64,000 nt of DNA from Chloroflexota bacterium (lineage in GTDB: Bacteria; Chloroflexota; Anaerolineae; Anaerolineales; Villigracilaceae): NCBI GenBank assembly GCA_016213105.1, contig JACRBN010000025.1, positions 372,001-436,000 on the forward strand. Direction: 5' to 3'. The notes beneath the pieces were generated by a model that searched no databases, was not told the origin of the DNA, and saw nothing but the letters and a program-made list of their open reading frames with translations. This document shows, piece after piece, positions 1 to 64,000 of the stretch (positions are counted from its first letter, which is position 1; every line of letters starts with the position of its first letter). A program made the translations under genes and the position numbers.

Positions 1-2175
1 CTTCTTGCTGGCGCCCTCCATAAACTTGTTGCGATGCTTCTGGATCTTGTCCGCGATCTTCTTCGAGATGGCCTTGCGCAGGTCGTCCGCCTCAGACTGG
101 GTGTAGCCCGCCAACTGCACGGCAGCGTTCATCAGTTGTTCCTGATAGACGGGGATGCCGTAGGTATCCTGGAAGATGGGTTTGAGCGCCTCGTGACGGT
201 ATTCCACTTCGGCCTCGCCATGCATGCGCGCGATGTAATCGGGAATGAAGGCCATCGGGCCCGGGCGATAGAGCGCCACCATCGCGATGACGTTGTCCAG
301 CGTCTGCGGTTTCATCTGGACCAGCCAGCGGGTCATGCCGCCGCCTTCGAGTTGGAACACTCCCAGGGTCTGACCAACGCCCATCAGATCGAAGGCCTTC
401 CGGTCGTCGAGCGGAATGTTGCTCAGGTCAAAGTGGATGCCGTGCCGCTTCTCGATCAGGTCGCAGGCGCGCGCCATCACGGACAGGGTCGCCAGGCCGA
501 GGAAGTCCACCTTCAGCATGCCGAGCGAGTCGAGGATGCCCATTTCGAACTGGGTCACCGATTTGACAGCCGTGTCCTCCGAGCCCGAGGTGGGGCGGTG
601 CAGCGGCAGATACTCCACCAGCGATTTGTCGGCGATGACCACGCCCGCGGCGTGCGTGCCAGCGTTGCGGACCGTGCCTTCCATCTTGGCGGCGGTGTCG
701 ATCAACTCGTGAATGTGCGGGGTCGAATCGTAGATTTGTTTGAACTCGGGCACGGCCAGAGCGTCATCCATGGTGGTGGTGCGGCCCGAGACGAACGGCA
801 CCAGCTTGGCGACGCGGTCCACTTCCGAGAGCGGGATGTCCATCACGCGCGCCACGTCGCGCAGGGCGGCTTTGGTGCCCATCGTGCCGAAGGTGATGAT
901 CTGCGCCACCTTGTCGTCACCGTATTTGCGCGCGCAATATTCGAGCATCTCGGCGCGACGGTCGTCGCGGAAGTCGAGGTCGATATCGGGCATCGAGATG
1001 CGGCCCGGGTTGAGGAAGCGCTCGAAGATCAGGTCATGTTCGATGGGGTCGACCATCGTAATGCCAAGACAGTACGCCACGATGGAACCTGCCGCCGACC
1101 CGCGCGCATTGAACCAGATGTTGTGCTGGGCGGCGTGCTGGCACAGGTCCCACACGATCAGGAAGTAGGCATCGAATCCCATCGTGTGGATGACGCCCAA
1201 CTCGTAGTCCAGCCGCTCACGCACCCTGGGACTGGTCGCTCGATCCTGATAGCGCCTCTGCAAGCCCTGCTCGCACAGGTGGCGCAGATAGGTTTCAGCC
1301 GTATAGCCCTCGGGGACGGGGAATTCGGGCAGGTGATAGCCCTTGAAGGACAAATCCACGTTGCAGCGTTCGGCGATCAGCAGGGTGTTGCTGAGCGACT
1401 CGGGCACCTCCGCGAACAGGGTGGACATCTCCTGCGGCGTGCGCAGGTAATACGAGTCGTCCGTCATGCGCATGCGGTCGGGGTCGGTCAATAACGTGTT
1501 GGTCTGGATCGCCAGCAGGATGTCCTGCAAACGCGAGTCGGACTGGTTGATGTAATGCACATCGTTGGTGGCGACGTAGCGCGACTCATAGCGCACGCCC
1601 AATTCCATCAGGCGGCGGTTCAGGTCGGTGATCTCTTTAATGTTGTGCTGTTGCAGTTCGACAAAGAAACGATCCTTGCCGAAGACATCGTAGTACCAGT
1701 TCATGCGCCGCACGGCTTCCTGCGGATTCTCGTCCAGCAGGGCGCGCGGGATTTCGGCCGACATGCAGCCCGAGGTGCAGATCAGCCCCTCCGAGTGGGC
1801 AGCCAGGAAGTCGTGGTCGATGCGCGGATAGTAGTAGAAGCCGTTCAACTGCGCCGCCGAGGCGATGCTCAACAGGTTGCGATAGCCGACTTCATTCTCG
1901 GCCAGCAGCAGCAAATGGAAGGATTTTTTGTCGAGCTTGGGGTCGCGGTCGGTCATGCCGCGCGCCGCCATGTAGGCTTCCAGCCCGATGATGGGCTTGA
2001 CCTCCGCGGCGGTGGCTGCATTGTAAAAGTCGATCACCCCGAACATCGTGCCGTGGTCGGTGATGGCCACGGCAGGCATGTTCATTTCCTTGACGCGTTT
2101 AATCAGCTTCTTGATGTTCGAGAAGCCGTCGAGCAGCGAGTATTCGGTGTGAACGTGAAGATGGGCGAAGGACAT
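1..2175 (-). CDS. dnaE: DNA polymerase III alpha subunit, N-terminal 725 residues (runs off the left edge)
   Basis: Replicative DNA polymerase catalytic subunit. Translating the minus strand from the ATG at 2175 gives MSFAHLHVHTEYSLLDG, the PHP-domain start of bacterial DnaE. The polymerase domain follows, with SRLQDILLAIQT, a GSAAGSIVAYCLGIT segment and the acidic active site PDIDLDFRDDRR near residue 330. The reading frame stays open to base 1, so only about 60% of a usual 1,150-residue DnaE is present. A TATAAT box ends 10 nt before the ATG, so the 5' leader would be only a few nucleotides. The name is secure; the C-terminal tau- and beta-binding regions are not visible. Confidence 0.97.
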   Translation of the reverse strand, partial: MSFAHLHVHTEYSLLDGFSNIKKLIKRVKEMNMPAVAITDHGTMFGVIDFYNAATAAEVKPIIGLEAYMAARGMTDRDPKLDKKSFHLLLLAENEVGYRNLLSIASAAQLNGFYYYPRIDHDFLAAHSEGLICTSGCMSAEIPRALLDENPQEAVRRMNWYYDVFGKDRFFVELQQHNIKEITDLNRRLMELGVRYESRYVATNDVHYINQSDSRLQDILLAIQTNTLLTDPDRMRMTDDSYYLRTPQEMSTLFAEVPESLSNTLLIAERCNVDLSFKGYHLPEFPVPEGYTAETYLRHLCEQGLQRRYQDRATSPRVRERLDYELGVIHTMGFDAYFLIVWDLCQHAAQHNIWFNARGSAAGSIVAYCLGITMVDPIEHDLIFERFLNPGRISMPDIDLDFRDDRRAEMLEYCARKYGDDKVAQIITFGTMGTKAALRDVARVMDIPLSEVDRVAKLVPFVSGRTTTMDDALAVPEFKQIYDSTPHIHELIDTAAKMEGTVRNAGTHAAGVVIADKSLVEYLPLHRPTSGSEDTAVKSVTQFEMGILDSLGMLKVDFLGLATLSVMARACDLIEKRHGIHFDLSNIPLDDRKAFDLMGVGQTLGVFQLEGGGMTRWLVQMKPQTLDNVIAMVALYRPGPMAFIPDYIARMHGEAEVEYRHEALKPIFQDTYGIPVYQEQLMNAAVQLAGYTQSEADDLRKAISKKIADKIQKHRNKFMEGASKK

Positions 2176-2185
2176 GGGCTAAAAG

Positions 2186-2191
2186 ATTATA
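2186..2191 (-). promoter_or_regulatory. -10 box of dnaE
   Basis: A perfect TATAAT on the minus strand lies 10 nt before the dnaE ATG, so transcription should start within a few bases of the start codon. No clear -35 box or Shine-Dalgarno sequence is seen. Confidence 0.55.
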
Positions 2192-2225
2192 GCACGCATG
2201 TTCAATGATAAAGCCGACGGTTTAC

Positions 2226-2259
2226 TTAAAAAATTAAGGCTCCCTCATTAGAGGGAGCC
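2226..2259 (-). terminator. Rho-independent terminator of the sensor kinase gene
   Basis: A 9-bp GC-rich stem (2238-2246 with 2251-2259, loop of 4) is followed on the minus strand by TTAATTTTTT. It lies 17 nt after the stop of the sensor kinase. Confidence 0.85.
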
Positions 2260-2275
2260 TGACATCTGAATCGGA

Positions 2276-4546
2276 TTATGAAGACGATTTCCATCGAATG
2301 TTGACCCGCGCGCCTTTTTGGGGTGAGGAGTCGATACGCACCTCCGCCCCGATCAGTTGGGCGCGTTCCATCATCCCTGCCAGACCATAGTGTTTGTGAG
2401 ACGCCAGATTCTGCGGTTGGGTTGCGTTTTTGGCGTGGAAACCACTCCCGTCGTCCTCGACGATCAGAGCGATGGACTTTTCATCCAGTCTGCCCAGAAT
2501 GTGGATATGTCTGGCCTGCCCGTGTCGAATGGAATTTTCACAGGCTTCCTGCACCATACGGTAAATGTAGTGTTCAACGTTCTGCGGGTAGCGCAGGTCG
2601 TCGTTGCCTTCCACGGTTACATCAATCTGGACCAGCTCGTTGTGGATCTCGGACAAGTGGTCGGCCAGTTCATCCAGGGCGGGCTTGAAACCGTAATTCA
2701 ACATGGGCGGGCGCAGGTCGGTGACGATCTCGCGCACGCGCTGGACCACGGCGTCGTACGCGGCCTGAAATTTAGGCGTCCTGGCCGATGGGTCGAGGAA
2801 CATCATCAGGGCCGCCAGTTCGTTCAGCACGCTGTCGTGCAAGTCGTGGGCCAGGCGCAGACGTTCCTGTTCATAACGGTTCACGTTATCCTGGTACATG
2901 GATTTGATCTGTGCGGTTTTCTGGATATTGCTCAAGGCGATGGCGGTCTGGCTGGCCAGCGATTGGATGATGGGCATTTCGGCCTGTAAATACAGGTCAT
3001 CCGGGTCGCGGCGTCCCAACAGCCACAGGCCCAGCAGGGTATCGCCGACCTTGAGCGGCAGACTGGCTCGCACCCATTCCAGGGGTGGGGGGCCGCCAGC
3101 AGGCAGGATTCGGCTCTCCGTCCAGGAGGCCAGGGGAATGTCCGCGGCGGCCTTGATCAATACTTCAGGATCCCCCGCTTCTTTTGCGACCACGACTTCC
3201 GCCTGTCCATCCGAGCAGGACAGGAAGGCGTACTGCCTCACAAACATGCTCGGATAAACCTCCTCGGTGAGAATGCCCATCAGCCCTTCCATGGAATTGC
3301 TGGTGGCAATGCGGGCGGAAAAGATCTCGGGTAATTTTGTATGAGGCAGTTTAATGCCCAGGAAACGCCGCTCGACCTGGGACGCGAAATGGGGGAAGGC
3401 GAAGATCGAGAACAAGGCGACCAGGAAGATCGTCAGCAGGGAATTGAAAAACAGGATGTCGCTGCCAACGGGCAGGGTCTTTGCCTGCACGATCAGGGTG
3501 GCCGCCAGGAGCAGGGCGCTGCTCAAGATGACCAGGTATATGTACAGGGAGACGGCGCGGTTGGAGCGCACCTCCATGCCGCCCAGACGGGTACGAAAAA
3601 CCCAGTAAAAATACGCGGCGGGCAGCAGGAGCAGGAAAAACAAGGTGAGGGGCGCAAGATATACCAGGGGCTCCTCTCTTCCCACCAGGGTGATGATCAA
3701 TATGGGCAGGAACGCTATTGTAACCAGGATACCCAGTCGGCGCACCTCGCGGGCTTGTGCTGTTTTGCGGATACCCCTGGAAAGGAAAATTGCGAGGCTC
3801 ACGCCAAAGGCCAGAAGCAATCCGATATAGAACAAGCCGGACGGGGTGGATGGGAACACACTCAACACGGCCATCCCCAGGCTGAAAATGTACAGGCCCC
3901 TGCCGACCCATTTTGGGACTCGTCGCAGCGGCGATGGGAAAATCCAGTGAAAGTGAATGTAGACGGGCGCCATCAGCCAGGCAATGAACCGCATGAGATA
4001 CAGGCTGTACAAAACGTGCGTGGCAGACATGCTGCCGACGACAATGAACAGCCCGGTCAGGTAATTGACAGCAGTCAGCAGTGTCCACTTCTCGTCGCGG
4101 GGACGCACAAAGAGCAGGGTGGCCGTGCCGAAGAACCAGAAGAAATATCCCAGGAGCCAGTTGTTGATGACCCGGTTCCAAAACTCGGAAGACGTGAAAC
4201 CGGTATATATCCAGGGGACGGTGAGGGTCTCCCCGCCTCTCTCGACCTCCAGCTCCACCACCTGGCCAGCCTGGGCGTCGGCAAATAAAACGAGACTTTT
4301 ATCCTTGCGATACTCTGCGTAATCGGTCGATCCGATGCGCGTGACGACGTCGTTGACCTTCAGACTGCCTGTGCCGCTTTGATCTTCAAAAATATAGACG
4401 ACCTTTCCCGTCTGTGGCTCCATATAGAAACCGGGGTAGGGGGCAGTGTGCAAAAGTGCATGTGTGTACAGCACGAGTATGCCGAGCGTCAATGCGGCTA
4501 CCGCAATTTCAATGGGACGCCAGGAGGAGGGGAATATCTTTTTCAT
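2276..4546 (-). CDS. Membrane sensor histidine kinase (PDZ-like, multi-TM, GAF, HisKA_3, HATPase)
   Basis: Two-component sensor kinase of the NarX/LiaS/DesK type, 756 aa. The order is: one TM helix (residues 13-32), a PDZ-like extracytoplasmic domain (about 35-120, GSLKVNDVVTRIGS), about eight TM helices (130-390), a GAF-like domain (400-545), a HisKA_3 dimerisation box with phospho-acceptor His (RLAHDLHDSVLNELAAL) and a HATPase with N-box VQEACENSIRHG and G-boxes DDGSGF and GLAGM. The LuxR-type response regulator upstream on the same strand, 400 bp away, is the likely partner. The ligand is unknown; a PDZ-like sensor could read a peptide or a membrane signal. Confidence 0.88.
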   Translation of the reverse strand: MKKIFPSSWRPIEIAVAALTLGILVLYTHALLHTAPYPGFYMEPQTGKVVYIFEDQSGTGSLKVNDVVTRIGSTDYAEYRKDKSLVLFADAQAGQVVELEVERGGETLTVPWIYTGFTSSEFWNRVINNWLLGYFFWFFGTATLLFVRPRDEKWTLLTAVNYLTGLFIVVGSMSATHVLYSLYLMRFIAWLMAPVYIHFHWIFPSPLRRVPKWVGRGLYIFSLGMAVLSVFPSTPSGLFYIGLLLAFGVSLAIFLSRGIRKTAQAREVRRLGILVTIAFLPILIITLVGREEPLVYLAPLTLFFLLLLPAAYFYWVFRTRLGGMEVRSNRAVSLYIYLVILSSALLLAATLIVQAKTLPVGSDILFFNSLLTIFLVALFSIFAFPHFASQVERRFLGIKLPHTKLPEIFSARIATSNSMEGLMGILTEEVYPSMFVRQYAFLSCSDGQAEVVVAKEAGDPEVLIKAAADIPLASWTESRILPAGGPPPLEWVRASLPLKVGDTLLGLWLLGRRDPDDLYLQAEMPIIQSLASQTAIALSNIQKTAQIKSMYQDNVNRYEQERLRLAHDLHDSVLNELAALMMFLDPSARTPKFQAAYDAVVQRVREIVTDLRPPMLNYGFKPALDELADHLSEIHNELVQIDVTVEGNDDLRYPQNVEHYIYRMVQEACENSIRHGQARHIHILGRLDEKSIALIVEDDGSGFHAKNATQPQNLASHKHYGLAGMMERAQLIGAEVRIDSSPQKGARVNIRWKSSS

Positions 4547-4945
4547 GATGTTTTATCTGTAGAAGCAGGTGGAAGGGAGATGATGTGATTATAGCGTAAA
4601 ACAAAACAATTCCGTTTTCGCTTTCAGTTTTGCCTGTTTCCGCCCACCCACTGAAAATTGATGTCTCGTGTTGGAAATGAAAGCTTTTTCAACCGCATAA
4701 TCAAGGCCGTGCTCGAGGAATCCATCATTGTCCCGTACAGCGCCTGCCGAAGCTGATTCGATGTAAGTGATGAACTCGTGGGGCGGGATGGAATCCCGTC
4801 AAACTACGGGTATGCCGAATGCCATATCGTGCCCGTAGGGTATTCCGCACCACATCACGTACTTGATGCCACCACCTGTTCCAAAGTATGCAAGCTGTCA
4901 TATCCCCGCAAGGGCGCAGGCTGTACAGGCTGGATTTGACAACTG
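4547..4945. other. Intergenic region between regulator and kinase genes, no gene seen
   Basis: About 400 bp with no convincing ORF. It holds a short palindrome (cgggat/atcccg, 4784-4798) and a second inverted repeat (ctacggg 4804-4810 with cccgtag 4832-4838). These may be RNA structure in the leader of the kinase mRNA. Their role is unknown. Confidence 0.4.
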
Positions 4946-5650
4946 TTATCTTCTTTTGGTGGGCAGGGTGGGGGAGGCCGGATCGCTGGAAATGATGCCC
5001 AGTTCGCGTCCCTTGACGATGGCCGCCGCCCGCGTGTTCACTCCCAGTTTGAGATAGGCCCCCGAAAGCAGGTTGCGGACAGTGGCATGTTTGATGCTCA
5101 TTTTCCTGGATATATCCCACGTGGTGCTGTTGGGATAGGAGGCGGAAAGGGATAGCGCTTCCAACTGGCGGGCGGAGAGTTTTACTTCGGTTTCCTCGGG
5201 ATTCATTTTGAGCAAGGTCTGATGCACCTTTTCGCTCATGTAGATGCCCCCATTCGCGATGGCTATGATGATATTCCCCAATTCCTGGATGGCGTGGGTG
5301 TCATCCTTGAGGATGTAACCGCTGGCGCCCGCCTCCAGGACGGCGCGGATCAGGCTGCGCTCCTTGTACATGCTGATGACCAGAATAACCAGGTCGGGAT
5401 GGGTTTGGAGCAGGGTTGGGACCACGTGCAGGATGGGATAGGGAGCGGAGTTGTCAGGCGAGGTTGGGAGGTTAACATCCAGCAATAGAACGTCCGTGGG
5501 GTGGGCTTCCAACCCGGGCTCGATATCCTCTCCGTATTTGATGGCCTCCACCACCTGTACCTGTGGATTGCCTTGCAGTCGAAACATGTAGCCGTCCACG
5601 ATGCCTTGATGATCGTCGACGATTGTTACACGGATTCTTTTTGTTGCCAT
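4946..5650 (-). CDS. NarL/LuxR-family response regulator
   Basis: DNA-binding response regulator, 234 aa. The N-terminal receiver domain shows the acidic pocket (TIVDDHQG), the phospho-acceptor Asp in VLLLDVNLP (about residue 57), the switch Ser in LVISMYKE and the conserved Lys in GYILKDD. The C-terminal LuxR-type helix-turn-helix starts near LSARQLEALSL. The NSTTWDISRKMSIKHATVRN segment is an unusual version of the LuxR recognition region. It probably pairs with the sensor kinase downstream. There is no usable clue to target genes. Confidence 0.88.
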   Translation of the reverse strand: MATKRIRVTIVDDHQGIVDGYMFRLQGNPQVQVVEAIKYGEDIEPGLEAHPTDVLLLDVNLPTSPDNSAPYPILHVVPTLLQTHPDLVILVISMYKERSLIRAVLEAGASGYILKDDTHAIQELGNIIIAIANGGIYMSEKVHQTLLKMNPEETEVKLSARQLEALSLSASYPNSTTWDISRKMSIKHATVRNLLSGAYLKLGVNTRAAAIVKGRELGIISSDPASPTLPTKRR

Positions 5651-5889
5651 GACCCGCTCCTGTCTCTAGTAAACGTGTTTCAAGGGTAACAAAAAAAAAA
5701 CAATCCATGCAAGGGGTAACGTACAAATGCCTATGCCAGGGGAATGCCTGTCTATTCTATTGTTCACCATTTCTTCATAAAATAATAACAGTTCATTTCA
5801 ATGGCATTATGGGGTCTGGCGGACGGGGGCGGCAAGGGGGGATGGAAATTGTTACATACGGGGGTGGCAGAGGGGTGGAAATTATTGAA
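5651..5889 (+). ncRNA. Possible small RNA or untranslated region ending at the terminator before secA
   Basis: There is no plausible protein gene here, yet a strong plus-strand terminator follows at 5890-5918, upstream of the secA promoter. A weak promoter may start near 5760 (TTGTTC, then TAATAA after 17 nt). The 3' part is very G-rich and repeats the motif GG(A/T)GGAAATT(G/A)TT twice (near 5837 and 5875). This could be a short RNA of roughly 100-130 nt; the evidence is only the orphan terminator and the repeats. Confidence 0.3.
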
Positions 5890-5918
5890 GGCGGACGCGC
5901 CCGGTGCGTCCGCCTTTT
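5890..5918 (+). terminator. Orphan Rho-independent terminator upstream of secA
   Basis: A perfect GC-rich stem (GGCGGACGC with GCGTCCGCC, about 6-nt loop) is followed by TTTTT. It points in the plus direction but no plus-strand gene precedes it. Confidence 0.8.
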
Positions 5919-5945
5919 TCTTATATTCCTCCAACCTCGCCATGC

Positions 5946-5951
5946 TATAAT
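5946..5951 (+). promoter_or_regulatory. -10 box of secA
   Basis: A perfect TATAAT lies 21 nt before the secA ATG and after the orphan terminator, so secA starts its own transcript. No clear -35 box. Confidence 0.55.
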
Positions 5952-5972
5952 TCCGCTCCGAAAGGTTCAGGA

Positions 5973-9986
<4,014 letters not shown>

Positions 9987-10007
9987 TCGTACAACCAAGA
10001 GGTTTTG

Positions 10008-11051
10008 TTGGTCCAGCCCGATACCGCGCCCCTGAATATCTATCATGCCCTTCCAAAGGTGGAATTGCACCGCCATCTGGAAGGCTCCCTGCGCTTAACC
10101 ACCATGCTGGACATCGCGCGCTCGCACGGTATCACCATCCCAGCCAGCATGTTGAGGTTGAGCGGTCTGGTGCAGATCCAGGATCAGGATCCGCTGACCT
10201 TCACCAACTTCCTCGAAAAATTCAAGACCCTGCGCCTGTTCTATCGCTCGCCCGATGCGATCCATCGCATCACGCGCGAAGCGGTGGAGGACGCCGCGCG
10301 GGACAATATCCGTTACATGGAATTGCGCTTCACGCCCGTGGCGCTCAGCCGCGCGGAGGGCTTTCCGCTGCACGAGGTGATGGATTGGGTCATCACCAGT
10401 TCCCAGTCGGCGGCGAAGGAGTTCAATATCCAGGTTGGGCTGATCGCCTCGGTCAACCGCCACGAGAGTCCCGACCTGGCCGAGCAGGTGGCCTGGCTGG
10501 CCGCGCAGAACATCGGGCGCGGGCTGGTCGGCCTGGACCTGGCCGGCAACGAAGCGGAGTTTCCCTCCAGCCCGTTCGTGGGCGTCTTCAAGGAGGCGCG
10601 CCAGGCGGGCTTGCACATCACCATTCACGCGGGGGAGTGGGGGCCAGCCGCCAACGTGCGCGAAGCCATCGAAGTGTTCAACACGGAACGCATCGGCCAC
10701 GGGGTGCGCGTCATCGAGGACGATGCCGTCACCGCGCTGGCCGCCGAACGCCAGACGATCTTCGAGGTGTGCATCACCAGCAACTACCAGTCGGGGGTGG
10801 TCGCCAATCTCGGCAGGCACCCGCTGGCATCCATGCTCAATCAGGGGATCAAGGCCACGATCAACACGGACGATCCCAGCGTCTCGCGCATCACGCTCAG
10901 CCATGAGTATCAGACAGCCAACGATCTGGGCCTCCCGCTCGACGTGCTGAAGCAGTGCCTGCTCACCTCCGCCGAAGCGAGCTTCCTGCCCGAGGCCAAG
11001 CGGACGCAACTGGTCGCGCGGCTCAAAAAAGAGTTGAGTGGCTTAAAATAA
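10008..11051 (+). CDS. Adenosine deaminase family protein (first copy)
   Basis: Metal-dependent amidohydrolase of the adenosine/adenine deaminase family, which deaminates the 6-position of purines. Metal and catalytic motifs are visible: VELHRHLEGSLR near the N-terminus, TIHAGEWG (catalytic Glu), IGHGVRV and TINTDDPSVS. About 347 aa, normal for the family. Start codons are TTG at 10005 or 10008; 10008 has better spacing from AGAGG. The gene starts 22 nt after secA and may be co-transcribed. A second family member lies at 34633. The exact purine substrate cannot be decided from sequence alone. Confidence 0.88.
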   Translation: MVQPDTAPLNIYHALPKVELHRHLEGSLRLTTMLDIARSHGITIPASMLRLSGLVQIQDQDPLTFTNFLEKFKTLRLFYRSPDAIHRITREAVEDAARDNIRYMELRFTPVALSRAEGFPLHEVMDWVITSSQSAAKEFNIQVGLIASVNRHESPDLAEQVAWLAAQNIGRGLVGLDLAGNEAEFPSSPFVGVFKEARQAGLHITIHAGEWGPAANVREAIEVFNTERIGHGVRVIEDDAVTALAAERQTIFEVCITSNYQSGVVANLGRHPLASMLNQGIKATINTDDPSVSRITLSHEYQTANDLGLPLDVLKQCLLTSAEASFLPEAKRTQLVARLKKELSGLK

Positions 11052-11139
11052 TCCCCGCCTGCCCTGCGCACTCGCGAAAAATCCCAGCAACACCCTGAAA
11101 ATCGGGGCGCGCAGGTTTGGAATTTCACACAGGAAGCAG

Positions 11140-11244
11140 TAAAATTAAGGACCGCACCACAAGAACCCCAAGGATGGCAAAGGCGCTCCTTTGTATCCTT
11201 CGGGATTTTGTGGTGTGCTATTAAACCCACCAAAGGAGTAAGCC
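11140..11244 (+). promoter_or_regulatory. Promoter and long hairpin leader of the aconitase gene
   Basis: A TAAAAT box at 11140-11145 is followed by a near-perfect hairpin spanning 11154-11218. Stem blocks are ACCACAA/TTGTGGT, CCC/GGG, AAGGAT/ATCCTT and CAAAGG/CCTTTG around a CGCT loop. The ribosome-binding site AAAGGAG follows at about 11233. The hairpin would form the 5' end of the aconitase mRNA. There is no T-run, so it is not a classic terminator. Confidence 0.55.
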
Positions 11245-13947
<2,703 letters not shown>

Positions 13948-13971
13948 TTGGTACGTGGTAAGTGAATCAAA

Positions 13972-14001
13972 AGAGACTCGTCGTGAGGCGAGTCTCTTTT
14001 T
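13972..14001. terminator. Bidirectional terminator between acnA and the lipoprotein gene
   Basis: Stem AGAGACTCG (13972-13980) pairs with CGAGTCTCT (13989-13997). T-rich sequence follows on the plus side and TTTTGATT on the minus side, so it can serve both convergent genes. Confidence 0.8.
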
Positions 14002-14048
14002 GTTGATGACGCGCGAATGCTTTGTGACTGAAGGCGAGGATGGGTTGC

Positions 14049-16379
14049 TTATTGTCTTTTCACACCCCAGATCCAGATCGTGCCATCACTACCCATTGTA
14101 ATCAAATATCGACCATCTAAGCTGAAAAGCGGGTTTGCATATCGAAGTGATGATTGGTTGTTTATCTTTGCCAGTAAAACACCAGTCTTCACATCCCAAA
14201 AGGCAAGTCCATCCTCTTCCGTTATGAAAATTCGCGCATCGGGGGACATGGAAATATCGCCATAATATTTAGAGTAGTCCCTCCACACTGGCCACATATA
14301 ATTATTGATTTTATGATCACCAAGAAATGTGGTCACAGGGGTGTCTTGATCCGTTGACCACAATTCGATATAACCGTCTTTGCGATTATGAACGAAGTAA
14401 GGCTGATCTTGTATTAGTTCCAATCCACCTTCTTCTTCGGCCGCTACCTCAAATACCTTTCTCCCGGAGTGAATATCATATACCGCGACATGCATGTCTT
14501 TCCATGGATTTTCACCAGACGTATAAAGGATGGCAATCCTGCCTTTTGAGGACACTGGACTGATTCTTTGTACATAAATTAGGTCTTGCCCATTACTAAA
14601 AGCATACAAATCCTTCCAGCTTTTAACATCCAGAACATGGATTTTTTGGTCTTGTCCAATAAAGATACACTTCTGGCCATTAGGATAACAGTAAACTCCA
14701 TCTGCTCTTTGAATTGAACGTGTTTCTTTTCCAGTATCAAGATTCCACTCATGTATCCCGTTATTATCTACAATGATCTCTGTTGAAGGATCCATGCCAG
14801 GGTAAATCTTAATGAGTCTCTGCCCGCTCGGAGTATGCTCCCACAATATCTTGCCAGTTTTGGTATCTACTACCCGAAGTGTGTATCCCATGTATCTGGA
14901 GTAGTCAATGAAAAATTGACCGTTGCTGATTTCATGACCACTTAAGATCATCTTTGATCCATCTGCATTTATACCAGTTAGACCGGGTCCCTTTGTGGAT
15001 AGACCTGAATCCAAGAAAGGGAATGATTCAATACTCGCGTGTGTGAACTTGCCAGTTTTTATATCCAAAATGGAATTTGAATATTCCGATGGAATGACCA
15101 GCTTATCGCCATGAGCATCAAGATAGTAGCTGGGGATAAATAGAGTAGCATGACTCGGCAACGCCAATTCACTTTTAACTGTGCAAGTGGATAAGTCAAT
15201 CACTTTTAATAAGTTGGTTGACAGATCGGGTAAAACCAATTTGTCCTGTGAGTTTGGAATATCAATTGGCTGTGTCCCTGAAGCCAAATCGCAAGGTTGT
15301 GTTGTCGGTTGATCTGTGGCTCTGTAGTCAATCACCTTCCAGACAATTTCTCCTGTGGATTTCTTGATAAATTGGACTTCGCCTTTAAGAGTGTCCTTGG
15401 TTTCTCCAGTCTCAGCATCAAGAATTTTTGTTTGATAGGTGATTGAATAGCTATCGCCTTCTATTTTCTTTGTGCCGATTTGATATGCGGTGAATTTCCC
15501 GTCAGGGCTGATATCGTAAAGCTTGCGCAATTCATCGTTGTGGAACACATCCACAATTTTGTCCGTGGACAGATCGATTTTTACCACTTCATCCGGAAAT
15601 GCATTACTCGCAAAGACTGGATTTGAAAAGAAATAAAACCACCGATTATCTACGACACGGAAATAGGCCCCCATTTGAGCATCGTTAACGCTGCACTCAT
15701 TTGCATCGAATACTTTATAACCTTCGATGGTATACAAAGCAAAATCTCCGCCTCCACTGCAAGTTCGCGAGAAGTCTTCTATCACAATATGTCGACCATC
15801 GGGTGTGAATTCGAGATGCCAGGGCTGAACCAATGGATGACTCAGCGGTAGCATTCCCACTTGTTGTTGAAGGACTGCATCCCACAAGGTCACATAATCA
15901 CTCGCTACGGCAAGCAGTTTGCTATCAGGGCTAAATGCAACCATCATAAAGCCATAATTGCCTGCATTTATGTTCAGGTAACCGGCTTGAGTTAAACCTT
16001 GGGAACGATACAAGTACACGCCAGTAGAAGTCGCTGCTGCGATAAGCGTATGGTCAGGTGAAACTTGGAGAGAGAGTAGATTCCCTTTTCCCCACCGATT
16101 AATCAATTCCAGACGCCCGATATTCTCGGGAGAGAGAATCTCTAAGTCCGAAGCGATGTTCCCCAGAGGGACAAAAGTCGGCGTTGCAGAGGGGATATAG
16201 GATGGGGAAATATAATAGAAAGCAATCGTCGGCGTCAGTGATGGCAATGGCAAAGGTGTCGTTGTGGCAGTTTGCATGTCTCGTAAAACTGGAGCCGCGT
16301 AAGGCGTCACCGGCACGCAGCCGACGAGAAGGGCAAGCGCAAAGACAACAGAGAGCAGACGGAACCATTTTTGAGACAT
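14049..16379 (-). CDS. WD40-like beta-propeller lipoprotein, AT-rich
   Basis: Predicted secreted lipoprotein of 776 aa. The ATG at 16379 is chosen because GGAGG lies just upstream. A signal peptide ends in a lipobox (ALALLVGC), followed by a Thr/Pro-rich linker (about 30-65) and repeated blades such as VSPDHTLIAAATSTGVYLY, FSPDSKLLAVASDYVTLWD and SPDARIFITEEDGLAFWD. These are typical of WD40/YVTN-type propellers, so a scaffold or binding role is likely but the partner is unknown. The gene is visibly AT-richer than its neighbours, suggesting different ancestry or relaxed selection. It is flanked on both sides by terminators, so it is probably monocistronic. Confidence 0.75.
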   Translation of the reverse strand: MSQKWFRLLSVVFALALLVGCVPVTPYAAPVLRDMQTATTTPLPLPSLTPTIAFYYISPSYIPSATPTFVPLGNIASDLEILSPENIGRLELINRWGKGNLLSLQVSPDHTLIAAATSTGVYLYRSQGLTQAGYLNINAGNYGFMMVAFSPDSKLLAVASDYVTLWDAVLQQQVGMLPLSHPLVQPWHLEFTPDGRHIVIEDFSRTCSGGGDFALYTIEGYKVFDANECSVNDAQMGAYFRVVDNRWFYFFSNPVFASNAFPDEVVKIDLSTDKIVDVFHNDELRKLYDISPDGKFTAYQIGTKKIEGDSYSITYQTKILDAETGETKDTLKGEVQFIKKSTGEIVWKVIDYRATDQPTTQPCDLASGTQPIDIPNSQDKLVLPDLSTNLLKVIDLSTCTVKSELALPSHATLFIPSYYLDAHGDKLVIPSEYSNSILDIKTGKFTHASIESFPFLDSGLSTKGPGLTGINADGSKMILSGHEISNGQFFIDYSRYMGYTLRVVDTKTGKILWEHTPSGQRLIKIYPGMDPSTEIIVDNNGIHEWNLDTGKETRSIQRADGVYCYPNGQKCIFIGQDQKIHVLDVKSWKDLYAFSNGQDLIYVQRISPVSSKGRIAILYTSGENPWKDMHVAVYDIHSGRKVFEVAAEEEGGLELIQDQPYFVHNRKDGYIELWSTDQDTPVTTFLGDHKINNYMWPVWRDYSKYYGDISMSPDARIFITEEDGLAFWDVKTGVLLAKINNQSSLRYANPLFSLDGRYLITMGSDGTIWIWGVKRQ

Positions 16380-16407
16380 ATTTTCCTCCATCGAGTTGCC
16401 TCATTAT

Positions 16408-16438
16408 AAACGAGACTGGGAAGAAGCCAGTCTCGTTT
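16408..16438 (-). terminator. Terminator after the DUF3592 gene
   Basis: A 12-bp stem AAACGAGACTGG (16408-16419) pairs with CCAGTCTCGTTT (16427-16438). It lies directly after the stop of the minus-strand DUF3592 gene and before the lipoprotein gene. Confidence 0.75.
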
Positions 16439-16457
16439 CATTTTATGATTTTGCGCG

Positions 16458-16925
16458 CTACTCCACGTGTTCCCCCCGCCGCCAGGCGCGGATCACGAAG
16501 AAGTTCGTCAGCAGCGCGGCGATGACCATGGAGGGAATCAGGCAGATGGGCATCAGCCAGCGTTCGGTGAATTTGTCGATCTGCGCGGTGTTGGGATTGG
16601 ACGGGTCATAGCGCACGCGCACCTCCTGTCCCACTTTATATTCGGGCGGGCTGGAGGCGGTGTCGCCTTCGAAGGTGTACGTCTGTCCGTTGACCTCGAA
16701 CTCGATGACGGGAGAATACACGGGACCGCCATCGGGGCTGCTGCTTTCCTCCATTTGCACGACTTTGCCCGAGGTGATCTGTCCCGTTTGTTGAAGCTGC
16801 CACGAAATGTAGCCTGCGTACGCGCCCCACAGGCAGAATCCCAGGAAGAACAGGTTGGCGACGACCAGGATGCAGCCTGTCCGCAGGTGTTGGAAGATGT
16901 TAAGACCCTTTTCGATGGTTTGCAT
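16458..16925 (-). CDS. DUF3592 membrane protein
   Basis: Small membrane protein of 155 aa. TM helices lie at about residues 19-42 and 125-145. Between them is an extracytoplasmic beta domain with the DUF3592 pattern: GKVVQMEESSSPDGGPVYSPV, FEVNGQTYTFEG, and VGQEVRVRYDPSNPNTAQID before the second helix. The function of the family is unknown. The hairpin at 16408 ends its transcript; repeat elements lie just upstream at 16953. Confidence 0.75.
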   Translation of the reverse strand: MQTIEKGLNIFQHLRTGCILVVANLFFLGFCLWGAYAGYISWQLQQTGQITSGKVVQMEESSSPDGGPVYSPVIEFEVNGQTYTFEGDTASSPPEYKVGQEVRVRYDPSNPNTAQIDKFTERWLMPICLIPSMVIAALLTNFFVIRAWRRGEHVE

Positions 16926-16952
16926 GATGTACCTCTAAAGTTAAGACTCTCC

Positions 16953-16994
16953 GCCCTGAGCAGAGCCGCGTTCTTTGCGGCGCAGTCGAAGGGC
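16953..16994 (+). repeat. Dispersed REP-like palindrome, copy 1
   Basis: GCCCT...AGGGC ends enclose an inner hairpin GCCGCG-N6-GCGGC and the core GCGGCGCAGTCGAAGG. A near-identical element lies in the opposite direction at 37354-37398. A related sequence overlaps 17032-17085 next to the amylase stop codon. Confidence 0.7.
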
Positions 16995-17031
16995 AGGGTT
17001 GGATGGATACTTTTATTTCCGCAGTCATGTG

Positions 17032-17085
17032 CGCTTCGACTGCGTTCGGACGAAGGGCGTGTCCTCACTCCGCTCAGCCCGGAGG
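17032..17085 (-). repeat. Related REP-like element next to the amylase 3' end
   Basis: On the minus strand it contains CTGAGCGGAGTGAGGACA and CGCAGTCGAAGCGC, which resemble the element at 16953. It supplies the last codons of the amylase gene, so that reading frame ends inside the repeat. Confidence 0.5.
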
Positions 17086-18417
17086 GATTGGCGCGTAGAC
17101 GGCGTATCCACGCGGGGGGGCGAAGAATTGGGCGCGGCCGTCGGCTCCCGTGGACTGGTCTGCGGGGCGCTGGCCGTCGGTTTTGCTCCACCAGGCGACG
17201 GGTTCGAAGGAGGTGTTGCGCCACTGGGTGTCGACCCAGGCTCCGTTCCAACTGTCGCCGCGGTTGTTGAGGACGTAGATCAGCCCGGGCGCGGAGCCGT
17301 ATCCGCTGCGCTGCATGATGTAGAGGTCGTCGTTCAGGAAGAGGGTCGAGGCGCTGCCCGCGGCGTAGTTCTCGTGGACGCCAACCAGGGCGGCGATCCC
17401 GTTGGGGGTTCCTTCCAGGGCCAGATCGTAGTTGAAGTAATCCTTCCAGAAGACGCAGGGATAGCCTTCATGCGTGAGGATGTAGGAGTAGGCCAGCAGT
17501 TTGTCGTTGGTGATGGGACGGCCCTCGTCGCGCAGGTCGTGGTTCTCGACGAAGGTGACCACGGACTGCGGCTGTTGCTTGAGGACGGTATCCCAGGTGG
17601 CGAGGTTGCGCAGGCTGAAGCCGTACTCGTCGCACACGGCCTTGAGCAGTTCGCGCAGGGGGAAGTCGAAGGCGTCGACGGGGTTGGAGTTGGAGAAGTT
17701 GGCCAGGTCGACCCAGTTCTCGATGGCGTGGGCGTTGTCCCAGAATTCGGCCACGCCGTAGGGTCGGATGTACTGGCCGTCCCGCAGGTAGCGGTATTCC
17801 TGGATGGCCTGGATGGTGTAGGCGCCGTAGCCCTTGACGAAGTCGTAGCGGAAGCCGTCGAAGCCGACCTCCTCGATCAGCCAGCGGGCGAATTGGAGCA
17901 GTTCGCCGTAGACGGTTGGGTTGCGGTGCGAAAGGTCGGGCATGTCGCCGAAGGCCATCTCGTCCCAGGACTCGTACATGTTGGGATGGAAACATTCCCA
18001 GTTGCGCGGGAACCTGCCGCTCCTGGGATTGAAAAACGTCCAGCGCGACTGGCCCGTGATGGGATTCACTTCCTGCTCGTCCGCGCCGTTGTTGTGGTTG
18101 ACGACGATGTCGGCGATCAGGCTCATGTGGTATCCGTGCGCGTCGCGGATGAGCGCATCCAACTCCTGGCGGGTGCCGAACCAGGTGGGGATGCCGCCCT
18201 TCTGGTCGTATTCGCCCAGGTCGTAGAAGTCGTAGGGATCGTAGCCCATGGAGGGGCCGCTGATGTTGCCCGCCTTGTGCGCGGGCGGCAGCCAGAGGGA
18301 GGTGAAGCCCGCCTGCGCCAGAACGGGGAGCTTGCTCCGAATGTAATTCCACCATTGGTATTCCCTGCCTTCCTCGCGGGGGCAGTCCCAGTAAAAGGTT
18401 TGCAGCATGACGCCCAT
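17074..18417 (-). CDS. Alpha-amylase, glycoside hydrolase family 13, apparently cytoplasmic
   Basis: Hydrolyses alpha-1,4-glucan. 447 aa with no signal peptide, so probably acts on intracellular glycogen or imported maltodextrin. The GH13 conserved regions are present: ADIVVNHNNG, FRYDFVKGYG (nucleophile Asp), GVAEFWD (acid/base Glu) and FVENHD (stabiliser Asp). The N-terminus MGVMLQTFYWDCP and the QKGGIPTWFGTRQELDALI region resemble the AmyS-like cytoplasmic subgroup. The C-terminal beta-sandwich ends at ...GYAVYAPIPPG. The 3' end lies in a repeat element. No maltose transporter is nearby. Confidence 0.9.
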   Translation of the reverse strand: MGVMLQTFYWDCPREEGREYQWWNYIRSKLPVLAQAGFTSLWLPPAHKAGNISGPSMGYDPYDFYDLGEYDQKGGIPTWFGTRQELDALIRDAHGYHMSLIADIVVNHNNGADEQEVNPITGQSRWTFFNPRSGRFPRNWECFHPNMYESWDEMAFGDMPDLSHRNPTVYGELLQFARWLIEEVGFDGFRYDFVKGYGAYTIQAIQEYRYLRDGQYIRPYGVAEFWDNAHAIENWVDLANFSNSNPVDAFDFPLRELLKAVCDEYGFSLRNLATWDTVLKQQPQSVVTFVENHDLRDEGRPITNDKLLAYSYILTHEGYPCVFWKDYFNYDLALEGTPNGIAALVGVHENYAAGSASTLFLNDDLYIMQRSGYGSAPGLIYVLNNRGDSWNGAWVDTQWRNTSFEPVAWWSKTDGQRPADQSTGADGRAQFFAPPRGYAVYAPIPPG

Positions 18418-18508
18418 AAAGTGTTCTCCTCGTGCGTGGTTTGAGGCATTGTACTGGAAAAGGAACAGGGCTGGCCTCCCTCGCCAGTCCTGTCGTTCCA
18501 GGTCGAAG

Positions 18509-18922
18509 TCAGTCCTTCAGGTCGATGCCCACCACCAGCGAGGTGCGCGCCCATTCGCTGAGGGCGCGGCCCACATGCCAGCCCTGATATTTGGCCGCCA
18601 GCAGGTGACGGGCGTTCCAGTCCTCCTCCGCGTCGCTGACGGGATGGGCCAGGCCGTCGAAAAAATGTTCTCCGATCCTGACCGTGACCTGCGGGTCTTT
18701 CAATAAGTTCTTTACCCAGTCGGATCTGTCTCCGCCGCCCGAGAGCAGGTAGAGCCGCCCGCCCTGGATGCCGAACCAGATCTCGATCTCGTGCGGGTTG
18801 CCCGTCCTGCGCCCGCGGGTGGTGACGTAGCAGTATTGTTCCTTTGCCAGTGTGGACAGTTGGGCGGCCCGGCCCAGTTCATCGGACGTGTTCTTCAGGC
18901 TCATGATCGAGTCTGCGCACAT
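18509..18922 (-). CDS. Nitroreductase/F420-dependent oxidoreductase of the Ddn type
   Basis: Split-barrel flavin/deazaflavin-binding protein, 137 aa. The ATG at 18922 is preferred because AGGAGG sits 5 nt upstream; a longer reading exists to 18958. The pattern YVTTRGRRTGNPHEIEIWF, then LYLLSGGGDRSDWVKNL and PQVTVRIGE, is characteristic of the deazaflavin (F420)-dependent nitroreductase family. It may reduce quinones, nitro compounds or enones using F420H2. An NADP-F420 reductase-like gene at 39906 supports F420 use by this organism. The exact substrate is unknown. Confidence 0.78.
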   Translation of the reverse strand: MCADSIMSLKNTSDELGRAAQLSTLAKEQYCYVTTRGRRTGNPHEIEIWFGIQGGRLYLLSGGGDRSDWVKNLLKDPQVTVRIGEHFFDGLAHPVSDAEEDWNARHLLAAKYQGWHVGRALSEWARTSLVVGIDLKD

Positions 18923-19147
18923 GAAAACCTCCTGCACCACCAAATTGGATAATCGCACTCGTAATTATAGACGCTTCATCGCTCGAAATCAATCGATTCC
19001 CAACTCCTTCCAATTCTGTTCCTCCCAGCAGGCCCCGTCAGACCCGCGCGAGCGGACGGGCAGGGGCGGGACCAATCGGCTATTTGCGCGGGAACCCGCC
19101 CGGGGGAGAATGGGGCCGTTCCGTACCCCGTTCGCGTTGGAGACATC

Positions 19148-19627
19148 ATGGAAACGCAGGAAAAAGCATCCAGCCCTTCCCAACTGGTCATCGAAGATTT
19201 TGAATTCGTCATCGTGTGGATTGCAGGCGCACTCTTCGCCCTGTGGGGCGGCCTCAGCCTGGCCTTCTTCCCGCCCAAAATTCTGGTATTGCAGATCATC
19301 GATCCCATGACCCTGGTCTGCGGACTGGTGATGCTGCTGCTCTACCCCAGGCTCAAGGTCGTGGCTGACCGTCCCACGCGCACCCTGCGGCTGGAGTACC
19401 GCTACCTGTTGTTCCGCCGCACGCGGAAGATTCCCTTCGACGAGATCGCTGCCATCCGCGCCGAGTACAGCCGATCCACCGACAGCAACGGTCACAGCAG
19501 TTCAGGCTATCGCCTGGTGGCGGAACTGGTCAACGGGCGGAGCGTCCCCTTCCGCACCTCCTTTGGCGGCGCGGACCCCAGAGATGCCACCCGTTTACAG
19601 GGTTTCATCCGACGCGTGACGCGCTGA
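19148..19627 (+). CDS. Small membrane protein with PH-like C-terminal domain
   Basis: Unrecognised protein of 159 aa. Two TM helices (about 23-42 and 51-68) are followed by a soluble domain (VVADRPTRTLRLEYRYLLFRRTRKIPFDEIAAI) that looks like the beta-rich fold of bacterial PH/YdbT-like proteins. A weak RBS (GGAG) precedes the ATG. Flanked by repeat-rich DNA downstream. Function unknown. Confidence 0.6.
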   Translation: METQEKASSPSQLVIEDFEFVIVWIAGALFALWGGLSLAFFPPKILVLQIIDPMTLVCGLVMLLLYPRLKVVADRPTRTLRLEYRYLLFRRTRKIPFDEIAAIRAEYSRSTDSNGHSSSGYRLVAELVNGRSVPFRTSFGGADPRDATRLQGFIRRVTR

Positions 19628-19639
19628 CCTGCCGCGCGA

Positions 19640-19880
19640 TCAACCTTCCCGCCAGAGGAGCGCCGCCAGGGACACCAGGACAAGCATCAGAATGGGGAGA
19701 TTCTTCTTGTTGAAATTTGCCCCCGCGCATAAAGTCTTCGATCTCGCGGGCTGCGCGCACCGCAAAGATAAGCAATGATAAAAACGCGGCTCCTATGTAG
19801 AAGATGTGCTGCTGCCTCGGGTGGAAAAAATTGGCATTCCCGTTTTTCAAAAGTAGCTTGACAATCTCTAAATATGTCAC
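19640..19880 (-). pseudogene. Frameshifted remnant of a small membrane protein gene
   Basis: From 19880 one frame reads a TM helix (FYIGAAFLSLLIFAVRAAR) up to EDFMRGG. Removing one G from a GGGGG run near 19725 continues into ANFNKKNLPILMLVLVSLAA and a stop at 19640. Both halves look like real membrane segments, so a gene was probably disrupted by a single-base insertion, or the run was miscalled. The 5' end abuts a dispersed repeat, so the N-terminus may also be missing. Confidence 0.4.
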
Positions 19881-19899
19881 CCTGAGCGAAGCGAAGGGT
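19879..19899 (+). repeat. Dispersed palindrome ACCCTGAGCG...GAAGGGT
   Basis: A short inverted repeat of the CCCTGAGC-N-GAAGGG class, related to the elements at 60197 and 62407. The following 100 bp (19900-20000) hold more palindromic sequence (GGTCTCTACCACGGGTAAGAGACTC broken into two arms) and no gene. Confidence 0.6.
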
Positions 19900-20052
19900 C
19901 TCTACCACGGGTAAGAGACTCTTCGGTTGCGACAAACACGCTCCCTCACATCGTTCCGACACTTGCACCAGCACGCAAGTGCAGTTGTGTCCTTCGGGAG
20001 AGCGACACAAATTTGGACTTTGAGAAAGCCATAAGCTCGAATGGAAATTTTC

Positions 20053-20081
20053 TTGACACGGATGATTCCCTTGGATAAAAT
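20053..20081 (+). promoter_or_regulatory. Strong sigma70-type promoter for the RIO kinase transcript
   Basis: A perfect TTGACA (20053-20058), 17-nt spacer and TAAAAT (20076-20081). It is the best consensus promoter in the window and lies 240 nt before the kinase gene, so the mRNA has a long leader. Confidence 0.85.
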
Positions 20082-20123
20082 GAGAACTCTGTTGTCCAAA
20101 AACAAGAAAGGAGGCACGAAAAT

Positions 20124-20186
20124 ATGATGACCATTCTCTCATCCCAAAATTCTGTTTTGAGCGCGCCTCCCGCTGGTGGATTTTAG
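20124..20186 (+). CDS. Leader peptide, 20 residues, upstream of the RIO kinase
   Basis: A short ORF (MMTILSSQ ... APPAGGF) begins 9 nt after a near-ideal AAGGAGG (20108-20114), so translation is very likely. The same GGAGG region can pair with CGCGCCTCC at 20162-20170 inside the ORF, which would hide the ribosome-binding site. It is followed by two terminator hairpins before the kinase. This arrangement suggests a regulatory leader rather than a functional small protein. No run of one amino acid is seen. Confidence 0.6.
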   Translation: MMTILSSQNSVLSAPPAGGF

Positions 20187-20217
20187 CAACGATTGTATTT
20201 GTTCATTTTGAGCATCC

Positions 20218-20288
20218 AACCGCAGGCGTGGCTCACCCTGCGGTTTTTGATTCTGTCATCAGCGCAGGGCGCAACCCTGCGTTTTTTT
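20218..20288 (+). promoter_or_regulatory. Tandem terminator hairpins in the RIO kinase leader (attenuator candidate)
   Basis: Hairpin 1 is AACCGCAGG/CCTGCGGTT (20218-20226 with 20237-20245) plus T5. Hairpin 2 is CGCAGGG/CCCTGCG (20263-20269 with 20275-20281) plus T7. A fifth segment, ACCGCAGG, follows at 20289-20296 next to AGGAGG. The right arm of each hairpin can instead pair with the next CGCAGG segment, giving mutually exclusive folds. Both lie between promoter and kinase gene. Confidence 0.65.
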
Positions 20289-20320
20289 ACCGCAGGAGGT
20301 TTTATACAGGAAAATCAACA

Positions 20321-21166
20321 ATGAAAATTGCTCCAAACAAGTTGGATGTGGAAGACCTGGAAGTCCAAAATTTCGTAAAATTCAAAAGCAAAAAGCGCAA
20401 GCTGACAGGCAAACAGTCGGTATCGCAGCTCATTTCCCACGCTGAAAATGCGTCAAATCCCAACGCGAAGTTCGAGAATCCCGACCTGAACATACTCTCC
20501 AAGCTGGGTTTTCTGGACGAGTTGATTTGCGGCATCAAGACGGGAAAAGAGGCCTCGGTCTTTCTCGGTAGAAATTCAGATGGATTGGTGGCCGTAAAAA
20601 TGTACACGGATCTGCGGGTGCGCTCCTTCAGGCGGGATGCATCCTACCGGGAAGGCAGGTTCATCGGCGATGCAAGGATGGAAAAGGCCATCAAACAGGG
20701 CAGCGAGGCGGGCCTCGACGCCCATCAGATTCTCTGGGTGCAGGAGGAGTTCAGGCAGATGCAGCATCTAGATGGGCATGGCGTCGTCGTGCCGAAGGCC
20801 ATCGCCGTCCAGGGAATTTCGCTGGTCATGGAATTCATCGGGGACGAACATGGGAATCCCGCCCCGCGCATCTCCGACCTGAAAATGGAAAGGGACGAGG
20901 CGCAGGAAGCCTTCAGGCAATCGGTGCGGAACCTGGCCCTGATCGTGGGATCAGGCCGGGTGCACGGCGACTATTCCACGTTCAACATTCTATGGCACAA
21001 TGGAAAGGCGGTTGTCATCGATTTTCCACAGGTGTTGGAATTCAAGCACAACCCGAATGCGCGCGCCTTCCTCGAAAGGGATATCCGCTCCCTGTGCAAA
21101 TCCTTCCAAAAGCAGGGCGTGCAGGCCGTCGAAGCAAACGTATTGAGAGAAATCCGAACAGCTTAA
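20321..21166 (+). CDS. RIO-family serine kinase/ATPase
   Basis: Atypical protein kinase of the RIO1-like family, 281 aa. The ATG at 20321 is chosen because the homologous part starts near here and CAGGA lies upstream. Kinase features: nucleotide-binding region GKEASVFLG, the Lys in VAVKMYTDLR, hinge-like VMEFIGDEHGNPAPRI, catalytic loop VHGDYSTFNILW and metal-binding IDFPQ. RIO kinases are best known in archaeal and eukaryotic ribosome maturation; the bacterial role is less defined. The peptidase gene follows after 11 nt, so the two share a transcript. Its leader carries terminators and a translated small ORF. Confidence 0.9.
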   Translation: MKIAPNKLDVEDLEVQNFVKFKSKKRKLTGKQSVSQLISHAENASNPNAKFENPDLNILSKLGFLDELICGIKTGKEASVFLGRNSDGLVAVKMYTDLRVRSFRRDASYREGRFIGDARMEKAIKQGSEAGLDAHQILWVQEEFRQMQHLDGHGVVVPKAIAVQGISLVMEFIGDEHGNPAPRISDLKMERDEAQEAFRQSVRNLALIVGSGRVHGDYSTFNILWHNGKAVVIDFPQVLEFKHNPNARAFLERDIRSLCKSFQKQGVQAVEANVLREIRTA

Positions 21167-21177
21167 AAGGAGACAAA

Positions 21178-22437
21178 ATGGACAAAGGCTTTTACAGCGG
21201 GAACCGGCAAAGGCTGGCCGCACACATGACAGACGGCGACGTCATGCTGTTCTTCAGTGGAGAAAGCGTGCGAAAAAGCGCGGATGAGGATTTCCCGTTT
21301 TTTACCAACCGCAATTTCCTGTATTTGACGGGCATAAAACAGGAACGCTCCGCGCTGCTGCTGCAAAAGAAGAGCGGGCTCACCAGTGAGTGCCTGTTCG
21401 TTGCCAAACCCGATCTTGAGCGCGAGGTCTGGACAGGCCGTCGCTTCACGGAGTCAGAGACCCGCGAGATCAGCGGGGTGGAAGGGATCGAAGACATCGA
21501 AACCCTCGACAGGACCGTGAATGAACTGCTGTCCTTCCGAAATGTCACGACCCTTTGGCTGTGTTTCGACGCGCTGGCATCGGAACGTTCATTCGATATC
21601 GAGCGCGAATTCGCGAAGCACATCCAGGGCAGGCATCCGCATATCGTGATCAGGAACAGCTATCCGCTGCTCGCCGCCATGCGCAAGATCAAGGCGCCCC
21701 AGGAGATCGACGCCATCCGCAAAGCGATGCGGATCACCGAGGCGGGGATTCGGCGCATGATGCGGGTTGCGAAACCAGGCGTGATGGAATACGAACTGGA
21801 AGCGGAATTCAATTCAGAGCTGGCCGCGCATGGACAGCGCCGCAGCGCCTTTCCGTCCATCATTGCGGGCGGGGAGCGGATATTCTATCTGCACTATGCA
21901 AATCCCATGTCGGCCATCGCGGACGGCGAGTTGATCCTGTCCGATGTGGGCACGGCCTGCGACGAATATTGCACCGACATCTCGCGTGTATTCCCCGCGA
22001 ACGGTCATTTCAGTGAGCGGCAGGCGCAGCTATACCAGGTCGCCTATGCGGCCAATCGCGCGGTCATGGCGCAGGTGCGACCGGGCGTATTCTTCCCCCA
22101 GTTGAACCGCACCTGCCGGGAAGCGTCCTTCGAAGGGCTCAAGGCGCTGGGTCTGTTGGATGATTTCGCGGACATCCGCAAGTACGTCTGGCATGGCGTC
22201 ACGCACCACGTGGGGCTGGATACCCATGACGTGGGCGGATATGACGAACCCATGGCGGAAAACATGGTGTTCGTCGTGGACGCGGGCATTTACGTCCGTG
22301 AGTGGGGCATCGGACTGCGCATCGAGGACAACGTGCTCGTGACGCTGGATGGATGCGAGAACCTGTCCGCGGCGATTCCGTCGACGATCGAAGAGATCGA
22401 GAGCTTCATGGCGCATGGACATGAGCAGCCGCGCTGA
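21178..22437 (+). CDS. Aminopeptidase P family (M24B) peptidase
   Basis: Metallopeptidase that removes N-terminal residues, typically before proline. 419 aa starting at ATG 21178 after AAAAGGAG. An N-terminal creatinase-like domain (LFFSGESVRKSADEDFPFFTNRNFLYLTG, shown here as one region) precedes the pita-bread catalytic domain. Metal ligands are visible in LSDVGTACDEYCTDISR (two Asp), WHGVTHHVGLDTHD (His), and two Glu in the C-terminal RIEDNVLV region and its preceding strand. It is the second gene of the RIO kinase operon and ends at a bidirectional terminator. Exact specificity is not decidable. Confidence 0.9.
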   Translation: MDKGFYSGNRQRLAAHMTDGDVMLFFSGESVRKSADEDFPFFTNRNFLYLTGIKQERSALLLQKKSGLTSECLFVAKPDLEREVWTGRRFTESETREISGVEGIEDIETLDRTVNELLSFRNVTTLWLCFDALASERSFDIEREFAKHIQGRHPHIVIRNSYPLLAAMRKIKAPQEIDAIRKAMRITEAGIRRMMRVAKPGVMEYELEAEFNSELAAHGQRRSAFPSIIAGGERIFYLHYANPMSAIADGELILSDVGTACDEYCTDISRVFPANGHFSERQAQLYQVAYAANRAVMAQVRPGVFFPQLNRTCREASFEGLKALGLLDDFADIRKYVWHGVTHHVGLDTHDVGGYDEPMAENMVFVVDAGIYVREWGIGLRIEDNVLVTLDGCENLSAAIPSTIEEIESFMAHGHEQPR

Positions 22438-22476
22438 AAGGGTTGTCCGTCCCTTGTGCCAACCCATCAGGTAAAC

Positions 22477-22506
22477 AAAATCCCGACAGATGACTGTCGG
22501 GATTTT
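22477..22506. terminator. Terminator between the peptidase and tRNA-Val
   Basis: A 13-bp perfect stem AAAATCCCGACAG (22477-22489) pairs with CTGTCGGGATTTT (22494-22506). It ends in T-runs on both strands, so it serves the plus-strand peptidase and the minus-strand tRNA. Confidence 0.85.
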
Positions 22507-22508
22507 AG

Positions 22509-22582
22509 TGGGCGCAGAGGGACTCGAACCCCCGACCTTCTCTGTGTAAGAGAGACGCTCTAACCAACTGAGCTATGCGCCC
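22509..22582 (-). tRNA. tRNA-Val (anticodon UAC)
   Basis: Minus-strand cloverleaf with acceptor GGGCGCA/TGCGCCC, D-arm GCTCAGTTGGTTAGAGC, anticodon loop CTTACAC and T-loop TTCGAGT. All stems pair. The discriminator is A and no CCA is encoded. Confidence 0.95.
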
Positions 22583-22628
22583 CGGGTGGGCAACATCCTA
22601 TTCGATTGTGGGCGCAGCCCTAAAGGGT

Positions 22629-22703
22629 GCTGCGCGAAGGGACTCGAACCCCCCGACCTTCTCTGTGTAAGAGAGACGCTCCAACCAACTGAGCTACCTG
22701 TGC
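22629..22703 (-). pseudogene. Decayed duplicate of tRNA-Val (UAC)
   Basis: The D-arm, anticodon arm (CTTACAC loop) and T-loop are almost identical to the tRNA at 22509. The acceptor strands (GCACAGG and CGCGCAG) no longer pair, and one extra G sits before the T-arm. It looks like a tandem duplicate that lost function. Confidence 0.7.
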
Positions 22704-22747
22704 CACGCAGTGGTATGTGCCCGGGTGCCGCTATTATAAGTTGAAGG

Positions 22748-22804
22748 TTGCGGGTTGGCAAGTTGAAGGTTACACTTGCCGCAGAACTTGCACATGGAGG
22801 CATG
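22748..22804. repeat. Short direct repeats TTGAAGGTT before the FAH gene
   Basis: TTGAAGGTTGCGGG and TTGAAGGTTACAC stand 22 bp apart. A similar AACCTTTGACCTTCGAC series lies at 62437-62468. They appear to be small dispersed repeats; the second copy is close to the ribosome-binding site GGAGG of the next gene. Confidence 0.4.
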
Positions 22805-23566
22805 ATGAGAATTGTCCGTTACCAGGTCAAAGAGGAAGCCCCGCAATACGGCTGGCTTTTGGACGATAAGATCGGGGAGGTCGACGGGGATATTTTCGGC
22901 AGGTATCGGCGGCGGGACGCGAACATTCCGCGCGCCGACGTGAAACTTCTGGCCCCCTGCCAGCCGAGCAAGATCGTGTGTGTGGGCCGCAACTACGTGG
23001 ATCACGCCAAGGAACTTGGCAACGAGGTGCCCAAGGTGCCGCTGATCTTCCTCAAGCCGCAGTCTTCGATCATCGCCAGCGGCGAGGCGATCCTGCTGCC
23101 GCCGCAATCCGCGCAGGTGGAGCACGAGGCGGAGCTGGTGATCGTGATCGGCAAGCGCGGACGCCACATCACGACCGAGGATGCCAAGAAACACATCCTG
23201 GGCTACACCGTGGGCAACGACGTGACCGCCCGCGACCTGCAAAAAAGCGACGGCCAGTGGACGCGCGCCAAGGGCTTCGACACCTTCTGCGTCTTCGGCC
23301 CGTGGATCGACACCGACTTCGACCCTTCGGACGCCGTGGTGACCTGCCGCGTCAACGGGCAGATGCGCCAGATGGCCTCCACCCGCGACATGGTCTTCAG
23401 CGTACCGACCCTGGTGGCCTACATCTCGTCCGTGATGACGCTCGAGCCGGGTGACCTGATCTTCAGCGGCACACCGGCGGGCGTCGGCCCGCTCAAGCCG
23501 GGTGACCGCGTGGATGTGGAGATCGACGGGCTGGGCGGAATCTCCAATCCGGTTCGGGCGGAATAA
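22805..23566 (+). CDS. Fumarylacetoacetate hydrolase (FAH) family protein
   Basis: Probably hydrolyses or decarboxylates a small acylpyruvate-like acid, as in the FAHD1/HpcE group. 253 aa from ATG 22805, which has 4-nt spacing from GGAGG; the ATG one codon earlier is too close. The FAH core is clear: KIVCVGRNYVDHAKELGN, PLIFLKPQSSI, the metal-binding EHEAELVIVIGK with its Glu pair, YTVGNDVTARDLQ, KGFDTFCVFGPW, GDLIFSGTPAGVGPL and GDRVDVEIDGLG. No pathway partner is next to it. Confidence 0.9.
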   Translation: MRIVRYQVKEEAPQYGWLLDDKIGEVDGDIFGRYRRRDANIPRADVKLLAPCQPSKIVCVGRNYVDHAKELGNEVPKVPLIFLKPQSSIIASGEAILLPPQSAQVEHEAELVIVIGKRGRHITTEDAKKHILGYTVGNDVTARDLQKSDGQWTRAKGFDTFCVFGPWIDTDFDPSDAVVTCRVNGQMRQMASTRDMVFSVPTLVAYISSVMTLEPGDLIFSGTPAGVGPLKPGDRVDVEIDGLGGISNPVRAE

Positions 23567-23568
23567 TA

Positions 23569-23601
23569 TTTGCAGCGCAAACTGTCAGCTTGCGCTGCAA
23601 A
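23569..23601. repeat. 12-bp palindrome after the FAH gene
   Basis: TTTGCAGCGCAA (23569-23580) pairs with TTGCGCTGCAAA (23590-23601). It could act as a terminator without a long T-run, or be another dispersed palindrome. Confidence 0.5.
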
Positions 23602-23637
23602 TAAGATCAACTTCGCAAGGCAAAAGGGAGAAGTAGC

Positions 23638-24009
23638 ATGGAAAAGACAACCGAATTCTTTTCAGCGAACCATAAACGACTGCTGGATCTTGCCACTTGG
23701 GCCAAATATCTGGCCTGGGTGGCGTTGGTGGTGGGCATTCTTGGCATGGGAACCTCAGCATTGCAATCCTGGAATTTATTTCAAACATCCATGGCTTGGA
23801 ACACAACGCTCCAACCGACCAACAATTTCATGCAGGTCTTGAGAACCAATCCAAGTTTCGCTTTGAGCCTGCTAATAGGAATGGCCAGGGTATTGTTCGG
23901 CGGGGTGTTTTACTTCGTGGTCTTGAGAGGCATTTCGCTCGGCCTGAACATGATCGTCGAGACCCACATCAACTACCGCGACAAGAATTCCCAGGGAGGC
24001 GCGCAATGA
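23638..24009 (+). CDS. Small membrane protein of unknown function
   Basis: 123 aa, RBS GGGAGAAG upstream. TM helices lie at about residues 22-45 and 73-100 (SLLIGMARVLFGGVFYFVVL). No family recognised. The stop overlaps the start of the next gene (ATGA), which implies translational coupling and a joint role with that second membrane protein. Confidence 0.6.
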   Translation: MEKTTEFFSANHKRLLDLATWAKYLAWVALVVGILGMGTSALQSWNLFQTSMAWNTTLQPTNNFMQVLRTNPSFALSLLIGMARVLFGGVFYFVVLRGISLGLNMIVETHINYRDKNSQGGAQ

Positions 24010-24572
24010 ACGCTGATCTTCGCAGCCAGGTGCGCAACAACCTCAGCATTAAGGAAACAGATGAACTGCTCGACATCTGGCAGGCTAATGACCGCGCAGC
24101 CTGGACGGACATCACCTTCGACCTGTTGGAAGAGATCCTGCGGGAACGGCTGGGGGAGGTTCCACCACAAGTTGGCCTGCCCACACAGGCAGTGGCCGAG
24201 GAAGGGAAAATGAGCCGAAACGGTCTGGCTGAGTGGGAGGAAAGGCTGCTGGCCGACGACAACCAGCCGTCGTTCTACGACCCGATCGAGGTTGTGTCCC
24301 TTATCAATATGCTCAACAAGGTCGCCCTGGCGGCCATCGTTCTTAACGGCTTTTTGGGCTTCTCCTACTTTGGCAAGCTGCGTGGGGTGTTGACGGGATT
24401 CTTCCCACTTGCCGATAACATGACGATGGCGCTACTCAGTTTCTTTTTCGACTTCTTATTTGTTGCAGTCAGTGTTGGGTTGGAAATTGTCATGGCTTAT
24501 TTTCCGCTTAAGGCTTTAGCTTACATCCTGCGCATCCTGGCCGAGATGGAATACAACAGCCGCAAGGCCTGA
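24006..24572 (+). CDS. Membrane protein of unknown function, coupled to the preceding gene
   Basis: 188 aa. The N-terminal soluble part (LRSQVRNNLSIKETDELLDI ... DITFDLLEEILRERLGE) is acidic and helical, and similar stretches precede membrane anchors in many Chloroflexota proteins. Two TM helices follow (ALAAIVLNGFLGFSYF and LLSFFFDFLFVAVSVGLEIV). ATG overlaps the upstream stop. Terminated by the hairpin at 24606. Function unknown. Confidence 0.6.
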   Translation: MNADLRSQVRNNLSIKETDELLDIWQANDRAAWTDITFDLLEEILRERLGEVPPQVGLPTQAVAEEGKMSRNGLAEWEERLLADDNQPSFYDPIEVVSLINMLNKVALAAIVLNGFLGFSYFGKLRGVLTGFFPLADNMTMALLSFFFDFLFVAVSVGLEIVMAYFPLKALAYILRILAEMEYNSRKA

Positions 24573-24605
24573 ACAGCTCTTCGGCCCCGCGCCGTCAGAA
24601 CAACG

Positions 24606-24639
24606 CTCCCGCAGGATTGAACATCCAGCGGGAGTTTTT
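24606..24639 (+). terminator. Rho-independent terminator
   Basis: CTCCCGC (24606-24612) pairs with GCGGGAG (24628-24634), followed by TTTTT. It closes the two-gene membrane protein unit. Confidence 0.8.
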
Positions 24640-24726
24640 ACATTTATTTTGCAACACGGTCATACTGTGCTTGCAGGCGGGAGGGAAAATGGCATCAGAA
24701 CCTGTTCGATGAATTCGGAGGATGCC

Positions 24727-25797
24727 ATGAAGACAAAAATTTCCATGATTGTTTTGGTCGTGATGACGCTGATCCTCTCGGCGTGCGGAACGGGAGTCGC
24801 TGCGGCGGGGAGTCAGCCCATCGAAACGGCGGCCCAGCCCCAGGTCCAGGAGGCGGAGGTGGAATCCCAGGCGGTCTTGTTGTTCGGCATCGGGATGCAC
24901 ATCGAGCCGCTGGGCGAAACCGCGCAGGGATTCCCATCGGGCAAGGGCGACTATCACCAGGCTCCGCTGTTCGAGCGGCACGGGCAGGACATTCTGGCCG
25001 TGGCGGACATGGTCGAGGCGCACGACGGGCGGATGACCATCCAGGCACAAAGCCCATTCACGAGCGCCGCCATCGAGTCGGGGAACTCCATCCTGGCAGA
25101 CCTGGCCGTGCGCGGGCACGAGATCGCGCTACACTTCCACGAGGATGCGCACCTGGGGAAGAATTCATCTGCGCGCAGCGTGCAGGAATGGTGCGACGCG
25201 ATGAAGCAGGAAATGATGCTCATAACCCAGGCCAGCGGCGTGACGGACATCCGCTACTGGAGCGGCGGCAACCTGTATCCCAGGCTGTTCGAGGCGGCGG
25301 CCTGCGCGGGGCTGGACGTGAACAGCGATTGGAAGAATCCCCAAACCCAGACCACCGACCTGGCGCTGGTGGGACTGCATCCCTGGCGGCCATCGGGCGG
25401 CACGGATGGCACTGATTTCTCGCTCTTTGTGCAGCCTGACCCGAACGGGGCGGTGGTCTTCCTGCCCGAGGGCCAATACGACAAGAACAACTTTGGCTCC
25501 ATGCGCCGTTCGGATGCGGCTGGCGGGGATGAGGCCTACTTCGAATATCTCAAGCAAAGCCTGTACGCCTCGCTGGAGGCCGCCGAGGCGGGCAAGGTTA
25601 ACGTTTTCCACTTCACCATCCACCCGGGCGAATTTCGCGGTGACCCGCAGAATCCCTTTGCGGTCATCGAAAAATTCCTGACCGAGGTTGTCGATCCGCT
25701 GGTCGCCAGCGGACAGGTGCAGTGGGCCACCTTCCCGCAAATGGCGGATGCCTATGCCGCGTGGGAAGCCGCCCACCCCGGCGCGGAACCGAGATAG
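24727..25797 (+). CDS. Lipoprotein with polysaccharide-deacetylase-like fold
   Basis: 356 aa from ATG 24727 (GGAGG upstream). The signal peptide ends in the lipobox LILSAC, so the mature protein is anchored in the membrane. The body looks like a NodB-type barrel: GIGMHIEPLG near the N-terminus, RGHEIALHFHEDAHLG in the position of the H-x3-H metal motif, SGGNLYPRLFEAAACAG, and FHFTIHPGEF near the C-terminus. The canonical TFDD motif is not clear, so catalysis is uncertain. It is the first of four consecutive lipoprotein genes. Confidence 0.65.
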   Translation: MKTKISMIVLVVMTLILSACGTGVAAAGSQPIETAAQPQVQEAEVESQAVLLFGIGMHIEPLGETAQGFPSGKGDYHQAPLFERHGQDILAVADMVEAHDGRMTIQAQSPFTSAAIESGNSILADLAVRGHEIALHFHEDAHLGKNSSARSVQEWCDAMKQEMMLITQASGVTDIRYWSGGNLYPRLFEAAACAGLDVNSDWKNPQTQTTDLALVGLHPWRPSGGTDGTDFSLFVQPDPNGAVVFLPEGQYDKNNFGSMRRSDAAGGDEAYFEYLKQSLYASLEAAEAGKVNVFHFTIHPGEFRGDPQNPFAVIEKFLTEVVDPLVASGQVQWATFPQMADAYAAWEAAHPGAEPR

Positions 25798-25846
25798 GGC
25801 CTGGCGCATCGGCGACACACCACAACCACTTCCCCGGGAGGAACCC

Positions 25847-26755
25847 ATGAAACGAATCACGCTGTTCACCATTCTGCTGCTCTTCAGCCTGGCCTGTTCG
25901 CTGGGAGGAATATCCGCCGAACCGACCCCAGCCGTCTCCCAGAAACGCTGCGGCGACCTGGTTTGCGACGGCCCGGAGAACGGACAAAACTGTCCCCAGG
26001 ATTGTGCATCCGCCGCCGCGCCCGCCGCCGACGATGTCCAGCCCGAGCCGTCGGGGGAGGCGGCAGACGGGATGATGACCGGGGTCGTGATCGTCGAAAT
26101 CCAACTCGACCGCACGGCGGGCCTCGGCGATTGCGGCGTCGCCCCCTGGTATTCATCGGATTGCACCATGAACACAAAATACTGGTGGGGACTGCACGCC
26201 AAAGCCTCCGCTTCGGCGCCGGTGCTGATCGTCCCCGACGGCCAGGAGCGCTGGGTCATCACCAGCGACCGGGACGCGGCCGCCAAATACGGCATCGACC
26301 TTAATGAGTACGATTACTCGCCCTACGACGGGAAGTATCTCGAAATCAGCGTCGACCCGAAGACCACCAACCCCGAATGTTCGGCCAGCATCGAAGGCGG
26401 GGAGTTCGACTTCGAGGTGATGGGCGCGCGCAAAGAGGGCGTGGCCGAGTTGATCTTCTCCTCCAACCCGCTGGAACACATTTGGGGCAGCTGCGGCCAG
26501 GCCGGCTTTGATTGGGAAACGGAGTACCTGCGCTACGCCTGGGCGGCGGCCATGCTGCGCGACCCGTCGAACCTTTCCTTCCAGATGAACGAGACCTTCC
26601 ACAGCGCGCCCGGCACGTATCTCTACGAAACCACGGTGGATGTCAACCCCAGCCCGGAGAATCGCGACCATGTTACAGTGTCCATTCAATTCCTGTGCAT
26701 GGCCAGGGAAGCCGGGCACGTCATGGCGCCGGCCGCCTGTCCCTGGGAACAGTAA
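25847..26755 (+). CDS. Lipoprotein of unknown function with a Cys-rich calcium-like motif
   Basis: 302 aa. Signal peptide and lipobox FSLACSLGG. A Cys-rich segment CGDLVCDGPENGQNCPQDC resembles the short CGDGVC-like calcium-binding motif of many surface proteins. The remainder (VIVEIQLDRTAGLGDCGVAPW ... GEFDFEVMGARKEGVAELIF) is beta-rich with several further Cys and is not recognised. It sits 49 nt after the previous lipoprotein gene with a GGGAGGAACCC RBS. Confidence 0.6.
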   Translation: MKRITLFTILLLFSLACSLGGISAEPTPAVSQKRCGDLVCDGPENGQNCPQDCASAAAPAADDVQPEPSGEAADGMMTGVVIVEIQLDRTAGLGDCGVAPWYSSDCTMNTKYWWGLHAKASASAPVLIVPDGQERWVITSDRDAAAKYGIDLNEYDYSPYDGKYLEISVDPKTTNPECSASIEGGEFDFEVMGARKEGVAELIFSSNPLEHIWGSCGQAGFDWETEYLRYAWAAAMLRDPSNLSFQMNETFHSAPGTYLYETTVDVNPSPENRDHVTVSIQFLCMAREAGHVMAPAACPWEQ

Positions 26756-26776
26756 CCCGCGGCACCGGCTGCAAGG

Positions 26777-27895
26777 ATGGCTTTTACGAAACGCCTGTTT
26801 TCCCTTCTGTCCCTGTTGATCGTGACCTCCCTGGCCTGCGGCCTGGGGGTGCCCATCCCGCCGCCCACAGCGGAGCCTGCCCCAACCGAAGAAGGCCAGC
26901 AGGAGAGCCAGCCTACAGGCTACATGACCTTCGCCGTCAACGTCCACGACTGGAATCATCCCGCCGAAAGCGCCGACCTGCTGCTCAAGCTGGTCGACCT
27001 ATTCGAGCGGCACGGCGTGCGCGGCGACTTCTACTTTACCGCCGAGATCACGCGCGCGCTGGCGGAACAGCGCCCCGACGTAATCGAGCGCTTCAAGAAC
27101 TCGGACATGACCATCAGCTATCACGTCCGCCCGCCGCACCCGCTCTACAACGGATTCGATTCGCGCCTGAAGAATCTCAGCGACGCCGAACTGTATCAGA
27201 CCCTGCTCGACTACGAGACCTACGCGCTCGACCTCGAAACCGGCGATCTGGACCGCTCGCGGCCCGGCGGCTACAGCTACGTGGCGCAGGTCTTTGGGCG
27301 CAAGCCGGTTGTCGCGCCCGCGCCCAACGGCGACCCGCGCATCAAGGATGCGGCCCAGCGCGTATACGCCAGCCTGGGTGCGCAGATGACCCTGCTGTAT
27401 CACGAGGAAGGCACCAGCGTGGACCAGCCCTTCGAGTACGTCAACGGGCTGCTGGTGCGTCCCAGCGATTTCAGCATCACGCGCACCACCGCCATCGACG
27501 GCGCGGATAATTTCTGGTGGAACTTCATGTCCAGGCCGAACGCCGCCGAATACAACCCGACCGCCCTGCTGCAACGTCAGTTGGCGGAGTGGGTTGGTCA
27601 AAATGGCATTTTGACCAACAGCCGCGCTCCCTTCGTCACCGCGTTGATCCACGAGAACAACTTCTACCGCGCGGGCGCGGAGGCCTGGTCCTCGATCTAC
27701 TTCACAATGGACAAGGGCAAAAAGGATGAGCCGCTCCCGCCGCCCTGGAACCTGTCCGCGCCCGACCCGTCCACGCTGCGCACGGCGGAGGAGCAGGCCG
27801 CCATCCTGGCCGCCTACGAGGAACTGGTGGCCTACGCCGCCGCGCATTTGACGGTTGTCACTTCGGAGGATATTATCGTCCTGGCGAAAGGATGA
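26777..27895 (+). CDS. Lipoprotein with divergent polysaccharide-deacetylase-like domain
   Basis: 372 aa. Signal peptide and lipobox VTSLACGLG, then a Pro-rich linker. NodB-like features: FAVNVHDWNHPAESADLLLKL in the first motif position, ERHGVRGDFYFTAEITRALAE (the GVRATFF-like strand), DMTISYHVRPPHP as a possible metal-binding His pair, and a C-terminal FVTALIHENNFYRAG. The classical TFDD is replaced by VHDW, so it may be a binding protein or a variant enzyme. It starts 21 nt after the previous gene and overlaps the next by ATGA. Confidence 0.6.
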   Translation: MAFTKRLFSLLSLLIVTSLACGLGVPIPPPTAEPAPTEEGQQESQPTGYMTFAVNVHDWNHPAESADLLLKLVDLFERHGVRGDFYFTAEITRALAEQRPDVIERFKNSDMTISYHVRPPHPLYNGFDSRLKNLSDAELYQTLLDYETYALDLETGDLDRSRPGGYSYVAQVFGRKPVVAPAPNGDPRIKDAAQRVYASLGAQMTLLYHEEGTSVDQPFEYVNGLLVRPSDFSITRTTAIDGADNFWWNFMSRPNAAEYNPTALLQRQLAEWVGQNGILTNSRAPFVTALIHENNFYRAGAEAWSSIYFTMDKGKKDEPLPPPWNLSAPDPSTLRTAEEQAAILAAYEELVAYAAAHLTVVTSEDIIVLAKG

Positions 27896-28971
27896 CACAG
27901 CCCCTTTCCCAGGACAAACCCTTGAAACGCTTCCCACTCCCGATTCTCCTGCTGGGGATGCTCTCCCTGGCCTGTTCGCTGGCGGGCGGCCTGCCAGCCC
28001 CGGCTCCCACCTCCCCGCCGACGTCCCGCCCGTACATGGCCCTGCCCACCCAGGCGCGGCCCACGTACGTCCCGCAGGTGCCGACCCTCACTTCCACCCC
28101 GACCCTGATCGTTCCGACTGTCTTCCCGACGTTCGAAGTCCAGGAGGAGTCGGCCTACATCAACCCGACAGCCACACAACTGCCCGCCTCCCTGCTGGAT
28201 GTGACCTATTGCAGTCTGGGCGGCGTGGAACTCAAGATGGACGCCCATTTCCCCGCCGATGCCGGTCAGCCCGCGCCCGCTGTGGTGTACGTCCACGGCG
28301 GAGGCTGGAGCGCCGGCAGCCGTCGCGACATGGAGGCCGCCACGCAAACTCCCGCCCTGCTGCAGGCTGGGTTTGCGGTCTTCACCATCGACTATCGTCT
28401 GGCGCCTAGGCACATGTTTCCCGCCATGATCCAGGATGTGAAGTGCGCCATCCGTTCGATCCGCGCCCATGCCGTCGACTACAACATCGACCCCGGGCAA
28501 ATCGGCGCCTGGGGCGGATCGGCGGGTGGGCATCTCGTGGCCCTGTTGGGCACGTCGGATGAAAACGCGGGCTTCGATGTGGGCGAATACCTGGAATACT
28601 CCAGCCGGGTGCAGGCCGTGGTGGACTTGTACGGTCCCGCCGACCTCACCCTGACGGCTTTGACTCCTGCACAGGAGGAACTGCTCACCAATGCCTTTAC
28701 CCCCGACCAGTACGAACTGGCCAGCCCGGTCACTTACGTCACGACAGACGACCCGCCCTTCCTGATCCTGCACGGAGAAAAGGACAGCCTGGTGCCGCTG
28801 GAACAATCGGCCATCCTGTATTCCCGCCTGACCTCGGCGAATATCCCCGCCACGCTGGTGATCGTGCTGAACGCCGGTCACGGTTTCAATCCCGTGGGCG
28901 GCCAACCCGACCCCACCCCGGAGGATATTACACAGATCATTGTGAGGTTCTTCGTCCGATACTTGAAATAG
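27892..28971 (+). CDS. Lipoprotein alpha/beta hydrolase (BD-FAE/esterase type)
   Basis: Predicted surface esterase, 359 aa. Lipobox LSLACSLAGG, then a Pro/Thr linker (about 35-100). The hydrolase shows the oxyanion HGGGWSAG, the nucleophile elbow GGSAGGH, the catalytic Asp in LHGEKDSLVPL and the His in NAGHGFNPVGG, as in bacterial carboxylesterases of the acetyl-xylan-esterase/kynurenine-formamidase type. The ATG at 27892 overlaps the previous stop. A TTG at 27922 has a better RBS and a shorter signal peptide, so it could be the real start. Confidence 0.75.
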   Translation: MTQPLSQDKPLKRFPLPILLLGMLSLACSLAGGLPAPAPTSPPTSRPYMALPTQARPTYVPQVPTLTSTPTLIVPTVFPTFEVQEESAYINPTATQLPASLLDVTYCSLGGVELKMDAHFPADAGQPAPAVVYVHGGGWSAGSRRDMEAATQTPALLQAGFAVFTIDYRLAPRHMFPAMIQDVKCAIRSIRAHAVDYNIDPGQIGAWGGSAGGHLVALLGTSDENAGFDVGEYLEYSSRVQAVVDLYGPADLTLTALTPAQEELLTNAFTPDQYELASPVTYVTTDDPPFLILHGEKDSLVPLEQSAILYSRLTSANIPATLVIVLNAGHGFNPVGGQPDPTPEDITQIIVRFFVRYLK

Positions 28972-28982
28972 TCCCCCATGCA

Positions 28983-29759
28983 CTATCCTGCGGAGCGGTG
29001 CTGGCTCCTCAGGATCATCAAAGTGGTCCCCTGCACAAGCAGGGCTGTCAGGATGGCGGCTCCAAAGGCCGCGCCCAGGCTGCTCTTCTCGATCAACAAA
29101 CTTAACGTAATGAAGAAGCCCGCAAAGGCGAACATGCCATACAGCAATCCGCGCAGGACGTGCGCCGCGGCGGCGGGTCCCTGGTGGCGATGGGCGAAGA
29201 CCGACAGGATGGTCACGTAAAGCGGAATGGTGGTCAGCAGGCCGGTCAGGCGCGAACCGATCAGCGGGGCGATGCCCGTCAGCAGCAAAATGAAACTTGT
29301 GCCGATGAAGATGCGCGCGGGGATGTCCCACGGGCCGGGCTGGGCCTCGCCCGGCTCCGCATCCTCGCGCGGCATGAGGTAGAGTCCCAGCGCGATGGCG
29401 GAAACCATGACGAGGAAGATCGGCCAGAGCGGAAAGGTAAAATTTTGCAGCAGGGTCGTGCTGATCGAAAAGACGATGAAGCTGCCCGCCAGCGCAATCG
29501 GCCAGCGGAATTTGGTCGCCAGCCAGGCATAGGTCAGCGCGTAGGCGACGAGTGAGAGTCCGCCGCTGATGACGCCCAGCGCAGCGTTGGCGGCAAAGAC
29601 CGCGTCATGGCTGAGCGCCACGAAGAAGATGACCGGCCCCGAGGTGAGCGGCATCCCCACGATCCAGCCGCTGACGGCGGGCCCCCACTTGCGTCCCGCC
29701 AGGCTGGCCGAGCCGATGATGAGCGGGGCAAGGATCAATTTCAGGACGAAGATATCCAT
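28983..29759 (-). CDS. Polytopic membrane protein of unknown function
   Basis: 258 aa from ATG 29759; a TTG at 29774 would add five residues. About eight hydrophobic helices, with conserved-looking PAVSGWIVGMPLTSGPVIFF and GLLTTIPLYVTILSVFAHRHQ stretches that recur as two similar halves (GMPLTSGP / TTIPLYV). That suggests an internal duplication and a transport role. No family recognised. Last gene of the minus-strand block that begins at the VOC gene. Confidence 0.65.
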   Translation of the reverse strand: MDIFVLKLILAPLIIGSASLAGRKWGPAVSGWIVGMPLTSGPVIFFVALSHDAVFAANAALGVISGGLSLVAYALTYAWLATKFRWPIALAGSFIVFSISTTLLQNFTFPLWPIFLVMVSAIALGLYLMPREDAEPGEAQPGPWDIPARIFIGTSFILLLTGIAPLIGSRLTGLLTTIPLYVTILSVFAHRHQGPAAAAHVLRGLLYGMFAFAGFFITLSLLIEKSSLGAAFGAAILTALLVQGTTLMILRSQHRSAG

Positions 29760-29779
29760 GCGGTTAAAATCCAATTAAT

Positions 29780-30247
29780 TTATTCTCTGCGTTCCAGTTC
29801 ATCGGGTGCAGGTTTCTGGAAGAACGCGATCCAGGGTCGCATCATCTCTTCGGGGATATAAAAAGACGTTTGCAAACGTTGCGCATTTCTTCGCGCCAGC
29901 CGCCGAAACAATTCCTCTGGCGGCACATCCAGGAAATGAACTTCGCTACTTGCGCCAAGCTGTCTGGCTCGCGAGCGATAGTCTTCCCGTTCTTCCCGCG
30001 CCCAGAAGCCATAATCAAGGATCACATTTGTTCCCAATGCAAGCGCCCGGCTGGCCATCTCCCAGAGCAAGGCTTCAATAAGAGAATGGCGGGCGTCATG
30101 CTCTGGTTCTTCTGCATCCTGACCGAAGAGACGCAATTGCCATTCATCTGGAGTCAAGCGAAGCGCCGAGCGCTTTGTTTCAAGCTCCCGTGCCAGCGTT
30201 GTTTTTCCTGAACAAGGAAGTCCGACCATTAGGTGGAGAGTTGTCAT
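29780..30247 (-). CDS. P-loop kinase of the zeta/AAA_33 type
   Basis: 155 aa. Walker A GLPCSGKTTLARELE, then LRLTPDEWQLRLFG, RALALGTNVILDYGFW and LDVPPEELFRRLARRN, the pattern of small ATP-binding kinases such as AAA_33, including zeta toxins and some RNA or antibiotic kinases. Size is about right for the stand-alone form. The ATG at 30247 (MTTLHLMVG) is preferred over 30253. No antitoxin-like partner is next to it. Substrate unknown. Confidence 0.75.
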   Translation of the reverse strand: MTTLHLMVGLPCSGKTTLARELETKRSALRLTPDEWQLRLFGQDAEEPEHDARHSLIEALLWEMASRALALGTNVILDYGFWAREEREDYRSRARQLGASSEVHFLDVPPEELFRRLARRNAQRLQTSFYIPEEMMRPWIAFFQKPAPDELERRE

Positions 30248-30262
30248 GACCATTACTCCATA

Positions 30263-30871
30263 TTATGCAACCATCCGATATACGGCCAGCAAAATGGTCA
30301 GGTCGGCGATCAGGTGACCGAGCGCCGCGGCCAGGAGGCCGTCGTCCTTGCGGGACGTTTGCCGCCAGAACCAGGCGCCGAACACCAGCACGGAGAGGGA
30401 CAGCGCCAGGGCAGGCAGATTTGTCCTGCCTATCAGCAGCATGGCGTGATAGCCCGCAAAGATAAAATCCATCGGGGCAGGCTGCCTGGAGTTATCCGCC
30501 AGGTAACCGCGCCAGAAATATTCCTCGATCCACGGGTTGACGAGCGTAAAGTAGGCAATGAACGCGGGCCACGCGGCGCGCGTCAGGCCGAGCGCATCGA
30601 GCTGCGCGGCCAGGTCGGGGGCAATGCCCAGCCACGGCCAGAGCAGGTACAGGCTGATTCCGCTGGCGCTGCCCACCAGCAGGCTGGAAACGATCCAGCG
30701 GCGGTGTTTGCTTTTGAAGAGGAGGGAGGGTGGGGGCAGGTTGCGGCGGTCGAGCCACAACGCAAACAGCATGGCGAGATGAAAACCGATCAACGCGCCC
30801 CAGGCGCTGCGCCCCCCAAACAGGCCAATGGCGACGGCGGCATATGCCAGGACGGGAGCCAGCCGCTTCAT
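30263..30871 (-). CDS. CPBP-family intramembrane metalloprotease
   Basis: 202 aa with about six TM helices. Catalytic motifs of the Abi/CPBP family are visible: NPWIEEYFWRGYL (EExxxR), AGYHAMLL (the second metal His) and AALGHLIAD (the third His). Family members cleave prenylated or membrane proteins in some systems. The ATG overlaps the upstream mevalonate kinase stop by ATGA, so the two are coupled. Confidence 0.78.
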   Translation of the reverse strand: MKRLAPVLAYAAVAIGLFGGRSAWGALIGFHLAMLFALWLDRRNLPPPSLLFKSKHRRWIVSSLLVGSASGISLYLLWPWLGIAPDLAAQLDALGLTRAAWPAFIAYFTLVNPWIEEYFWRGYLADNSRQPAPMDFIFAGYHAMLLIGRTNLPALALSLSVLVFGAWFWRQTSRKDDGLLAAALGHLIADLTILLAVYRMVA

Positions 30872-31794
30872 GGGACTTGCGTGACGATGGCGCGTTTTGC
30901 GCCCGCCTCCAGCAGCGACCTGGAGACGGCCTCCGCCAAATCGGGGGGAACCAGCGCGATCATGTTGCCGCCGCGCCCCCCGCCGCTCAACTTGGCGCCA
31001 AGCGCGCCCGCCTTGCGCGCCGCCCGCACGAGTTTATCCAGTTCGGGCGAGGAGACGGTCATCTCCTGGAGGTAGGCGTGATTCTGATCCATCAGGTCGC
31101 CCAGCATGGCGGTGTGCCCGCACTCGATGATGCGCCGCGCCATCAACGCGATCTGCCCGACCTCATCGAAGACTCTTTCCATGCGGTAGTTGTTCTTCGC
31201 GACCAGCCGCCGCACGTCCCCCACGGATTGTTTGGTGGGGGCGGGGATGCCCGTATCGCCGATGACGAGCGTGAACGGCTCACCCACCTTGACCGTCTCG
31301 ATGGGATGCCTCTTGATGAAGTACACCGGCCGCGCATAGGTGATGACGGTGTTGTCGATGCCCGAGGGCGTGCCATGATGCAGTTTCTCGATCTCGAAGG
31401 CAAAGGCGCTGACCTGTTCATCGGTCATCGTGTGGCCGAGATGGGACGAGAGCGCGCGCAGGAGCGCAACCGAAACCGCCGCCCCGGAGCCAAGCCCGGA
31501 AGCGACGGGGATGGTGGAGTTGACGCGGATGTCGAGCGGGGGAAACGGGGAAATGCCGAGGCTGAAGAACAGGTTATGAATGACGGCCGCCAGCGGATGA
31601 TCCGAGGGCAGGCTGTTCAGCTCGGCGTCCAGGTTCACGCCCGGGGCGTGGACCCAAATCCCGGGGCGGGAGGAGGCCGAGACCTCCACATCGGCATGCA
31701 CCTGCGTGACGGGCACCGCCACCGCGGGCCGCCCATACACAACGGCGTGTTCGCCAAAGAGGATGATTTTGCCGGGTGCGGAGGAGGCTGTCAT
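30868..31794 (-). CDS. mvk: Mevalonate kinase
   Basis: Phosphorylates mevalonate in the mevalonate route to isoprenoids. 308 aa. GHMP kinase motifs: APGKIILFGEHAVVYGRPAV, PVASGLGSGAAVSVALLRA (ATP loop) and KLSGGGRGGNMIAL. EIEKLHHGTPSGIDN contains the conserved Glu and catalytic Asp region. The ATG at 31794 follows the UbiA-type gene stop by 14 nt. No other mevalonate pathway gene is visible here. Confidence 0.93.
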   Translation of the reverse strand: MTASSAPGKIILFGEHAVVYGRPAVAVPVTQVHADVEVSASSRPGIWVHAPGVNLDAELNSLPSDHPLAAVIHNLFFSLGISPFPPLDIRVNSTIPVASGLGSGAAVSVALLRALSSHLGHTMTDEQVSAFAFEIEKLHHGTPSGIDNTVITYARPVYFIKRHPIETVKVGEPFTLVIGDTGIPAPTKQSVGDVRRLVAKNNYRMERVFDEVGQIALMARRIIECGHTAMLGDLMDQNHAYLQEMTVSSPELDKLVRAARKAGALGAKLSGGGRGGNMIALVPPDLAEAVSRSLLEAGAKRAIVTQVP

Positions 31795-31808
31795 GTTGTC
31801 AAATTGTT

Positions 31809-32681
31809 TTACGAGAAAAGATAGAAGATCAAAAGCACGGTGATTGCCCACATGCCCATGGCGATCTGGAAGGGACGGTCGGTAAGCAGAACCTCCTCGG
31901 GCGCGCCGCCCTCCTGCTTGACCTGCACGAGGTACAGGTAGCGGAAGATGGTGTAAACCACGAAGGGGATGGTCAGCATCATGCTGTGATTTTCGGGAAC
32001 GTTGGGGGCCGAGAAGGTGTAGAGCGAGTAGGCCACGATGGTAGTGCCCGAGACGATCATGATGTACTGATCGAGCAGGGGCAGGGTGTAGCCTTCGAGC
32101 ACTTTGCGGTGTGAGCCCGCGCCCTTGGCCAGCAGGGAAAGTTCGGCGCGGCGTTTGCCGAAGCCCAGGAAGAGCGAGAGCAGGGTCATGACCACGTACA
32201 GCCAGGGCGAGAAGCGCTCCACGTGGATGAGCGTGACGCCCGCGCCGACACGCAGCACGAAGCCCGAGGCGATGATCAGCACGTCCACGATGGGCACGTG
32301 CTTGAGCCACTTCGAGTAGGCCAGGTTGATGAGGAAGTACAGGCTGAGCACGCCCGCGAAGGCCGGGGAAAGCAGGTAGCCCAGGCCGACCGAAGTGAGC
32401 ACGAGCAGGAAGCCCGCCGCCCAGGCCGCGTTCACGGGCAGTTTGCCCGAGGGGATGGGACGGTTCCTTTTCTCGGGGTGCTGGCGGTCGGCTTCGATGT
32501 CGGCCAGGTCGTTGAATATGTAGACCGAGGAGGAGATCAGGCAGAAGAGCGCGAAACCGCCCAGGGTGCGCAGGAAGGAATCCAGGACAAATAGCTGTTT
32601 ATCGAAGACCAGCGCGGCAAAGATGAAAATGTTCTTCGGCCACTGGCGCGGCCGCATGGTTTTGAGAAGGGCTTTAAACAT
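31809..32681 (-). CDS. UbiA-family phosphoribosyltransferase (decaprenyl-phosphate phosphoribosyltransferase-like)
   Basis: 290-aa integral membrane prenyltransferase-fold enzyme. The aspartate-rich motifs NDLADIEADRQHPEKRNRP and GFVLRVGAGVTL, with the SGKLPV segment after the first motif, match the UbiA branch that joins 5-phosphoribosyl diphosphate to decaprenyl phosphate (first step to DPA, an arabinose donor), and this is a better fit than quinone-type UbiA. About nine TM helices. It is followed by mevalonate kinase, so both may serve isoprenoid-linked envelope sugars. Confidence 0.85.
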   Translation of the reverse strand: MFKALLKTMRPRQWPKNIFIFAALVFDKQLFVLDSFLRTLGGFALFCLISSSVYIFNDLADIEADRQHPEKRNRPIPSGKLPVNAAWAAGFLLVLTSVGLGYLLSPAFAGVLSLYFLINLAYSKWLKHVPIVDVLIIASGFVLRVGAGVTLIHVERFSPWLYVVMTLLSLFLGFGKRRAELSLLAKGAGSHRKVLEGYTLPLLDQYIMIVSGTTIVAYSLYTFSAPNVPENHSMMLTIPFVVYTIFRYLYLVQVKQEGGAPEEVLLTDRPFQIAMGMWAITVLLIFYLFS

Positions 32682-32755
32682 GGGGCTATTTTACCTGTAA
32701 TTACAGGCCGCGGAGTTTACTGGATTGTCGATTTTGAAATTGGCGGGGATGCAAC

Positions 32756-33376
32756 CTATTCCACCCGTTGAGCGGAATCCGCTTTGAGCCTCTCGATGAT
32801 CTGCAAAAAGACCTCGTATGGCTGCGCGCCGACCACAGCATAACGATTGTTCATCACGTAGGTTGGCACGCCCTGCACGCCGATGCGCTGGGCCTCGTTC
32901 ACCTGCGCCTGGATGAGAGCCGTGTATTTTCCGTTTTCGACTTCGGCCTGCATCTCGTCGGCATCCAGGCCTGCCTCGCGGGCGGCCTGGCGCAGAACGT
33001 CCCAATGGCTGATATCCAGGCCTTCGGCGTAAACGCTCTGGAAGACGGCGTGATGGAATTCGAGCAGTTTGCCGTGTTCGCGCGCGTACTCGGTGGCTTC
33101 GTGCGCAAGGCGCGTGTTGTAGATGCGCTCCGTGGACTTGAACTTCAATCCGTTCGCAGCGGACATCCGGGCCAGGCGTTCCTCCGAGCCGTTGATGCGC
33201 GCCTTCTTAATATAATCAGGCAGTTCCATCCCTTCGGGCGGCGTATCGGGACGCAAATAGTACGGCCGCCAGTCGACAGCCACGTTATATTCCGCTTGCA
33301 ACCTTGCGACCACACCCTGGCCGACATAGCACCAGGGTCAGATGTAATCGGAGAAAATCGTCAGGGTGTATTCCAT
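32756..33376 (-). CDS. DsbA/FrnE-like thioredoxin-fold oxidoreductase, probable selenoprotein (Sec at residue 13)
   Basis: Thiol/selenol oxidoreductase of the DsbA superfamily, 206 aa. From ATG 33376 the frame reads MEYTLTIFSDYI, then TGA (33338-33340), then PWCYVGQGVV and onward without another stop to 32756. The family motif here is CPWC, so the TGA stands exactly at the catalytic first Cys, giving UPWC. The rest is intact: cis-Pro loop GVPTYVMNN and helical region with RMSAANGLKFKSTE. Two alternative hairpins lie immediately after the UGA. A reading that begins at GTG 33313 lacks the redox motif and is probably a misannotation. Nonsense mutation or sequencing error remains possible. Confidence 0.75.
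33307..33340 (-). promoter_or_regulatory. Candidate bacterial SECIS element after the UGA
   Basis: Hairpin A: CGGCCA pairs with UGGUCG (one G-U) around a GGGUG loop that starts 21 nt after the UGA, with G at the first loop positions, as in bacterial SECIS models. Hairpin B: CCCUGG directly after UGA pairs with CCAGGG around an 11-nt loop. A and B exclude each other. Confidence 0.55.
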
Positions 33377-33390
33377 GGAAGCCTTATTGC

Positions 33391-33411
33391 GGAATGCAGA
33401 CTTCAGTCTGC
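33391..33411. repeat. Short palindrome of the GGAATGC(A/G)GACTT family
   Basis: GCAGACT and AGTCTGC flank a TC spacer, next to GGAAT and TTCC. A longer, perfect relative is at 60594-60619. It sits between the VOC and selenoprotein genes. Confidence 0.5.
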
Positions 33412-33450
33412 TTTTCCGCTGACTGAAATCCGCGCTCCGTCATTGGAGAA

Positions 33451-34371
33451 TCAAGCGGGGCGCAAAGAAAGCATCACGCCGTTTTGGGACGGGTCGTGCA
33501 CGAGCAGGCCATTGTCCGTCTGGTTGGAGGGAATCCCAGCCGCGTCGACGCGGGCGATGACCTCGTCCAGCGCGGATTGGGTCGGCAGTTCCACACTGAA
33601 ATAGCGCAGGCCGACGGCATCCGGTGGAGGCGACGAGGCGCCCTCGCCCTGCCAGGTATTCAGGCCGATGTGGTGGTGGTATCCGCCCGCCGAAACGAAG
33701 GCCATGCGGAATTCGTCCACCACGCCCATCACGTCAAAGCCGAGCACGCCGTGATAAAAGTCCACGGCCTCGTGCAGGTCGCGGACGTGCAGGTGCATGT
33801 GGCCGATGCGCGTCTCGGGCGGGACTGTGGCGTCGAGTTTATCGTTCTCCTTAAGATGGCTGAAGAGGGCGTCCACGTCCAATGGCTCGCGGCCGTTGCT
33901 GAGACTGCCGTCCGCGCGGCGCGTGATGTATCGACCATCCTGGAGCGACCAACTGCCGTCCTCGGGCGACTCGGCGTACAGCTCGATGCCGTTGCCTTCC
34001 AGGTCTTCGAGGTAGGTGGTCTTGGTCATGATGTGGTCGGTCGGCGAGTTGGGATACTTCAGCACGAACAGGCGCGCCAGGGCGCGGGCCAGTTCACGCT
34101 GGCTGGGAAACAACGTGGCGAAGTGATACAGTCCCGTCACGCGGCGGTAACGTTTGAAGCCGGGTTGTTCGACCAGACGCACGATCTCGGTGGTTTCCGA
34201 GCCGAGCGTGGCCGTGTTCGCATCGCGGCGATGCAGGACGAATCCAAGCGCCTGCTGGTAGAAGGCGATCCCGTTCTCGAGACTGGCCACGGTCAGCGAA
34301 ACGTGACCGATACGGGTCGCGGGGTGGATGGAAAATTCGGTTTGGGTTTGCGTTTGTTTTTGAGTGTTCAT
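33451..34371 (-). CDS. Two-domain VOC protein, extradiol (catechol 2,3-) dioxygenase type
   Basis: 306 aa with two glyoxalase/VOC domains. The first (about 20-150) starts RIGHVSLTVASLENGIAFY, the second (about 185-300) starts RIGHMHLHVRDLHEAVDFY. Possible metal ligands are His in IGHMHLHV, the HHHIGLNTW stretch and Glu in YFSVELP. The layout resembles CatE-like dioxygenases, which cleave aromatic rings or isomerise small molecules. The 5' region (34372-34632) contains an element shared with the tetR/F420-reductase region (34480-34495), so TetR may control it. Confidence 0.8.
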   Translation of the reverse strand: MNTQKQTQTQTEFSIHPATRIGHVSLTVASLENGIAFYQQALGFVLHRRDANTATLGSETTEIVRLVEQPGFKRYRRVTGLYHFATLFPSQRELARALARLFVLKYPNSPTDHIMTKTTYLEDLEGNGIELYAESPEDGSWSLQDGRYITRRADGSLSNGREPLDVDALFSHLKENDKLDATVPPETRIGHMHLHVRDLHEAVDFYHGVLGFDVMGVVDEFRMAFVSAGGYHHHIGLNTWQGEGASSPPPDAVGLRYFSVELPTQSALDEVIARVDAAGIPSNQTDNGLLVHDPSQNGVMLSLRPA

Positions 34372-34479
34372 ATTGAAGGCCTTTCGAGCACAACTTGGAC
34401 AACAGGTCGTTCCTTTCGCTTACATGCGGTCAACTTTACATTTTTCGATGTCCAGCGTCAACCACCAAGAAGCGACATT

Positions 34480-34495
34480 TGTAGGATAAGCGACA
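34480..34495. promoter_or_regulatory. Candidate TetR operator upstream of the VOC gene
   Basis: TGTAGGATAAGCGACA, imperfect inverted repeat (TGTCG/CGACA type). It closely matches TGTCGGATAAGCGACA at 40658. The shared block also includes GTCAACCACCAA upstream (34457-34468 and 40635-40646), so the similarity extends to about 38 bp. Confidence 0.55.
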
Positions 34496-34632
34496 AAATA
34501 ACGAAAATGTTGCCCACCCTTACGCTTCTTATCGTGTCGTTCGTGTACAGAATCATGGCAACTCTCAAAGCGCCATTAAATACAGCCCCACCTGGGAGTA
34601 AAATAGTGTAAATTTTACACAACCAGGACTTT

Positions 34633-35649
34633 ATGAAGAATTTCGATCCGCATTATAACGACATGCCCAAGACCGAACTCCACGTCCACCTGGAGGGCGC
34701 CATCCGCACGCAGACCATCCTCGACGTGGCGCGCCAGCACAATCTGAGCCTGCCCACGTACGATTTGGCCGAATTGAACAAATACGTGAAGGTCTACGAA
34801 CAGATGCAGAGCTTGGACGCGGTGCTGGAGGCCTTCGGCATCTTCCAGCAGAGCATCACCTCCCCTGAGATAGTCGAACGCATCGCCTGGGAATTGTTCG
34901 AGGATGCCGCCCGCCAGAACATCAAACTCTTCGAGGTGCGCTTCTCGCCCGATTGGGCCTTCCACGGTCACAACCTGGACTGGGACGCCTGCCTCGACGG
35001 CCTGCTGCGCGCGAAGGAACGCGCCGAACGCGAGTTCGACATGGCCATCGGCTACATCGCCATCACCTCGCGTGGCATGGGCGTGGACTCCTGCACCCGC
35101 ACCGTGGATTGGGCCATCCGCCACCGCGGGCACTTCGTCGCCGTCGACCTGGCCGACAGCGAGACCAAATACCCGATCAGGGATTTCGCCAGGCCGATCC
35201 TCAAGGCGCGCGAGGCGGGACTGAAGGTCACCATCCACTCGGGCGAGGACACCCCCGCCGCCTTCGTGGTGGATACGATCCACACGGTCAACCCCGACCG
35301 CATCGGGCACGGCATCCACATCATTGAGGATCCGCGCGCCGTCGATCTGGTCAGGGAGCGCGGCATCACGCTGGAGGTCAACCCGTGGAGCAATTACCTG
35401 ACCAGCGCCGTGCCGACCATCGAAGCACATCCGCTCAAGCAATTGTTCGACCTGGGCGTGCGCGTCACCATCAACTCGGACGACCCCGAGGTGCTTGAAA
35501 CCAATGTCAACAACGAGTACCGCATCGCGCACGAGATCCTCGGCATGAGCCTGGAGGATATCGCTGCGTGTAATCGTTATGCGTTCGAGGCCTCGTTCAT
35601 TCCCGAGGCACAGAAACAGCGCATCTGGGACAAGTACTTTTCCGCCTGA
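34633..35649 (+). CDS. Adenosine deaminase family protein (second copy)
   Basis: Second purine-deaminase homologue of the window, 338 aa. Motifs: TELHVHLEGAIRTQT, TIHSGEDTP (catalytic Glu), IGHGIHI and TINSDDPEVLETN. It differs from the copy at 10008 (HRHLEGSLR, HAGEWG, TNTDDPSVS), so it is a paralogue rather than a recent duplicate. RBS AGGA upstream of ATG 34633. The two copies may have different substrates, such as adenosine and adenine or a modified purine. Confidence 0.87.
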   Translation: MKNFDPHYNDMPKTELHVHLEGAIRTQTILDVARQHNLSLPTYDLAELNKYVKVYEQMQSLDAVLEAFGIFQQSITSPEIVERIAWELFEDAARQNIKLFEVRFSPDWAFHGHNLDWDACLDGLLRAKERAEREFDMAIGYIAITSRGMGVDSCTRTVDWAIRHRGHFVAVDLADSETKYPIRDFARPILKAREAGLKVTIHSGEDTPAAFVVDTIHTVNPDRIGHGIHIIEDPRAVDLVRERGITLEVNPWSNYLTSAVPTIEAHPLKQLFDLGVRVTINSDDPEVLETNVNNEYRIAHEILGMSLEDIAACNRYAFEASFIPEAQKQRIWDKYFSA

Positions 35650-35811
35650 CTTCGCGCAAAAATGCAAGTGACAGTCACCTGATTGCCCGCCCCGAAATTA
35701 ATCTTTCGCGGGCGGGTTGGCGTTTAATCGGCCTTAAACGCGGGTTTTGGGCCGTTTTCAGGCCGTGAATGAGAGCCGCATAATAGTTTGTTTAGTCTTG
35801 CCATTTTGCCA
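35650..35811. other. Intergenic region after the second deaminase gene
   Basis: Contains an inverted repeat GCCCGC...GCGGGC around 35683-35718, with an A/T-rich loop, and a short AGTGACAGTCAC palindrome. No gene seen. The larger hairpin may end transcription of the deaminase. Confidence 0.4.
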
Positions 35812-35841
35812 TTGAAATTCCGGCCGTGGACTCGGTATACT
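35812..35841 (+). promoter_or_regulatory. Promoter of the eRF1-like small protein gene
   Basis: TTGAAA (35812-35817) and TATACT (35836-35841), 18-nt spacer, 41 nt before the ATG. Confidence 0.6.
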
Positions 35842-35882
35842 GGATGTGCAAGCTGCAGCAGCCAACCCAGAAAGGAGAACCC

Positions 35883-36287
35883 ATGGCAAGTCATATCGGT
35901 ATCTGGATCGACCGCAAGCAGGCAGTAATGGTCATTCTCAACGAGCAGGGGGAGCAGATCAGGCGGCTGGTATCGGGGGTAAGCAAACGTGTCGCGGTGC
36001 GCGGGAAGACGCGTTCGAAGAACCCCAACGGAACGCAGCCCCTGCCCGCCGAGGATAGAAAGGACAGGCAGTTCATCGAAAGACTCAACCAATATTACGA
36101 AACAGTCAGCGCCTCCCTGCGCGATGCAGCCTCCGTGTTCATCTTCGGCCCGGGCGAAGCCAAGGTGGAACTGGAGCGGAAACTGGCCCGTGAGAAGGCC
36201 TCCCCGCCCATTGCCGCGGTCGAGGCCGCGGACAAGATGACCGACCGGCAGATCGCCGCCAAGGTTCGGAAATTCTTCAATCCATGA
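35883..36287 (+). CDS. Small eRF1-domain-like protein (BaeRF-type)
   Basis: 134 aa with RBS AAAGGAG. MASHIGIWIDRKQAVMV at the N-terminus, then ETVSASLRDAASVFIFGPGEAKVELERKL, is the pattern of short bacterial proteins related to the N-terminal fold of eRF1/Vms1-like factors. They may act on stalled ribosomes or peptidyl-tRNA, but the bacterial role is poorly defined. It has its own promoter and terminator. Confidence 0.55.
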   Translation: MASHIGIWIDRKQAVMVILNEQGEQIRRLVSGVSKRVAVRGKTRSKNPNGTQPLPAEDRKDRQFIERLNQYYETVSASLRDAASVFIFGPGEAKVELERKLAREKASPPIAAVEAADKMTDRQIAAKVRKFFNP

Positions 36288-36294
36288 GTTTCAG

Positions 36295-36325
36295 ATCGGC
36301 TCCCTTGCGGGAGCCGATTTTTTTT
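36295..36325 (+). terminator. Rho-independent terminator
   Basis: A 10-bp stem (ATCGGCTCCC with GGGAGCCGAT, TTGC loop) runs directly into eight T. Confidence 0.9.
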
Positions 36326-36351
36326 GTGCGCACACACCTTGTCGGGCATAT

Positions 36352-36424
36352 ATAATACCCACGGTCACAAATTGCGCTTTCCCCGCTTTAGATAAGCGCA
36401 ATTTGTGACTGCGCTGGGTATAAT
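36352..36424. repeat. Long hairpin repeat, family A copy 1
   Basis: A perfect 16-bp stem (GTCACAAATTGCGCTT at 36364-36379 with its complement at 36394-36409) lies inside outer arms ATACCCA (36355-36361) and TGGGTAT (36415-36421). A second, diverged copy is at 49096-49162. The right outer arm supplies the TATAAT of the Nudix gene promoter. Confidence 0.75.
36419..36424 (+). promoter_or_regulatory. -10 box of the Nudix gene, leaderless
   Basis: TATAAT is followed by exactly six bases (CAGCGC) and then the ATG, so the mRNA should begin at or next to the start codon. Confidence 0.6.
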
Positions 36425-36430
36425 CAGCGC

Positions 36431-36856
36431 ATGCGCGCAAAATTCCCAACCACAGTTCATCTATTCTTCTTTCGCGGCGACGAGATCCTGTTGCTGCGCC
36501 GCTTCAACACAGGCTATCGCGACGGCGAATACAGCGTTCCCGCCGGGCACCTCGACGGGGGCGAGACTGTCATGGCCGCCGCCGCCCGCGAGGCAGGTGA
36601 GGAGGTCGGGGTGCGGATCGATCCGTCGGCATTGAGTTTCTCCAGCGTGATGCACCGCAACGAGGGCGAGGAACGCATCGACTTCTTCGTCCACGTCCGC
36701 GCCTGGGAGGGGGAGCTTTTCAACGCCGAGCCTGACAAATGCGACGAACTGCGCTGGACACACGTCGACGCCCTGCCCCCAAACATCATCCCGTACGTGC
36801 GGCGCGCCATCGAGAACCACCAGGGCGGAGTCCGCTTCGACGAGTTCGGGTGGTGA
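36431..36856 (+). CDS. Nudix hydrolase
   Basis: 141 aa. The Nudix box G-x5-E-x7-REUxEExGU is complete: GHLDGGETVMAAAAREAGEEVGV read as GHLDGGE, then REAGEEVGV. MHRNEGEERIDFFVHV follows. It hydrolyses a nucleoside diphosphate linked to another group; the substrate is unknown. No RBS; transcription starts at the ATG (see 36419). The promoter lies in a dispersed hairpin repeat. Confidence 0.9.
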   Translation: MRAKFPTTVHLFFFRGDEILLLRRFNTGYRDGEYSVPAGHLDGGETVMAAAAREAGEEVGVRIDPSALSFSSVMHRNEGEERIDFFVHVRAWEGELFNAEPDKCDELRWTHVDALPPNIIPYVRRAIENHQGGVRFDEFGW

Positions 36857-36935
36857 TGACGGGATAAGAACAATGAACCACTGACAGGCCTGGGGAAATC
36901 CCTATACTGTGTTCATTCCTGACAGGAGATTTCTT

Positions 36936-37337
36936 ATGAGCACAGACTTTTGGCTTGGCTCCAGCATGTTCATGACAGCTGGCATCGTGTGTCTCTCCCT
37001 GCTTTGCACAGTCATCATCACGGTCGCTTCGATTGGCATCCCCATCTGGTGGATGCGGAATAATCAGAAACGCGCACAGGAACTGATGGTCACCGGCACC
37101 CGGGGCGAGGCCACGGTCCTGGCCTTGCAGGACACGGGCATGTTCATCAACAACAATCCGCGCGTCAGCATGCTGCTCGAAATCCGTGTGGCGCACCTGG
37201 CTCCCTACCAAATTCAGAAGGTTGCCACGCTGCCGCTCATCCGCCTCTCGCAGGTTCAGGTCGGTTCGGTCGTGCCTGTGATGGTCGACCTGTCCAATCC
37301 CACCCATCCAGACAAGGTCGGGTTGCTGCTTCGATAA
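36936..37337 (+). CDS. Small membrane protein of unknown function
   Basis: 133 aa from ATG 36936 (ACAGGAGA upstream; TATACT box near 36903). Long TM helix at about residues 10-35 (FMTAGIVCLSLLCTVIITVA), then a soluble beta-rich domain with GTRGEATVLALQDTGMFINNN and PVMVDLSNPTHPDKV, a layout similar to DUF3592-type proteins. Function unknown. Confidence 0.6.
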   Translation: MSTDFWLGSSMFMTAGIVCLSLLCTVIITVASIGIPIWWMRNNQKRAQELMVTGTRGEATVLALQDTGMFINNNPRVSMLLEIRVAHLAPYQIQKVATLPLIRLSQVQVGSVVPVMVDLSNPTHPDKVGLLLR

Positions 37338-37353
37338 TGTGGGTTGTCAGGCC

Positions 37354-37398
37354 GTCCTTCGACTGCGCCGCAAAAAATGCGCGGCTCCATTCAGGATG
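37354..37398 (-). repeat. Dispersed REP-like palindrome, copy 2
   Basis: On the minus strand it reads CCTGAATGGAGCCGCG, then a short spacer, then GCGGCGCAGTCGAAGG. It matches the element at 16953-16994 in the conserved outer and inner arms. Confidence 0.7.
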
Positions 37399-37474
37399 CA
37401 TCCATCCGTCGGAAACCCCGGCGGATTTTTTATCCACAGTTGCCCTCCGCCGCAAAACGGGGTAACATCACGGC

Positions 37475-38281
37475 ATGATCGATCTTGCCAACGCGCGCTT
37501 TGCATTTTTGGATTTGGAAACGACCGGCCTCTCGCCTTGGTTCGGTGACCGCATTTGTGAGGTGGGGATTGTCATCACCGAAGGGCGGCGAATCAGGCGC
37601 ACCTACCAGACCCTGGTCAACCCCCAGCGGGAGTTGTCCTTCGGGGCGGCCAGCACCAACGGCCTCTCGGACCGGGAACTGGCCTCCGCACCCCTGTTCC
37701 CTGCCGTGGCCGACGAGGTGGAATCCCACCTGCGGGATGCGGTGGTAGTCTGCCACAATGCCCAGTTCGACCTGCAATTCCTCGATAACGAATTCCGCCG
37801 CATGGGGCGCGAGATCCAGATCCCCAACCTGGTGGATTCCCTGCACCTGGCGCGCACCTGGTTCGAGTTCCCGTCCAACACCCTGGCCGCCATCGCCGAA
37901 GCCCTGCAGGTCAAGCGCGATCAGGAACACCGCGCCCTCGTGGACGCCATGACCCTGCGCAGCATCTTCTTCCAGATGATGGACGCGCTCAAACACGAAA
38001 AACGCCCGCTGGATGAATACATCGGCATCTACAACTCGCCCGTCTGGCCGAACGACGGCATCCAACTGCCCACCGAGTTGGGCGAAGCCATCTACAGCGG
38101 ACGCCGCATCCACATCACCTACATGGATGGCGACGGCGAACGCAGCGAGCGCTGGGTCACGCCCAAGCAGGTCATGGGCCTGTCCGATTACATCTACCTG
38201 CTGGGGTTCTGCCACCTGCGCAACGCCGAGCGCAGCTTCCGCCTCGACCGCATCGTGGCGGTGCGCGTGGAAGAAAAGTAG
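37475..38281 (+). CDS. DEDDh exonuclease fused to a WYL-like domain
   Basis: 268 aa. The N-terminal exonuclease (1-175) is of the DNA polymerase III epsilon type: FAFLDLETTGLSP, CHNAQFDLQFLDNEF and HRALVDA carry the four acidic residues and the His. The C-terminal part (about 195-268) ends in RIHITYMDGDGERSERWVTP and GLSDYIYLLGFCHLRNAERSFRLDRI, the pattern of WYL domains that bind nucleic acid or ligands. The fusion is unusual and could make the nuclease responsive to a signal. A weak TAACAT box six bases before the ATG suggests another leaderless start. Confidence 0.82.
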   Translation: MIDLANARFAFLDLETTGLSPWFGDRICEVGIVITEGRRIRRTYQTLVNPQRELSFGAASTNGLSDRELASAPLFPAVADEVESHLRDAVVVCHNAQFDLQFLDNEFRRMGREIQIPNLVDSLHLARTWFEFPSNTLAAIAEALQVKRDQEHRALVDAMTLRSIFFQMMDALKHEKRPLDEYIGIYNSPVWPNDGIQLPTELGEAIYSGRRIHITYMDGDGERSERWVTPKQVMGLSDYIYLLGFCHLRNAERSFRLDRIVAVRVEEK

Positions 38282-38297
38282 CCGCCCTCCAATCAAA

Positions 38298-38327
38298 CCG
38301 CCCGCAGAAAATTGCGGGCGGCTTTTT
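38298..38327 (+). terminator. Terminator of the exonuclease gene
   Basis: CCGCCCGCA (38298-38306) pairs with TGCGGGCGG (38313-38321), followed by CTTTTTG. Confidence 0.85.
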
Positions 38328-38340
38328 GTTTCCCGTGCTG

Positions 38341-39759
38341 TTATTTGCGGAAGGCCTGGTAGTGCCGGTCCTTCTCTCTGTACATGGACCGATCGGCGCG
38401 GCTGAAGGTCTTCTCCAGCGGTTCCCCCGCTTGGCGCATGGAATATCCCACCGAGATGCTCAGTTCGGGTCCGTGATAATACCTGTTGTTCAACAGGATC
38501 AGGGATTGGATGCGCTCCAGCACCTTTTTCACATCGGCTTCGTTCCTGTCATGGAGCAGGACGGCAAACTCGTCCCCGCCGATACGCGCCACCACCTCCC
38601 CGTCGCTGAAGGAGGCCTTCAACGCTTCGGCGGCGCGGCGAATCAGGGCATCGCCCGCCTGGTGGCCAAACTGGTCGTTGACCGTTTTCAATCCGTTCAT
38701 GTCGGCCAGGATGATGCCAACCGTCGGATGCGAGTCCGCCCCGGCCGCCTTGCCCATCTGCTCCTCGAAGTAGGCGCGATTGTACAAGCCGGTCAACGCG
38801 TCGTGAGTGCCGAGATAGCGAAGGTAATTCTCCGCCTTCTTGCGGGAGGTAATGTCCTGGATGGCCACCTGCACCCAGCCGAAATCCTCTTCGTGCCCGG
38901 GCATGACGCGCAGATCCACCAGCACGTTGATCGGTTCCCCGTCGAGCGAATAATTGATGCCTTCCCGTTGGTAGGACAGCCTGCCGTTCCACAGGTCGAG
39001 CAGCTCCTGCTTGAAATGTTCGCTCATCCCATCGCGGAAGATCTTCCCCAGGCTGGAAAGTAACTGCGACTTGCTCCCGGCCTTGAACAGTTCCAGCGTT
39101 TTCTGGTTCACATCCGTCACGCGGATCAGTTCCATGCCGTGGGCCACTGCCCCGGGGTGAGCGCGCAGGTATTCCTCCAGGTCGGTCACGCCCTGGTCAC
39201 GCAGACCATCGAAGAATTGTTTGACCGCGCTGTAATCCTCCTGCCAGATCGAGATCGGCGAGACCTCGAACAGTGACTGGAAGCGCCGCTCCGCCTCGCG
39301 AATTTCGGTGATGTCCTCGATGGTGACGAGCACGCTCGACCAGGCATCCTCATGGCCCGGTAGGATGCGCCAGTTCAGGCGGATATCCACGGGCTGGCCC
39401 TGCAGGGTGTAGTTGACGCCTTCCCCCGACCAGGTGAGTTCCCCGCTCCACAAGGCGAGCAGTTCGCTGCGGAAGTGGCGGCGCATCTCGTCGCGGAAGA
39501 CGCTGTCAAGGTTGGCCAGCAGTTCCTTCTTCGACGCGGCGCCGAGCAGCGTCAGGGTTTGCTGGTTGACATCCAGCACCTGGATGCGCTTCATGCAATC
39601 CTCGACCTGTTCGGGGTGGGAATCCAGGTAGGCAGCCAGGTCGGTTACGCCCTGGGCGCGCAAACCGTCGAAGAAGGATTTGATCCCGCTGTAATCCTCC
39701 TCCCACAGGGAAATGGGGGCATATTCGAATAACATCTGGAAGTGACCTCTCGGCGGCAT
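38341..39759 (-). CDS. Diguanylate cyclase with two duplicated PAS-like domains
   Basis: Makes cyclic di-GMP. 472 aa from ATG 39759, chosen because CAGGAGG lies 6 nt upstream. Two similar PAS-like sensor domains come first: LFEYAPISLWEEDYSGIKSF (about 10-140) and LFEVSPISIWQEDYSAVKQF (about 155-290), sharing FFDGLR-QGVTDL and RVTDVNQKTLELF. Clearly an internal duplication. The GGDEF domain (about 300-472) shows DALTGLYNRAYFEEQM and ARIGGDEFAVLLH, the intact catalytic motif. No RxxD inhibitory site precedes it, so product inhibition may be weak. Sensed signal unknown. Confidence 0.87.
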   Translation of the reverse strand: MPPRGHFQMLFEYAPISLWEEDYSGIKSFFDGLRAQGVTDLAAYLDSHPEQVEDCMKRIQVLDVNQQTLTLLGAASKKELLANLDSVFRDEMRRHFRSELLALWSGELTWSGEGVNYTLQGQPVDIRLNWRILPGHEDAWSSVLVTIEDITEIREAERRFQSLFEVSPISIWQEDYSAVKQFFDGLRDQGVTDLEEYLRAHPGAVAHGMELIRVTDVNQKTLELFKAGSKSQLLSSLGKIFRDGMSEHFKQELLDLWNGRLSYQREGINYSLDGEPINVLVDLRVMPGHEEDFGWVQVAIQDITSRKKAENYLRYLGTHDALTGLYNRAYFEEQMGKAAGADSHPTVGIILADMNGLKTVNDQFGHQAGDALIRRAAEALKASFSDGEVVARIGGDEFAVLLHDRNEADVKKVLERIQSLILLNNRYYHGPELSISVGYSMRQAGEPLEKTFSRADRSMYREKDRHYQAFRK

Positions 39760-39804
39760 GAACGCCTCCTGTATGGGATTTGCATCCATTATACGGGAAA
39801 CAAA

Positions 39805-39899
39805 AACGGGACGGCTGATTTGCCGTCCCGTTACGGAGTTCCGAAGCTCTGCTTCGGGATATGCTAATGGAAGAGTCCGCAAGTAGAACTTGCGGACTC
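39805..39899. terminator. Two hairpins between the cyclase and the F420-reductase-like gene
   Basis: Stem 1: AACGGGACGG (39805-39814) with CCGTCCCGTT (39823-39832). Stem 2: GAGTCCGCAAGT (39873-39884) with ACTTGCGGACTC (39888-39899). Stem 2 lies directly after the stop of the reductase gene and probably ends its transcript. A third smaller stem, TTCCGAAGC/GCTTCGGGA, lies between them. Confidence 0.6.
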
Positions 39900-39905
39900 C
39901 ACAAC

Positions 39906-40544
39906 TCAGCCGATGAACTTGACCGCGCTGCCCCAGTTGGTGCCCAGCGCGCCCTGCAGGGTGATGTGCATGAAGCCGATGGCCTCCAACTGGCGGGCGC
40001 GGCGCAGCGGCCCCGCGTCCACGGCGCGCAGGCCGCCTGCCTGCACCAGGTCGGTGAGCAGGGCTTTGGCGGGGGCGTCGTCGCTGGCGATCAACACATC
40101 CAGCGGCTGGCCTGCCACCTGTCCGCCCAGGAGTGTGCCCGCGAAGGTGGTGTTGAAGGCCTTGACGATCTTCGAATTCGGCAGGAGTTTGGCGATCTCC
40201 TCCGCGCCCGAGGTGTTGTCGAAGCGCGGCTCGGTGAAGGTATCGTTGAGGGTGTTGGTGATGTCGACCACGACCTTGCCGTCGAATTGTTTTCCATACT
40301 GTTCGACGACCGCCGACACGACGGGATAGTACACAGCCAGGACAACGACTTCGTCCTTGATCACGCTGCCCGACGGGACCGCGCTGACAGTGGCTCCGCC
40401 CTTGACGGAAGCCTGCAACTGTTTGGCCAGTTCGGCCGCCTGCGCTTCGTTCTGGTCGATCAGGGTCACACTGTGACCGCCGCTCAACAGGCGGGTGGCA
40501 ATTCCGCGTCCCATGTTGCCTGCGCCGATAATGGTTACGTTCAT
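39906..40544 (-). CDS. NADPH-dependent F420 reductase-like protein
   Basis: 212 aa. The N-terminal Rossmann motif IIGAGNMGRGIATRLLSGGHSV is the NADP-binding signature (GAGNMG), and DITNTLNDTF, NSKIVKAFNTTFAGTLLGG and FIGMxHITLQG-like VDAGPLRRARQLEAIGF are typical of NADPH:F420 oxidoreductases. It would exchange hydride between NADPH and coenzyme F420, consistent with the Ddn-type gene at 18509. RBS AAGGAGA upstream. It diverges from the tetR gene with a 140-bp region containing the candidate operator. Confidence 0.8.
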   Translation of the reverse strand: MNVTIIGAGNMGRGIATRLLSGGHSVTLIDQNEAQAAELAKQLQASVKGGATVSAVPSGSVIKDEVVVLAVYYPVVSAVVEQYGKQFDGKVVVDITNTLNDTFTEPRFDNTSGAEEIAKLLPNSKIVKAFNTTFAGTLLGGQVAGQPLDVLIASDDAPAKALLTDLVQAGGLRAVDAGPLRRARQLEAIGFMHITLQGALGTNWGSAVKFIG

Positions 40545-40657
40545 CTTGACTCTCCTTGGTGGGTATGTTATATTTCAAACAATCGTTGTTTATCCAACAA
40601 ATGTTGCCATATTAAACCCAATAATACACCCCGGGTCAACCACCAAAGCCCGGCTTT

Positions 40658-40673
40658 TGTCGGATAAGCGACA
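40658..40673. promoter_or_regulatory. Candidate TetR operator between tetR and the F420-reductase-like gene
   Basis: TGTCGGATAAGCGACA: five-base inverted arms (TGTCG/CGACA) with a six-base centre. It ends 11 nt before the tetR ATG, so it would also auto-repress tetR. A near copy lies upstream of the VOC gene (34480). Confidence 0.6.
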
Positions 40674-40684
40674 CAGGAGAGAAA

Positions 40685-41266
40685 ATGTCGTCCAAACTGA
40701 ATGAACACGATCCGCGCGTGCGCCGCACCCGTCAATTGATCGAGCAATCCTTCGATAACCTGCTGGCCGAAAAGAATTTCGATTCCATCACCGTGCAGGA
40801 TGTTACCGAAAAGGCCCAGATCAATCGCGCCACATTCTACGCGCACTTCGAGGACAAGTACGCCCTGCTCGACCACAGCATCCGCCAGAAATTCCGCCAG
40901 GAGATCGAGAGCCGCGTGCTCAACGCCTGCCATTACACGCCCGAAAACCTGCGCATGTTGATCCTGACCGTATGCGAATTCCAGGTGAAGCTCAACACCA
41001 GTTGCACCCAATCGCAAAAGCAGTTTGCCCCGCTGGTCGAAAAGCAGATCAAGGGACAGGTCTACGAACTGCTGCTGGTCTGGCTGCGCAAGATGGACAT
41101 TCCCACCTCGGCCGAGATGCCCGCCACCGCCGCCACCTGGGCCATCTACGGCCTGGCCTCCTATTGGAGCGCGAGCAAGAACAGGCCCGCGCTGGAGGCC
41201 TACGTGGACAAGGCCCTGCCGCTGGTGGCGGTCAATTTGAATCCGCTTGCCCCCGCGGCCGTCTGA
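40685..41266 (+). CDS. TetR-family transcriptional regulator
   Basis: 193 aa. The N-terminal HTH RRTRQLIEQSFDNLLAEKNF and ITVQDVTEKAQINRATFYAHFEDKYALL is a typical TetR DNA-binding region. The C-terminal ligand domain (about 75-193) is unrecognised and has a YWSASKNRPALEAYVDKALPL tail. RBS CAGGAGA. A candidate operator lies right before its start and another in front of the VOC gene at 34371, which suggests control of detoxification genes together with the F420-reductase-like gene. Confidence 0.88.
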   Translation: MSSKLNEHDPRVRRTRQLIEQSFDNLLAEKNFDSITVQDVTEKAQINRATFYAHFEDKYALLDHSIRQKFRQEIESRVLNACHYTPENLRMLILTVCEFQVKLNTSCTQSQKQFAPLVEKQIKGQVYELLLVWLRKMDIPTSAEMPATAATWAIYGLASYWSASKNRPALEAYVDKALPLVAVNLNPLAPAAV

Positions 41267-41394
41267 GACGTGGACTGTCCGTTGTCGATGTCATACCCGC
41301 GACGGTCAAAGGACATCGGCAAAAACTGACAAGCCGCATGGCATTTATAGGTCATTTGTCGGTTGCGGAAAGCCCAAAAACTGGTAATATAAAA

Positions 41395-41436
41395 ATGCCA
41401 TGGAGTTGTTTCTGGTTCCTGGTCTTGTCCTTTTAG
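41395..41436 (+). CDS. Leader peptide rich in Trp and Phe (13 residues)
   Basis: A short ORF, MPWSCFWFLVLSF, with two Trp, three Phe (six of 13 with Leu and Trp counted together) and Leu/Val. It has no Shine-Dalgarno sequence; a TAATAT/GGTAAT-like box lies just upstream, so translation would be leaderless. Its stop codon overlaps the start of an RNA hairpin, and a terminator follows 25 nt later. This is the architecture of amino-acid-responsive attenuators. Confidence 0.65.
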   Translation: MPWSCFWFLVLSF

Positions 41437-41496
41437 GCATTTCGATGCCGTGAGTCAGCAAGCCTGACAGGTTACGTGTACCTGTCAGGCTTTTTT
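41436..41496 (+). promoter_or_regulatory. Attenuator: competing hairpins and terminator before the aminotransferase
   Basis: Hairpin 1: GGCAT-TTCG-ATGCC (41436-41449, UUCG tetraloop). Hairpin 2: GTCAG (41454-41458) with CTGAC (41464-41468). Terminator: AGCCTGACAGG (41461-41471) with CCTGTCAGGCT (41481-41491), then a T-run to 41496. Hairpin 2 uses part of the terminator's left arm, so the two exclude each other. The aminotransferase RBS follows 13 nt later. Confidence 0.7.
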
Positions 41497-41518
41497 CATC
41501 CCTTTTCAAGGAGCTTGA

Positions 41519-42790
41519 ATGCAAACACCCTGGGAGTATCGCTACGCCCACCGCACACAGAAAATGGGAAGCTCGGTCATCCGCGAGTTGCTCAAACTGA
41601 CCGAACAGCCCGATATCATTTCCTTTGCCGGCGGCCTGCCTGCCCCCGAAGTCTTTCCGCTGAAGGAGTTCCAGCAAGCCTGCAACGTGGTTCTGCAAAA
41701 CGATGGGGCGCAGGCCCTGCAATACAGCACCACGGAAGGCTATCGCCCCCTGCGCGAGATGATCGCCCGCCACACCGTGCGCCACAGCGTACAGATCACG
41801 GCGGATAACATCCTTATCACCTCGGGTTCCCAGCAGGCGCTGGATTTTATCGGGCGGCTGTTTATCAACCGCGGCGATTACATTGTGGTCGAGTCGCCCA
41901 CCTACCTGGGCGCCCTGCAAGCCTGGAACGCCTACGGCGCGCAGTACATCTCGGTGCGCGCGGATGAGCATGGGATGGTCGTGGATGAACTGGAAGCCGC
42001 CCTGCGGGTGGGTCCCAAGTTTATCTATATCCTGCCCAACTTCCAAAACCCGTCTGGTTCGACCCTTAGCCTGGAACGCCGCAAAAAACTGGTCGAGTTG
42101 GCCGACAAGTACGGTGTCCCCATTGTGGAGGATGATCCCTACGGTCAGTTGCGCTACGAGGGCGAACACATCCCAACTGTGATGATGCTCGACAGCCAGT
42201 TCCGCGATGAACAGGATGGCGAGTACACGGGCGATGGGGTCTACACGGGCAATGTCATCTACCTGAGCACCTTCTCGAAACTGCTCGCGCCCGGGCTGCG
42301 TCTGGCCTGGGTGATCGCGCCGCCCGAGGTCATCAAGAAACTGGTCATGGCCAAGCAGGCCGCCGACCTGCACACTTCCTCGTTCAACCAATACGTAGCC
42401 TATGAAGTTGCCAGGGGCGGTTTTCTCGATGAGCACGTCAAACTCATCCGCGCCACGTACAAGGAACGCCGCGACGTGATGCTCGAAATGATGGATGAGA
42501 TGTTCCCGTCCGAGGTGCGCTGGACGCATCCGCTGGGCGGCATGTTCCTGTGGGGCATCCTGCCCGAGGGCGTGGATACGGCCGACGTGCTCAAGATCGC
42601 CATCGAGCGCAAGGTGGCCTTTGTGCCCGGGGGAGCCTTCCACCCCAACGGCGGCGGCAAAAATACCATGCGCCTCAACTTCTCCTACTCCTCGCCCGAC
42701 ACGATCCGCGAGGGCATCACCCGTCTGGGTACCACGCTCAAGGAGGTGCTGCACAAGAACGGCAGACCAACCTGGTCCTACGACCGATAA
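41519..42790 (+). CDS. PLP-dependent aminotransferase (class I, 2-aminoadipate/aromatic type)
   Basis: Transfers amino groups between amino and keto acids. 423 aa with AAGGAGC before ATG 41519. Motifs: IISFAGGLPAPEVFPL, STTEGYRPLREMI, TSGSQQALDFIGRLF, NFQNPSGSTLSLERRKKL, VEDDPYGQLRY and the PLP-Lys region STFSKLLAPGLRLAW. C-terminal RLNFSYSSPDTIREGI. This matches the LysN/KAT-like subgroup. The leader peptide upstream is rich in aromatic residues, so an aromatic or branched-chain amino acid role is likely. A strong terminator follows at 42799. Confidence 0.92.
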   Translation: MQTPWEYRYAHRTQKMGSSVIRELLKLTEQPDIISFAGGLPAPEVFPLKEFQQACNVVLQNDGAQALQYSTTEGYRPLREMIARHTVRHSVQITADNILITSGSQQALDFIGRLFINRGDYIVVESPTYLGALQAWNAYGAQYISVRADEHGMVVDELEAALRVGPKFIYILPNFQNPSGSTLSLERRKKLVELADKYGVPIVEDDPYGQLRYEGEHIPTVMMLDSQFRDEQDGEYTGDGVYTGNVIYLSTFSKLLAPGLRLAWVIAPPEVIKKLVMAKQAADLHTSSFNQYVAYEVARGGFLDEHVKLIRATYKERRDVMLEMMDEMFPSEVRWTHPLGGMFLWGILPEGVDTADVLKIAIERKVAFVPGGAFHPNGGGKNTMRLNFSYSSPDTIREGITRLGTTLKEVLHKNGRPTWSYDR

Positions 42791-42798
42791 GAATCAAG

Positions 42799-42832
42799 AC
42801 GGCCTCTTCGAGTGAAGAGGCCGTTCCTTTTT
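42799..42832 (+). terminator. Terminator of the aminotransferase gene
   Basis: ACGGCCTCTTC (42799-42809) pairs with GAAGAGGCCGT (42814-42824), followed by TCCTTTTT. Confidence 0.85.
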
Positions 42833-42838
42833 CAAAGG

Positions 42839-42865
42839 GTAGCGCGAGATAATATCTCGCGCTAC
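42839..42865. repeat. 12-bp palindrome GTAGCGCGAGAT/ATCTCGCGCTAC
   Basis: Perfect arms 42839-42850 and 42854-42865, directly after the stop of the minus-strand malic enzyme gene. It may end that transcript, although the T-run is poor. Confidence 0.6.
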
Positions 42866-42867
42866 GT

Positions 42868-44217
42868 TTATTCCTCCACGTACGGCACATAATCCGCGCG
42901 GGCGATGCCCTGCTTGATGGCCATCTCGGCCACGGCGCGCGCCACGGCGTGATGCACCTTCTTGTCCAGCGGATTCGGGACCAGTTCCCCGGGCGGGGTC
43001 ATGGCGGCAATCGTCTCGGCGGCGGCCACCAGCATCTCGTGCGTGATGCGCGGGGCGTGCGCGTCGACTGCGCCGCGGAAGATGCCCGGGAAGCCCAGCA
43101 CGTTGTTGACCGATTTGCCGTCGGCGGCAAAGGCCGCACCGCGTTCCAGCGCCAGGTCGGGATCGATCTCCGGGTTGGGGTTGGAGAGCGCCAGGATGAT
43201 CTGTCCCTTGCGCACCATTTCGGGTTTGATCAGGTTGGGGGCGCCCGTGGTGGCAATCACGATGTCGCACTCAGCCATGATCTCTTTCAGGTTGGACTTG
43301 CGCCCGCCCTCGCGCTCGAAGCGCTCCAGGGCCTCCTCGCTCAAGTCCGCGCCGTGGACGGGATTCCCAGTCAGGCGCATGAGCATCTTGCCGATGGCGT
43401 TGCCGGCCGCGCCCAGGCCGATCTGCCCGATGACGGCCTTGTTCATATCGCGGCCCGTCTCGCGCGCGGCCACCATGACCGCCGCCGTGCTGACCACGGC
43501 CGTGCCGTGCTGGTCATCGTGCAGGACGGGGATGTCGAGCATGGCCTGCAAACGCTCTTCGATCTCGAAACAGCGCGGCGCGGAGATGTCCTCCAATTGG
43601 ATGGCGGCAAAGGTCGGGGCGATGGCCTTGACCGCGGCGATGATCTCCTCGGTGTCCTTCGTGTCGAGCAGGATCGGCAGGCCCGAAAGCCCGACCAGGG
43701 TCTCCATCAACATGGCCTTGCCTTCCATGACGGGCATGCCCGCCAGCGAACCGATGTCGCCCAGCCCCAGCACCGCCGTGCCGTCCGTGACGATGGCCAC
43801 CATGTGACTGATGCTGGTATAGGTCCAGGCCATGGAAGGGTCGGCGGCGATCAGGCGGCAGACCTCGGCCACGCCGGGCGTGTACACGCGCCGCAGGGTG
43901 GTCATCGAATCGATGGGGTAACGCGAGCGGATGGCGATCTTCCCCTTTTGGTGCAGTTCCAACACTTCGTCGCGCACCTGAATGACGCGCGAACTTTCAT
44001 TATCGCGGATGGCATCCAGAATGCGTTCCACGTGGGCTTCATTCTCGGCATAGATGGTGATATCGCGCACCACATGCTGCGAGGTTTCGGTCAGCATTTC
44101 GATGCTGCCGATGTCCCCGCCTGCATCCGAGATGGCAGTGAGCAGGCGCGCCAACACCCCGCGCGCCTGTGAATTGCGCACACGCACGGTGCGTATGAGT
44201 TTTCTTTCCCAGGCCAT
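42868..44217 (-). CDS. NAD-dependent malic enzyme with N-terminal ACT domain
   Basis: Oxidative decarboxylation of malate to pyruvate. 449 aa. An ACT domain (about 1-85: RNSQARGVLARLLTAISDAGGDIG) precedes the catalytic part: YTPGVAEVCRLIA, IVTDGTAVLGLGDIGSLAGMPVMEGKA as a region, IQLEDISAPRCFEIE, VLHDDQHGTAVV, IGLGAAGNAIGKM (NAD fold), ALSNPNPEIDPD and NNVLGFPGIFRGA. The ACT domain suggests amino-acid or ligand control. It is the first of three minus-strand genes here, ending at the palindrome 42839. Confidence 0.93.
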   Translation of the reverse strand: MAWERKLIRTVRVRNSQARGVLARLLTAISDAGGDIGSIEMLTETSQHVVRDITIYAENEAHVERILDAIRDNESSRVIQVRDEVLELHQKGKIAIRSRYPIDSMTTLRRVYTPGVAEVCRLIAADPSMAWTYTSISHMVAIVTDGTAVLGLGDIGSLAGMPVMEGKAMLMETLVGLSGLPILLDTKDTEEIIAAVKAIAPTFAAIQLEDISAPRCFEIEERLQAMLDIPVLHDDQHGTAVVSTAAVMVAARETGRDMNKAVIGQIGLGAAGNAIGKMLMRLTGNPVHGADLSEEALERFEREGGRKSNLKEIMAECDIVIATTGAPNLIKPEMVRKGQIILALSNPNPEIDPDLALERGAAFAADGKSVNNVLGFPGIFRGAVDAHAPRITHEMLVAAAETIAAMTPPGELVPNPLDKKVHHAVARAVAEMAIKQGIARADYVPYVEE

Positions 44218-44232
44218 GTTCCTCTCCTTGAA

Positions 44233-44268
44233 TGTAAAAAACTTGCGAAGGGTCGATCCCTTCGCAAG
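44233..44268 (-). terminator. Terminator of the HAD hydrolase gene
   Basis: CTTGCGAAGGG (44242-44252) pairs with CCCTTCGCAAG (44258-44268); on the minus strand TTTTTTACA follows. Confidence 0.85.
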
Positions 44269-44269
44269 G

Positions 44270-44992
44270 TCATTTCAACAATTTCGTCAAATCTCCAAAC
44301 GAGGCAATCACCTCGCAGGCGGCGTCAGGGTAGATGCCGCGTGGGTCGTAGAGCACCGGCCGAAGCCCGGCGCGGCGCGCCCCAACCACATCCGCGAAGT
44401 AGTTGTCGCCCACGTACATCGCCGCCCCGGCCGTCATCCCGATGCGCTGCAGGGCGGCCTGGAAGATCCCAGGCTCGGGCTTGTAGGATTGGACTTCGCC
44501 GGCCGCCAGTGAAAAATCGAAGAAGGAGCCGATCTCCAGGTTGTCGAGCACCTCGACGTAGGGCTGCTCCCGATTCGACACAACCCCCAGCTTGAATCCC
44601 GCCTGCCTGAGCTGGGTTAACACCCCAAGGGCATTCTCCGCCAGCACGCTGAGGGGTTTGTACTGCTCATCCATGTGCTGGGAGAGGACAGGCGCCAGGT
44701 CGAGCGCCTGCTTTGGAGAGACGCCTAATGCCACAAGCTGGCGGCGGCCGTAGTTGACCCAAAAGGCGGGATCGGTCTCGCCTTTGTAGGTGACAAAATC
44801 CTTTCGAAGAATCGGCGAGTTGGCCCAGTAGTAATGTTCCCAGCGGATGCCGCGCAGGCGGTCATCTTCGCTGATGGGCAGGCCCAGCGAGCGCGCGTGC
44901 GCGATGAAGATCTCGCCGCCATCGGGCTGGCTGTGACGCAGGGTTCCATCGAGATCGAACAGAATGGCTTGTGTGCCGTTGGGTGAAAGCAT
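44270..44992 (-). CDS. HAD-superfamily hydrolase
   Basis: 240 aa from ATG 44992 (AGAGGA upstream). HAD motifs: AILFDLDGTLRHS (nucleophile Asp), GVVSNREQPYVEV (motif II Ser-type), KPEPGIFQAALQ (Lys), and YVGDNYFADVVGARRAG (motif IV acidic). Small phosphatase of the phosphoglycolate-phosphatase-like group. The substrate is unknown. It lies between malic enzyme and moaA, all on the minus strand. Confidence 0.87.
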   Translation of the reverse strand: MLSPNGTQAILFDLDGTLRHSQPDGGEIFIAHARSLGLPISEDDRLRGIRWEHYYWANSPILRKDFVTYKGETDPAFWVNYGRRQLVALGVSPKQALDLAPVLSQHMDEQYKPLSVLAENALGVLTQLRQAGFKLGVVSNREQPYVEVLDNLEIGSFFDFSLAAGEVQSYKPEPGIFQAALQRIGMTAGAAMYVGDNYFADVVGARRAGLRPVLYDPRGIYPDAACEVIASFGDLTKLLK

Positions 44993-45038
44993 GCTCTTTC
45001 CTCTAAAATGAAGTTGCGTGGAATTTCTTAACGGAAGC

Positions 45039-46019
45039 TCAGCCGCCGATTTCACTCATCACGCGGTTGAGGGGGATGACGCCGTCGGCCAGGCCGTGGC
45101 CCCAGGGTTTTTCCCACACGCCGCCGATGATGATCTGGCGCAGATCTTCGAGCGTGGCGCCCGCCCGAAGCGGGGTAAGCAGATCCACTTCCTTTTCGCG
45201 CAGCAGGCACAGGCGCAGGCGGCCATCCGAGGTCAGGCGGGCGCGGTTGCACGAGGCGCAGAACGGCGCGGTGACGGAGGAGATGAAGCCCACATTGCCT
45301 TTTGCGCCGCGCACGTGGAAGACGCGCGCCTCGCCGTCCAGCTTGCCGTCGTTGGCCTGCTCCAGGTCGCCGAGCGAGTCTTCGATGCGTTCCTGGATTT
45401 CGGACATGGTGACCACCTGGCTGGTTTGCAGGTCGGTGGCGCCCGCGAATGGCATCATCTCGATGAAACGCATCTGCCAGGGATGGTCGATGGTCAGGCG
45501 GGCCAGTTCGACCACATCCTCCTCGTTGTAGCCGCGCACCACCACCGCGTTGAGTTTGATGGGCGTCAGACCGGCCCGTTCGGCGGCCAGAATGCCAGCC
45601 CACACCTCATCCAGCTTGCCCCAGCGGGTGAGGCGGTGGAATTTCTCAGGGTTGAGGGTGTCAATCGAGACGTTGACCCGTTGCAATCCCGCCTCGGCCA
45701 GGGGTTGGGCCAGCTTCGAGAGCAGCACGCCGTTCGTCGTCATGGAAACGGATTTAATACCCTCGGTGGATGCGATCCCGCGCACGATGTCCACGATGTG
45801 GGCGCGCACGGTCGGTTCGCCGCCAGTCAATCGGACTTTGTTGAAGCCCAGACTCGCGAACAGGCGTGTAAGCATGAAAATCTCGTCATCCTGCATCATG
45901 TCCGCGTTGGGGCGGAACGTCATATCCTCGGGCATACAATAAACACAACGCAGGTTGCAGTGATCGGTCAGGCTTATACGTAAATACGTGATTTTTCGTC
46001 CAAATCGGTCGATAGCCAT
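45039..46019 (-). CDS. moaA: GTP 3',8-cyclase MoaA
   Basis: Radical SAM enzyme that starts molybdenum cofactor synthesis. 326 aa, normal length. N-terminal RISLTDHCNLRCVYCMPED contains the CxxxCxxC cluster, RLTGGEPTVR and SMTTNGVLL follow. The C-terminal second cluster is in FCASCNRARLTSDGRLRLCL. A perfect TATAAT lies 11 nt before the ATG on the minus strand. No other moa genes are next to it. Confidence 0.96.
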   Translation of the reverse strand: MAIDRFGRKITYLRISLTDHCNLRCVYCMPEDMTFRPNADMMQDDEIFMLTRLFASLGFNKVRLTGGEPTVRAHIVDIVRGIASTEGIKSVSMTTNGVLLSKLAQPLAEAGLQRVNVSIDTLNPEKFHRLTRWGKLDEVWAGILAAERAGLTPIKLNAVVVRGYNEEDVVELARLTIDHPWQMRFIEMMPFAGATDLQTSQVVTMSEIQERIEDSLGDLEQANDGKLDGEARVFHVRGAKGNVGFISSVTAPFCASCNRARLTSDGRLRLCLLREKEVDLLTPLRAGATLEDLRQIIIGGVWEKPWGHGLADGVIPLNRVMSEIGG

Positions 46020-46154
46020 GGTACCGATGGATTATAACAACATTATCAGAGTCCGATGCCGGTAATTGACGTTATCTTTCATGCGTGCTATGATGCTGTA
46101 ATTCGGATTAATTTGTCCTTATTCCGCACTTTTAAATCCAAAAAAGGAGCATTC

Positions 46155-47219
46155 ATGAGTTTTGAATTCATTTTACGTCTCTTCAGCATGATCGTTCTTG
46201 CCATCCTGGGGGGCTTTTGGGGCTACAGTCTCCCCGGAGATCCCATTGTCAATGTGGTTTTACTGGCCGTTGTAGGCGCCCTGGCAGGCCTGATCCTCAC
46301 TCCGTACCTGACCACGCGGCCTTCCCGTGCCCTGCGCGCCCTGCTTGGACGGCTGGCGGCCGAAACACTCTTCGCCGGCCTGACCGGCCTGGTGATGGGC
46401 CTGTTGACGGCCGCCCTGCTGGCCTTTCCCCTGTCCATGCTGCCGACACCGTTCGGGAACCTGCTGCCGTTCCTGGGCGTGTTGATTTTCGGTTATTTGG
46501 GCGTCTCGCTCTTCGTGATGCGCCAGGGTGACATCATGGGCCTGCTCAGCGCGCTGAGCGGCCGCAATGAGGGCGGCTCGTCCTCCTCCTGGACCAACCT
46601 CAACCGTAACATCCTGCTCGATACCAGCGTCATCATCGACGGGCGCGTGGCCGACATCGCCAAGACCGGCTTTTTGCCCGGGACCTTGCTTATTCCGCGT
46701 TTCGTGCTGAACGAACTGCAATACATCGCCGACTCGCCCGACGGTCTGCGCCGTCAGCGCGGCCGCCGCGGTATGGAAGTGCTGGCCGAACTGCAAAAGC
46801 TGCCCAACATCCTGGTGCGCATCAGCGACATCGACGTGGAGGGCGTGCGCGAGGTGGATGACAAATTGATCGTGCTGGGCAAGCAGCTCAAGAGTCCCGT
46901 GCTGACCAACGATTACAACCTCAACCGCATCGCCGAACTGCAGGGCGTGACCGTGCTCAATATCAACGAACTGGCCAACGCCGTCAAGTCGGTCGTCCTG
47001 CCGGGCGAACTGCTGCGCATCAACATCATCCAGGAAGGCAAGGAAAGCGGCCAGGGCGTTGGCTACATGGACGACGGCACGATGGTCGTGGTCGAGAACG
47101 GCAAGGAATACATCGGCGAATACATGGACGTCAACGTCACCAAGGTGCTCCAGACCGCCGCGGGCCGCATGATCTTCGCCCGCGTGGAGGATGACAGGAA
47201 CGGCAGAAAGAGAAAATAA
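46155..47219 (+). CDS. Integral membrane PIN-TRAM protein (YacL-like)
   Basis: 354 aa from ATG 46155 (AAAGGAG upstream). N-terminal membrane domain with about four TM helices, then a PIN nuclease-like domain (ILLDTSVIIDGRVADI, VLNELQYIADS, EVDDKLIVLGKQL, VLTNDYNLNRIAEL with the acidic pocket) and a C-terminal TRAM domain (EGKESGQGVGYMDDGTMVVVENG). The order matches the YacL/PilT-like family found in Gram-positive and Chloroflexota genomes. RNA is the likely substrate. It is followed by cysS. Confidence 0.9.
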   Translation: MSFEFILRLFSMIVLAILGGFWGYSLPGDPIVNVVLLAVVGALAGLILTPYLTTRPSRALRALLGRLAAETLFAGLTGLVMGLLTAALLAFPLSMLPTPFGNLLPFLGVLIFGYLGVSLFVMRQGDIMGLLSALSGRNEGGSSSSWTNLNRNILLDTSVIIDGRVADIAKTGFLPGTLLIPRFVLNELQYIADSPDGLRRQRGRRGMEVLAELQKLPNILVRISDIDVEGVREVDDKLIVLGKQLKSPVLTNDYNLNRIAELQGVTVLNINELANAVKSVVLPGELLRINIIQEGKESGQGVGYMDDGTMVVVENGKEYIGEYMDVNVTKVLQTAAGRMIFARVEDDRNGRKRK

Positions 47220-47306
47220 TCTTCCCTGAGTGGAGAAAAGTCGAGGGGCGCCTGAAAAGGCGCTCCCGTTGCGACGACGGACGCTTCAGGACAAGGCAGG
47301 AATCCC

Positions 47307-48704
<1,398 letters not shown>

Positions 48705-48710
48705 AATCTC

Positions 48711-48741
48711 AAGGGCACGATAAGTTTGTCGTGCCCTTTTT
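48711..48741 (+). terminator. Terminator of cysS
   Basis: AAGGGCACGA (48711-48720) pairs with TCGTGCCCTT (48729-48738), followed by T-rich sequence. Confidence 0.85.
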
Positions 48742-48761
48742 CATTTGATAAGGAGGAAAGC

Positions 48762-48939
48762 ATGGATCAATCTGCTGAATTGCCCGAGGAAATCAAACAC
48801 CTGTTAAAAAATGGAATCCGGGTCGGACAATGTTATGTCCGAAGCCATTGAGGCATTGGGTAAACTCAAAGACCCCGATCCAAGAGTCGTTGTCACCTTG
48901 CGAAAACGCGCCAGCGAAAAACGGGTGGTGACCCTCTAG
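48762..48939 (+). pseudogene. Broken HEAT-repeat-like small gene
   Basis: An ORF with an excellent AAGGAGG starts at ATG 48762 (MDQSAELPEEIKHLLKNG) but stops after 29 aa at 48851. A second frame opens at ATG 48811 and ends at 48939 with EAIEALGKLKDPDPRVVVTL, which resembles a HEAT repeat. Together they look like one gene split by a frameshift near the A6 run at 48805-48810, or two short overlapping ORFs. It lies right after cysS. Confidence 0.4.
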
Positions 48940-49095
48940 GATGTGGTTGGTCGCTTGTGTAGTCAAATCCGCCTTCCAAATCGCCAGTTTGCCTATTTCT
49001 ATGGCAAATTATGTGGTTTTTTAGGTTGGTTTTGTCCTATACAGAGATAACCACACTATAGCAGGTGACTACCTTTGAAACGCACCCTTCCATAA
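48940..49095. other. Intergenic region after the broken HEAT gene, nothing recognised
   Basis: AT-rich DNA with no ORF and no clear promoter. It leads into the hairpin repeat at 49096. Confidence 0.4.
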
Positions 49096-49162
49096 ATACC
49101 CACGGGTGAAAATTGCATTTTCCACCCTCTAAAGAAGCGCAATTTTCACCCGAGTGCGGTAT
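49096..49162. repeat. Long hairpin repeat, family A copy 2
   Basis: A perfect 13-bp stem GGGTGAAAATTGC (49104-49116) with GCAATTTTCACCC (49139-49151) sits between outer arms ATACC (49096-49100) and GGTAT (49158-49162). The layout and the CAC(C/G)... spacing match copy 1 at 36352. Confidence 0.7.
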
Positions 49163-49166
49163 AAAA

Positions 49167-49793
49167 TTAGTATGGCTGTGCCAGCAAAGCGTCCAGCACC
49201 TTCTTTGAATTATCGTCGATCACCGCGTGCTGACTGCCGCCGTGGGCGTCCATCGTGACCACCACGGGGAAGTCCCTGACCTCGATGACCCACATGGCCT
49301 CGGGCACGCCGAATTCCATTTTGTAGACGCCCAGCACCTTTTGCACGGACTGGGCGATGTATGAGGCCGCGCCGCCGATGGCGTGGAAGTACACGAACGG
49401 CACCTCCTGGCAGCCTTTAAGCGTCTTTGGACCCATGCCACCCTTGCCGATCACGCCCTTGACGTTGAAGTGCTTCATCACGTCGGCCTGATACGGCTCC
49501 TCGCGGATGGAGGTGGTCGGCCCGGCGGCCACGAACTTGTAATCCTTCGTATCCAGCCCGCTGACGACAGGTCCGCAGTGATAGATGATGCTGCCGTTCA
49601 GCAGTCTCTTCAGTTCCTCGTAGACTTGCAGGTCGCCTTCCTTCGGTTCGTGTGTCTGCTTGATAAAGGTCTCGATCATCCACTTGTGGGCGGCGTCGCG
49701 GCCGGTGACCATGATGCCCGAAAGCAGCACAGGCTCGCCGACCTTGAGTTCGCGGATCACGTCGTCACTGATGGGGGTGGTAATGGATCGCAT
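49167..49793 (-). CDS. Class I fumarase-type hydro-lyase, beta subunit
   Basis: C-terminal half of a two-subunit iron-sulphur fumarase (or L-tartrate dehydratase). 208 aa from ATG 49793 (AGGAGA upstream). Motifs: VLLSGIMVTGRDAAHKWM, IIYHCGPVVSG, AAGPTTSIREEPYQADV, IGKGGMGPKTL and YFHAIGGAASYIAQS. The usual Cys and catalytic loop pattern is normal. It follows the alpha subunit after 102 nt that hold a palindromic repeat. Confidence 0.9.
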   Translation of the reverse strand: MRSITTPISDDVIRELKVGEPVLLSGIMVTGRDAAHKWMIETFIKQTHEPKEGDLQVYEELKRLLNGSIIYHCGPVVSGLDTKDYKFVAAGPTTSIREEPYQADVMKHFNVKGVIGKGGMGPKTLKGCQEVPFVYFHAIGGAASYIAQSVQKVLGVYKMEFGVPEAMWVIEVRDFPVVVTMDAHGGSQHAVIDDNSKKVLDALLAQPY

Positions 49794-49814
49794 GGTTTTC
49801 TCCTGTTCCCATAT

Positions 49815-49891
49815 CATTGCGACCTGCGGGAAACAATCTCCTCTTTTTTAAATGGGGAGGTTGCTTCGCTGGTTTGCAGCTCGCAACGACA
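49815..49891. repeat. Inverted repeat between the fumarase subunit genes
   Basis: TCATTGCGACCTGC...AACAATCTCC on one side and GGAGGTTGCTTCGC...GCTCGCAACGA on the other form an imperfect palindrome. It belongs to the common TTGCGAG...GAAGC-style dispersed repeat type. It lies inside the operon. Confidence 0.55.
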
Positions 49892-49895
49892 TCAA

Positions 49896-50774
49896 TTAAT
49901 CGTATTCAACCCTGTCCTCCCAGACCGTCATCTTGCGGCGGCGGTAGGCCCAGCACATGTATGAAACCGAGACGAAGTAGGATGCGGGCAGACGGTGCAA
50001 CCCTGTGATCTTCGTGTCGATGACGGTGGTCTGTCCGCCGAAGCCCATCGGGCCGATGCCCATCTGGTTGGCTTCCGAGGTCAGGCGTTCTTCGAGCGCG
50101 GCCAGCTTTGGGTCTTCGTTTCGTGTGCCAAGCTGGTCGAACAGCACTTCCTTCGATTTGGTATACGACGTGCCGCGGTTGCCTCCGATGGCCACGCCCA
50201 GCACGCCGGGCGCGCAGCCCAATCCCTGGGCCTTTTGGACGGCATCCAATACCACCTTGCGGACGCCCGCCATGTCGCGGCCTGCGCCAAGGTGGTTATC
50301 GGGCAGGGAATACTGCCGCCCAACGTTCTCGCATCCGCCGCCCTTGAGCATCAACTCGATGGTCAGGGGCTGGCCGGCTTCCACCTCTTCGAAGTGGATA
50401 TAGGGAAAGTCATCGCCGCCCAGGTTGTCACCGGTATTGTTGTCGTAGATGGCATCCACCGCGTTCGGCCGCATATAGGAGCGTTGAGTGGCCTCCGCCA
50501 AAGCAGCGCGGATCTGTTCCCTGATTTTACGCGTGCTGCAGCAGACCTCGGGGTAATATACGTGGAAGATCGGTGTGCCCGTGTCCTGGCAGATGGGCGT
50601 GGAGTTGGCGCGCGAAAGCTCGATGTTCTTCAGGATGGTTTCGAGCGCGCCGCGCGCCGCCGAGCCGGGCGCTTCCTTTTCCACCGCTGCACGCAGACGC
50701 TCCTCCACGTCCTTGGGCAGGCTGCTGGAAGTGCGGCGGATCAGTTCGAGGATATCGTTCGTTAAATCTCGCAT
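49896..50774 (-). CDS. Class I fumarase-type hydro-lyase, alpha subunit
   Basis: N-terminal half of the iron-sulphur fumarase/tartrate dehydratase. 292 aa from ATG 50774 with GGAGG upstream. Motifs: STPICQDTGTPIFHVYYP (first cluster Cys), MLKGGGCENVGRQYSLP and GLGCAPGVLGVAIGGNRG (remaining Cys), MGIGPMGFGGQTTVID. With the beta subunit it interconverts fumarate and malate, feeding malic enzyme and the TCA cycle. Confidence 0.9.
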   Translation of the reverse strand: MRDLTNDILELIRRTSSSLPKDVEERLRAAVEKEAPGSAARGALETILKNIELSRANSTPICQDTGTPIFHVYYPEVCCSTRKIREQIRAALAEATQRSYMRPNAVDAIYDNNTGDNLGGDDFPYIHFEEVEAGQPLTIELMLKGGGCENVGRQYSLPDNHLGAGRDMAGVRKVVLDAVQKAQGLGCAPGVLGVAIGGNRGTSYTKSKEVLFDQLGTRNEDPKLAALEERLTSEANQMGIGPMGFGGQTTVIDTKITGLHRLPASYFVSVSYMCWAYRRRKMTVWEDRVEYD

Positions 50775-50866
50775 TGGACCTCCAATCCTTTGGGTATTAT
50801 CCTGGACGCGTTGTGCGTCCGAAAACTTATCACGATATGTAAACTCTTTTCCTAAAAGACCTCTAG

Positions 50867-50872
50867 TATAAT
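50867..50872 (+). promoter_or_regulatory. -10 box of the B12-binding/meaB operon
   Basis: A perfect TATAAT 28 nt before the ATG at 50901, with GGAGG in between. No clear -35. Confidence 0.5.
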
Positions 50873-50900
50873 CCAATCACTTACCCCTCGTGGAGGCAGC

Positions 50901-51329
50901 ATGTCAGAAAATAAGACAAGTCCTGAGCAAAGCCGAAGGATCCGTGTGCTCGTTGCCAAACCCGGCCTGGACGGGCATGACCGCGGCGCCAAAGTGGTGG
51001 CCCGCGCCCTGCGCGATGCCGGCATGGAAGTTATCTACACCGGTCTGCGCCAGACCCCCGAAATGATCGCCGAAGCCGCTTTGCAGGAAGACGTGGATGT
51101 GGTCGGCCTGTCCATCCTCTCGGGCGCGCACATGGCGCTGGCCCCGCGCATTTTGGATTTGCTCAAAGCCAACGGCCAGTCGCACGTCAAGGTCTTTCTG
51201 GGCGGCATCATCCCCGACGAAGACCTGCCGCGCCTCAAGGAAATGGGCGTGACCGGCGTATACGGCCCCGGCGCGAACACTGAGGATATCATCAACGACA
51301 TCCGCGGCGCGCTGGCTGAAAAGGCGTAA
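50901..51329 (+). CDS. Methylmalonyl-CoA mutase B12-binding subunit
   Basis: Stand-alone cobalamin-binding domain, 142 aa. [23 protein letters not shown] contains the DxHxxG cobalamin motif (DGHDRG); [27 protein letters not shown] and [12 protein letters not shown] complete the fold. In bacteria with a split mutase it joins a separate catalytic subunit, which is not in this window. It is 6 nt before meaB, so both belong to propionyl-CoA/methylmalonyl-CoA metabolism. Confidence 0.93.
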
Positions 51330-51335
51330 CGGTTC

Positions 51336-52352
51336 GTGACGCTTGCAGCTTCCGTGCTGGCCGGCGACAGATTGTCGCTGGCTCGTTTGTTGACCCGGGT
51401 CGAAAACGATTCGCCCGAGGGCCGCGCCGCGCTGGTGGAATTATTTCCCTACACCGGGAAGGCGCACCTGATCGGCGTGACCGGCGCGCCCGGCACGGGC
51501 AAATCCTCGCTGGTCAACCAACTGGCCCTGCACTACCGCAGGCAGGCCGACCAGCGCGTGGCCATCGTGGCCGTCGACCCGTCCAGCCCGTTCACGGGCG
51601 GGGCGGTGCTGGGCGACCGTGTGCGCATGCGCGACCTGAGCGGCGACCCGCAGGTCTTCATCCGCTCGATGGCTTCGCGCGGATCGCTCGGCGGACTGGC
51701 CCAAGCCACTGCGGGCATGGTGCAGGTCTTCGACGCGGCCGGCTTTGACGTGATCCTGATCGAGACCGTGGGCGCGGGCCAAAGTGAAGTCGACATCGCG
51801 CGCCTGGCGCACACCACCCTGGTGGTCGAGGCGCCCGGGCTGGGTGACGACATCCAGGCCATCAAGGCCGGCATCCTCGAAATCGCGGACATCCTGGTCA
51901 TCAACAAGGCCGACCGTCCTGGGGTCGAGAATACCGAGCGGGCGCTCAAGTCCACGCTGGAGCTGGCGCACCCGGCCCAGCGTATATTTCTTCACCACGG
52001 GCAGGTTATGGAGGTCAAGAGCGGGGACCTTCGCTCTGCCCAGGGCGACATAAGCACGATGTGGATTCCGCCCATCCAGAAGACGGTTTCGACCGAGGGC
52101 AGGGGCATCCCCGAGCTGGTCGAGGCCATCGCGCGCCACGCGGAGCACCTCCGCCAGAGCGGGGATTGGGTCGCTCGCGAGCGCGCCCGGCTGGAGGTCG
52201 AGTTGGAGATGTTGATCCAGGAGGCGCTGCTGGCCCGTTTCCGCGAGGATGTCCCGGCGCAGAAGGTGCAACAGGTCATCGAGCAAATGGTCAAGCGGGA
52301 CCTGTCGCCGTGGGAGGCGGTCAAGTCCCTGATGAACGGGAGGTCGAAATGA
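51336..52352 (+). CDS. meaB: Methylmalonyl-CoA mutase-associated GTPase MeaB
   Basis: G-protein chaperone that loads and protects cobalamin in the mutase. 338 aa, starting at GTG 51336. Walker A GVTGAPGTGKSSLVNQL, then VAVDPSSPFTGGAVLGDRVRM, the DVILIETVGAGQSEVDIA switch region, LVINKADRPGVENTERA (NKAD specificity) and TEGRGIPELVEAI. Overlaps the next gene by ATGA. Operon: B12 subunit, meaB, GNAT, prs, fpg. Confidence 0.95.
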   Translation: MTLAASVLAGDRLSLARLLTRVENDSPEGRAALVELFPYTGKAHLIGVTGAPGTGKSSLVNQLALHYRRQADQRVAIVAVDPSSPFTGGAVLGDRVRMRDLSGDPQVFIRSMASRGSLGGLAQATAGMVQVFDAAGFDVILIETVGAGQSEVDIARLAHTTLVVEAPGLGDDIQAIKAGILEIADILVINKADRPGVENTERALKSTLELAHPAQRIFLHHGQVMEVKSGDLRSAQGDISTMWIPPIQKTVSTEGRGIPELVEAIARHAEHLRQSGDWVARERARLEVELEMLIQEALLARFREDVPAQKVQQVIEQMVKRDLSPWEAVKSLMNGRSK

Positions 52353-52903
52353 GCATCATCTATGGAGAACGAGTGCGCCTGCGGGCGGTGGAGCGCGAGG
52401 ATATCAAGTCGTTCGTTGTGTGGGTCAACGACCCCGAAGTGACGCGCGGACTCTCGCTGTACCTGCCCATATCGAGCCTGGATGAGGAGAAGTGGTTCGA
52501 CGGCCTGGCTGCGCGCGACCCGCACGAGAAGCCGCTCGCCATCGAGATGAAGGACGGCGACGGCTGGAGGTTGATCGGCAACTGCGCGGTGTTCGAACTC
52601 GATTGGGTCGTTCGCTCGGCCGAGCTGGGCATCATGATCGGCGAGAAGTCGGTCTGGAACCAGGGCTACGGCACCGAGGTTATGACCCTGCTGCTCAAGC
52701 ACTGCATCGAGACGTTGAACCTGAATCGCGTCTACCTGCGGGTCTATGCCGAAAACGTCCGCGCCCGACGCTCCTACGTAAAGGCTGGTTTTGTGGAGGA
52801 GGGCTGTATGCGCCAGGCCGTTTACAAGGCGGGTCATTATGACGATGTCGTTTTAATGAGTGTGCTGGCCTCTGAGTGGGCCGCGCGCCGAAAGGAGGGC
52901 TAA
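52349..52903 (+). CDS. GNAT-family N-acetyltransferase (RimJ/RimL type)
   Basis: 184 aa. ERVRLRAVEREDIKSFVVWVNDPEVTRGL at the N-terminus, LIGNCAVFELDWVVRSAELGIMIGE, NQGYGTEVMTLLLKH (acetyl-CoA loop) and LNRVYLRVYAENVRARRSYVKAGF are typical of the ribosomal-protein alanine/serine acetyltransferase-like subfamily, though substrate is unknown. It overlaps both neighbours (ATGA and TAATG), so it is translationally coupled. Confidence 0.85.
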   Translation: MSIIYGERVRLRAVEREDIKSFVVWVNDPEVTRGLSLYLPISSLDEEKWFDGLAARDPHEKPLAIEMKDGDGWRLIGNCAVFELDWVVRSAELGIMIGEKSVWNQGYGTEVMTLLLKHCIETLNLNRVYLRVYAENVRARRSYVKAGFVEEGCMRQAVYKAGHYDDVVLMSVLASEWAARRKEG

Positions 52904-53895
52904 TGGCCCACCATGCCCATCATGATTTGAAAGTGTACGGGGGTATCAAGCTCTATGCCGGTGAAGGCTCACCCGTGCTGGCGAAGAAGATCGCCGATTA
53001 TCTCGGGCAGCCGTTGAGCGAGCGCGAGGTGATCGAGTTTCCCAACGAGAACCTGTTCGTCAAACTGGGCGGCAGCGCGCGCGGCCAGGATGTGTACGTC
53101 ATCCAGACCACCTCCTCGCCGGTACACCGCAACCTGATGGAACTGTTGATCATGATCCAGACCCTCAGGCTGGATTCGGCGGCCCGCATCACGGCGGTCG
53201 TCCCATACCTGTGCTATGGCCGCTCCGACAAGAAGGACCAGCCACGTGTCCCGATCACGGCCCGCCTGGTGGCCGACATGCTCGAAGTGGCGGGCGCCGA
53301 CCGCTACATGACCCTCGATCCCCATGCGGGACAGGTTCAGGGCTTTTTCTCCGTTCCCGGTGACGTGCTGACCGTCTCGCACATGATCGTCGAACACATC
53401 AATTCCAACCTGCGGCCCGCGATGAAGAACCCCGTGGTGGTGGCCGTGGATCTGGGCTTTGCCAAGAAGGGCCGCAACTACGCCGCCGACATGGAAATGC
53501 CGATTGCCTTCATCGAGAAGCGCCGTCTGGGTAACGATGCCAAAGCCGAAGCCCTGACCCTGATCGGCAATGTGCGCGACCGCGACGTGGTCATCGTGGA
53601 CGACGAGGTGGACACGGGCGGCTCCATTTTGCAGGCCGTGAACGTGGTCAAGGAACACGGCGCGCGGGATGTGTACCTGGCCTTCGTGCATCCCATCCTG
53701 TCGCACAATGCCGCCGAACGCCTGGGCAACTCGCCCATCAAACACATCGTCACCACCGATACGGTGCCGATCCCACCCGAGAAGTTGAAATGCCTCGAAG
53801 GCCGCATCACCATCCTCTCGGTGGCTGAGTTGCTGGGCGAGGTCATCCGCCGCGCGCACGAAGGCCGCTCGGTCGGCGAAATGTTCAACGAGTAA
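52903..53895 (+). CDS. prs: Ribose-phosphate pyrophosphokinase
   Basis: Makes PRPP from ribose-5-phosphate and ATP. 330 aa from ATG 52903. Motifs: KLYAGEGSPVLAKKIADYLG, VIQTTSSPVHRNLMELLIM, VPYLCYGRSDKKDQPR, YMTLDPHAGQVQGFF, and VVIVDDEVDTGGSILQAV (PRPP-binding loop). This is the class I type with an extra N-terminal HAHHD stretch. Fourth gene of the operon. Confidence 0.94.
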   Translation: MAHHAHHDLKVYGGIKLYAGEGSPVLAKKIADYLGQPLSEREVIEFPNENLFVKLGGSARGQDVYVIQTTSSPVHRNLMELLIMIQTLRLDSAARITAVVPYLCYGRSDKKDQPRVPITARLVADMLEVAGADRYMTLDPHAGQVQGFFSVPGDVLTVSHMIVEHINSNLRPAMKNPVVVAVDLGFAKKGRNYAADMEMPIAFIEKRRLGNDAKAEALTLIGNVRDRDVVIVDDEVDTGGSILQAVNVVKEHGARDVYLAFVHPILSHNAAERLGNSPIKHIVTTDTVPIPPEKLKCLEGRITILSVAELLGEVIRRAHEGRSVGEMFNE

Positions 53896-53910
53896 TTCGA
53901 CTGCTCCCTC

Positions 53911-54753
53911 ATGCCCGAACTTCCCGAAGTCGAAACCATTGCCCGCGGCCTGCGCCCCAACCTGCTCGGGCGGACGATCCTGTCCGCCGATTTGCGCTGG
54001 GCGCGCACGCTGGCGGCACCCTCCGCGCGGAAATTCAGGGAGCAGATCCAGGGCCAACAGATCGTGGAAGTGGGCCGCCGCGCCAAGTACCTGAGCCTGA
54101 GACTCACGGACTTTTATCTGTTCATCCACTTGCGCATGAGCGGCGATTTGTATATAAAGGAAGGGGATGCGGCGCCCGAAAAACACGACCGCCTGATTCT
54201 GACTGTATCCCCTCTCCCCCTGGGAGAGGGGCAAGGGGTGAGGGAAAATAAACTGGTCTTCAACGACACCCGCAAATTCGGGCGCGTGTGGTTGACGGCG
54301 AATCCCGACGAGGTGCTGGGCGGCCTCGGCCCCGAGCCGTTCAGCGACGAGTTCACGCCGCAGTGGCTGTACGAGAATTTGCATGCCCGTCATCGCCAGC
54401 TCAAGCCGCTGCTGCTCGACCAGTCCTTTCTGGCGGGGCTGGGCAACATCTATACCGACGAAGCCCTGCACATGGCGAAACTGCATCCCCAGGCCGCGTC
54501 CGACTCGCTTAAACGGAAGCAGGCGCAGGCGCTGCACGCGGCCATCCGCGCCGTGTTGAGTGAGGGCATCCGCCGCAACGGCGCCAGCATCGACTGGGTC
54601 TACCGCGGCGGCGAATTTCAAAATTATTTTCGCGTCTATGACCGTGACGGCCAGCCGTGCCCGGTATGCGGCACACTCATCCAGCGGCTGGTCGTCGGAC
54701 AGCGCGGTACGCACATTTGTCGGCGTTGTCAGAAAAATGGAGCAGGTGTATGA
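53911..54753 (+). CDS. mutM: Formamidopyrimidine-DNA glycosylase, with an in-frame repeat insertion
   Basis: Removes 8-oxoguanine and similar lesions. 280 aa. N-terminal MPELPEVETIARGLRP (catalytic Pro1/Glu2 after Met removal), KYLSLRL, FIHLRMSGDL, NDTRKFGRVW, GLGNIYTDEALHMAKLHP and zinc finger CPVCGTLIQRLVVGQRGTHICRRC. Residues about 100-113, SPLPLGEGQGVREN, are encoded by a dispersed palindromic repeat (54209-54244) in a loop between beta strands, before KLVFNDTRKFG. The gene otherwise looks functional. It overlaps the next gene by ATGA. Confidence 0.94.
   Translation: MPELPEVETIARGLRPNLLGRTILSADLRWARTLAAPSARKFREQIQGQQIVEVGRRAKYLSLRLTDFYLFIHLRMSGDLYIKEGDAAPEKHDRLILTVSPLPLGEGQGVRENKLVFNDTRKFGRVWLTANPDEVLGGLGPEPFSDEFTPQWLYENLHARHRQLKPLLLDQSFLAGLGNIYTDEALHMAKLHPQAASDSLKRKQAQALHAAIRAVLSEGIRRNGASIDWVYRGGEFQNYFRVYDRDGQPCPVCGTLIQRLVVGQRGTHICRRCQKNGAGV
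54209..54244 (+). repeat. Palindromic REP inserted in frame inside mutM
   Basis: CCCCTCTCCCCCTGGGAGAGG and then GGCAAGGGGTGAGGG: a known type of bacterial inverted repeat (CCCTCTCCC/GGGAGAGGG). It lies fully in coding sequence and is translated as SPLPLGEGQGVR. Confidence 0.8.
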
Positions 54754-55430
54754 ATATCAATAACCTATGGATCGTCATCACCGTGGTCGCAGTCTTTAGC
54801 CTGTTCTTCGGCTACGGCTTCGGCTGGTTGGAGTGGGGCAGGAAGCTCAAGAAGCTCGAAGACGAGCAGAAGCCCGCGGATTCGCCCGACCGGTTGATGG
54901 AGCGCGTTGTCGAACTCCCGCCTGTGGCGGCCCCGCCCGCGAAACCTGCGGAGCCATACCTGCTCTCCCTCCAGGAAGTGGATGGCCGTTTGAGCATCGA
55001 ACTCGAAGGCAGCATCCTGAACATGGATACCATCTCGACCGAGCAGCGCAAGCGGCTGATCGAGTTGGTCACGCGCCTGCGGCCCTGGCTGGAGGGACGG
55101 GTTGCGCCCATCGCCCCGCTTCCCGAGCCGTTGCTGATGCCTGTCCCTGCGCCGACATCCACCCGCCCTGTGCCCGCTTCCAAGAAGAAAGAAGAGGTTG
55201 TCGCGCCGCTGTCCATGGTGGCGCAGATCGATGAGATCCTGCAAAAGAGCATGGCGGGTACGCCCCTGGACAAGATGGGCATCAAACTCCTGGAGACGCC
55301 CGGCGGCGGCGTGGCCGTGAACGTCGGCTTGAAGCGCTATATGGGCGTGGGCGAGGTGCCCGATCCCGAGGTACAAACCGCCATCCGCGCCGCCATCGCG
55401 GAGTGGGAGAAGAAATTCACCCCCGGTTGA
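54750..55430 (+). CDS. Membrane-anchored protein of unknown function
   Basis: 226 aa. One N-terminal TM helix (NNLWIVITVVAVFSLFFGYGFGWL) followed by a Pro-rich linker and a C-terminal domain (VAQIDEILQKSMAGTPLDKMGIKLLE and GGGVAVNVGLKRYMGVGEVPDPEVQTAI). Not recognised. Last gene of the B12/meaB/prs/fpg operon; ATG overlaps the mutM stop. Confidence 0.65.
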   Translation: MNINNLWIVITVVAVFSLFFGYGFGWLEWGRKLKKLEDEQKPADSPDRLMERVVELPPVAAPPAKPAEPYLLSLQEVDGRLSIELEGSILNMDTISTEQRKRLIELVTRLRPWLEGRVAPIAPLPEPLLMPVPAPTSTRPVPASKKKEEVVAPLSMVAQIDEILQKSMAGTPLDKMGIKLLETPGGGVAVNVGLKRYMGVGEVPDPEVQTAIRAAIAEWEKKFTPG

Positions 55431-55448
55431 AAAGTGCACTGGAAAAGC

Positions 55449-55480
55449 AAACTGGACACGGCTGCGTGTCCAGTTTTATT
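55449..55480 (+). terminator. Terminator of the six-gene operon
   Basis: AAACTGGACACG (55449-55460) pairs with CGTGTCCAGTTT (55465-55476), followed by TATTTT. Confidence 0.85.
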
Positions 55481-55500
55481 TTCGATGTTTGCCTGCCCGG

Positions 55501-56343
55501 CTAATCCTCGCGCTTGTGCCGCGCGATCAGGGTTGGGTTGCGGTTGACGGTGGCCACTTCGGCGGCCACGTTGGGCGCGTAGATCTGCCGCAGGGCGCTC
55601 GTGCTGTAGGGAGACCCCATGCAGACCAGGTCGTAATCGCCCGCCTTGACCTCGGCCAGGATTTCCTCCACGATGTGACCTTCGCGGATTCTGACCGTTG
55701 CCTCGCGTCCGGAGTCCTTGACCATGTCCACGCCCTTGCGCAAAGCCCGTCCAATGGGCGTGTCCGAATCGGCCAGGTGCTCGGCGCTCTTGATGACCTC
55801 GCGGGCGGTAGGATAGTCCAACTCCATGGGCGGGATGACGTGCAGCAGGGTGATGTGCGCCTGCGCCAGTCCCGAGAGGCGCACGGCCAGGTTTTCGGCA
55901 GTCACCTCGTAGCCCAGTCCGCCCACGCAGATCAGCGCCTTGCGCAGGGGCAGGCGCATCTCGGGCACGTACATGATCGGGCCGATAATCTGCTCCATCA
56001 GCGAGTGGATCGAGCGTCCCGTCAGCCAGTGGCGGATCTGCGGCCGGCCGAGCGGACCGATCACCGTGATGAATTCGCCCAGCCTGGCCTCGCGCGGAAT
56101 GACCTCCTCCGCGTTTCCATTCTGGACCTCGAGCCGGTACTCCAGCCCGTTTTGCTCGAACAACTCGACGGCGCGGCCGAAGACATCCTCCAGGGGATGG
56201 TGGTCATCGATCTGGGCGGGATTCAGCTTCTCGGTCACGCCCAGCAAGGTGACCTTGAGCCCGAGCGTTTTCCCCAGCCAGGCGCCATATTCGATGGCGG
56301 GCCAGGTGCCTTTATAGCCGTTGGTGGTAATCAATAATTCCAC
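55501..56343 (-). CDS. Universal stress protein, tandem UspA domains
   Basis: 280 aa with two Usp-like halves: MELLITTNGYKGTWPAIEYGAWLGKTLGLKVTLL starts the first (about 1-140) and KALICVGGLGYEVTAENLAVRLSGLAQAHITLLHV the second. The C-terminal GDYDLVCMGSPYSTSALRQIYAPNVAAEV resembles the GSRG-type nucleotide loop in a changed form. Role in stress or nucleotide sensing is only inferred. It ends the minus-strand operon that starts at cysH. Confidence 0.8.
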   Translation of the reverse strand: MELLITTNGYKGTWPAIEYGAWLGKTLGLKVTLLGVTEKLNPAQIDDHHPLEDVFGRAVELFEQNGLEYRLEVQNGNAEEVIPREARLGEFITVIGPLGRPQIRHWLTGRSIHSLMEQIIGPIMYVPEMRLPLRKALICVGGLGYEVTAENLAVRLSGLAQAHITLLHVIPPMELDYPTAREVIKSAEHLADSDTPIGRALRKGVDMVKDSGREATVRIREGHIVEEILAEVKAGDYDLVCMGSPYSTSALRQIYAPNVAAEVATVNRNPTLIARHKRED

Positions 56344-56355
56344 GTTTAAACTCCA

Positions 56356-56892
56356 CTACCTGAATAAGATGACGCCCAGGACTCCCGCCCCCAACAGGAC
56401 CAGCGGCGAAGGAATATCGAACCATAAAGCGACGGCGCTCAGGGCGGCGATCAACAGGGTGCGGCGGTTGATGCTTTTCTTGCTGCTGGCGCGGAACAAC
56501 TCCCAGGCCACGACCGTGATCAGCGCGGCCACGGCGGGACTCATGCCGGTCACAAAGCCTTCCATCCAGTTTTCATGCTGGAACCTTTGCAGGGTGGCGG
56601 CTACCACCAGCATCATCACCGTGGGCGGCAGGATCGAACCCAGCAGGGCGGTCAGCACACCGGGGATGCCCCCCGCCGCAAAGCCGACGAACATGGCCAG
56701 CTTGAGCGCCTCACTGCCCGGCAGAACGTTCGAGAAACCGACCGCCTCCACGAATTGTGATTCGGTCATGATCTTGCCGACCGCCTCCTTATACAGCAGA
56801 CCAATCGAGGCGGGCCCGGAGGGCGAAAGCAGGTTGACCTTGAGAAACATCCACAACAGGCGCAGCCAGACAGAGAATTTGGATTGATTCAT
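56356..56892 (-). CDS. Chromate-transporter family protein, half-size (second of a pair)
   Basis: 178 aa with about six TM helices and one CHR domain. GPASIGLLYKEAVGK, the GFSNVLPGSEALKLAMFVGFAAGG segment and ILPPTVMMLVV are the family hallmarks, normally involved in chromate or sulphate export/import. Its neighbour at 56889 is homologous; the two would form the usual two-domain transporter. ATG overlaps the neighbour stop. Confidence 0.87.
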   Translation of the reverse strand: MNQSKFSVWLRLLWMFLKVNLLSPSGPASIGLLYKEAVGKIMTESQFVEAVGFSNVLPGSEALKLAMFVGFAAGGIPGVLTALLGSILPPTVMMLVVAATLQRFQHENWMEGFVTGMSPAVAALITVVAWELFRASSKKSINRRTLLIAALSAVALWFDIPSPLVLLGAGVLGVILFR

Positions 56893-57404
56893 GACAGGAA
56901 GAAGACCCCGATGATACCCGCAATCAAAACGACCAGACGCTCGGGCGCCTTCAAGAGCATGGCGACCAGGCTGACGAGACCGATGGCAACACCCATCCAG
57001 GTGGTCCCGCCGCCTTTTTCGAATATCTTCCAGGCCGTGAAGAGCATCAACACGGCGATGGCGGGCGCGAGGCCTTCCACGAAACTGCGCACCCAGGCCT
57101 CACGGCGCAGACGGTGCAGGATCATGGTCACGCCCAGGATGATGACCGTGGGCGGCAGGATCGAGGCCAGCAGCGCGACCAGCCCGCCGGGGATGCCCGC
57201 CACGGCATACCCGATGTACATGGCGAGCTGCAGGGCGTCGCTGCCCGGCAGGACGGAGGAGAGCCCCACCGCCTGCACGAACTGGGCTTCGGTCACCATG
57301 TTGCCGACGACCTCGTGATAGAGCAGGCCCACCGAGGCAGGCCCCGAGGTGCTCAGCAGGTTGACCTTGAGAAAGGTCAGGAAAAGGGTGAGAAGGATAT
57401 CCAA
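56889..57404 (-). CDS. Chromate-transporter family protein, half-size (first of a pair)
   Basis: 171 aa, the same CHR domain as the next gene: GPASVGLLYHEVVGN, GLSSVLPGSDALQLAMYIGYAVAG and ILPPTVIILGV. It starts 14 nt after elp3 and overlaps the partner gene. Its place after cysH suggests that the pair may carry sulphate rather than chromate, but that is inference. Confidence 0.87.
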   Translation of the reverse strand: MDILLTLFLTFLKVNLLSTSGPASVGLLYHEVVGNMVTEAQFVQAVGLSSVLPGSDALQLAMYIGYAVAGIPGGLVALLASILPPTVIILGVTMILHRLRREAWVRSFVEGLAPAIAVLMLFTAWKIFEKGGGTTWMGVAIGLVSLVAMLLKAPERLVVLIAGIIGVFFLS

Positions 57405-57418
57405 GAGTTGAATTCCGT

Positions 57419-59068
57419 TTATGGTTGGAGGGATTTGACGAGATACAGTTCGCCGCGCTCGAAGCCGCGCTCGAGATAATACTGGCGTGTGCCGACCGCC
57501 GCGATGACGGCCATGCGACGGTACCCGCGCGCCTGCGCCACGGAGTCGGCTTCGCGCAGCAGGCGTGTGCCCAAGCCCGCGTGTTGGGCTGCGCCAGTCT
57601 GCTCCGCGCCCACGGCCAGGGATTGACCGTAGACATGCACTTCGCGGATCAGCGCCGCGCCGTCCAGGTCGCGCAGTCCCGTTTGGGGTGAGTCCGCATT
57701 TGGCAGGGACAAGCGGATGAAGCCCGCCAGCCCGTCGTCGGGCGTGACGAAGGAGATGAAATGCTCCTCGGCGGTCCCCGTTTGATAGATCAGATCATCC
57801 AGCCGCAACTGTCCCGCGCTGACGGGCTTTCCGCGCACCTCGCGGCAGCGCACACATTCACAATGCGTCCCGCGCCGCTTCATCTCATCGTGGATGTCCT
57901 GGCGCAGACTGGTGCGGCGGTTGCCCTCCACCACGTTCGTGGAAGGGATGTCGCGGATGACGCGGTTGACACGGCAGTAGCGCGGGATGGTCGGTTTGAT
58001 GTCCGCGATCAGGTCGATCAGTTCCTGCATGGTGTAGGGCTTGAACTCGCCGCGCTGCCAGTATTCGTACAACTCGGCGTTGGCGAGCAGTTGATTCGGG
58101 TAGATCTTGATCTCATCGGGACAGAAGCCGTCCCACAGGCGGGCGAAGTCGGCGCGGTCCGATGCGGGCGTGGCGCCCAGCAGGTTGGGCATCCAGTGCA
58201 GGACGACTTTAAATCCCGCCGCGCGCAGCAGTGCCACCGCCTTGCGCGTGGACTCGACATCGTGCCCGCGCTGGTTGAGTTCGAGGATGCGGTCATCCAG
58301 GCTTTGCGCGCCCATCTGCACCTTGGTCACGCCCAGGTGACGCAGCCAGCGCAGCTCGTCGGGCGTGATCTCGTCCGGGCGGGTCTCGATGACCAGGCCC
58401 ACGTTGCGGTGCAGGGCGGTTTCGTTGAGGATTTGTGCTTCGGTCAGGCTACCATCTATCCCCTCATTTTTCGGAGCCAAATGGGGGAATGCCGAAGGCA
58501 GGGGGGTATTCATCGCATCGAAGCAGCGCTGGACGAACCACTCCTGGTAGTCGCGCCGGTACGAAGACCAGGTCCCGCCCAGGATGAGCAGTTCGATCTT
58601 GTCGGTGGGATGCCCGAGCGCCTCCAGCGATACGATGCGCGAGGCCACCTGCGCATACGGGTCGAAGTCGTGTTCGAGGCCGCGCATGGCGCCCGGCTCG
58701 TCGGGCAGATAACTCTTGGGCATGCGCACATCGGTGGGGCAGAAGATGCACTTGCCCGGGCAGGGATAGGGCTTGGTCAGCACGGTGACCGTGGTCACGC
58801 CCGAGAGCGTGCGCACCGGCTTCATGCGGATGCGCTCCAGCAGGGCGGCATCCTCCTCGATCAGGTCGGCCTCCACCATTTGCTGGTAGGCCGCCACCAG
58901 CATGGCCTTGCCCAGGTACCCGCCGCCGGGCGCAGGGTGGGTGCGCAGCGCCTTCATGACCTCACGCCCCGCGCGGATTTCCTCCAGCACGCGGCGGGCG
59001 AGCTCGAGCTTTTCGGGGGTGAGCGCCTGCCTGGCGCGCCAGAGTTCCTGGCGTTCATTCAGGTTCAT
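57419..59068 (-). CDS. elp3: Elp3-type radical SAM/acetyltransferase for tRNA wobble uridine
   Basis: 549 aa from ATG 59068, which overlaps the cysH stop by ATGA. The radical SAM part has the cluster CPGKCIFCPTD, GGTWSSYRRDYQEWF, VIETRPDEITPDELRWLRHLGVTKVQMG as separate motifs, and IKIYPNQLLANAELYEYW. The C-terminal GNAT domain has HAGLGTRLLREADSVAQARGYRRMAVIAAVGTR. The enzyme adds a carboxymethyl group to U34 in archaea and eukaryotes; some bacteria, including Dehalococcoides, also have it. It is the second gene of the operon. Confidence 0.93.
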   Translation of the reverse strand: MNLNERQELWRARQALTPEKLELARRVLEEIRAGREVMKALRTHPAPGGGYLGKAMLVAAYQQMVEADLIEEDAALLERIRMKPVRTLSGVTTVTVLTKPYPCPGKCIFCPTDVRMPKSYLPDEPGAMRGLEHDFDPYAQVASRIVSLEALGHPTDKIELLILGGTWSSYRRDYQEWFVQRCFDAMNTPLPSAFPHLAPKNEGIDGSLTEAQILNETALHRNVGLVIETRPDEITPDELRWLRHLGVTKVQMGAQSLDDRILELNQRGHDVESTRKAVALLRAAGFKVVLHWMPNLLGATPASDRADFARLWDGFCPDEIKIYPNQLLANAELYEYWQRGEFKPYTMQELIDLIADIKPTIPRYCRVNRVIRDIPSTNVVEGNRRTSLRQDIHDEMKRRGTHCECVRCREVRGKPVSAGQLRLDDLIYQTGTAEEHFISFVTPDDGLAGFIRLSLPNADSPQTGLRDLDGAALIREVHVYGQSLAVGAEQTGAAQHAGLGTRLLREADSVAQARGYRRMAVIAAVGTRQYYLERGFERGELYLVKSLQP

Positions 59069-59823
59069 TTCGAGGTTCCGTTCAAGGCGGGGTGCAGGAT
59101 GAACTCGGGCTGGGCCTCGCCGAGGTTCTTCTCGAACAGGGTGGTGTGCAGTCCGCATTCGGTCTTGCCGCGCCCAACCCAGCGGCCCGCGCGCTCGTCG
59201 TCGTTGACGCCAACGGCCAAGGTGCAGGGCGCACAGCCCACGCTGCGAAAGCCCTTCTCGAACAGCGGATGCGCGGGCAGGTCGTGCTCCTTCATGTAAG
59301 CCTGGACATCCCAACGGGTCCAATTCAACAGCGGATTGACCTTGAGCAATCCATCCTTTTGGATTTCCAAAATCTGGGCGCCCGCCCGCTCGGAGGTTTG
59401 GTCGCGGCGGATGCCGCTGATCCAGGCCAGCTTTTGGTGCATGGCCGTCTGCATGGGCAGCACTTTGTGGATGTAACAGCACAGGTTGGGGTCTTCGAGC
59501 GGCAGGCTGCGCACATTCTGGCGGGCAAAGGTATCCCAGCGTGCGTCGCGGCGCAGGTCGATCACGTTCAGATTCCACTTGTGGGCCAGTTCCTCGCGGA
59601 ACATCAACGTCTCCCAAAAGTGATAGCCTGTGTCCAGAAAAAAGATGGGCAGGTCGGGTTTGATGCGCGTTGCCATGTACAGCAGCGGCACGCTCTGCGT
59701 CTGGAACGATGAACTCAGCACGATGGCCGGCCAAAACGTCTCCACGGCCCAGGCGATGATCTCCTGCGGCGATTTCGACTCCAATTCCTGGGAGAGGCGC
59801 CTGACCTCATAGGGTAAAAACAT
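59065..59823 (-). CDS. cysH: Phosphoadenylyl/adenylyl-sulphate reductase
   Basis: Reduces APS or PAPS to sulphite in assimilation. 252 aa. IVLSSSFQTQSVPLLYMA and FLDTGYHFWET are the PP-loop-like start, NLCCYIHKVLPM and FRSVGCAPCTLAVGVNDDERAG provide CC...CxxC, indicating the iron-sulphur (APS) type, and TECGLHT is the C-terminal catalytic Cys. It starts a minus-strand operon with elp3, two CHR transporters and a Usp gene. Leaderless: TATAAT lies exactly six bases before the ATG. Confidence 0.94.
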   Translation of the reverse strand: MFLPYEVRRLSQELESKSPQEIIAWAVETFWPAIVLSSSFQTQSVPLLYMATRIKPDLPIFFLDTGYHFWETLMFREELAHKWNLNVIDLRRDARWDTFARQNVRSLPLEDPNLCCYIHKVLPMQTAMHQKLAWISGIRRDQTSERAGAQILEIQKDGLLKVNPLLNWTRWDVQAYMKEHDLPAHPLFEKGFRSVGCAPCTLAVGVNDDERAGRWVGRGKTECGLHTTLFEKNLGEAQPEFILHPALNGTSK

Positions 59824-59852
59824 GTCGGCATTATACCCGTTATAATGACCCC
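59824..59852. promoter_or_regulatory. Divergent leaderless promoters between cysH and a methyltransferase gene
   Basis: The 29-bp gap holds TATAAT boxes facing both ways: 59830-59835 for cysH (minus) and 59841-59846 for the methyltransferase (plus). Each is followed by six bases and then ATG. The mRNAs would start at the start codon, so no RBS is needed. Confidence 0.65.
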
Positions 59853-60608
59853 ATGAATTCGGCCACTGCCGCGCGCCTGATCGCCATCAACCGCGAGTTC
59901 TACGACCAGTTCGGGGATGCCTTCTCCGCCACCCGCGGACGCCTCCAGCCTGGCGTATTGCGGATTTTGGACTCACTGCGCGGCGACGAGTCGATCCTCG
60001 ACCTGGGATGCGGCAACGGCGAAGTGGCGCGCGAACTGGCCCGCCGCGGCCACCGCGCCCCCTACCTCGGCCTGGACTTCAGCCTGCCCCTGCTGCGGGC
60101 GGCCGAGTCCCCGCTGACGGGATTCCACGCGCAATTCCGCGAAGCGGATATTACGTCTCCGGGGTGGACGGAAAACGTTAAACGTTTAACGGCCCGCCCT
60201 GAGCTTGTCGAAGGGTTAAACGTTGTCCTTTCTTTTGCTGTATTCCATCACATTCCCAGCGAAGAGATCCGTTTGAATCTTTTTCGCACTGTTCATGAAC
60301 TGCTCGTCGATGACGGCCGCTTCATCCTCTCCAACTGGCAATTCCTGAACAGCGAAAAACTCAAGGCGCGCATCCAGCCTTGGGAGCTGGCAGGGCTCAC
60401 CTCCGCTGACGTGGACGCGGGCGACCATCTGCTCGACTGGAAGCGCGGCGGCACAGGTCTGCGTTACGCCCATCACTTCTCCGCGGAGGAACTCTCCGCG
60501 CTGGCCAGGCAGACGGGATTCCGCGTGGTTGATTCGTTTTTGTCGGATGGCGAGGGCGGCAGGCTGGGCTTGTACCAGGTGTGGGTAAAAAACGGAATGC
60601 GGACTTAA
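59853..60608 (+). CDS. Class I SAM-dependent methyltransferase with in-frame repeat insertion
   Basis: 251 aa. SAM motif I LDLGCGNGEVARELARRG, acidic LGLDFSLPLLRAAE and post-motif VLSFAVFHHIPSEE are clear. Between EADITSPGWTENV and VLSFAVFHHI sits KRLTARPELVEGLNV, encoded by a dispersed repeat (60174-60223), probably in a loop. Substrate unknown. Its promoter is leaderless (TATAAT six bases before ATG). Confidence 0.83.
   Translation: MNSATAARLIAINREFYDQFGDAFSATRGRLQPGVLRILDSLRGDESILDLGCGNGEVARELARRGHRAPYLGLDFSLPLLRAAESPLTGFHAQFREADITSPGWTENVKRLTARPELVEGLNVVLSFAVFHHIPSEEIRLNLFRTVHELLVDDGRFILSNWQFLNSEKLKARIQPWELAGLTSADVDAGDHLLDWKRGGTGLRYAHHFSAEELSALARQTGFRVVDSFLSDGEGGRLGLYQVWVKNGMRT
60174..60223 (+). 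repeat. Dispersed repeat CCCTGAGCTTGTCGAAGGG in a methyltransferase
   Basis: The 19-bp core at 60197-60215 is flanked by AACGTTTAA/TTAAACGTT. The same 19-mer occurs in reverse at 62407-62425. It is translated in frame as part of the protein. Confidence 0.75.
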
Positions 60609-60619
60609 GTCCGCATTCC
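60594..60619. repeat. Perfect 26-bp palindrome at the methyltransferase 3' end
   Basis: GGAATGCGGACTT is followed directly by its complement AAGTCCGCATTCC. It includes the methyltransferase stop codon. A shorter relative is at 33391. It may end transcripts or be a dispersed palindrome. Confidence 0.65.
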
Positions 60620-60628
60620 TGTTTCATC

Positions 60629-61024
60629 TCAACGCAGGACCGGCTTCCTGCCGGTGTACCTTTCGATCAGGCTGACGATTTCATTCAGCAACTGCACGAT
60701 GGCTTTGTCCCCGAATGCATCGCTGTTCCACAGTTGCACGCTGTGCAGGGTCTCGCGGGCTGAAAGCGCGAATCCCAGCATGGCTTCATCGGGTATGCCC
60801 GGGCCGGGCGACGAGGGGCGCTGTTCGAAAGCCGCGCCCGAGATCAGGCCCCAGAGCAGGTCCGTCTCGTCCACCGACAACTGGAACGGGCCAAATTTGG
60901 TCACCGAACCCAGCACGTCATGCTCCACCATTAAATGACCGTTCTCATCCGCATGCAGCTTCCATTCCCCAAAACCGTGGAAGTGGTACGCGCCTCCGCT
61001 CGAAAAAGCAAAATATCGGATCAT
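60629..61024 (-). CDS. Conserved hypothetical protein
   Basis: 131 aa. MIRYFAFSSGGAYHFHGFGEW, then LMVEHDVLGSVTKFGPFQLSVDETDLLWGLI and a C-terminal helix LLNEIVSLIERYTGRKPVLR. It has no TM helix and no recognised family. A TAGACT-like box lies six bases before the ATG, another possible leaderless start. Confidence 0.55.
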   Translation of the reverse strand: MIRYFAFSSGGAYHFHGFGEWKLHADENGHLMVEHDVLGSVTKFGPFQLSVDETDLLWGLISGAAFEQRPSSPGPGIPDEAMLGFALSARETLHSVQLWNSDAFGDKAIVQLLNEIVSLIERYTGRKPVLR

Positions 61025-61067
61025 GAATGGAGTCTATCCCCAAACGAGCGGCGGTAAAATAGCCAAT

Positions 61068-61889
61068 ATGTCTCATTCATCCACCTGGCGTTTGCTGCGA
61101 ACTCCCCCCGCCCGCGGGGCCTGGAACATGGCCCTGGACGAAGCCATCCTCGAACACATCCACCGCGGCGACTCGCTGCCGACCCTGCGGCTATACGCAT
61201 GGTCGCCAGCCTGCCTCTCGCTTGGGCATGCTCAATCCTACGCGGACGTGGACATGCTCCGCCTGCAAGCCCGCGGCTGGGACGTGGTGCGCCGTCTGAC
61301 CGGCGGCCGCGCCATCCTGCACACCGACGAGTTGACCTACTCCGTGGCCACTCCCGCCGATGAACCGCGTGTAGCGGGCACTGTACTCGAATCCTACAAC
61401 CGCCTGGCCCGGGCTTTGCTGCGCGCTGTACAAATGCTTGGCCTGCCCGTAGAGATGAAGGAACACGCAGGCGCGTCTGGCCCGTCGCTCAACCCGGTCT
61501 GCTTCGAGGTGCCGTCCACGTACGAGATCACGGTCAACGGCAGGAAGTTGATCGGCTCGGCCCAGGCGCGTAAGCGGGAAGGTGTGCTGCAACACGGCTC
61601 CCTGCCTCTGAGCGGCGACCTGACGCGCATCTGCCAGGCGCTGCTCTTCACGGACGAATTCGCCCGCGAAGAGGCCGCCGCGCGCCTGCTGGCCCGCGCC
61701 ACGACGGTCGAGTCCGTGCTCGGTCACCCCGTGGATTGGGAGACTGCCGCGCAGGCCTTCATCCACGCGTTCGAGAGCGAATTGGGATTGACGTTCGAAG
61801 AAGGGGAAGTTTCAAAATCCGAGCTGGCGCGCGCCGAAGAATTGATCAGGGACAAATACGCGCATCCCGCCTGGACGGAGAGATCATGA
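61068..61889 (+). CDS. Lipoate-protein ligase A family protein
   Basis: Attaches lipoate (or a similar cofactor) to dehydrogenase subunits. 273 aa. WNMALDEAILEHI, LSLGHAQSYADVDMLRL, RRLTGGRAILHTDELTYSVA and GRKLIGSAQARKREGVLQHGSLPL are the LplA/LipB-type motifs, with the lipoyl-AMP Lys in KLIGSAQ. TAAAAT lies seven bases before the ATG. The 3' end overlaps the opposite-strand gene by six bases. Confidence 0.88.
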   Translation: MSHSSTWRLLRTPPARGAWNMALDEAILEHIHRGDSLPTLRLYAWSPACLSLGHAQSYADVDMLRLQARGWDVVRRLTGGRAILHTDELTYSVATPADEPRVAGTVLESYNRLARALLRAVQMLGLPVEMKEHAGASGPSLNPVCFEVPSTYEITVNGRKLIGSAQARKREGVLQHGSLPLSGDLTRICQALLFTDEFAREEAAARLLARATTVESVLGHPVDWETAAQAFIHAFESELGLTFEEGEVSKSELARAEELIRDKYAHPAWTERS

Positions 61890-62348
61890 TTTCAGCCGTA
61901 CCCAGCGCAGAAAGATACGGCCAGATAAAACAAAAATCCCCCAATACATGCTTCCCCACAGGCTGCCATCAAAAGCGATTGTAAACAGGCCTCTAAAATC
62001 GATGGGCCCGGCCAACACACCAATCCAAAGGCTCACTATGCCGGTAATCAGGAAAACACTCACAGCAAAAGCAGGGGTGTGCAGCCAAAATTTCCAGTGG
62101 AGTATTTCAACAAGCAAAAGATCGAAAGCGCTCGATAAAACTGCGAAGAAGAAAAGATAGAAAAGGGAACAGCAACAAACGAACATTCCCGAGTCGGGAT
62201 GGAGACTTGCGGAGGAGTATTCCCCCGTCATCACCCACTCCACAGCAGGATTGACATAAGCCCAGATCAAAATGGGAAATGGCAAACTGAGAAAAGCAGC
62301 AAAAAAATGTCGAAGAAGATGTTCCCCTGCCCTGGTCGCATAATTCAT
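61884..62348 (-). CDS. Small membrane protein, AT-rich
   Basis: 154 aa from ATG 62348 (GAGGAGG upstream). About five hydrophobic helices (FAAFLSLPFPILIWAYV, LFYLFFFAVLSSAFDLL, FAVSVFLITGIVSLWIGVL and a C-terminal one). No family recognised. AT-richer than the flanking genes. A repeat lies upstream at 62407. Confidence 0.6.
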   Translation of the reverse strand: MNYATRAGEHLLRHFFAAFLSLPFPILIWAYVNPAVEWVMTGEYSSASLHPDSGMFVCCCSLFYLFFFAVLSSAFDLLLVEILHWKFWLHTPAFAVSVFLITGIVSLWIGVLAGPIDFRGLFTIAFDGSLWGSMYWGIFVLSGRIFLRWVRLKS

Positions 62349-62406
62349 GACATCCTCCTCGATGCTGTTCTGAGGCCTAAAGGAAGGTTGCAGGCCAACC
62401 ACCCAA

Positions 62407-62425
62407 CCCTTCGACAAGCTCAGGG
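62407..62425 (-). repeat. Dispersed repeat CCCTGAGCTTGTCGAAGGG (reverse copy)
   Basis: Identical 19-mer to 60197-60215 on the opposite strand, here in intergenic DNA. Just after it lies a run of AACCTTTGACC/TTCGAC units (62437-62468). Confidence 0.75.
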
Positions 62426-62467
62426 CAACGCCTGCAACCTTTGACCTTCGACTTTCGACCTTCGACT

Positions 62468-63148
62468 TTAATGCACGAAGATCACCGTCTTATATCCCAA
62501 CGCATTGAAGAACCTGAGCAGGTACGCCTCGGCGTTGGTCTGGGCCTGTTGCAGGATGCCATCCTCCAGCGCGGCCTTGCGGATCTCATCCTCCGCCGAC
62601 TGGCGCGCCAGCGTTTCGAGGTCCACGGTCTGCTTGGTCAGCAGGCCTGTCTCGCGGGTGTAGACATAGGATTTCTGATTGTCGAGCGTCGCCACGAAGA
62701 TTTCCGCCGAAGGCAGGCGCACGTTCAACACATCGTTGATCAGTACCATGTCGCCCGGCTGGATCTTCTCCATGTCGACGCCGGCGATGACGACGCCGTG
62801 CGCCACGAACAGCATGCGGTCGCCGAACAGGAAGTCGAACGTGCCCTGGTTTTGCTCGGCGGTGATGACCTTTTCCACGCTATACTGAATGGTCTCCAGG
62901 CGGGCCAGCGCGCGCACATCGTAAATGTACGTGACCGGGTCGGGGATGATCGTGGGCGTGGGATTCATCATCTGCGCCACCTGGGTTTGCAAAGCCTGAT
63001 TGGCCTCGTTCACCTGCTGGAACGGAGCGGATGCCTGCTGCGCGACCTGCGAGGTCATCTCGCGGACGGTCTGCACGATAAAGTACACGCCCGCCAGCAG
63101 CACCACCAGGATCAAAACCGAGAACAGCACATTTCCGTTATTTTTCAT
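62468..63148 (-). CDS. DUF4230 membrane-anchored protein
   Basis: 226 aa. N-terminal TM helix (VLFSVLILVVLLAGVYFIV), then a Gln-rich coiled region (about 30-65) and a domain with LARLETIQYSVEKVITAEQNQ, LFVAHGVVIAGVDMEKI and INDVLNVRLPSAEIFVATLDN. This is the DUF4230 pattern. Function is unknown; such proteins may be envelope-associated. Confidence 0.78.
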   Translation of the reverse strand: MKNNGNVLFSVLILVVLLAGVYFIVQTVREMTSQVAQQASAPFQQVNEANQALQTQVAQMMNPTPTIIPDPVTYIYDVRALARLETIQYSVEKVITAEQNQGTFDFLFGDRMLFVAHGVVIAGVDMEKIQPGDMVLINDVLNVRLPSAEIFVATLDNQKSYVYTRETGLLTKQTVDLETLARQSAEDEIRKAALEDGILQQAQTNAEAYLLRFFNALGYKTVIFVH

Positions 63149-63315
63149 TTGGTCTCCTTCTGAAACTTGTCCTATTATAGCAACCTAAAGTATCATTGCG
63201 GGCATACATTCCTGCAAATTCCAAACCGCCTCCTTTCTGGATCGCACGCGCCGAATTAGTCAAACCCATTTTCGAAGATCGACCCCGCATAGGACCCACC
63301 CCAACAGTAGCCATA

Positions 63316-64000
63316 ATGAAAAAATTTCTGGTCATCGCCCTGTTCGTTATCACGGCTTGCAACCTGCCGCTCCTGGCCACGCCGACGCCCACACCGACCC
63401 TGGGACTCCCCACCCCCACACCCATCGCCACCATCCAGGTACAGCCGACGTCCGAGCCTGGCACCGAGGCCAATCCCTTGATCCTGGCCCTGGCCCCCTC
63501 CCCGACCCGCTCCCAGACCGCCATCGATGCGGCCAACGCCCTGGCCCAGGAACTCGAGGATGCCACCGGCTATCAGATCGTCACCGTGGCGCCCGCCTAC
63601 GAGGCCGACCTGGTCGAGGACTTTTCCATCGGCAACGCCCACATCGGCCTGCTCACACCCTATGGGTATTACCTGGCCTCCGAAAACGGCGACGTGAATG
63701 CCCTGCTCGCCAAATTGCGCGATGAACAGGCAGTCTACGGGGTGCAATTCCTGGCCCGCTATGACTCGAATTTCAAACGCTACTACGACGTGGTGCGCGA
63801 CGAGAACACCGCCGAGGCGGATGAGGCGCTGGCCCAGTTCACCAACCGCAAGCCGTGCTGGAGCGATCCCTTCTCCCCGTCCGGGTACGTGATTCCGCTC
63901 GGGGTGTTAAAGCAGGCCGGGGTGCGCATCGGCGAGGCAGCCTTCCTGGAGGGACAGGGCACCGTGGTGCGCGGCATCTACAGCAAGGGCATCTGCGACT
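63316..64000 (+). CDS. Lipoprotein, phosphate/phosphonate ABC substrate-binding type (runs off the right edge)
   Basis: 228 residues visible. Signal peptide and lipobox VITACN, then a Pro/Thr-rich linker. ILALAPSPTRSQTAIDAANALAQEL, then FSIGNAHIGLLTPYGYYL, and TNRKPCWSDPFSPSGYVIPL are the pattern of PhnD/phosphonate-binding proteins (the S-x-S-G-Y loop binds the oxyanion). Ends unfinished at 64000. Confidence 0.82.
   Translation, partial: MKKFLVIALFVITACNLPLLATPTPTPTLGLPTPTPIATIQVQPTSEPGTEANPLILALAPSPTRSQTAIDAANALAQELEDATGYQIVTVAPAYEADLVEDFSIGNAHIGLLTPYGYYLASENGDVNALLAKLRDEQAVYGVQFLARYDSNFKRYYDVVRDENTAEADEALAQFTNRKPCWSDPFSPSGYVIPLGVLKQAGVRIGEAAFLEGQGTVVRGIYSKGICD

Follow-up and report, generated by a model that had tools for sequence, protein, structure and literature searches.

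Does the UGA codon that stands at the first active-site position of a DsbA-like gene in a Chloroflexota genome end the protein, or is it read as selenocysteine? The gene lies on the minus strand of a 64,000-nt contig segment (the window), and its frame runs from ATG 33376 to TAG 32758-32756, the sole interruption being a TGA at 33340-33338 (Table 1). A preliminary description of the locus had claimed that this codon replaces exactly the first Cys of a CPWC motif in an otherwise open frame, and our translation agrees: the read-through product is 206 aa long, has the N-terminus MEYTLTIFSDYI-U-PWCYVGQ, and carries U13-P-W-C16 (UPWC) in place of CPWC. Apart from the residue specified by the UGA, Cys16 is the sole Cys-type residue of the protein.

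Table 1. Features of the locus, in window coordinates
Feature	Position	Strand	Basis or remark
Two-domain VOC protein (glyoxalase/extradiol dioxygenase superfamily)	33451..34371	minus	Upstream, 74 bp away; ordinary TGA stop
Candidate FrnE/DsbA-like selenoprotein gene	32756..33376	minus	Translation, Pfam, FrnE structure matches by sequence and fold
UGA codon 13, predicted to be read as selenocysteine	33338..33340	minus	Translation; codon counts in homologous loci
Resolving Cys16 codon, TGC	33329..33331	minus	Cys in 68/68 loci
Predicted SECIS hairpin CGGCCA-GGGUG-UGGUCG, 6 bp, loop 33317-33313	33307..33323	minus	Pairing; synonymous constraint
GTG, expected start for a standard gene caller (185-aa ORF)	33311..33313	minus	Next in-frame start; begins inside SECIS loop

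A conserved UGA in the active site of a FrnE-like gene

The remainder of the fold is intact, as had been proposed. The Pfam DSBA model (PF01323) matches residues 4-194 with 138 bits against a cut-off of 25.6, and a sequence comparison with solved chains ranks FrnE from Deinococcus radiodurans and SCO1869 from Streptomyces coelicolor as the nearest. A structure model computed from the window protein and 26 relatives, with Cys substituted for Sec, has a mean pLDDT of 94.6 and places a strand at residues 3-9 and a helix from residue 14, right after the UGA position. The top Foldseek match is FrnE 5co3 (E 2.4e-16, TM 0.85 on the query); lower matches include YjbH, HCCA isomerase and kappa glutathione transferases. 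None of the NCBIfam models reached its cut-off with the window protein. NF041057, the Rcas_1661 family thioredoxin-like (seleno)lipoprotein, whose name we take to point to a Chloroflexota genome, is likewise a thioredoxin-like (seleno)protein; it was rejected as the family, its match being 48.8 bits (cut-off, 190) and confined to residues 90-196 in the C-terminal half.

An order-level search covered 301 genomes and gave matches in 251. For codon counts we used 68 loci from 65 genomes, comprising 30 fetched automatically (L019-L048) and 38 chosen from the listed matches for covering the N-terminal part; listed matches to the C-terminal half only, and a second G011 copy at its contig's far end, were left out. 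The site codon is TGA in 49 of these loci, TGC in 17 and TGT in 2, so relatives do not uniformly carry Cys there, while the second Cys (C16), which the preliminary description had noted as kept, is retained in every one. Among named genome records, the best 80 of 351 relatives gave TGA in 65 and TGC in 14, one being cut off before the site; this set overlaps the 68 loci, and many of the genomes are identical. Most of the best 80 are labelled Anaerolineales, Anaerolineae or Chloroflexi, the nearest being a Chloroflexi groundwater assembly (L087, 84%), which makes an Anaerolineales bacterium the most likely source of the window. Single matches carry the labels Kiritimatiellae, Peptococcaceae, Thermoleophilia, Acidobacteria and Planctomycetota, and binning errors may account for some of them; two Myxococcus strains have Cys forms. 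The in-frame TGA is conserved far beyond chance, and a base-call error is excluded because relatives mostly carry TGA, not Cys, at the site.

The position of start codons bears on a different reading, in which a decayed or truncated gene, with a genuine stop or a sequencing error at the UGA, yields just the 185-aa piece from GTG 33313. The ORF from this GTG exists, and UGA is a normal stop here: TGA ends three of the four neighbouring genes checked (those for the VOC protein, adenosine deaminase and mevalonate kinase; the UbiA gene ends with TAA). However, a start at GTG 33313 would hide the active site, as had been pointed out; it would remove the whole of it along with the first strand, and this is what gene calling from the next start would do to such an enzyme. 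In 101 of 114 TGA rows the nearest upstream start codon precedes the TGA by 12 or 13 codons, and in 103 of the 114 the next in-frame start is a GTG nine codons past the UGA, in the region of the SECIS loop (overlapping sets in both counts); the GTG recurs because a Val codon there falls within the SECIS. With the TGA kept, and the frame continuing past it, in separately assembled genomes, we regard truncation as exceedingly improbable.

Selenocysteine genes and a hairpin downstream of the UGA

The preliminary description had found no sel genes in the window and had suggested a search of the rest of the genome. That search, in an assembly with a completeness of 97.55% (the tool's figure), returned the complete set on contigs other than that of the window: selA (527 bits), selB (326 bits) and selD (351 bits), all over curated cut-offs, and a tRNA-Sec (anticodon TCA) that scores above its cut-off at 70.4 bits, on which ARAGORN agrees. 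The selD gene of this genome (L017, G000:C2:28955-29887) has an in-frame TGA of its own, in SLSACAG-U-ASKLS, and is likely itself a selenoprotein gene.

By hand count, selA was over the cut-off in 45 of 47 genomes with the UGA form versus 6 of 18 with Cys forms only. This association is partly phylogenetic, since selA is common in the order (241 of 301 genomes) and in the window's own family, where G278 is the only genome listed without it, and since 8 of the 18 Cys-only genomes belong to one genus. Two members of the family, G230 and G146, have the Cys form with selA still present; in these genomes the gene's move away from Sec was not accompanied by loss of selA.

A suppressor or reassigned tRNA might instead read the UGA as Cys or Trp. 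Homologues do have Cys at the site, and decoding as Cys would yield a functional CPWC protein, but the genome holds a complete Sec set and neighbouring genes are still terminated by UGA. A further argument against such decoding comes from the RNA that follows the codon.

The hairpin downstream of the UGA spans offsets 17-33 from the first UGA base. The preliminary description had placed a loop starting with G 21 nt after the UGA; the G-starting loop stands, but the spacing of this five-base loop is 20 nt. A second hairpin, proposed to use the first bases after the UGA, did not hold up, as it needs the third base of codon 14, which is variable (CCC, CCG, CCA, CCT). The bSECIS model, in the passage of a review that sets it out, calls for a loop of 3-9 nt with G in the first two loop positions, a stem of 4-16 bp, a distance of 16-37 nt from the UGA and an energy of -7.5 kcal/mol or lower (PMC13188914). 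The window hairpin has a 5-nt loop (GGGUG), a 6-bp stem and a 20-nt spacing, all within these ranges. Its folding energy is -7.2 kcal/mol for the 17-nt hairpin alone and -9.2 for a 24-nt stretch that contains it, and the energy term of the model depends on the folded length, which that passage does not give (PMC13188914).

Folded alone, the sequence of the window gene after the UGA has this second hairpin as its minimum-energy fold (z about -1), so the case for a SECIS is one of comparison. The second hairpin was rejected as the element, as relatives do not keep it. Rfam at gathering level returned two tRNAs in the window and nothing else; these are two tandem tRNA-Val genes at 22508-22703, both with a TAC anticodon, scoring 40.4 and 74.5 bits.

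Among 38 full-length UGA orthologues, codons 17-23 for the same residue are identical in 93% of comparisons, versus 50% (sd 14%) across 169 codons further downstream. Of the gene's seven-codon windows, each of the four that score best overlaps codons 17-23. In what we regard as the strongest test, with 38 UGA and 4 Cys rows, synonymous differences between UGA-UGA pairs were 0.065 in codons 17-23 versus 0.508 outside, whereas UGA-Cys pairs (0.561 versus 0.573) and Cys-Cys pairs (0.600 versus 0.610) differed as much inside as outside. In these comparisons, the constraint on codons 17-23 goes with the UGA. The same bases encode a conserved YVGQGVV stretch, which could favour a constraint at the protein level or an overlapping element other than a SECIS. 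However, the measure counts synonymous codons only, Cys orthologues that encode the same residues do so with freely varying codons in this stretch, and a distant UGA clade has different bases with a comparable hairpin; we give this explanation almost no credence.

Pairing follows the codon as well. In the close clade, 6-7 of 7 pairs form in all 40 UGA members (6 in the window) and 3-4 of 7 in all 6 Cys members. Energies of the 17-nt hairpin are -5.2 or lower in 105 of 105 UGA rows, versus -5 or lower in 1 of 22 Cys rows (two overlapping sets). The distant clade, UPWCFMAE/UPWCFLAE, has the hairpin CGAGUCC-GGUCU-GGACUCG, whose loop is, we believe, that of E. coli fdhF; here all 6 UGA rows form 6-7 of 7 pairs, both Cys rows form 3-4, and in one member (L077) a C-G pair is flipped to G-C. 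In the named-record set, one Cys row (L159) has 5 pairs and the two Myxococcus Cys rows have 6. Covariation analysis found 96.9% of cells paired and one pair with a double (compensatory) change, with 24 of 500 shuffles as high; this signal is thin because the helix hardly varies. The preliminary description had asked for conserved structure after the UGA, and structure is indeed conserved, with the constraint released where the codon is Cys. A hairpin constrained only when the codon is UGA is what SelB-dependent decoding predicts, and we therefore consider decoding as Cys or Trp highly improbable. We judge it almost certain, from the sequence, genome and fold evidence together, that the gene encodes a selenoprotein with Sec as residue 13 of a FrnE-type enzyme of DsbA fold.

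The Sec/Cys label requires at least 9 changes on a tree of 104 proteins, and 6 among the 85 rows with a scorable hairpin. In a phylogeny-aware sign test, underpowered with its 6 independent pairs, codon and hairpin changed together in 4-5 of the 6 and in the contrary sense in none (p 0.06-0.13). The clade is a natural experiment in which replacement of UGA by a Cys codon has usually freed the RNA element from selection, and has done so repeatedly across the tree. One locus (L158, an Anaerolineaceae UBA2260 record) has TGC at codon 13 and yet forms 7 of 7 hairpin pairs, and its sister on the tree has UGA; it has the appearance of a recent switch from Sec to Cys whose RNA element has yet to decay.

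Other UGA-containing genes of the DsbA family were seen in passing. A distant one (L079, G160:C68), with FHDTV-UPFC-RIGK, likewise has TGA at this site, and its genome contains a close orthologue of the window gene as well; read by eye, the distant gene carries a hairpin TGCAAC-GGTC-GTTGCA with the loop 34 nt downstream, and it is probably a second, separate DsbA-type selenoprotein. Another UGA clade, UPWCYLIA (L075 and L082, in G049 and G009), has an identical GCCTCCAGTTTGGATCGGCT after the UGA in both members, possibly a further SECIS type.

Known relatives and a proposed reaction

We take COG2761 to correspond to FrnE. Selenoproteins of this general kind are on record in the excerpts of four accounts. 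A Sargasso Sea study of 2005 listed a "DsbA-like protein, COG2761" with UXXC and 9 sequences among its new families (PMC1088965), the GOS study of 2008 listed DsbA 1 (PF01323, UxxC) with 63 sequences (PMC2398784), a survey of 2016 gave "DsbA-like protein" alongside the numbers 41 and 45 (PMC5029168), and a review of 2026 named "DsbA-like protein form 1, PF01323, UxxC" (PMC13188914). By domain and motif, as far as these descriptions go, the window protein falls within this published family (COG2761/PF01323, UxxC), with which it shares the PF01323 fold, a UxxC motif that begins with Sec, a SECIS-like hairpin downstream and widespread Cys homologues. Thus, of the "probable new selenoprotein" first proposed, the selenoprotein is supported but "new" is not. 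What is new is a well-sampled, unlabelled Anaerolineales clade, its repeated Sec/Cys switching and its neighbourhood; the excerpts of those accounts mention neither the clade nor the neighbourhood, and we found no description of either in the portions of the open-licence PMC literature that were consulted.

The best match by both sequence and fold is FrnE of D. radiodurans (DR_0659; PDB 5co3, 5cp1, 5cnw). In the excerpted text on this protein, it is a predicted cytoplasmic member of the DsbA family with CP(W/F)C, acts as a cytoplasmic disulfide reductase, and has a C-terminal CXXXXC proposed to regenerate the active site, a motif found in many FrnE proteins but not all (PMC8945050). Unlike it, the window protein would have Sec for the first Cys and is without the C-terminal CXXXXC, no Cys following residue 16; it would therefore be reset by another reductant or a low-molecular-weight thiol.

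On the proposed mechanism, SelB loaded with Sec-tRNA(Sec) would recognise the hairpin that closely follows the UGA, and residue 13 would be inserted as selenocysteine to give a single selenol/thiol pair, U13-P-W-C16. Proteins of the DsbA and thioredoxin folds use the first CxxC residue as an exposed nucleophile of low pKa, and the second resolves the mixed disulfide. By analogy, the exposed nucleophile would here be Sec13, attacking a disulfide or some other electrophilic substrate, and the intermediate would be resolved by Cys16; Sec at the first position should speed both nucleophilic attack and release. The 12 residues ahead of the active site are too few for a signal peptide, and the enzyme would most likely act in the cytoplasm. 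Its activity may be that of a thiol/disulfide oxidoreductase, probably a reductase like FrnE of Deinococcus.

Gene neighbourhood

The role of the DsbA-like selenoprotein family is described as largely uncharacterised in the excerpt of the 2026 review (PMC13188914), and a recurrent neighbourhood would offer it a testable function. Next to the window gene stands the VOC gene. The best named families for its product, HpaD and catechol 2,3-dioxygenase (extradiol dioxygenases), were all far below cut-off, and no solved relative was found for it at E 0.001. Neighbourhoods were counted over 80 named-record loci (the best 80 of 351 relatives). Within the fetched flanks of up to 3 kb, a VOC homologue occurs in 19 of the 80 and is absent there from 61; it is on the same strand in all 19, upstream in some loci and downstream in others. 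DoxX proteins turned up in 12 of the 80 loci and PF17648 "Luciferase domain" proteins in 14, while 3 of the 80 have an esterase that matches MhqD weakly, at 39 bits against a cut-off of 325. These last three come from more distant relatives: none was found in L087, L088, L094, L102 and L103, the nearest VOC-bearing loci, or in the window. In one of the distant loci (L156), the gene order is FrnE (Cys form), DoxX, PF17648, VOC, esterase.

In Bacillus and Staphylococcus, the quinone-stress regulons include ring-cleavage dioxygenases and the MhqD esterase, and the thiol-dependent dioxygenases there are said to cleave quinone-thiol adducts, according to the excerpted text of one account (PMC6798810). 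The neighbourhoods of the orthologues resemble mhqRED and mhqNOP in having a VOC protein of the dioxygenase superfamily, a DoxX protein and an MhqD-like esterase in some loci; they differ in that matches to the named families lie far below cut-offs and that the window has only the VOC gene of the set. MhqP is presumably a DoxX protein, and to our knowledge the known mhq operons contain no DsbA/FrnE gene.

The neighbours hint at a role for the Sec-containing FrnE in quinone or electrophile defence, and the enzyme might be used under quinone/electrophile or thiol stress. A more specific version, which we hold to be unlikely though worth stating, is that in Anaerolineales the Sec-containing FrnE and a ring-cleaving dioxygenase of the VOC type work together, either removing quinone-thiol adducts or restoring thiols that quinones have attacked; the DoxX protein, the PF17648 protein and the MhqD-like esterase would, with the same reservation, be partners in some lineages. 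If true, it would attach a concrete physiological role to this family of DsbA-like selenoproteins. A second gene of the DsbA family was also observed near the Cys-form FrnE in three loci (L157, 4286-4933; L159, 4607-5248; L154, 2813-3460), and in L157 it adjoins the VOC gene.
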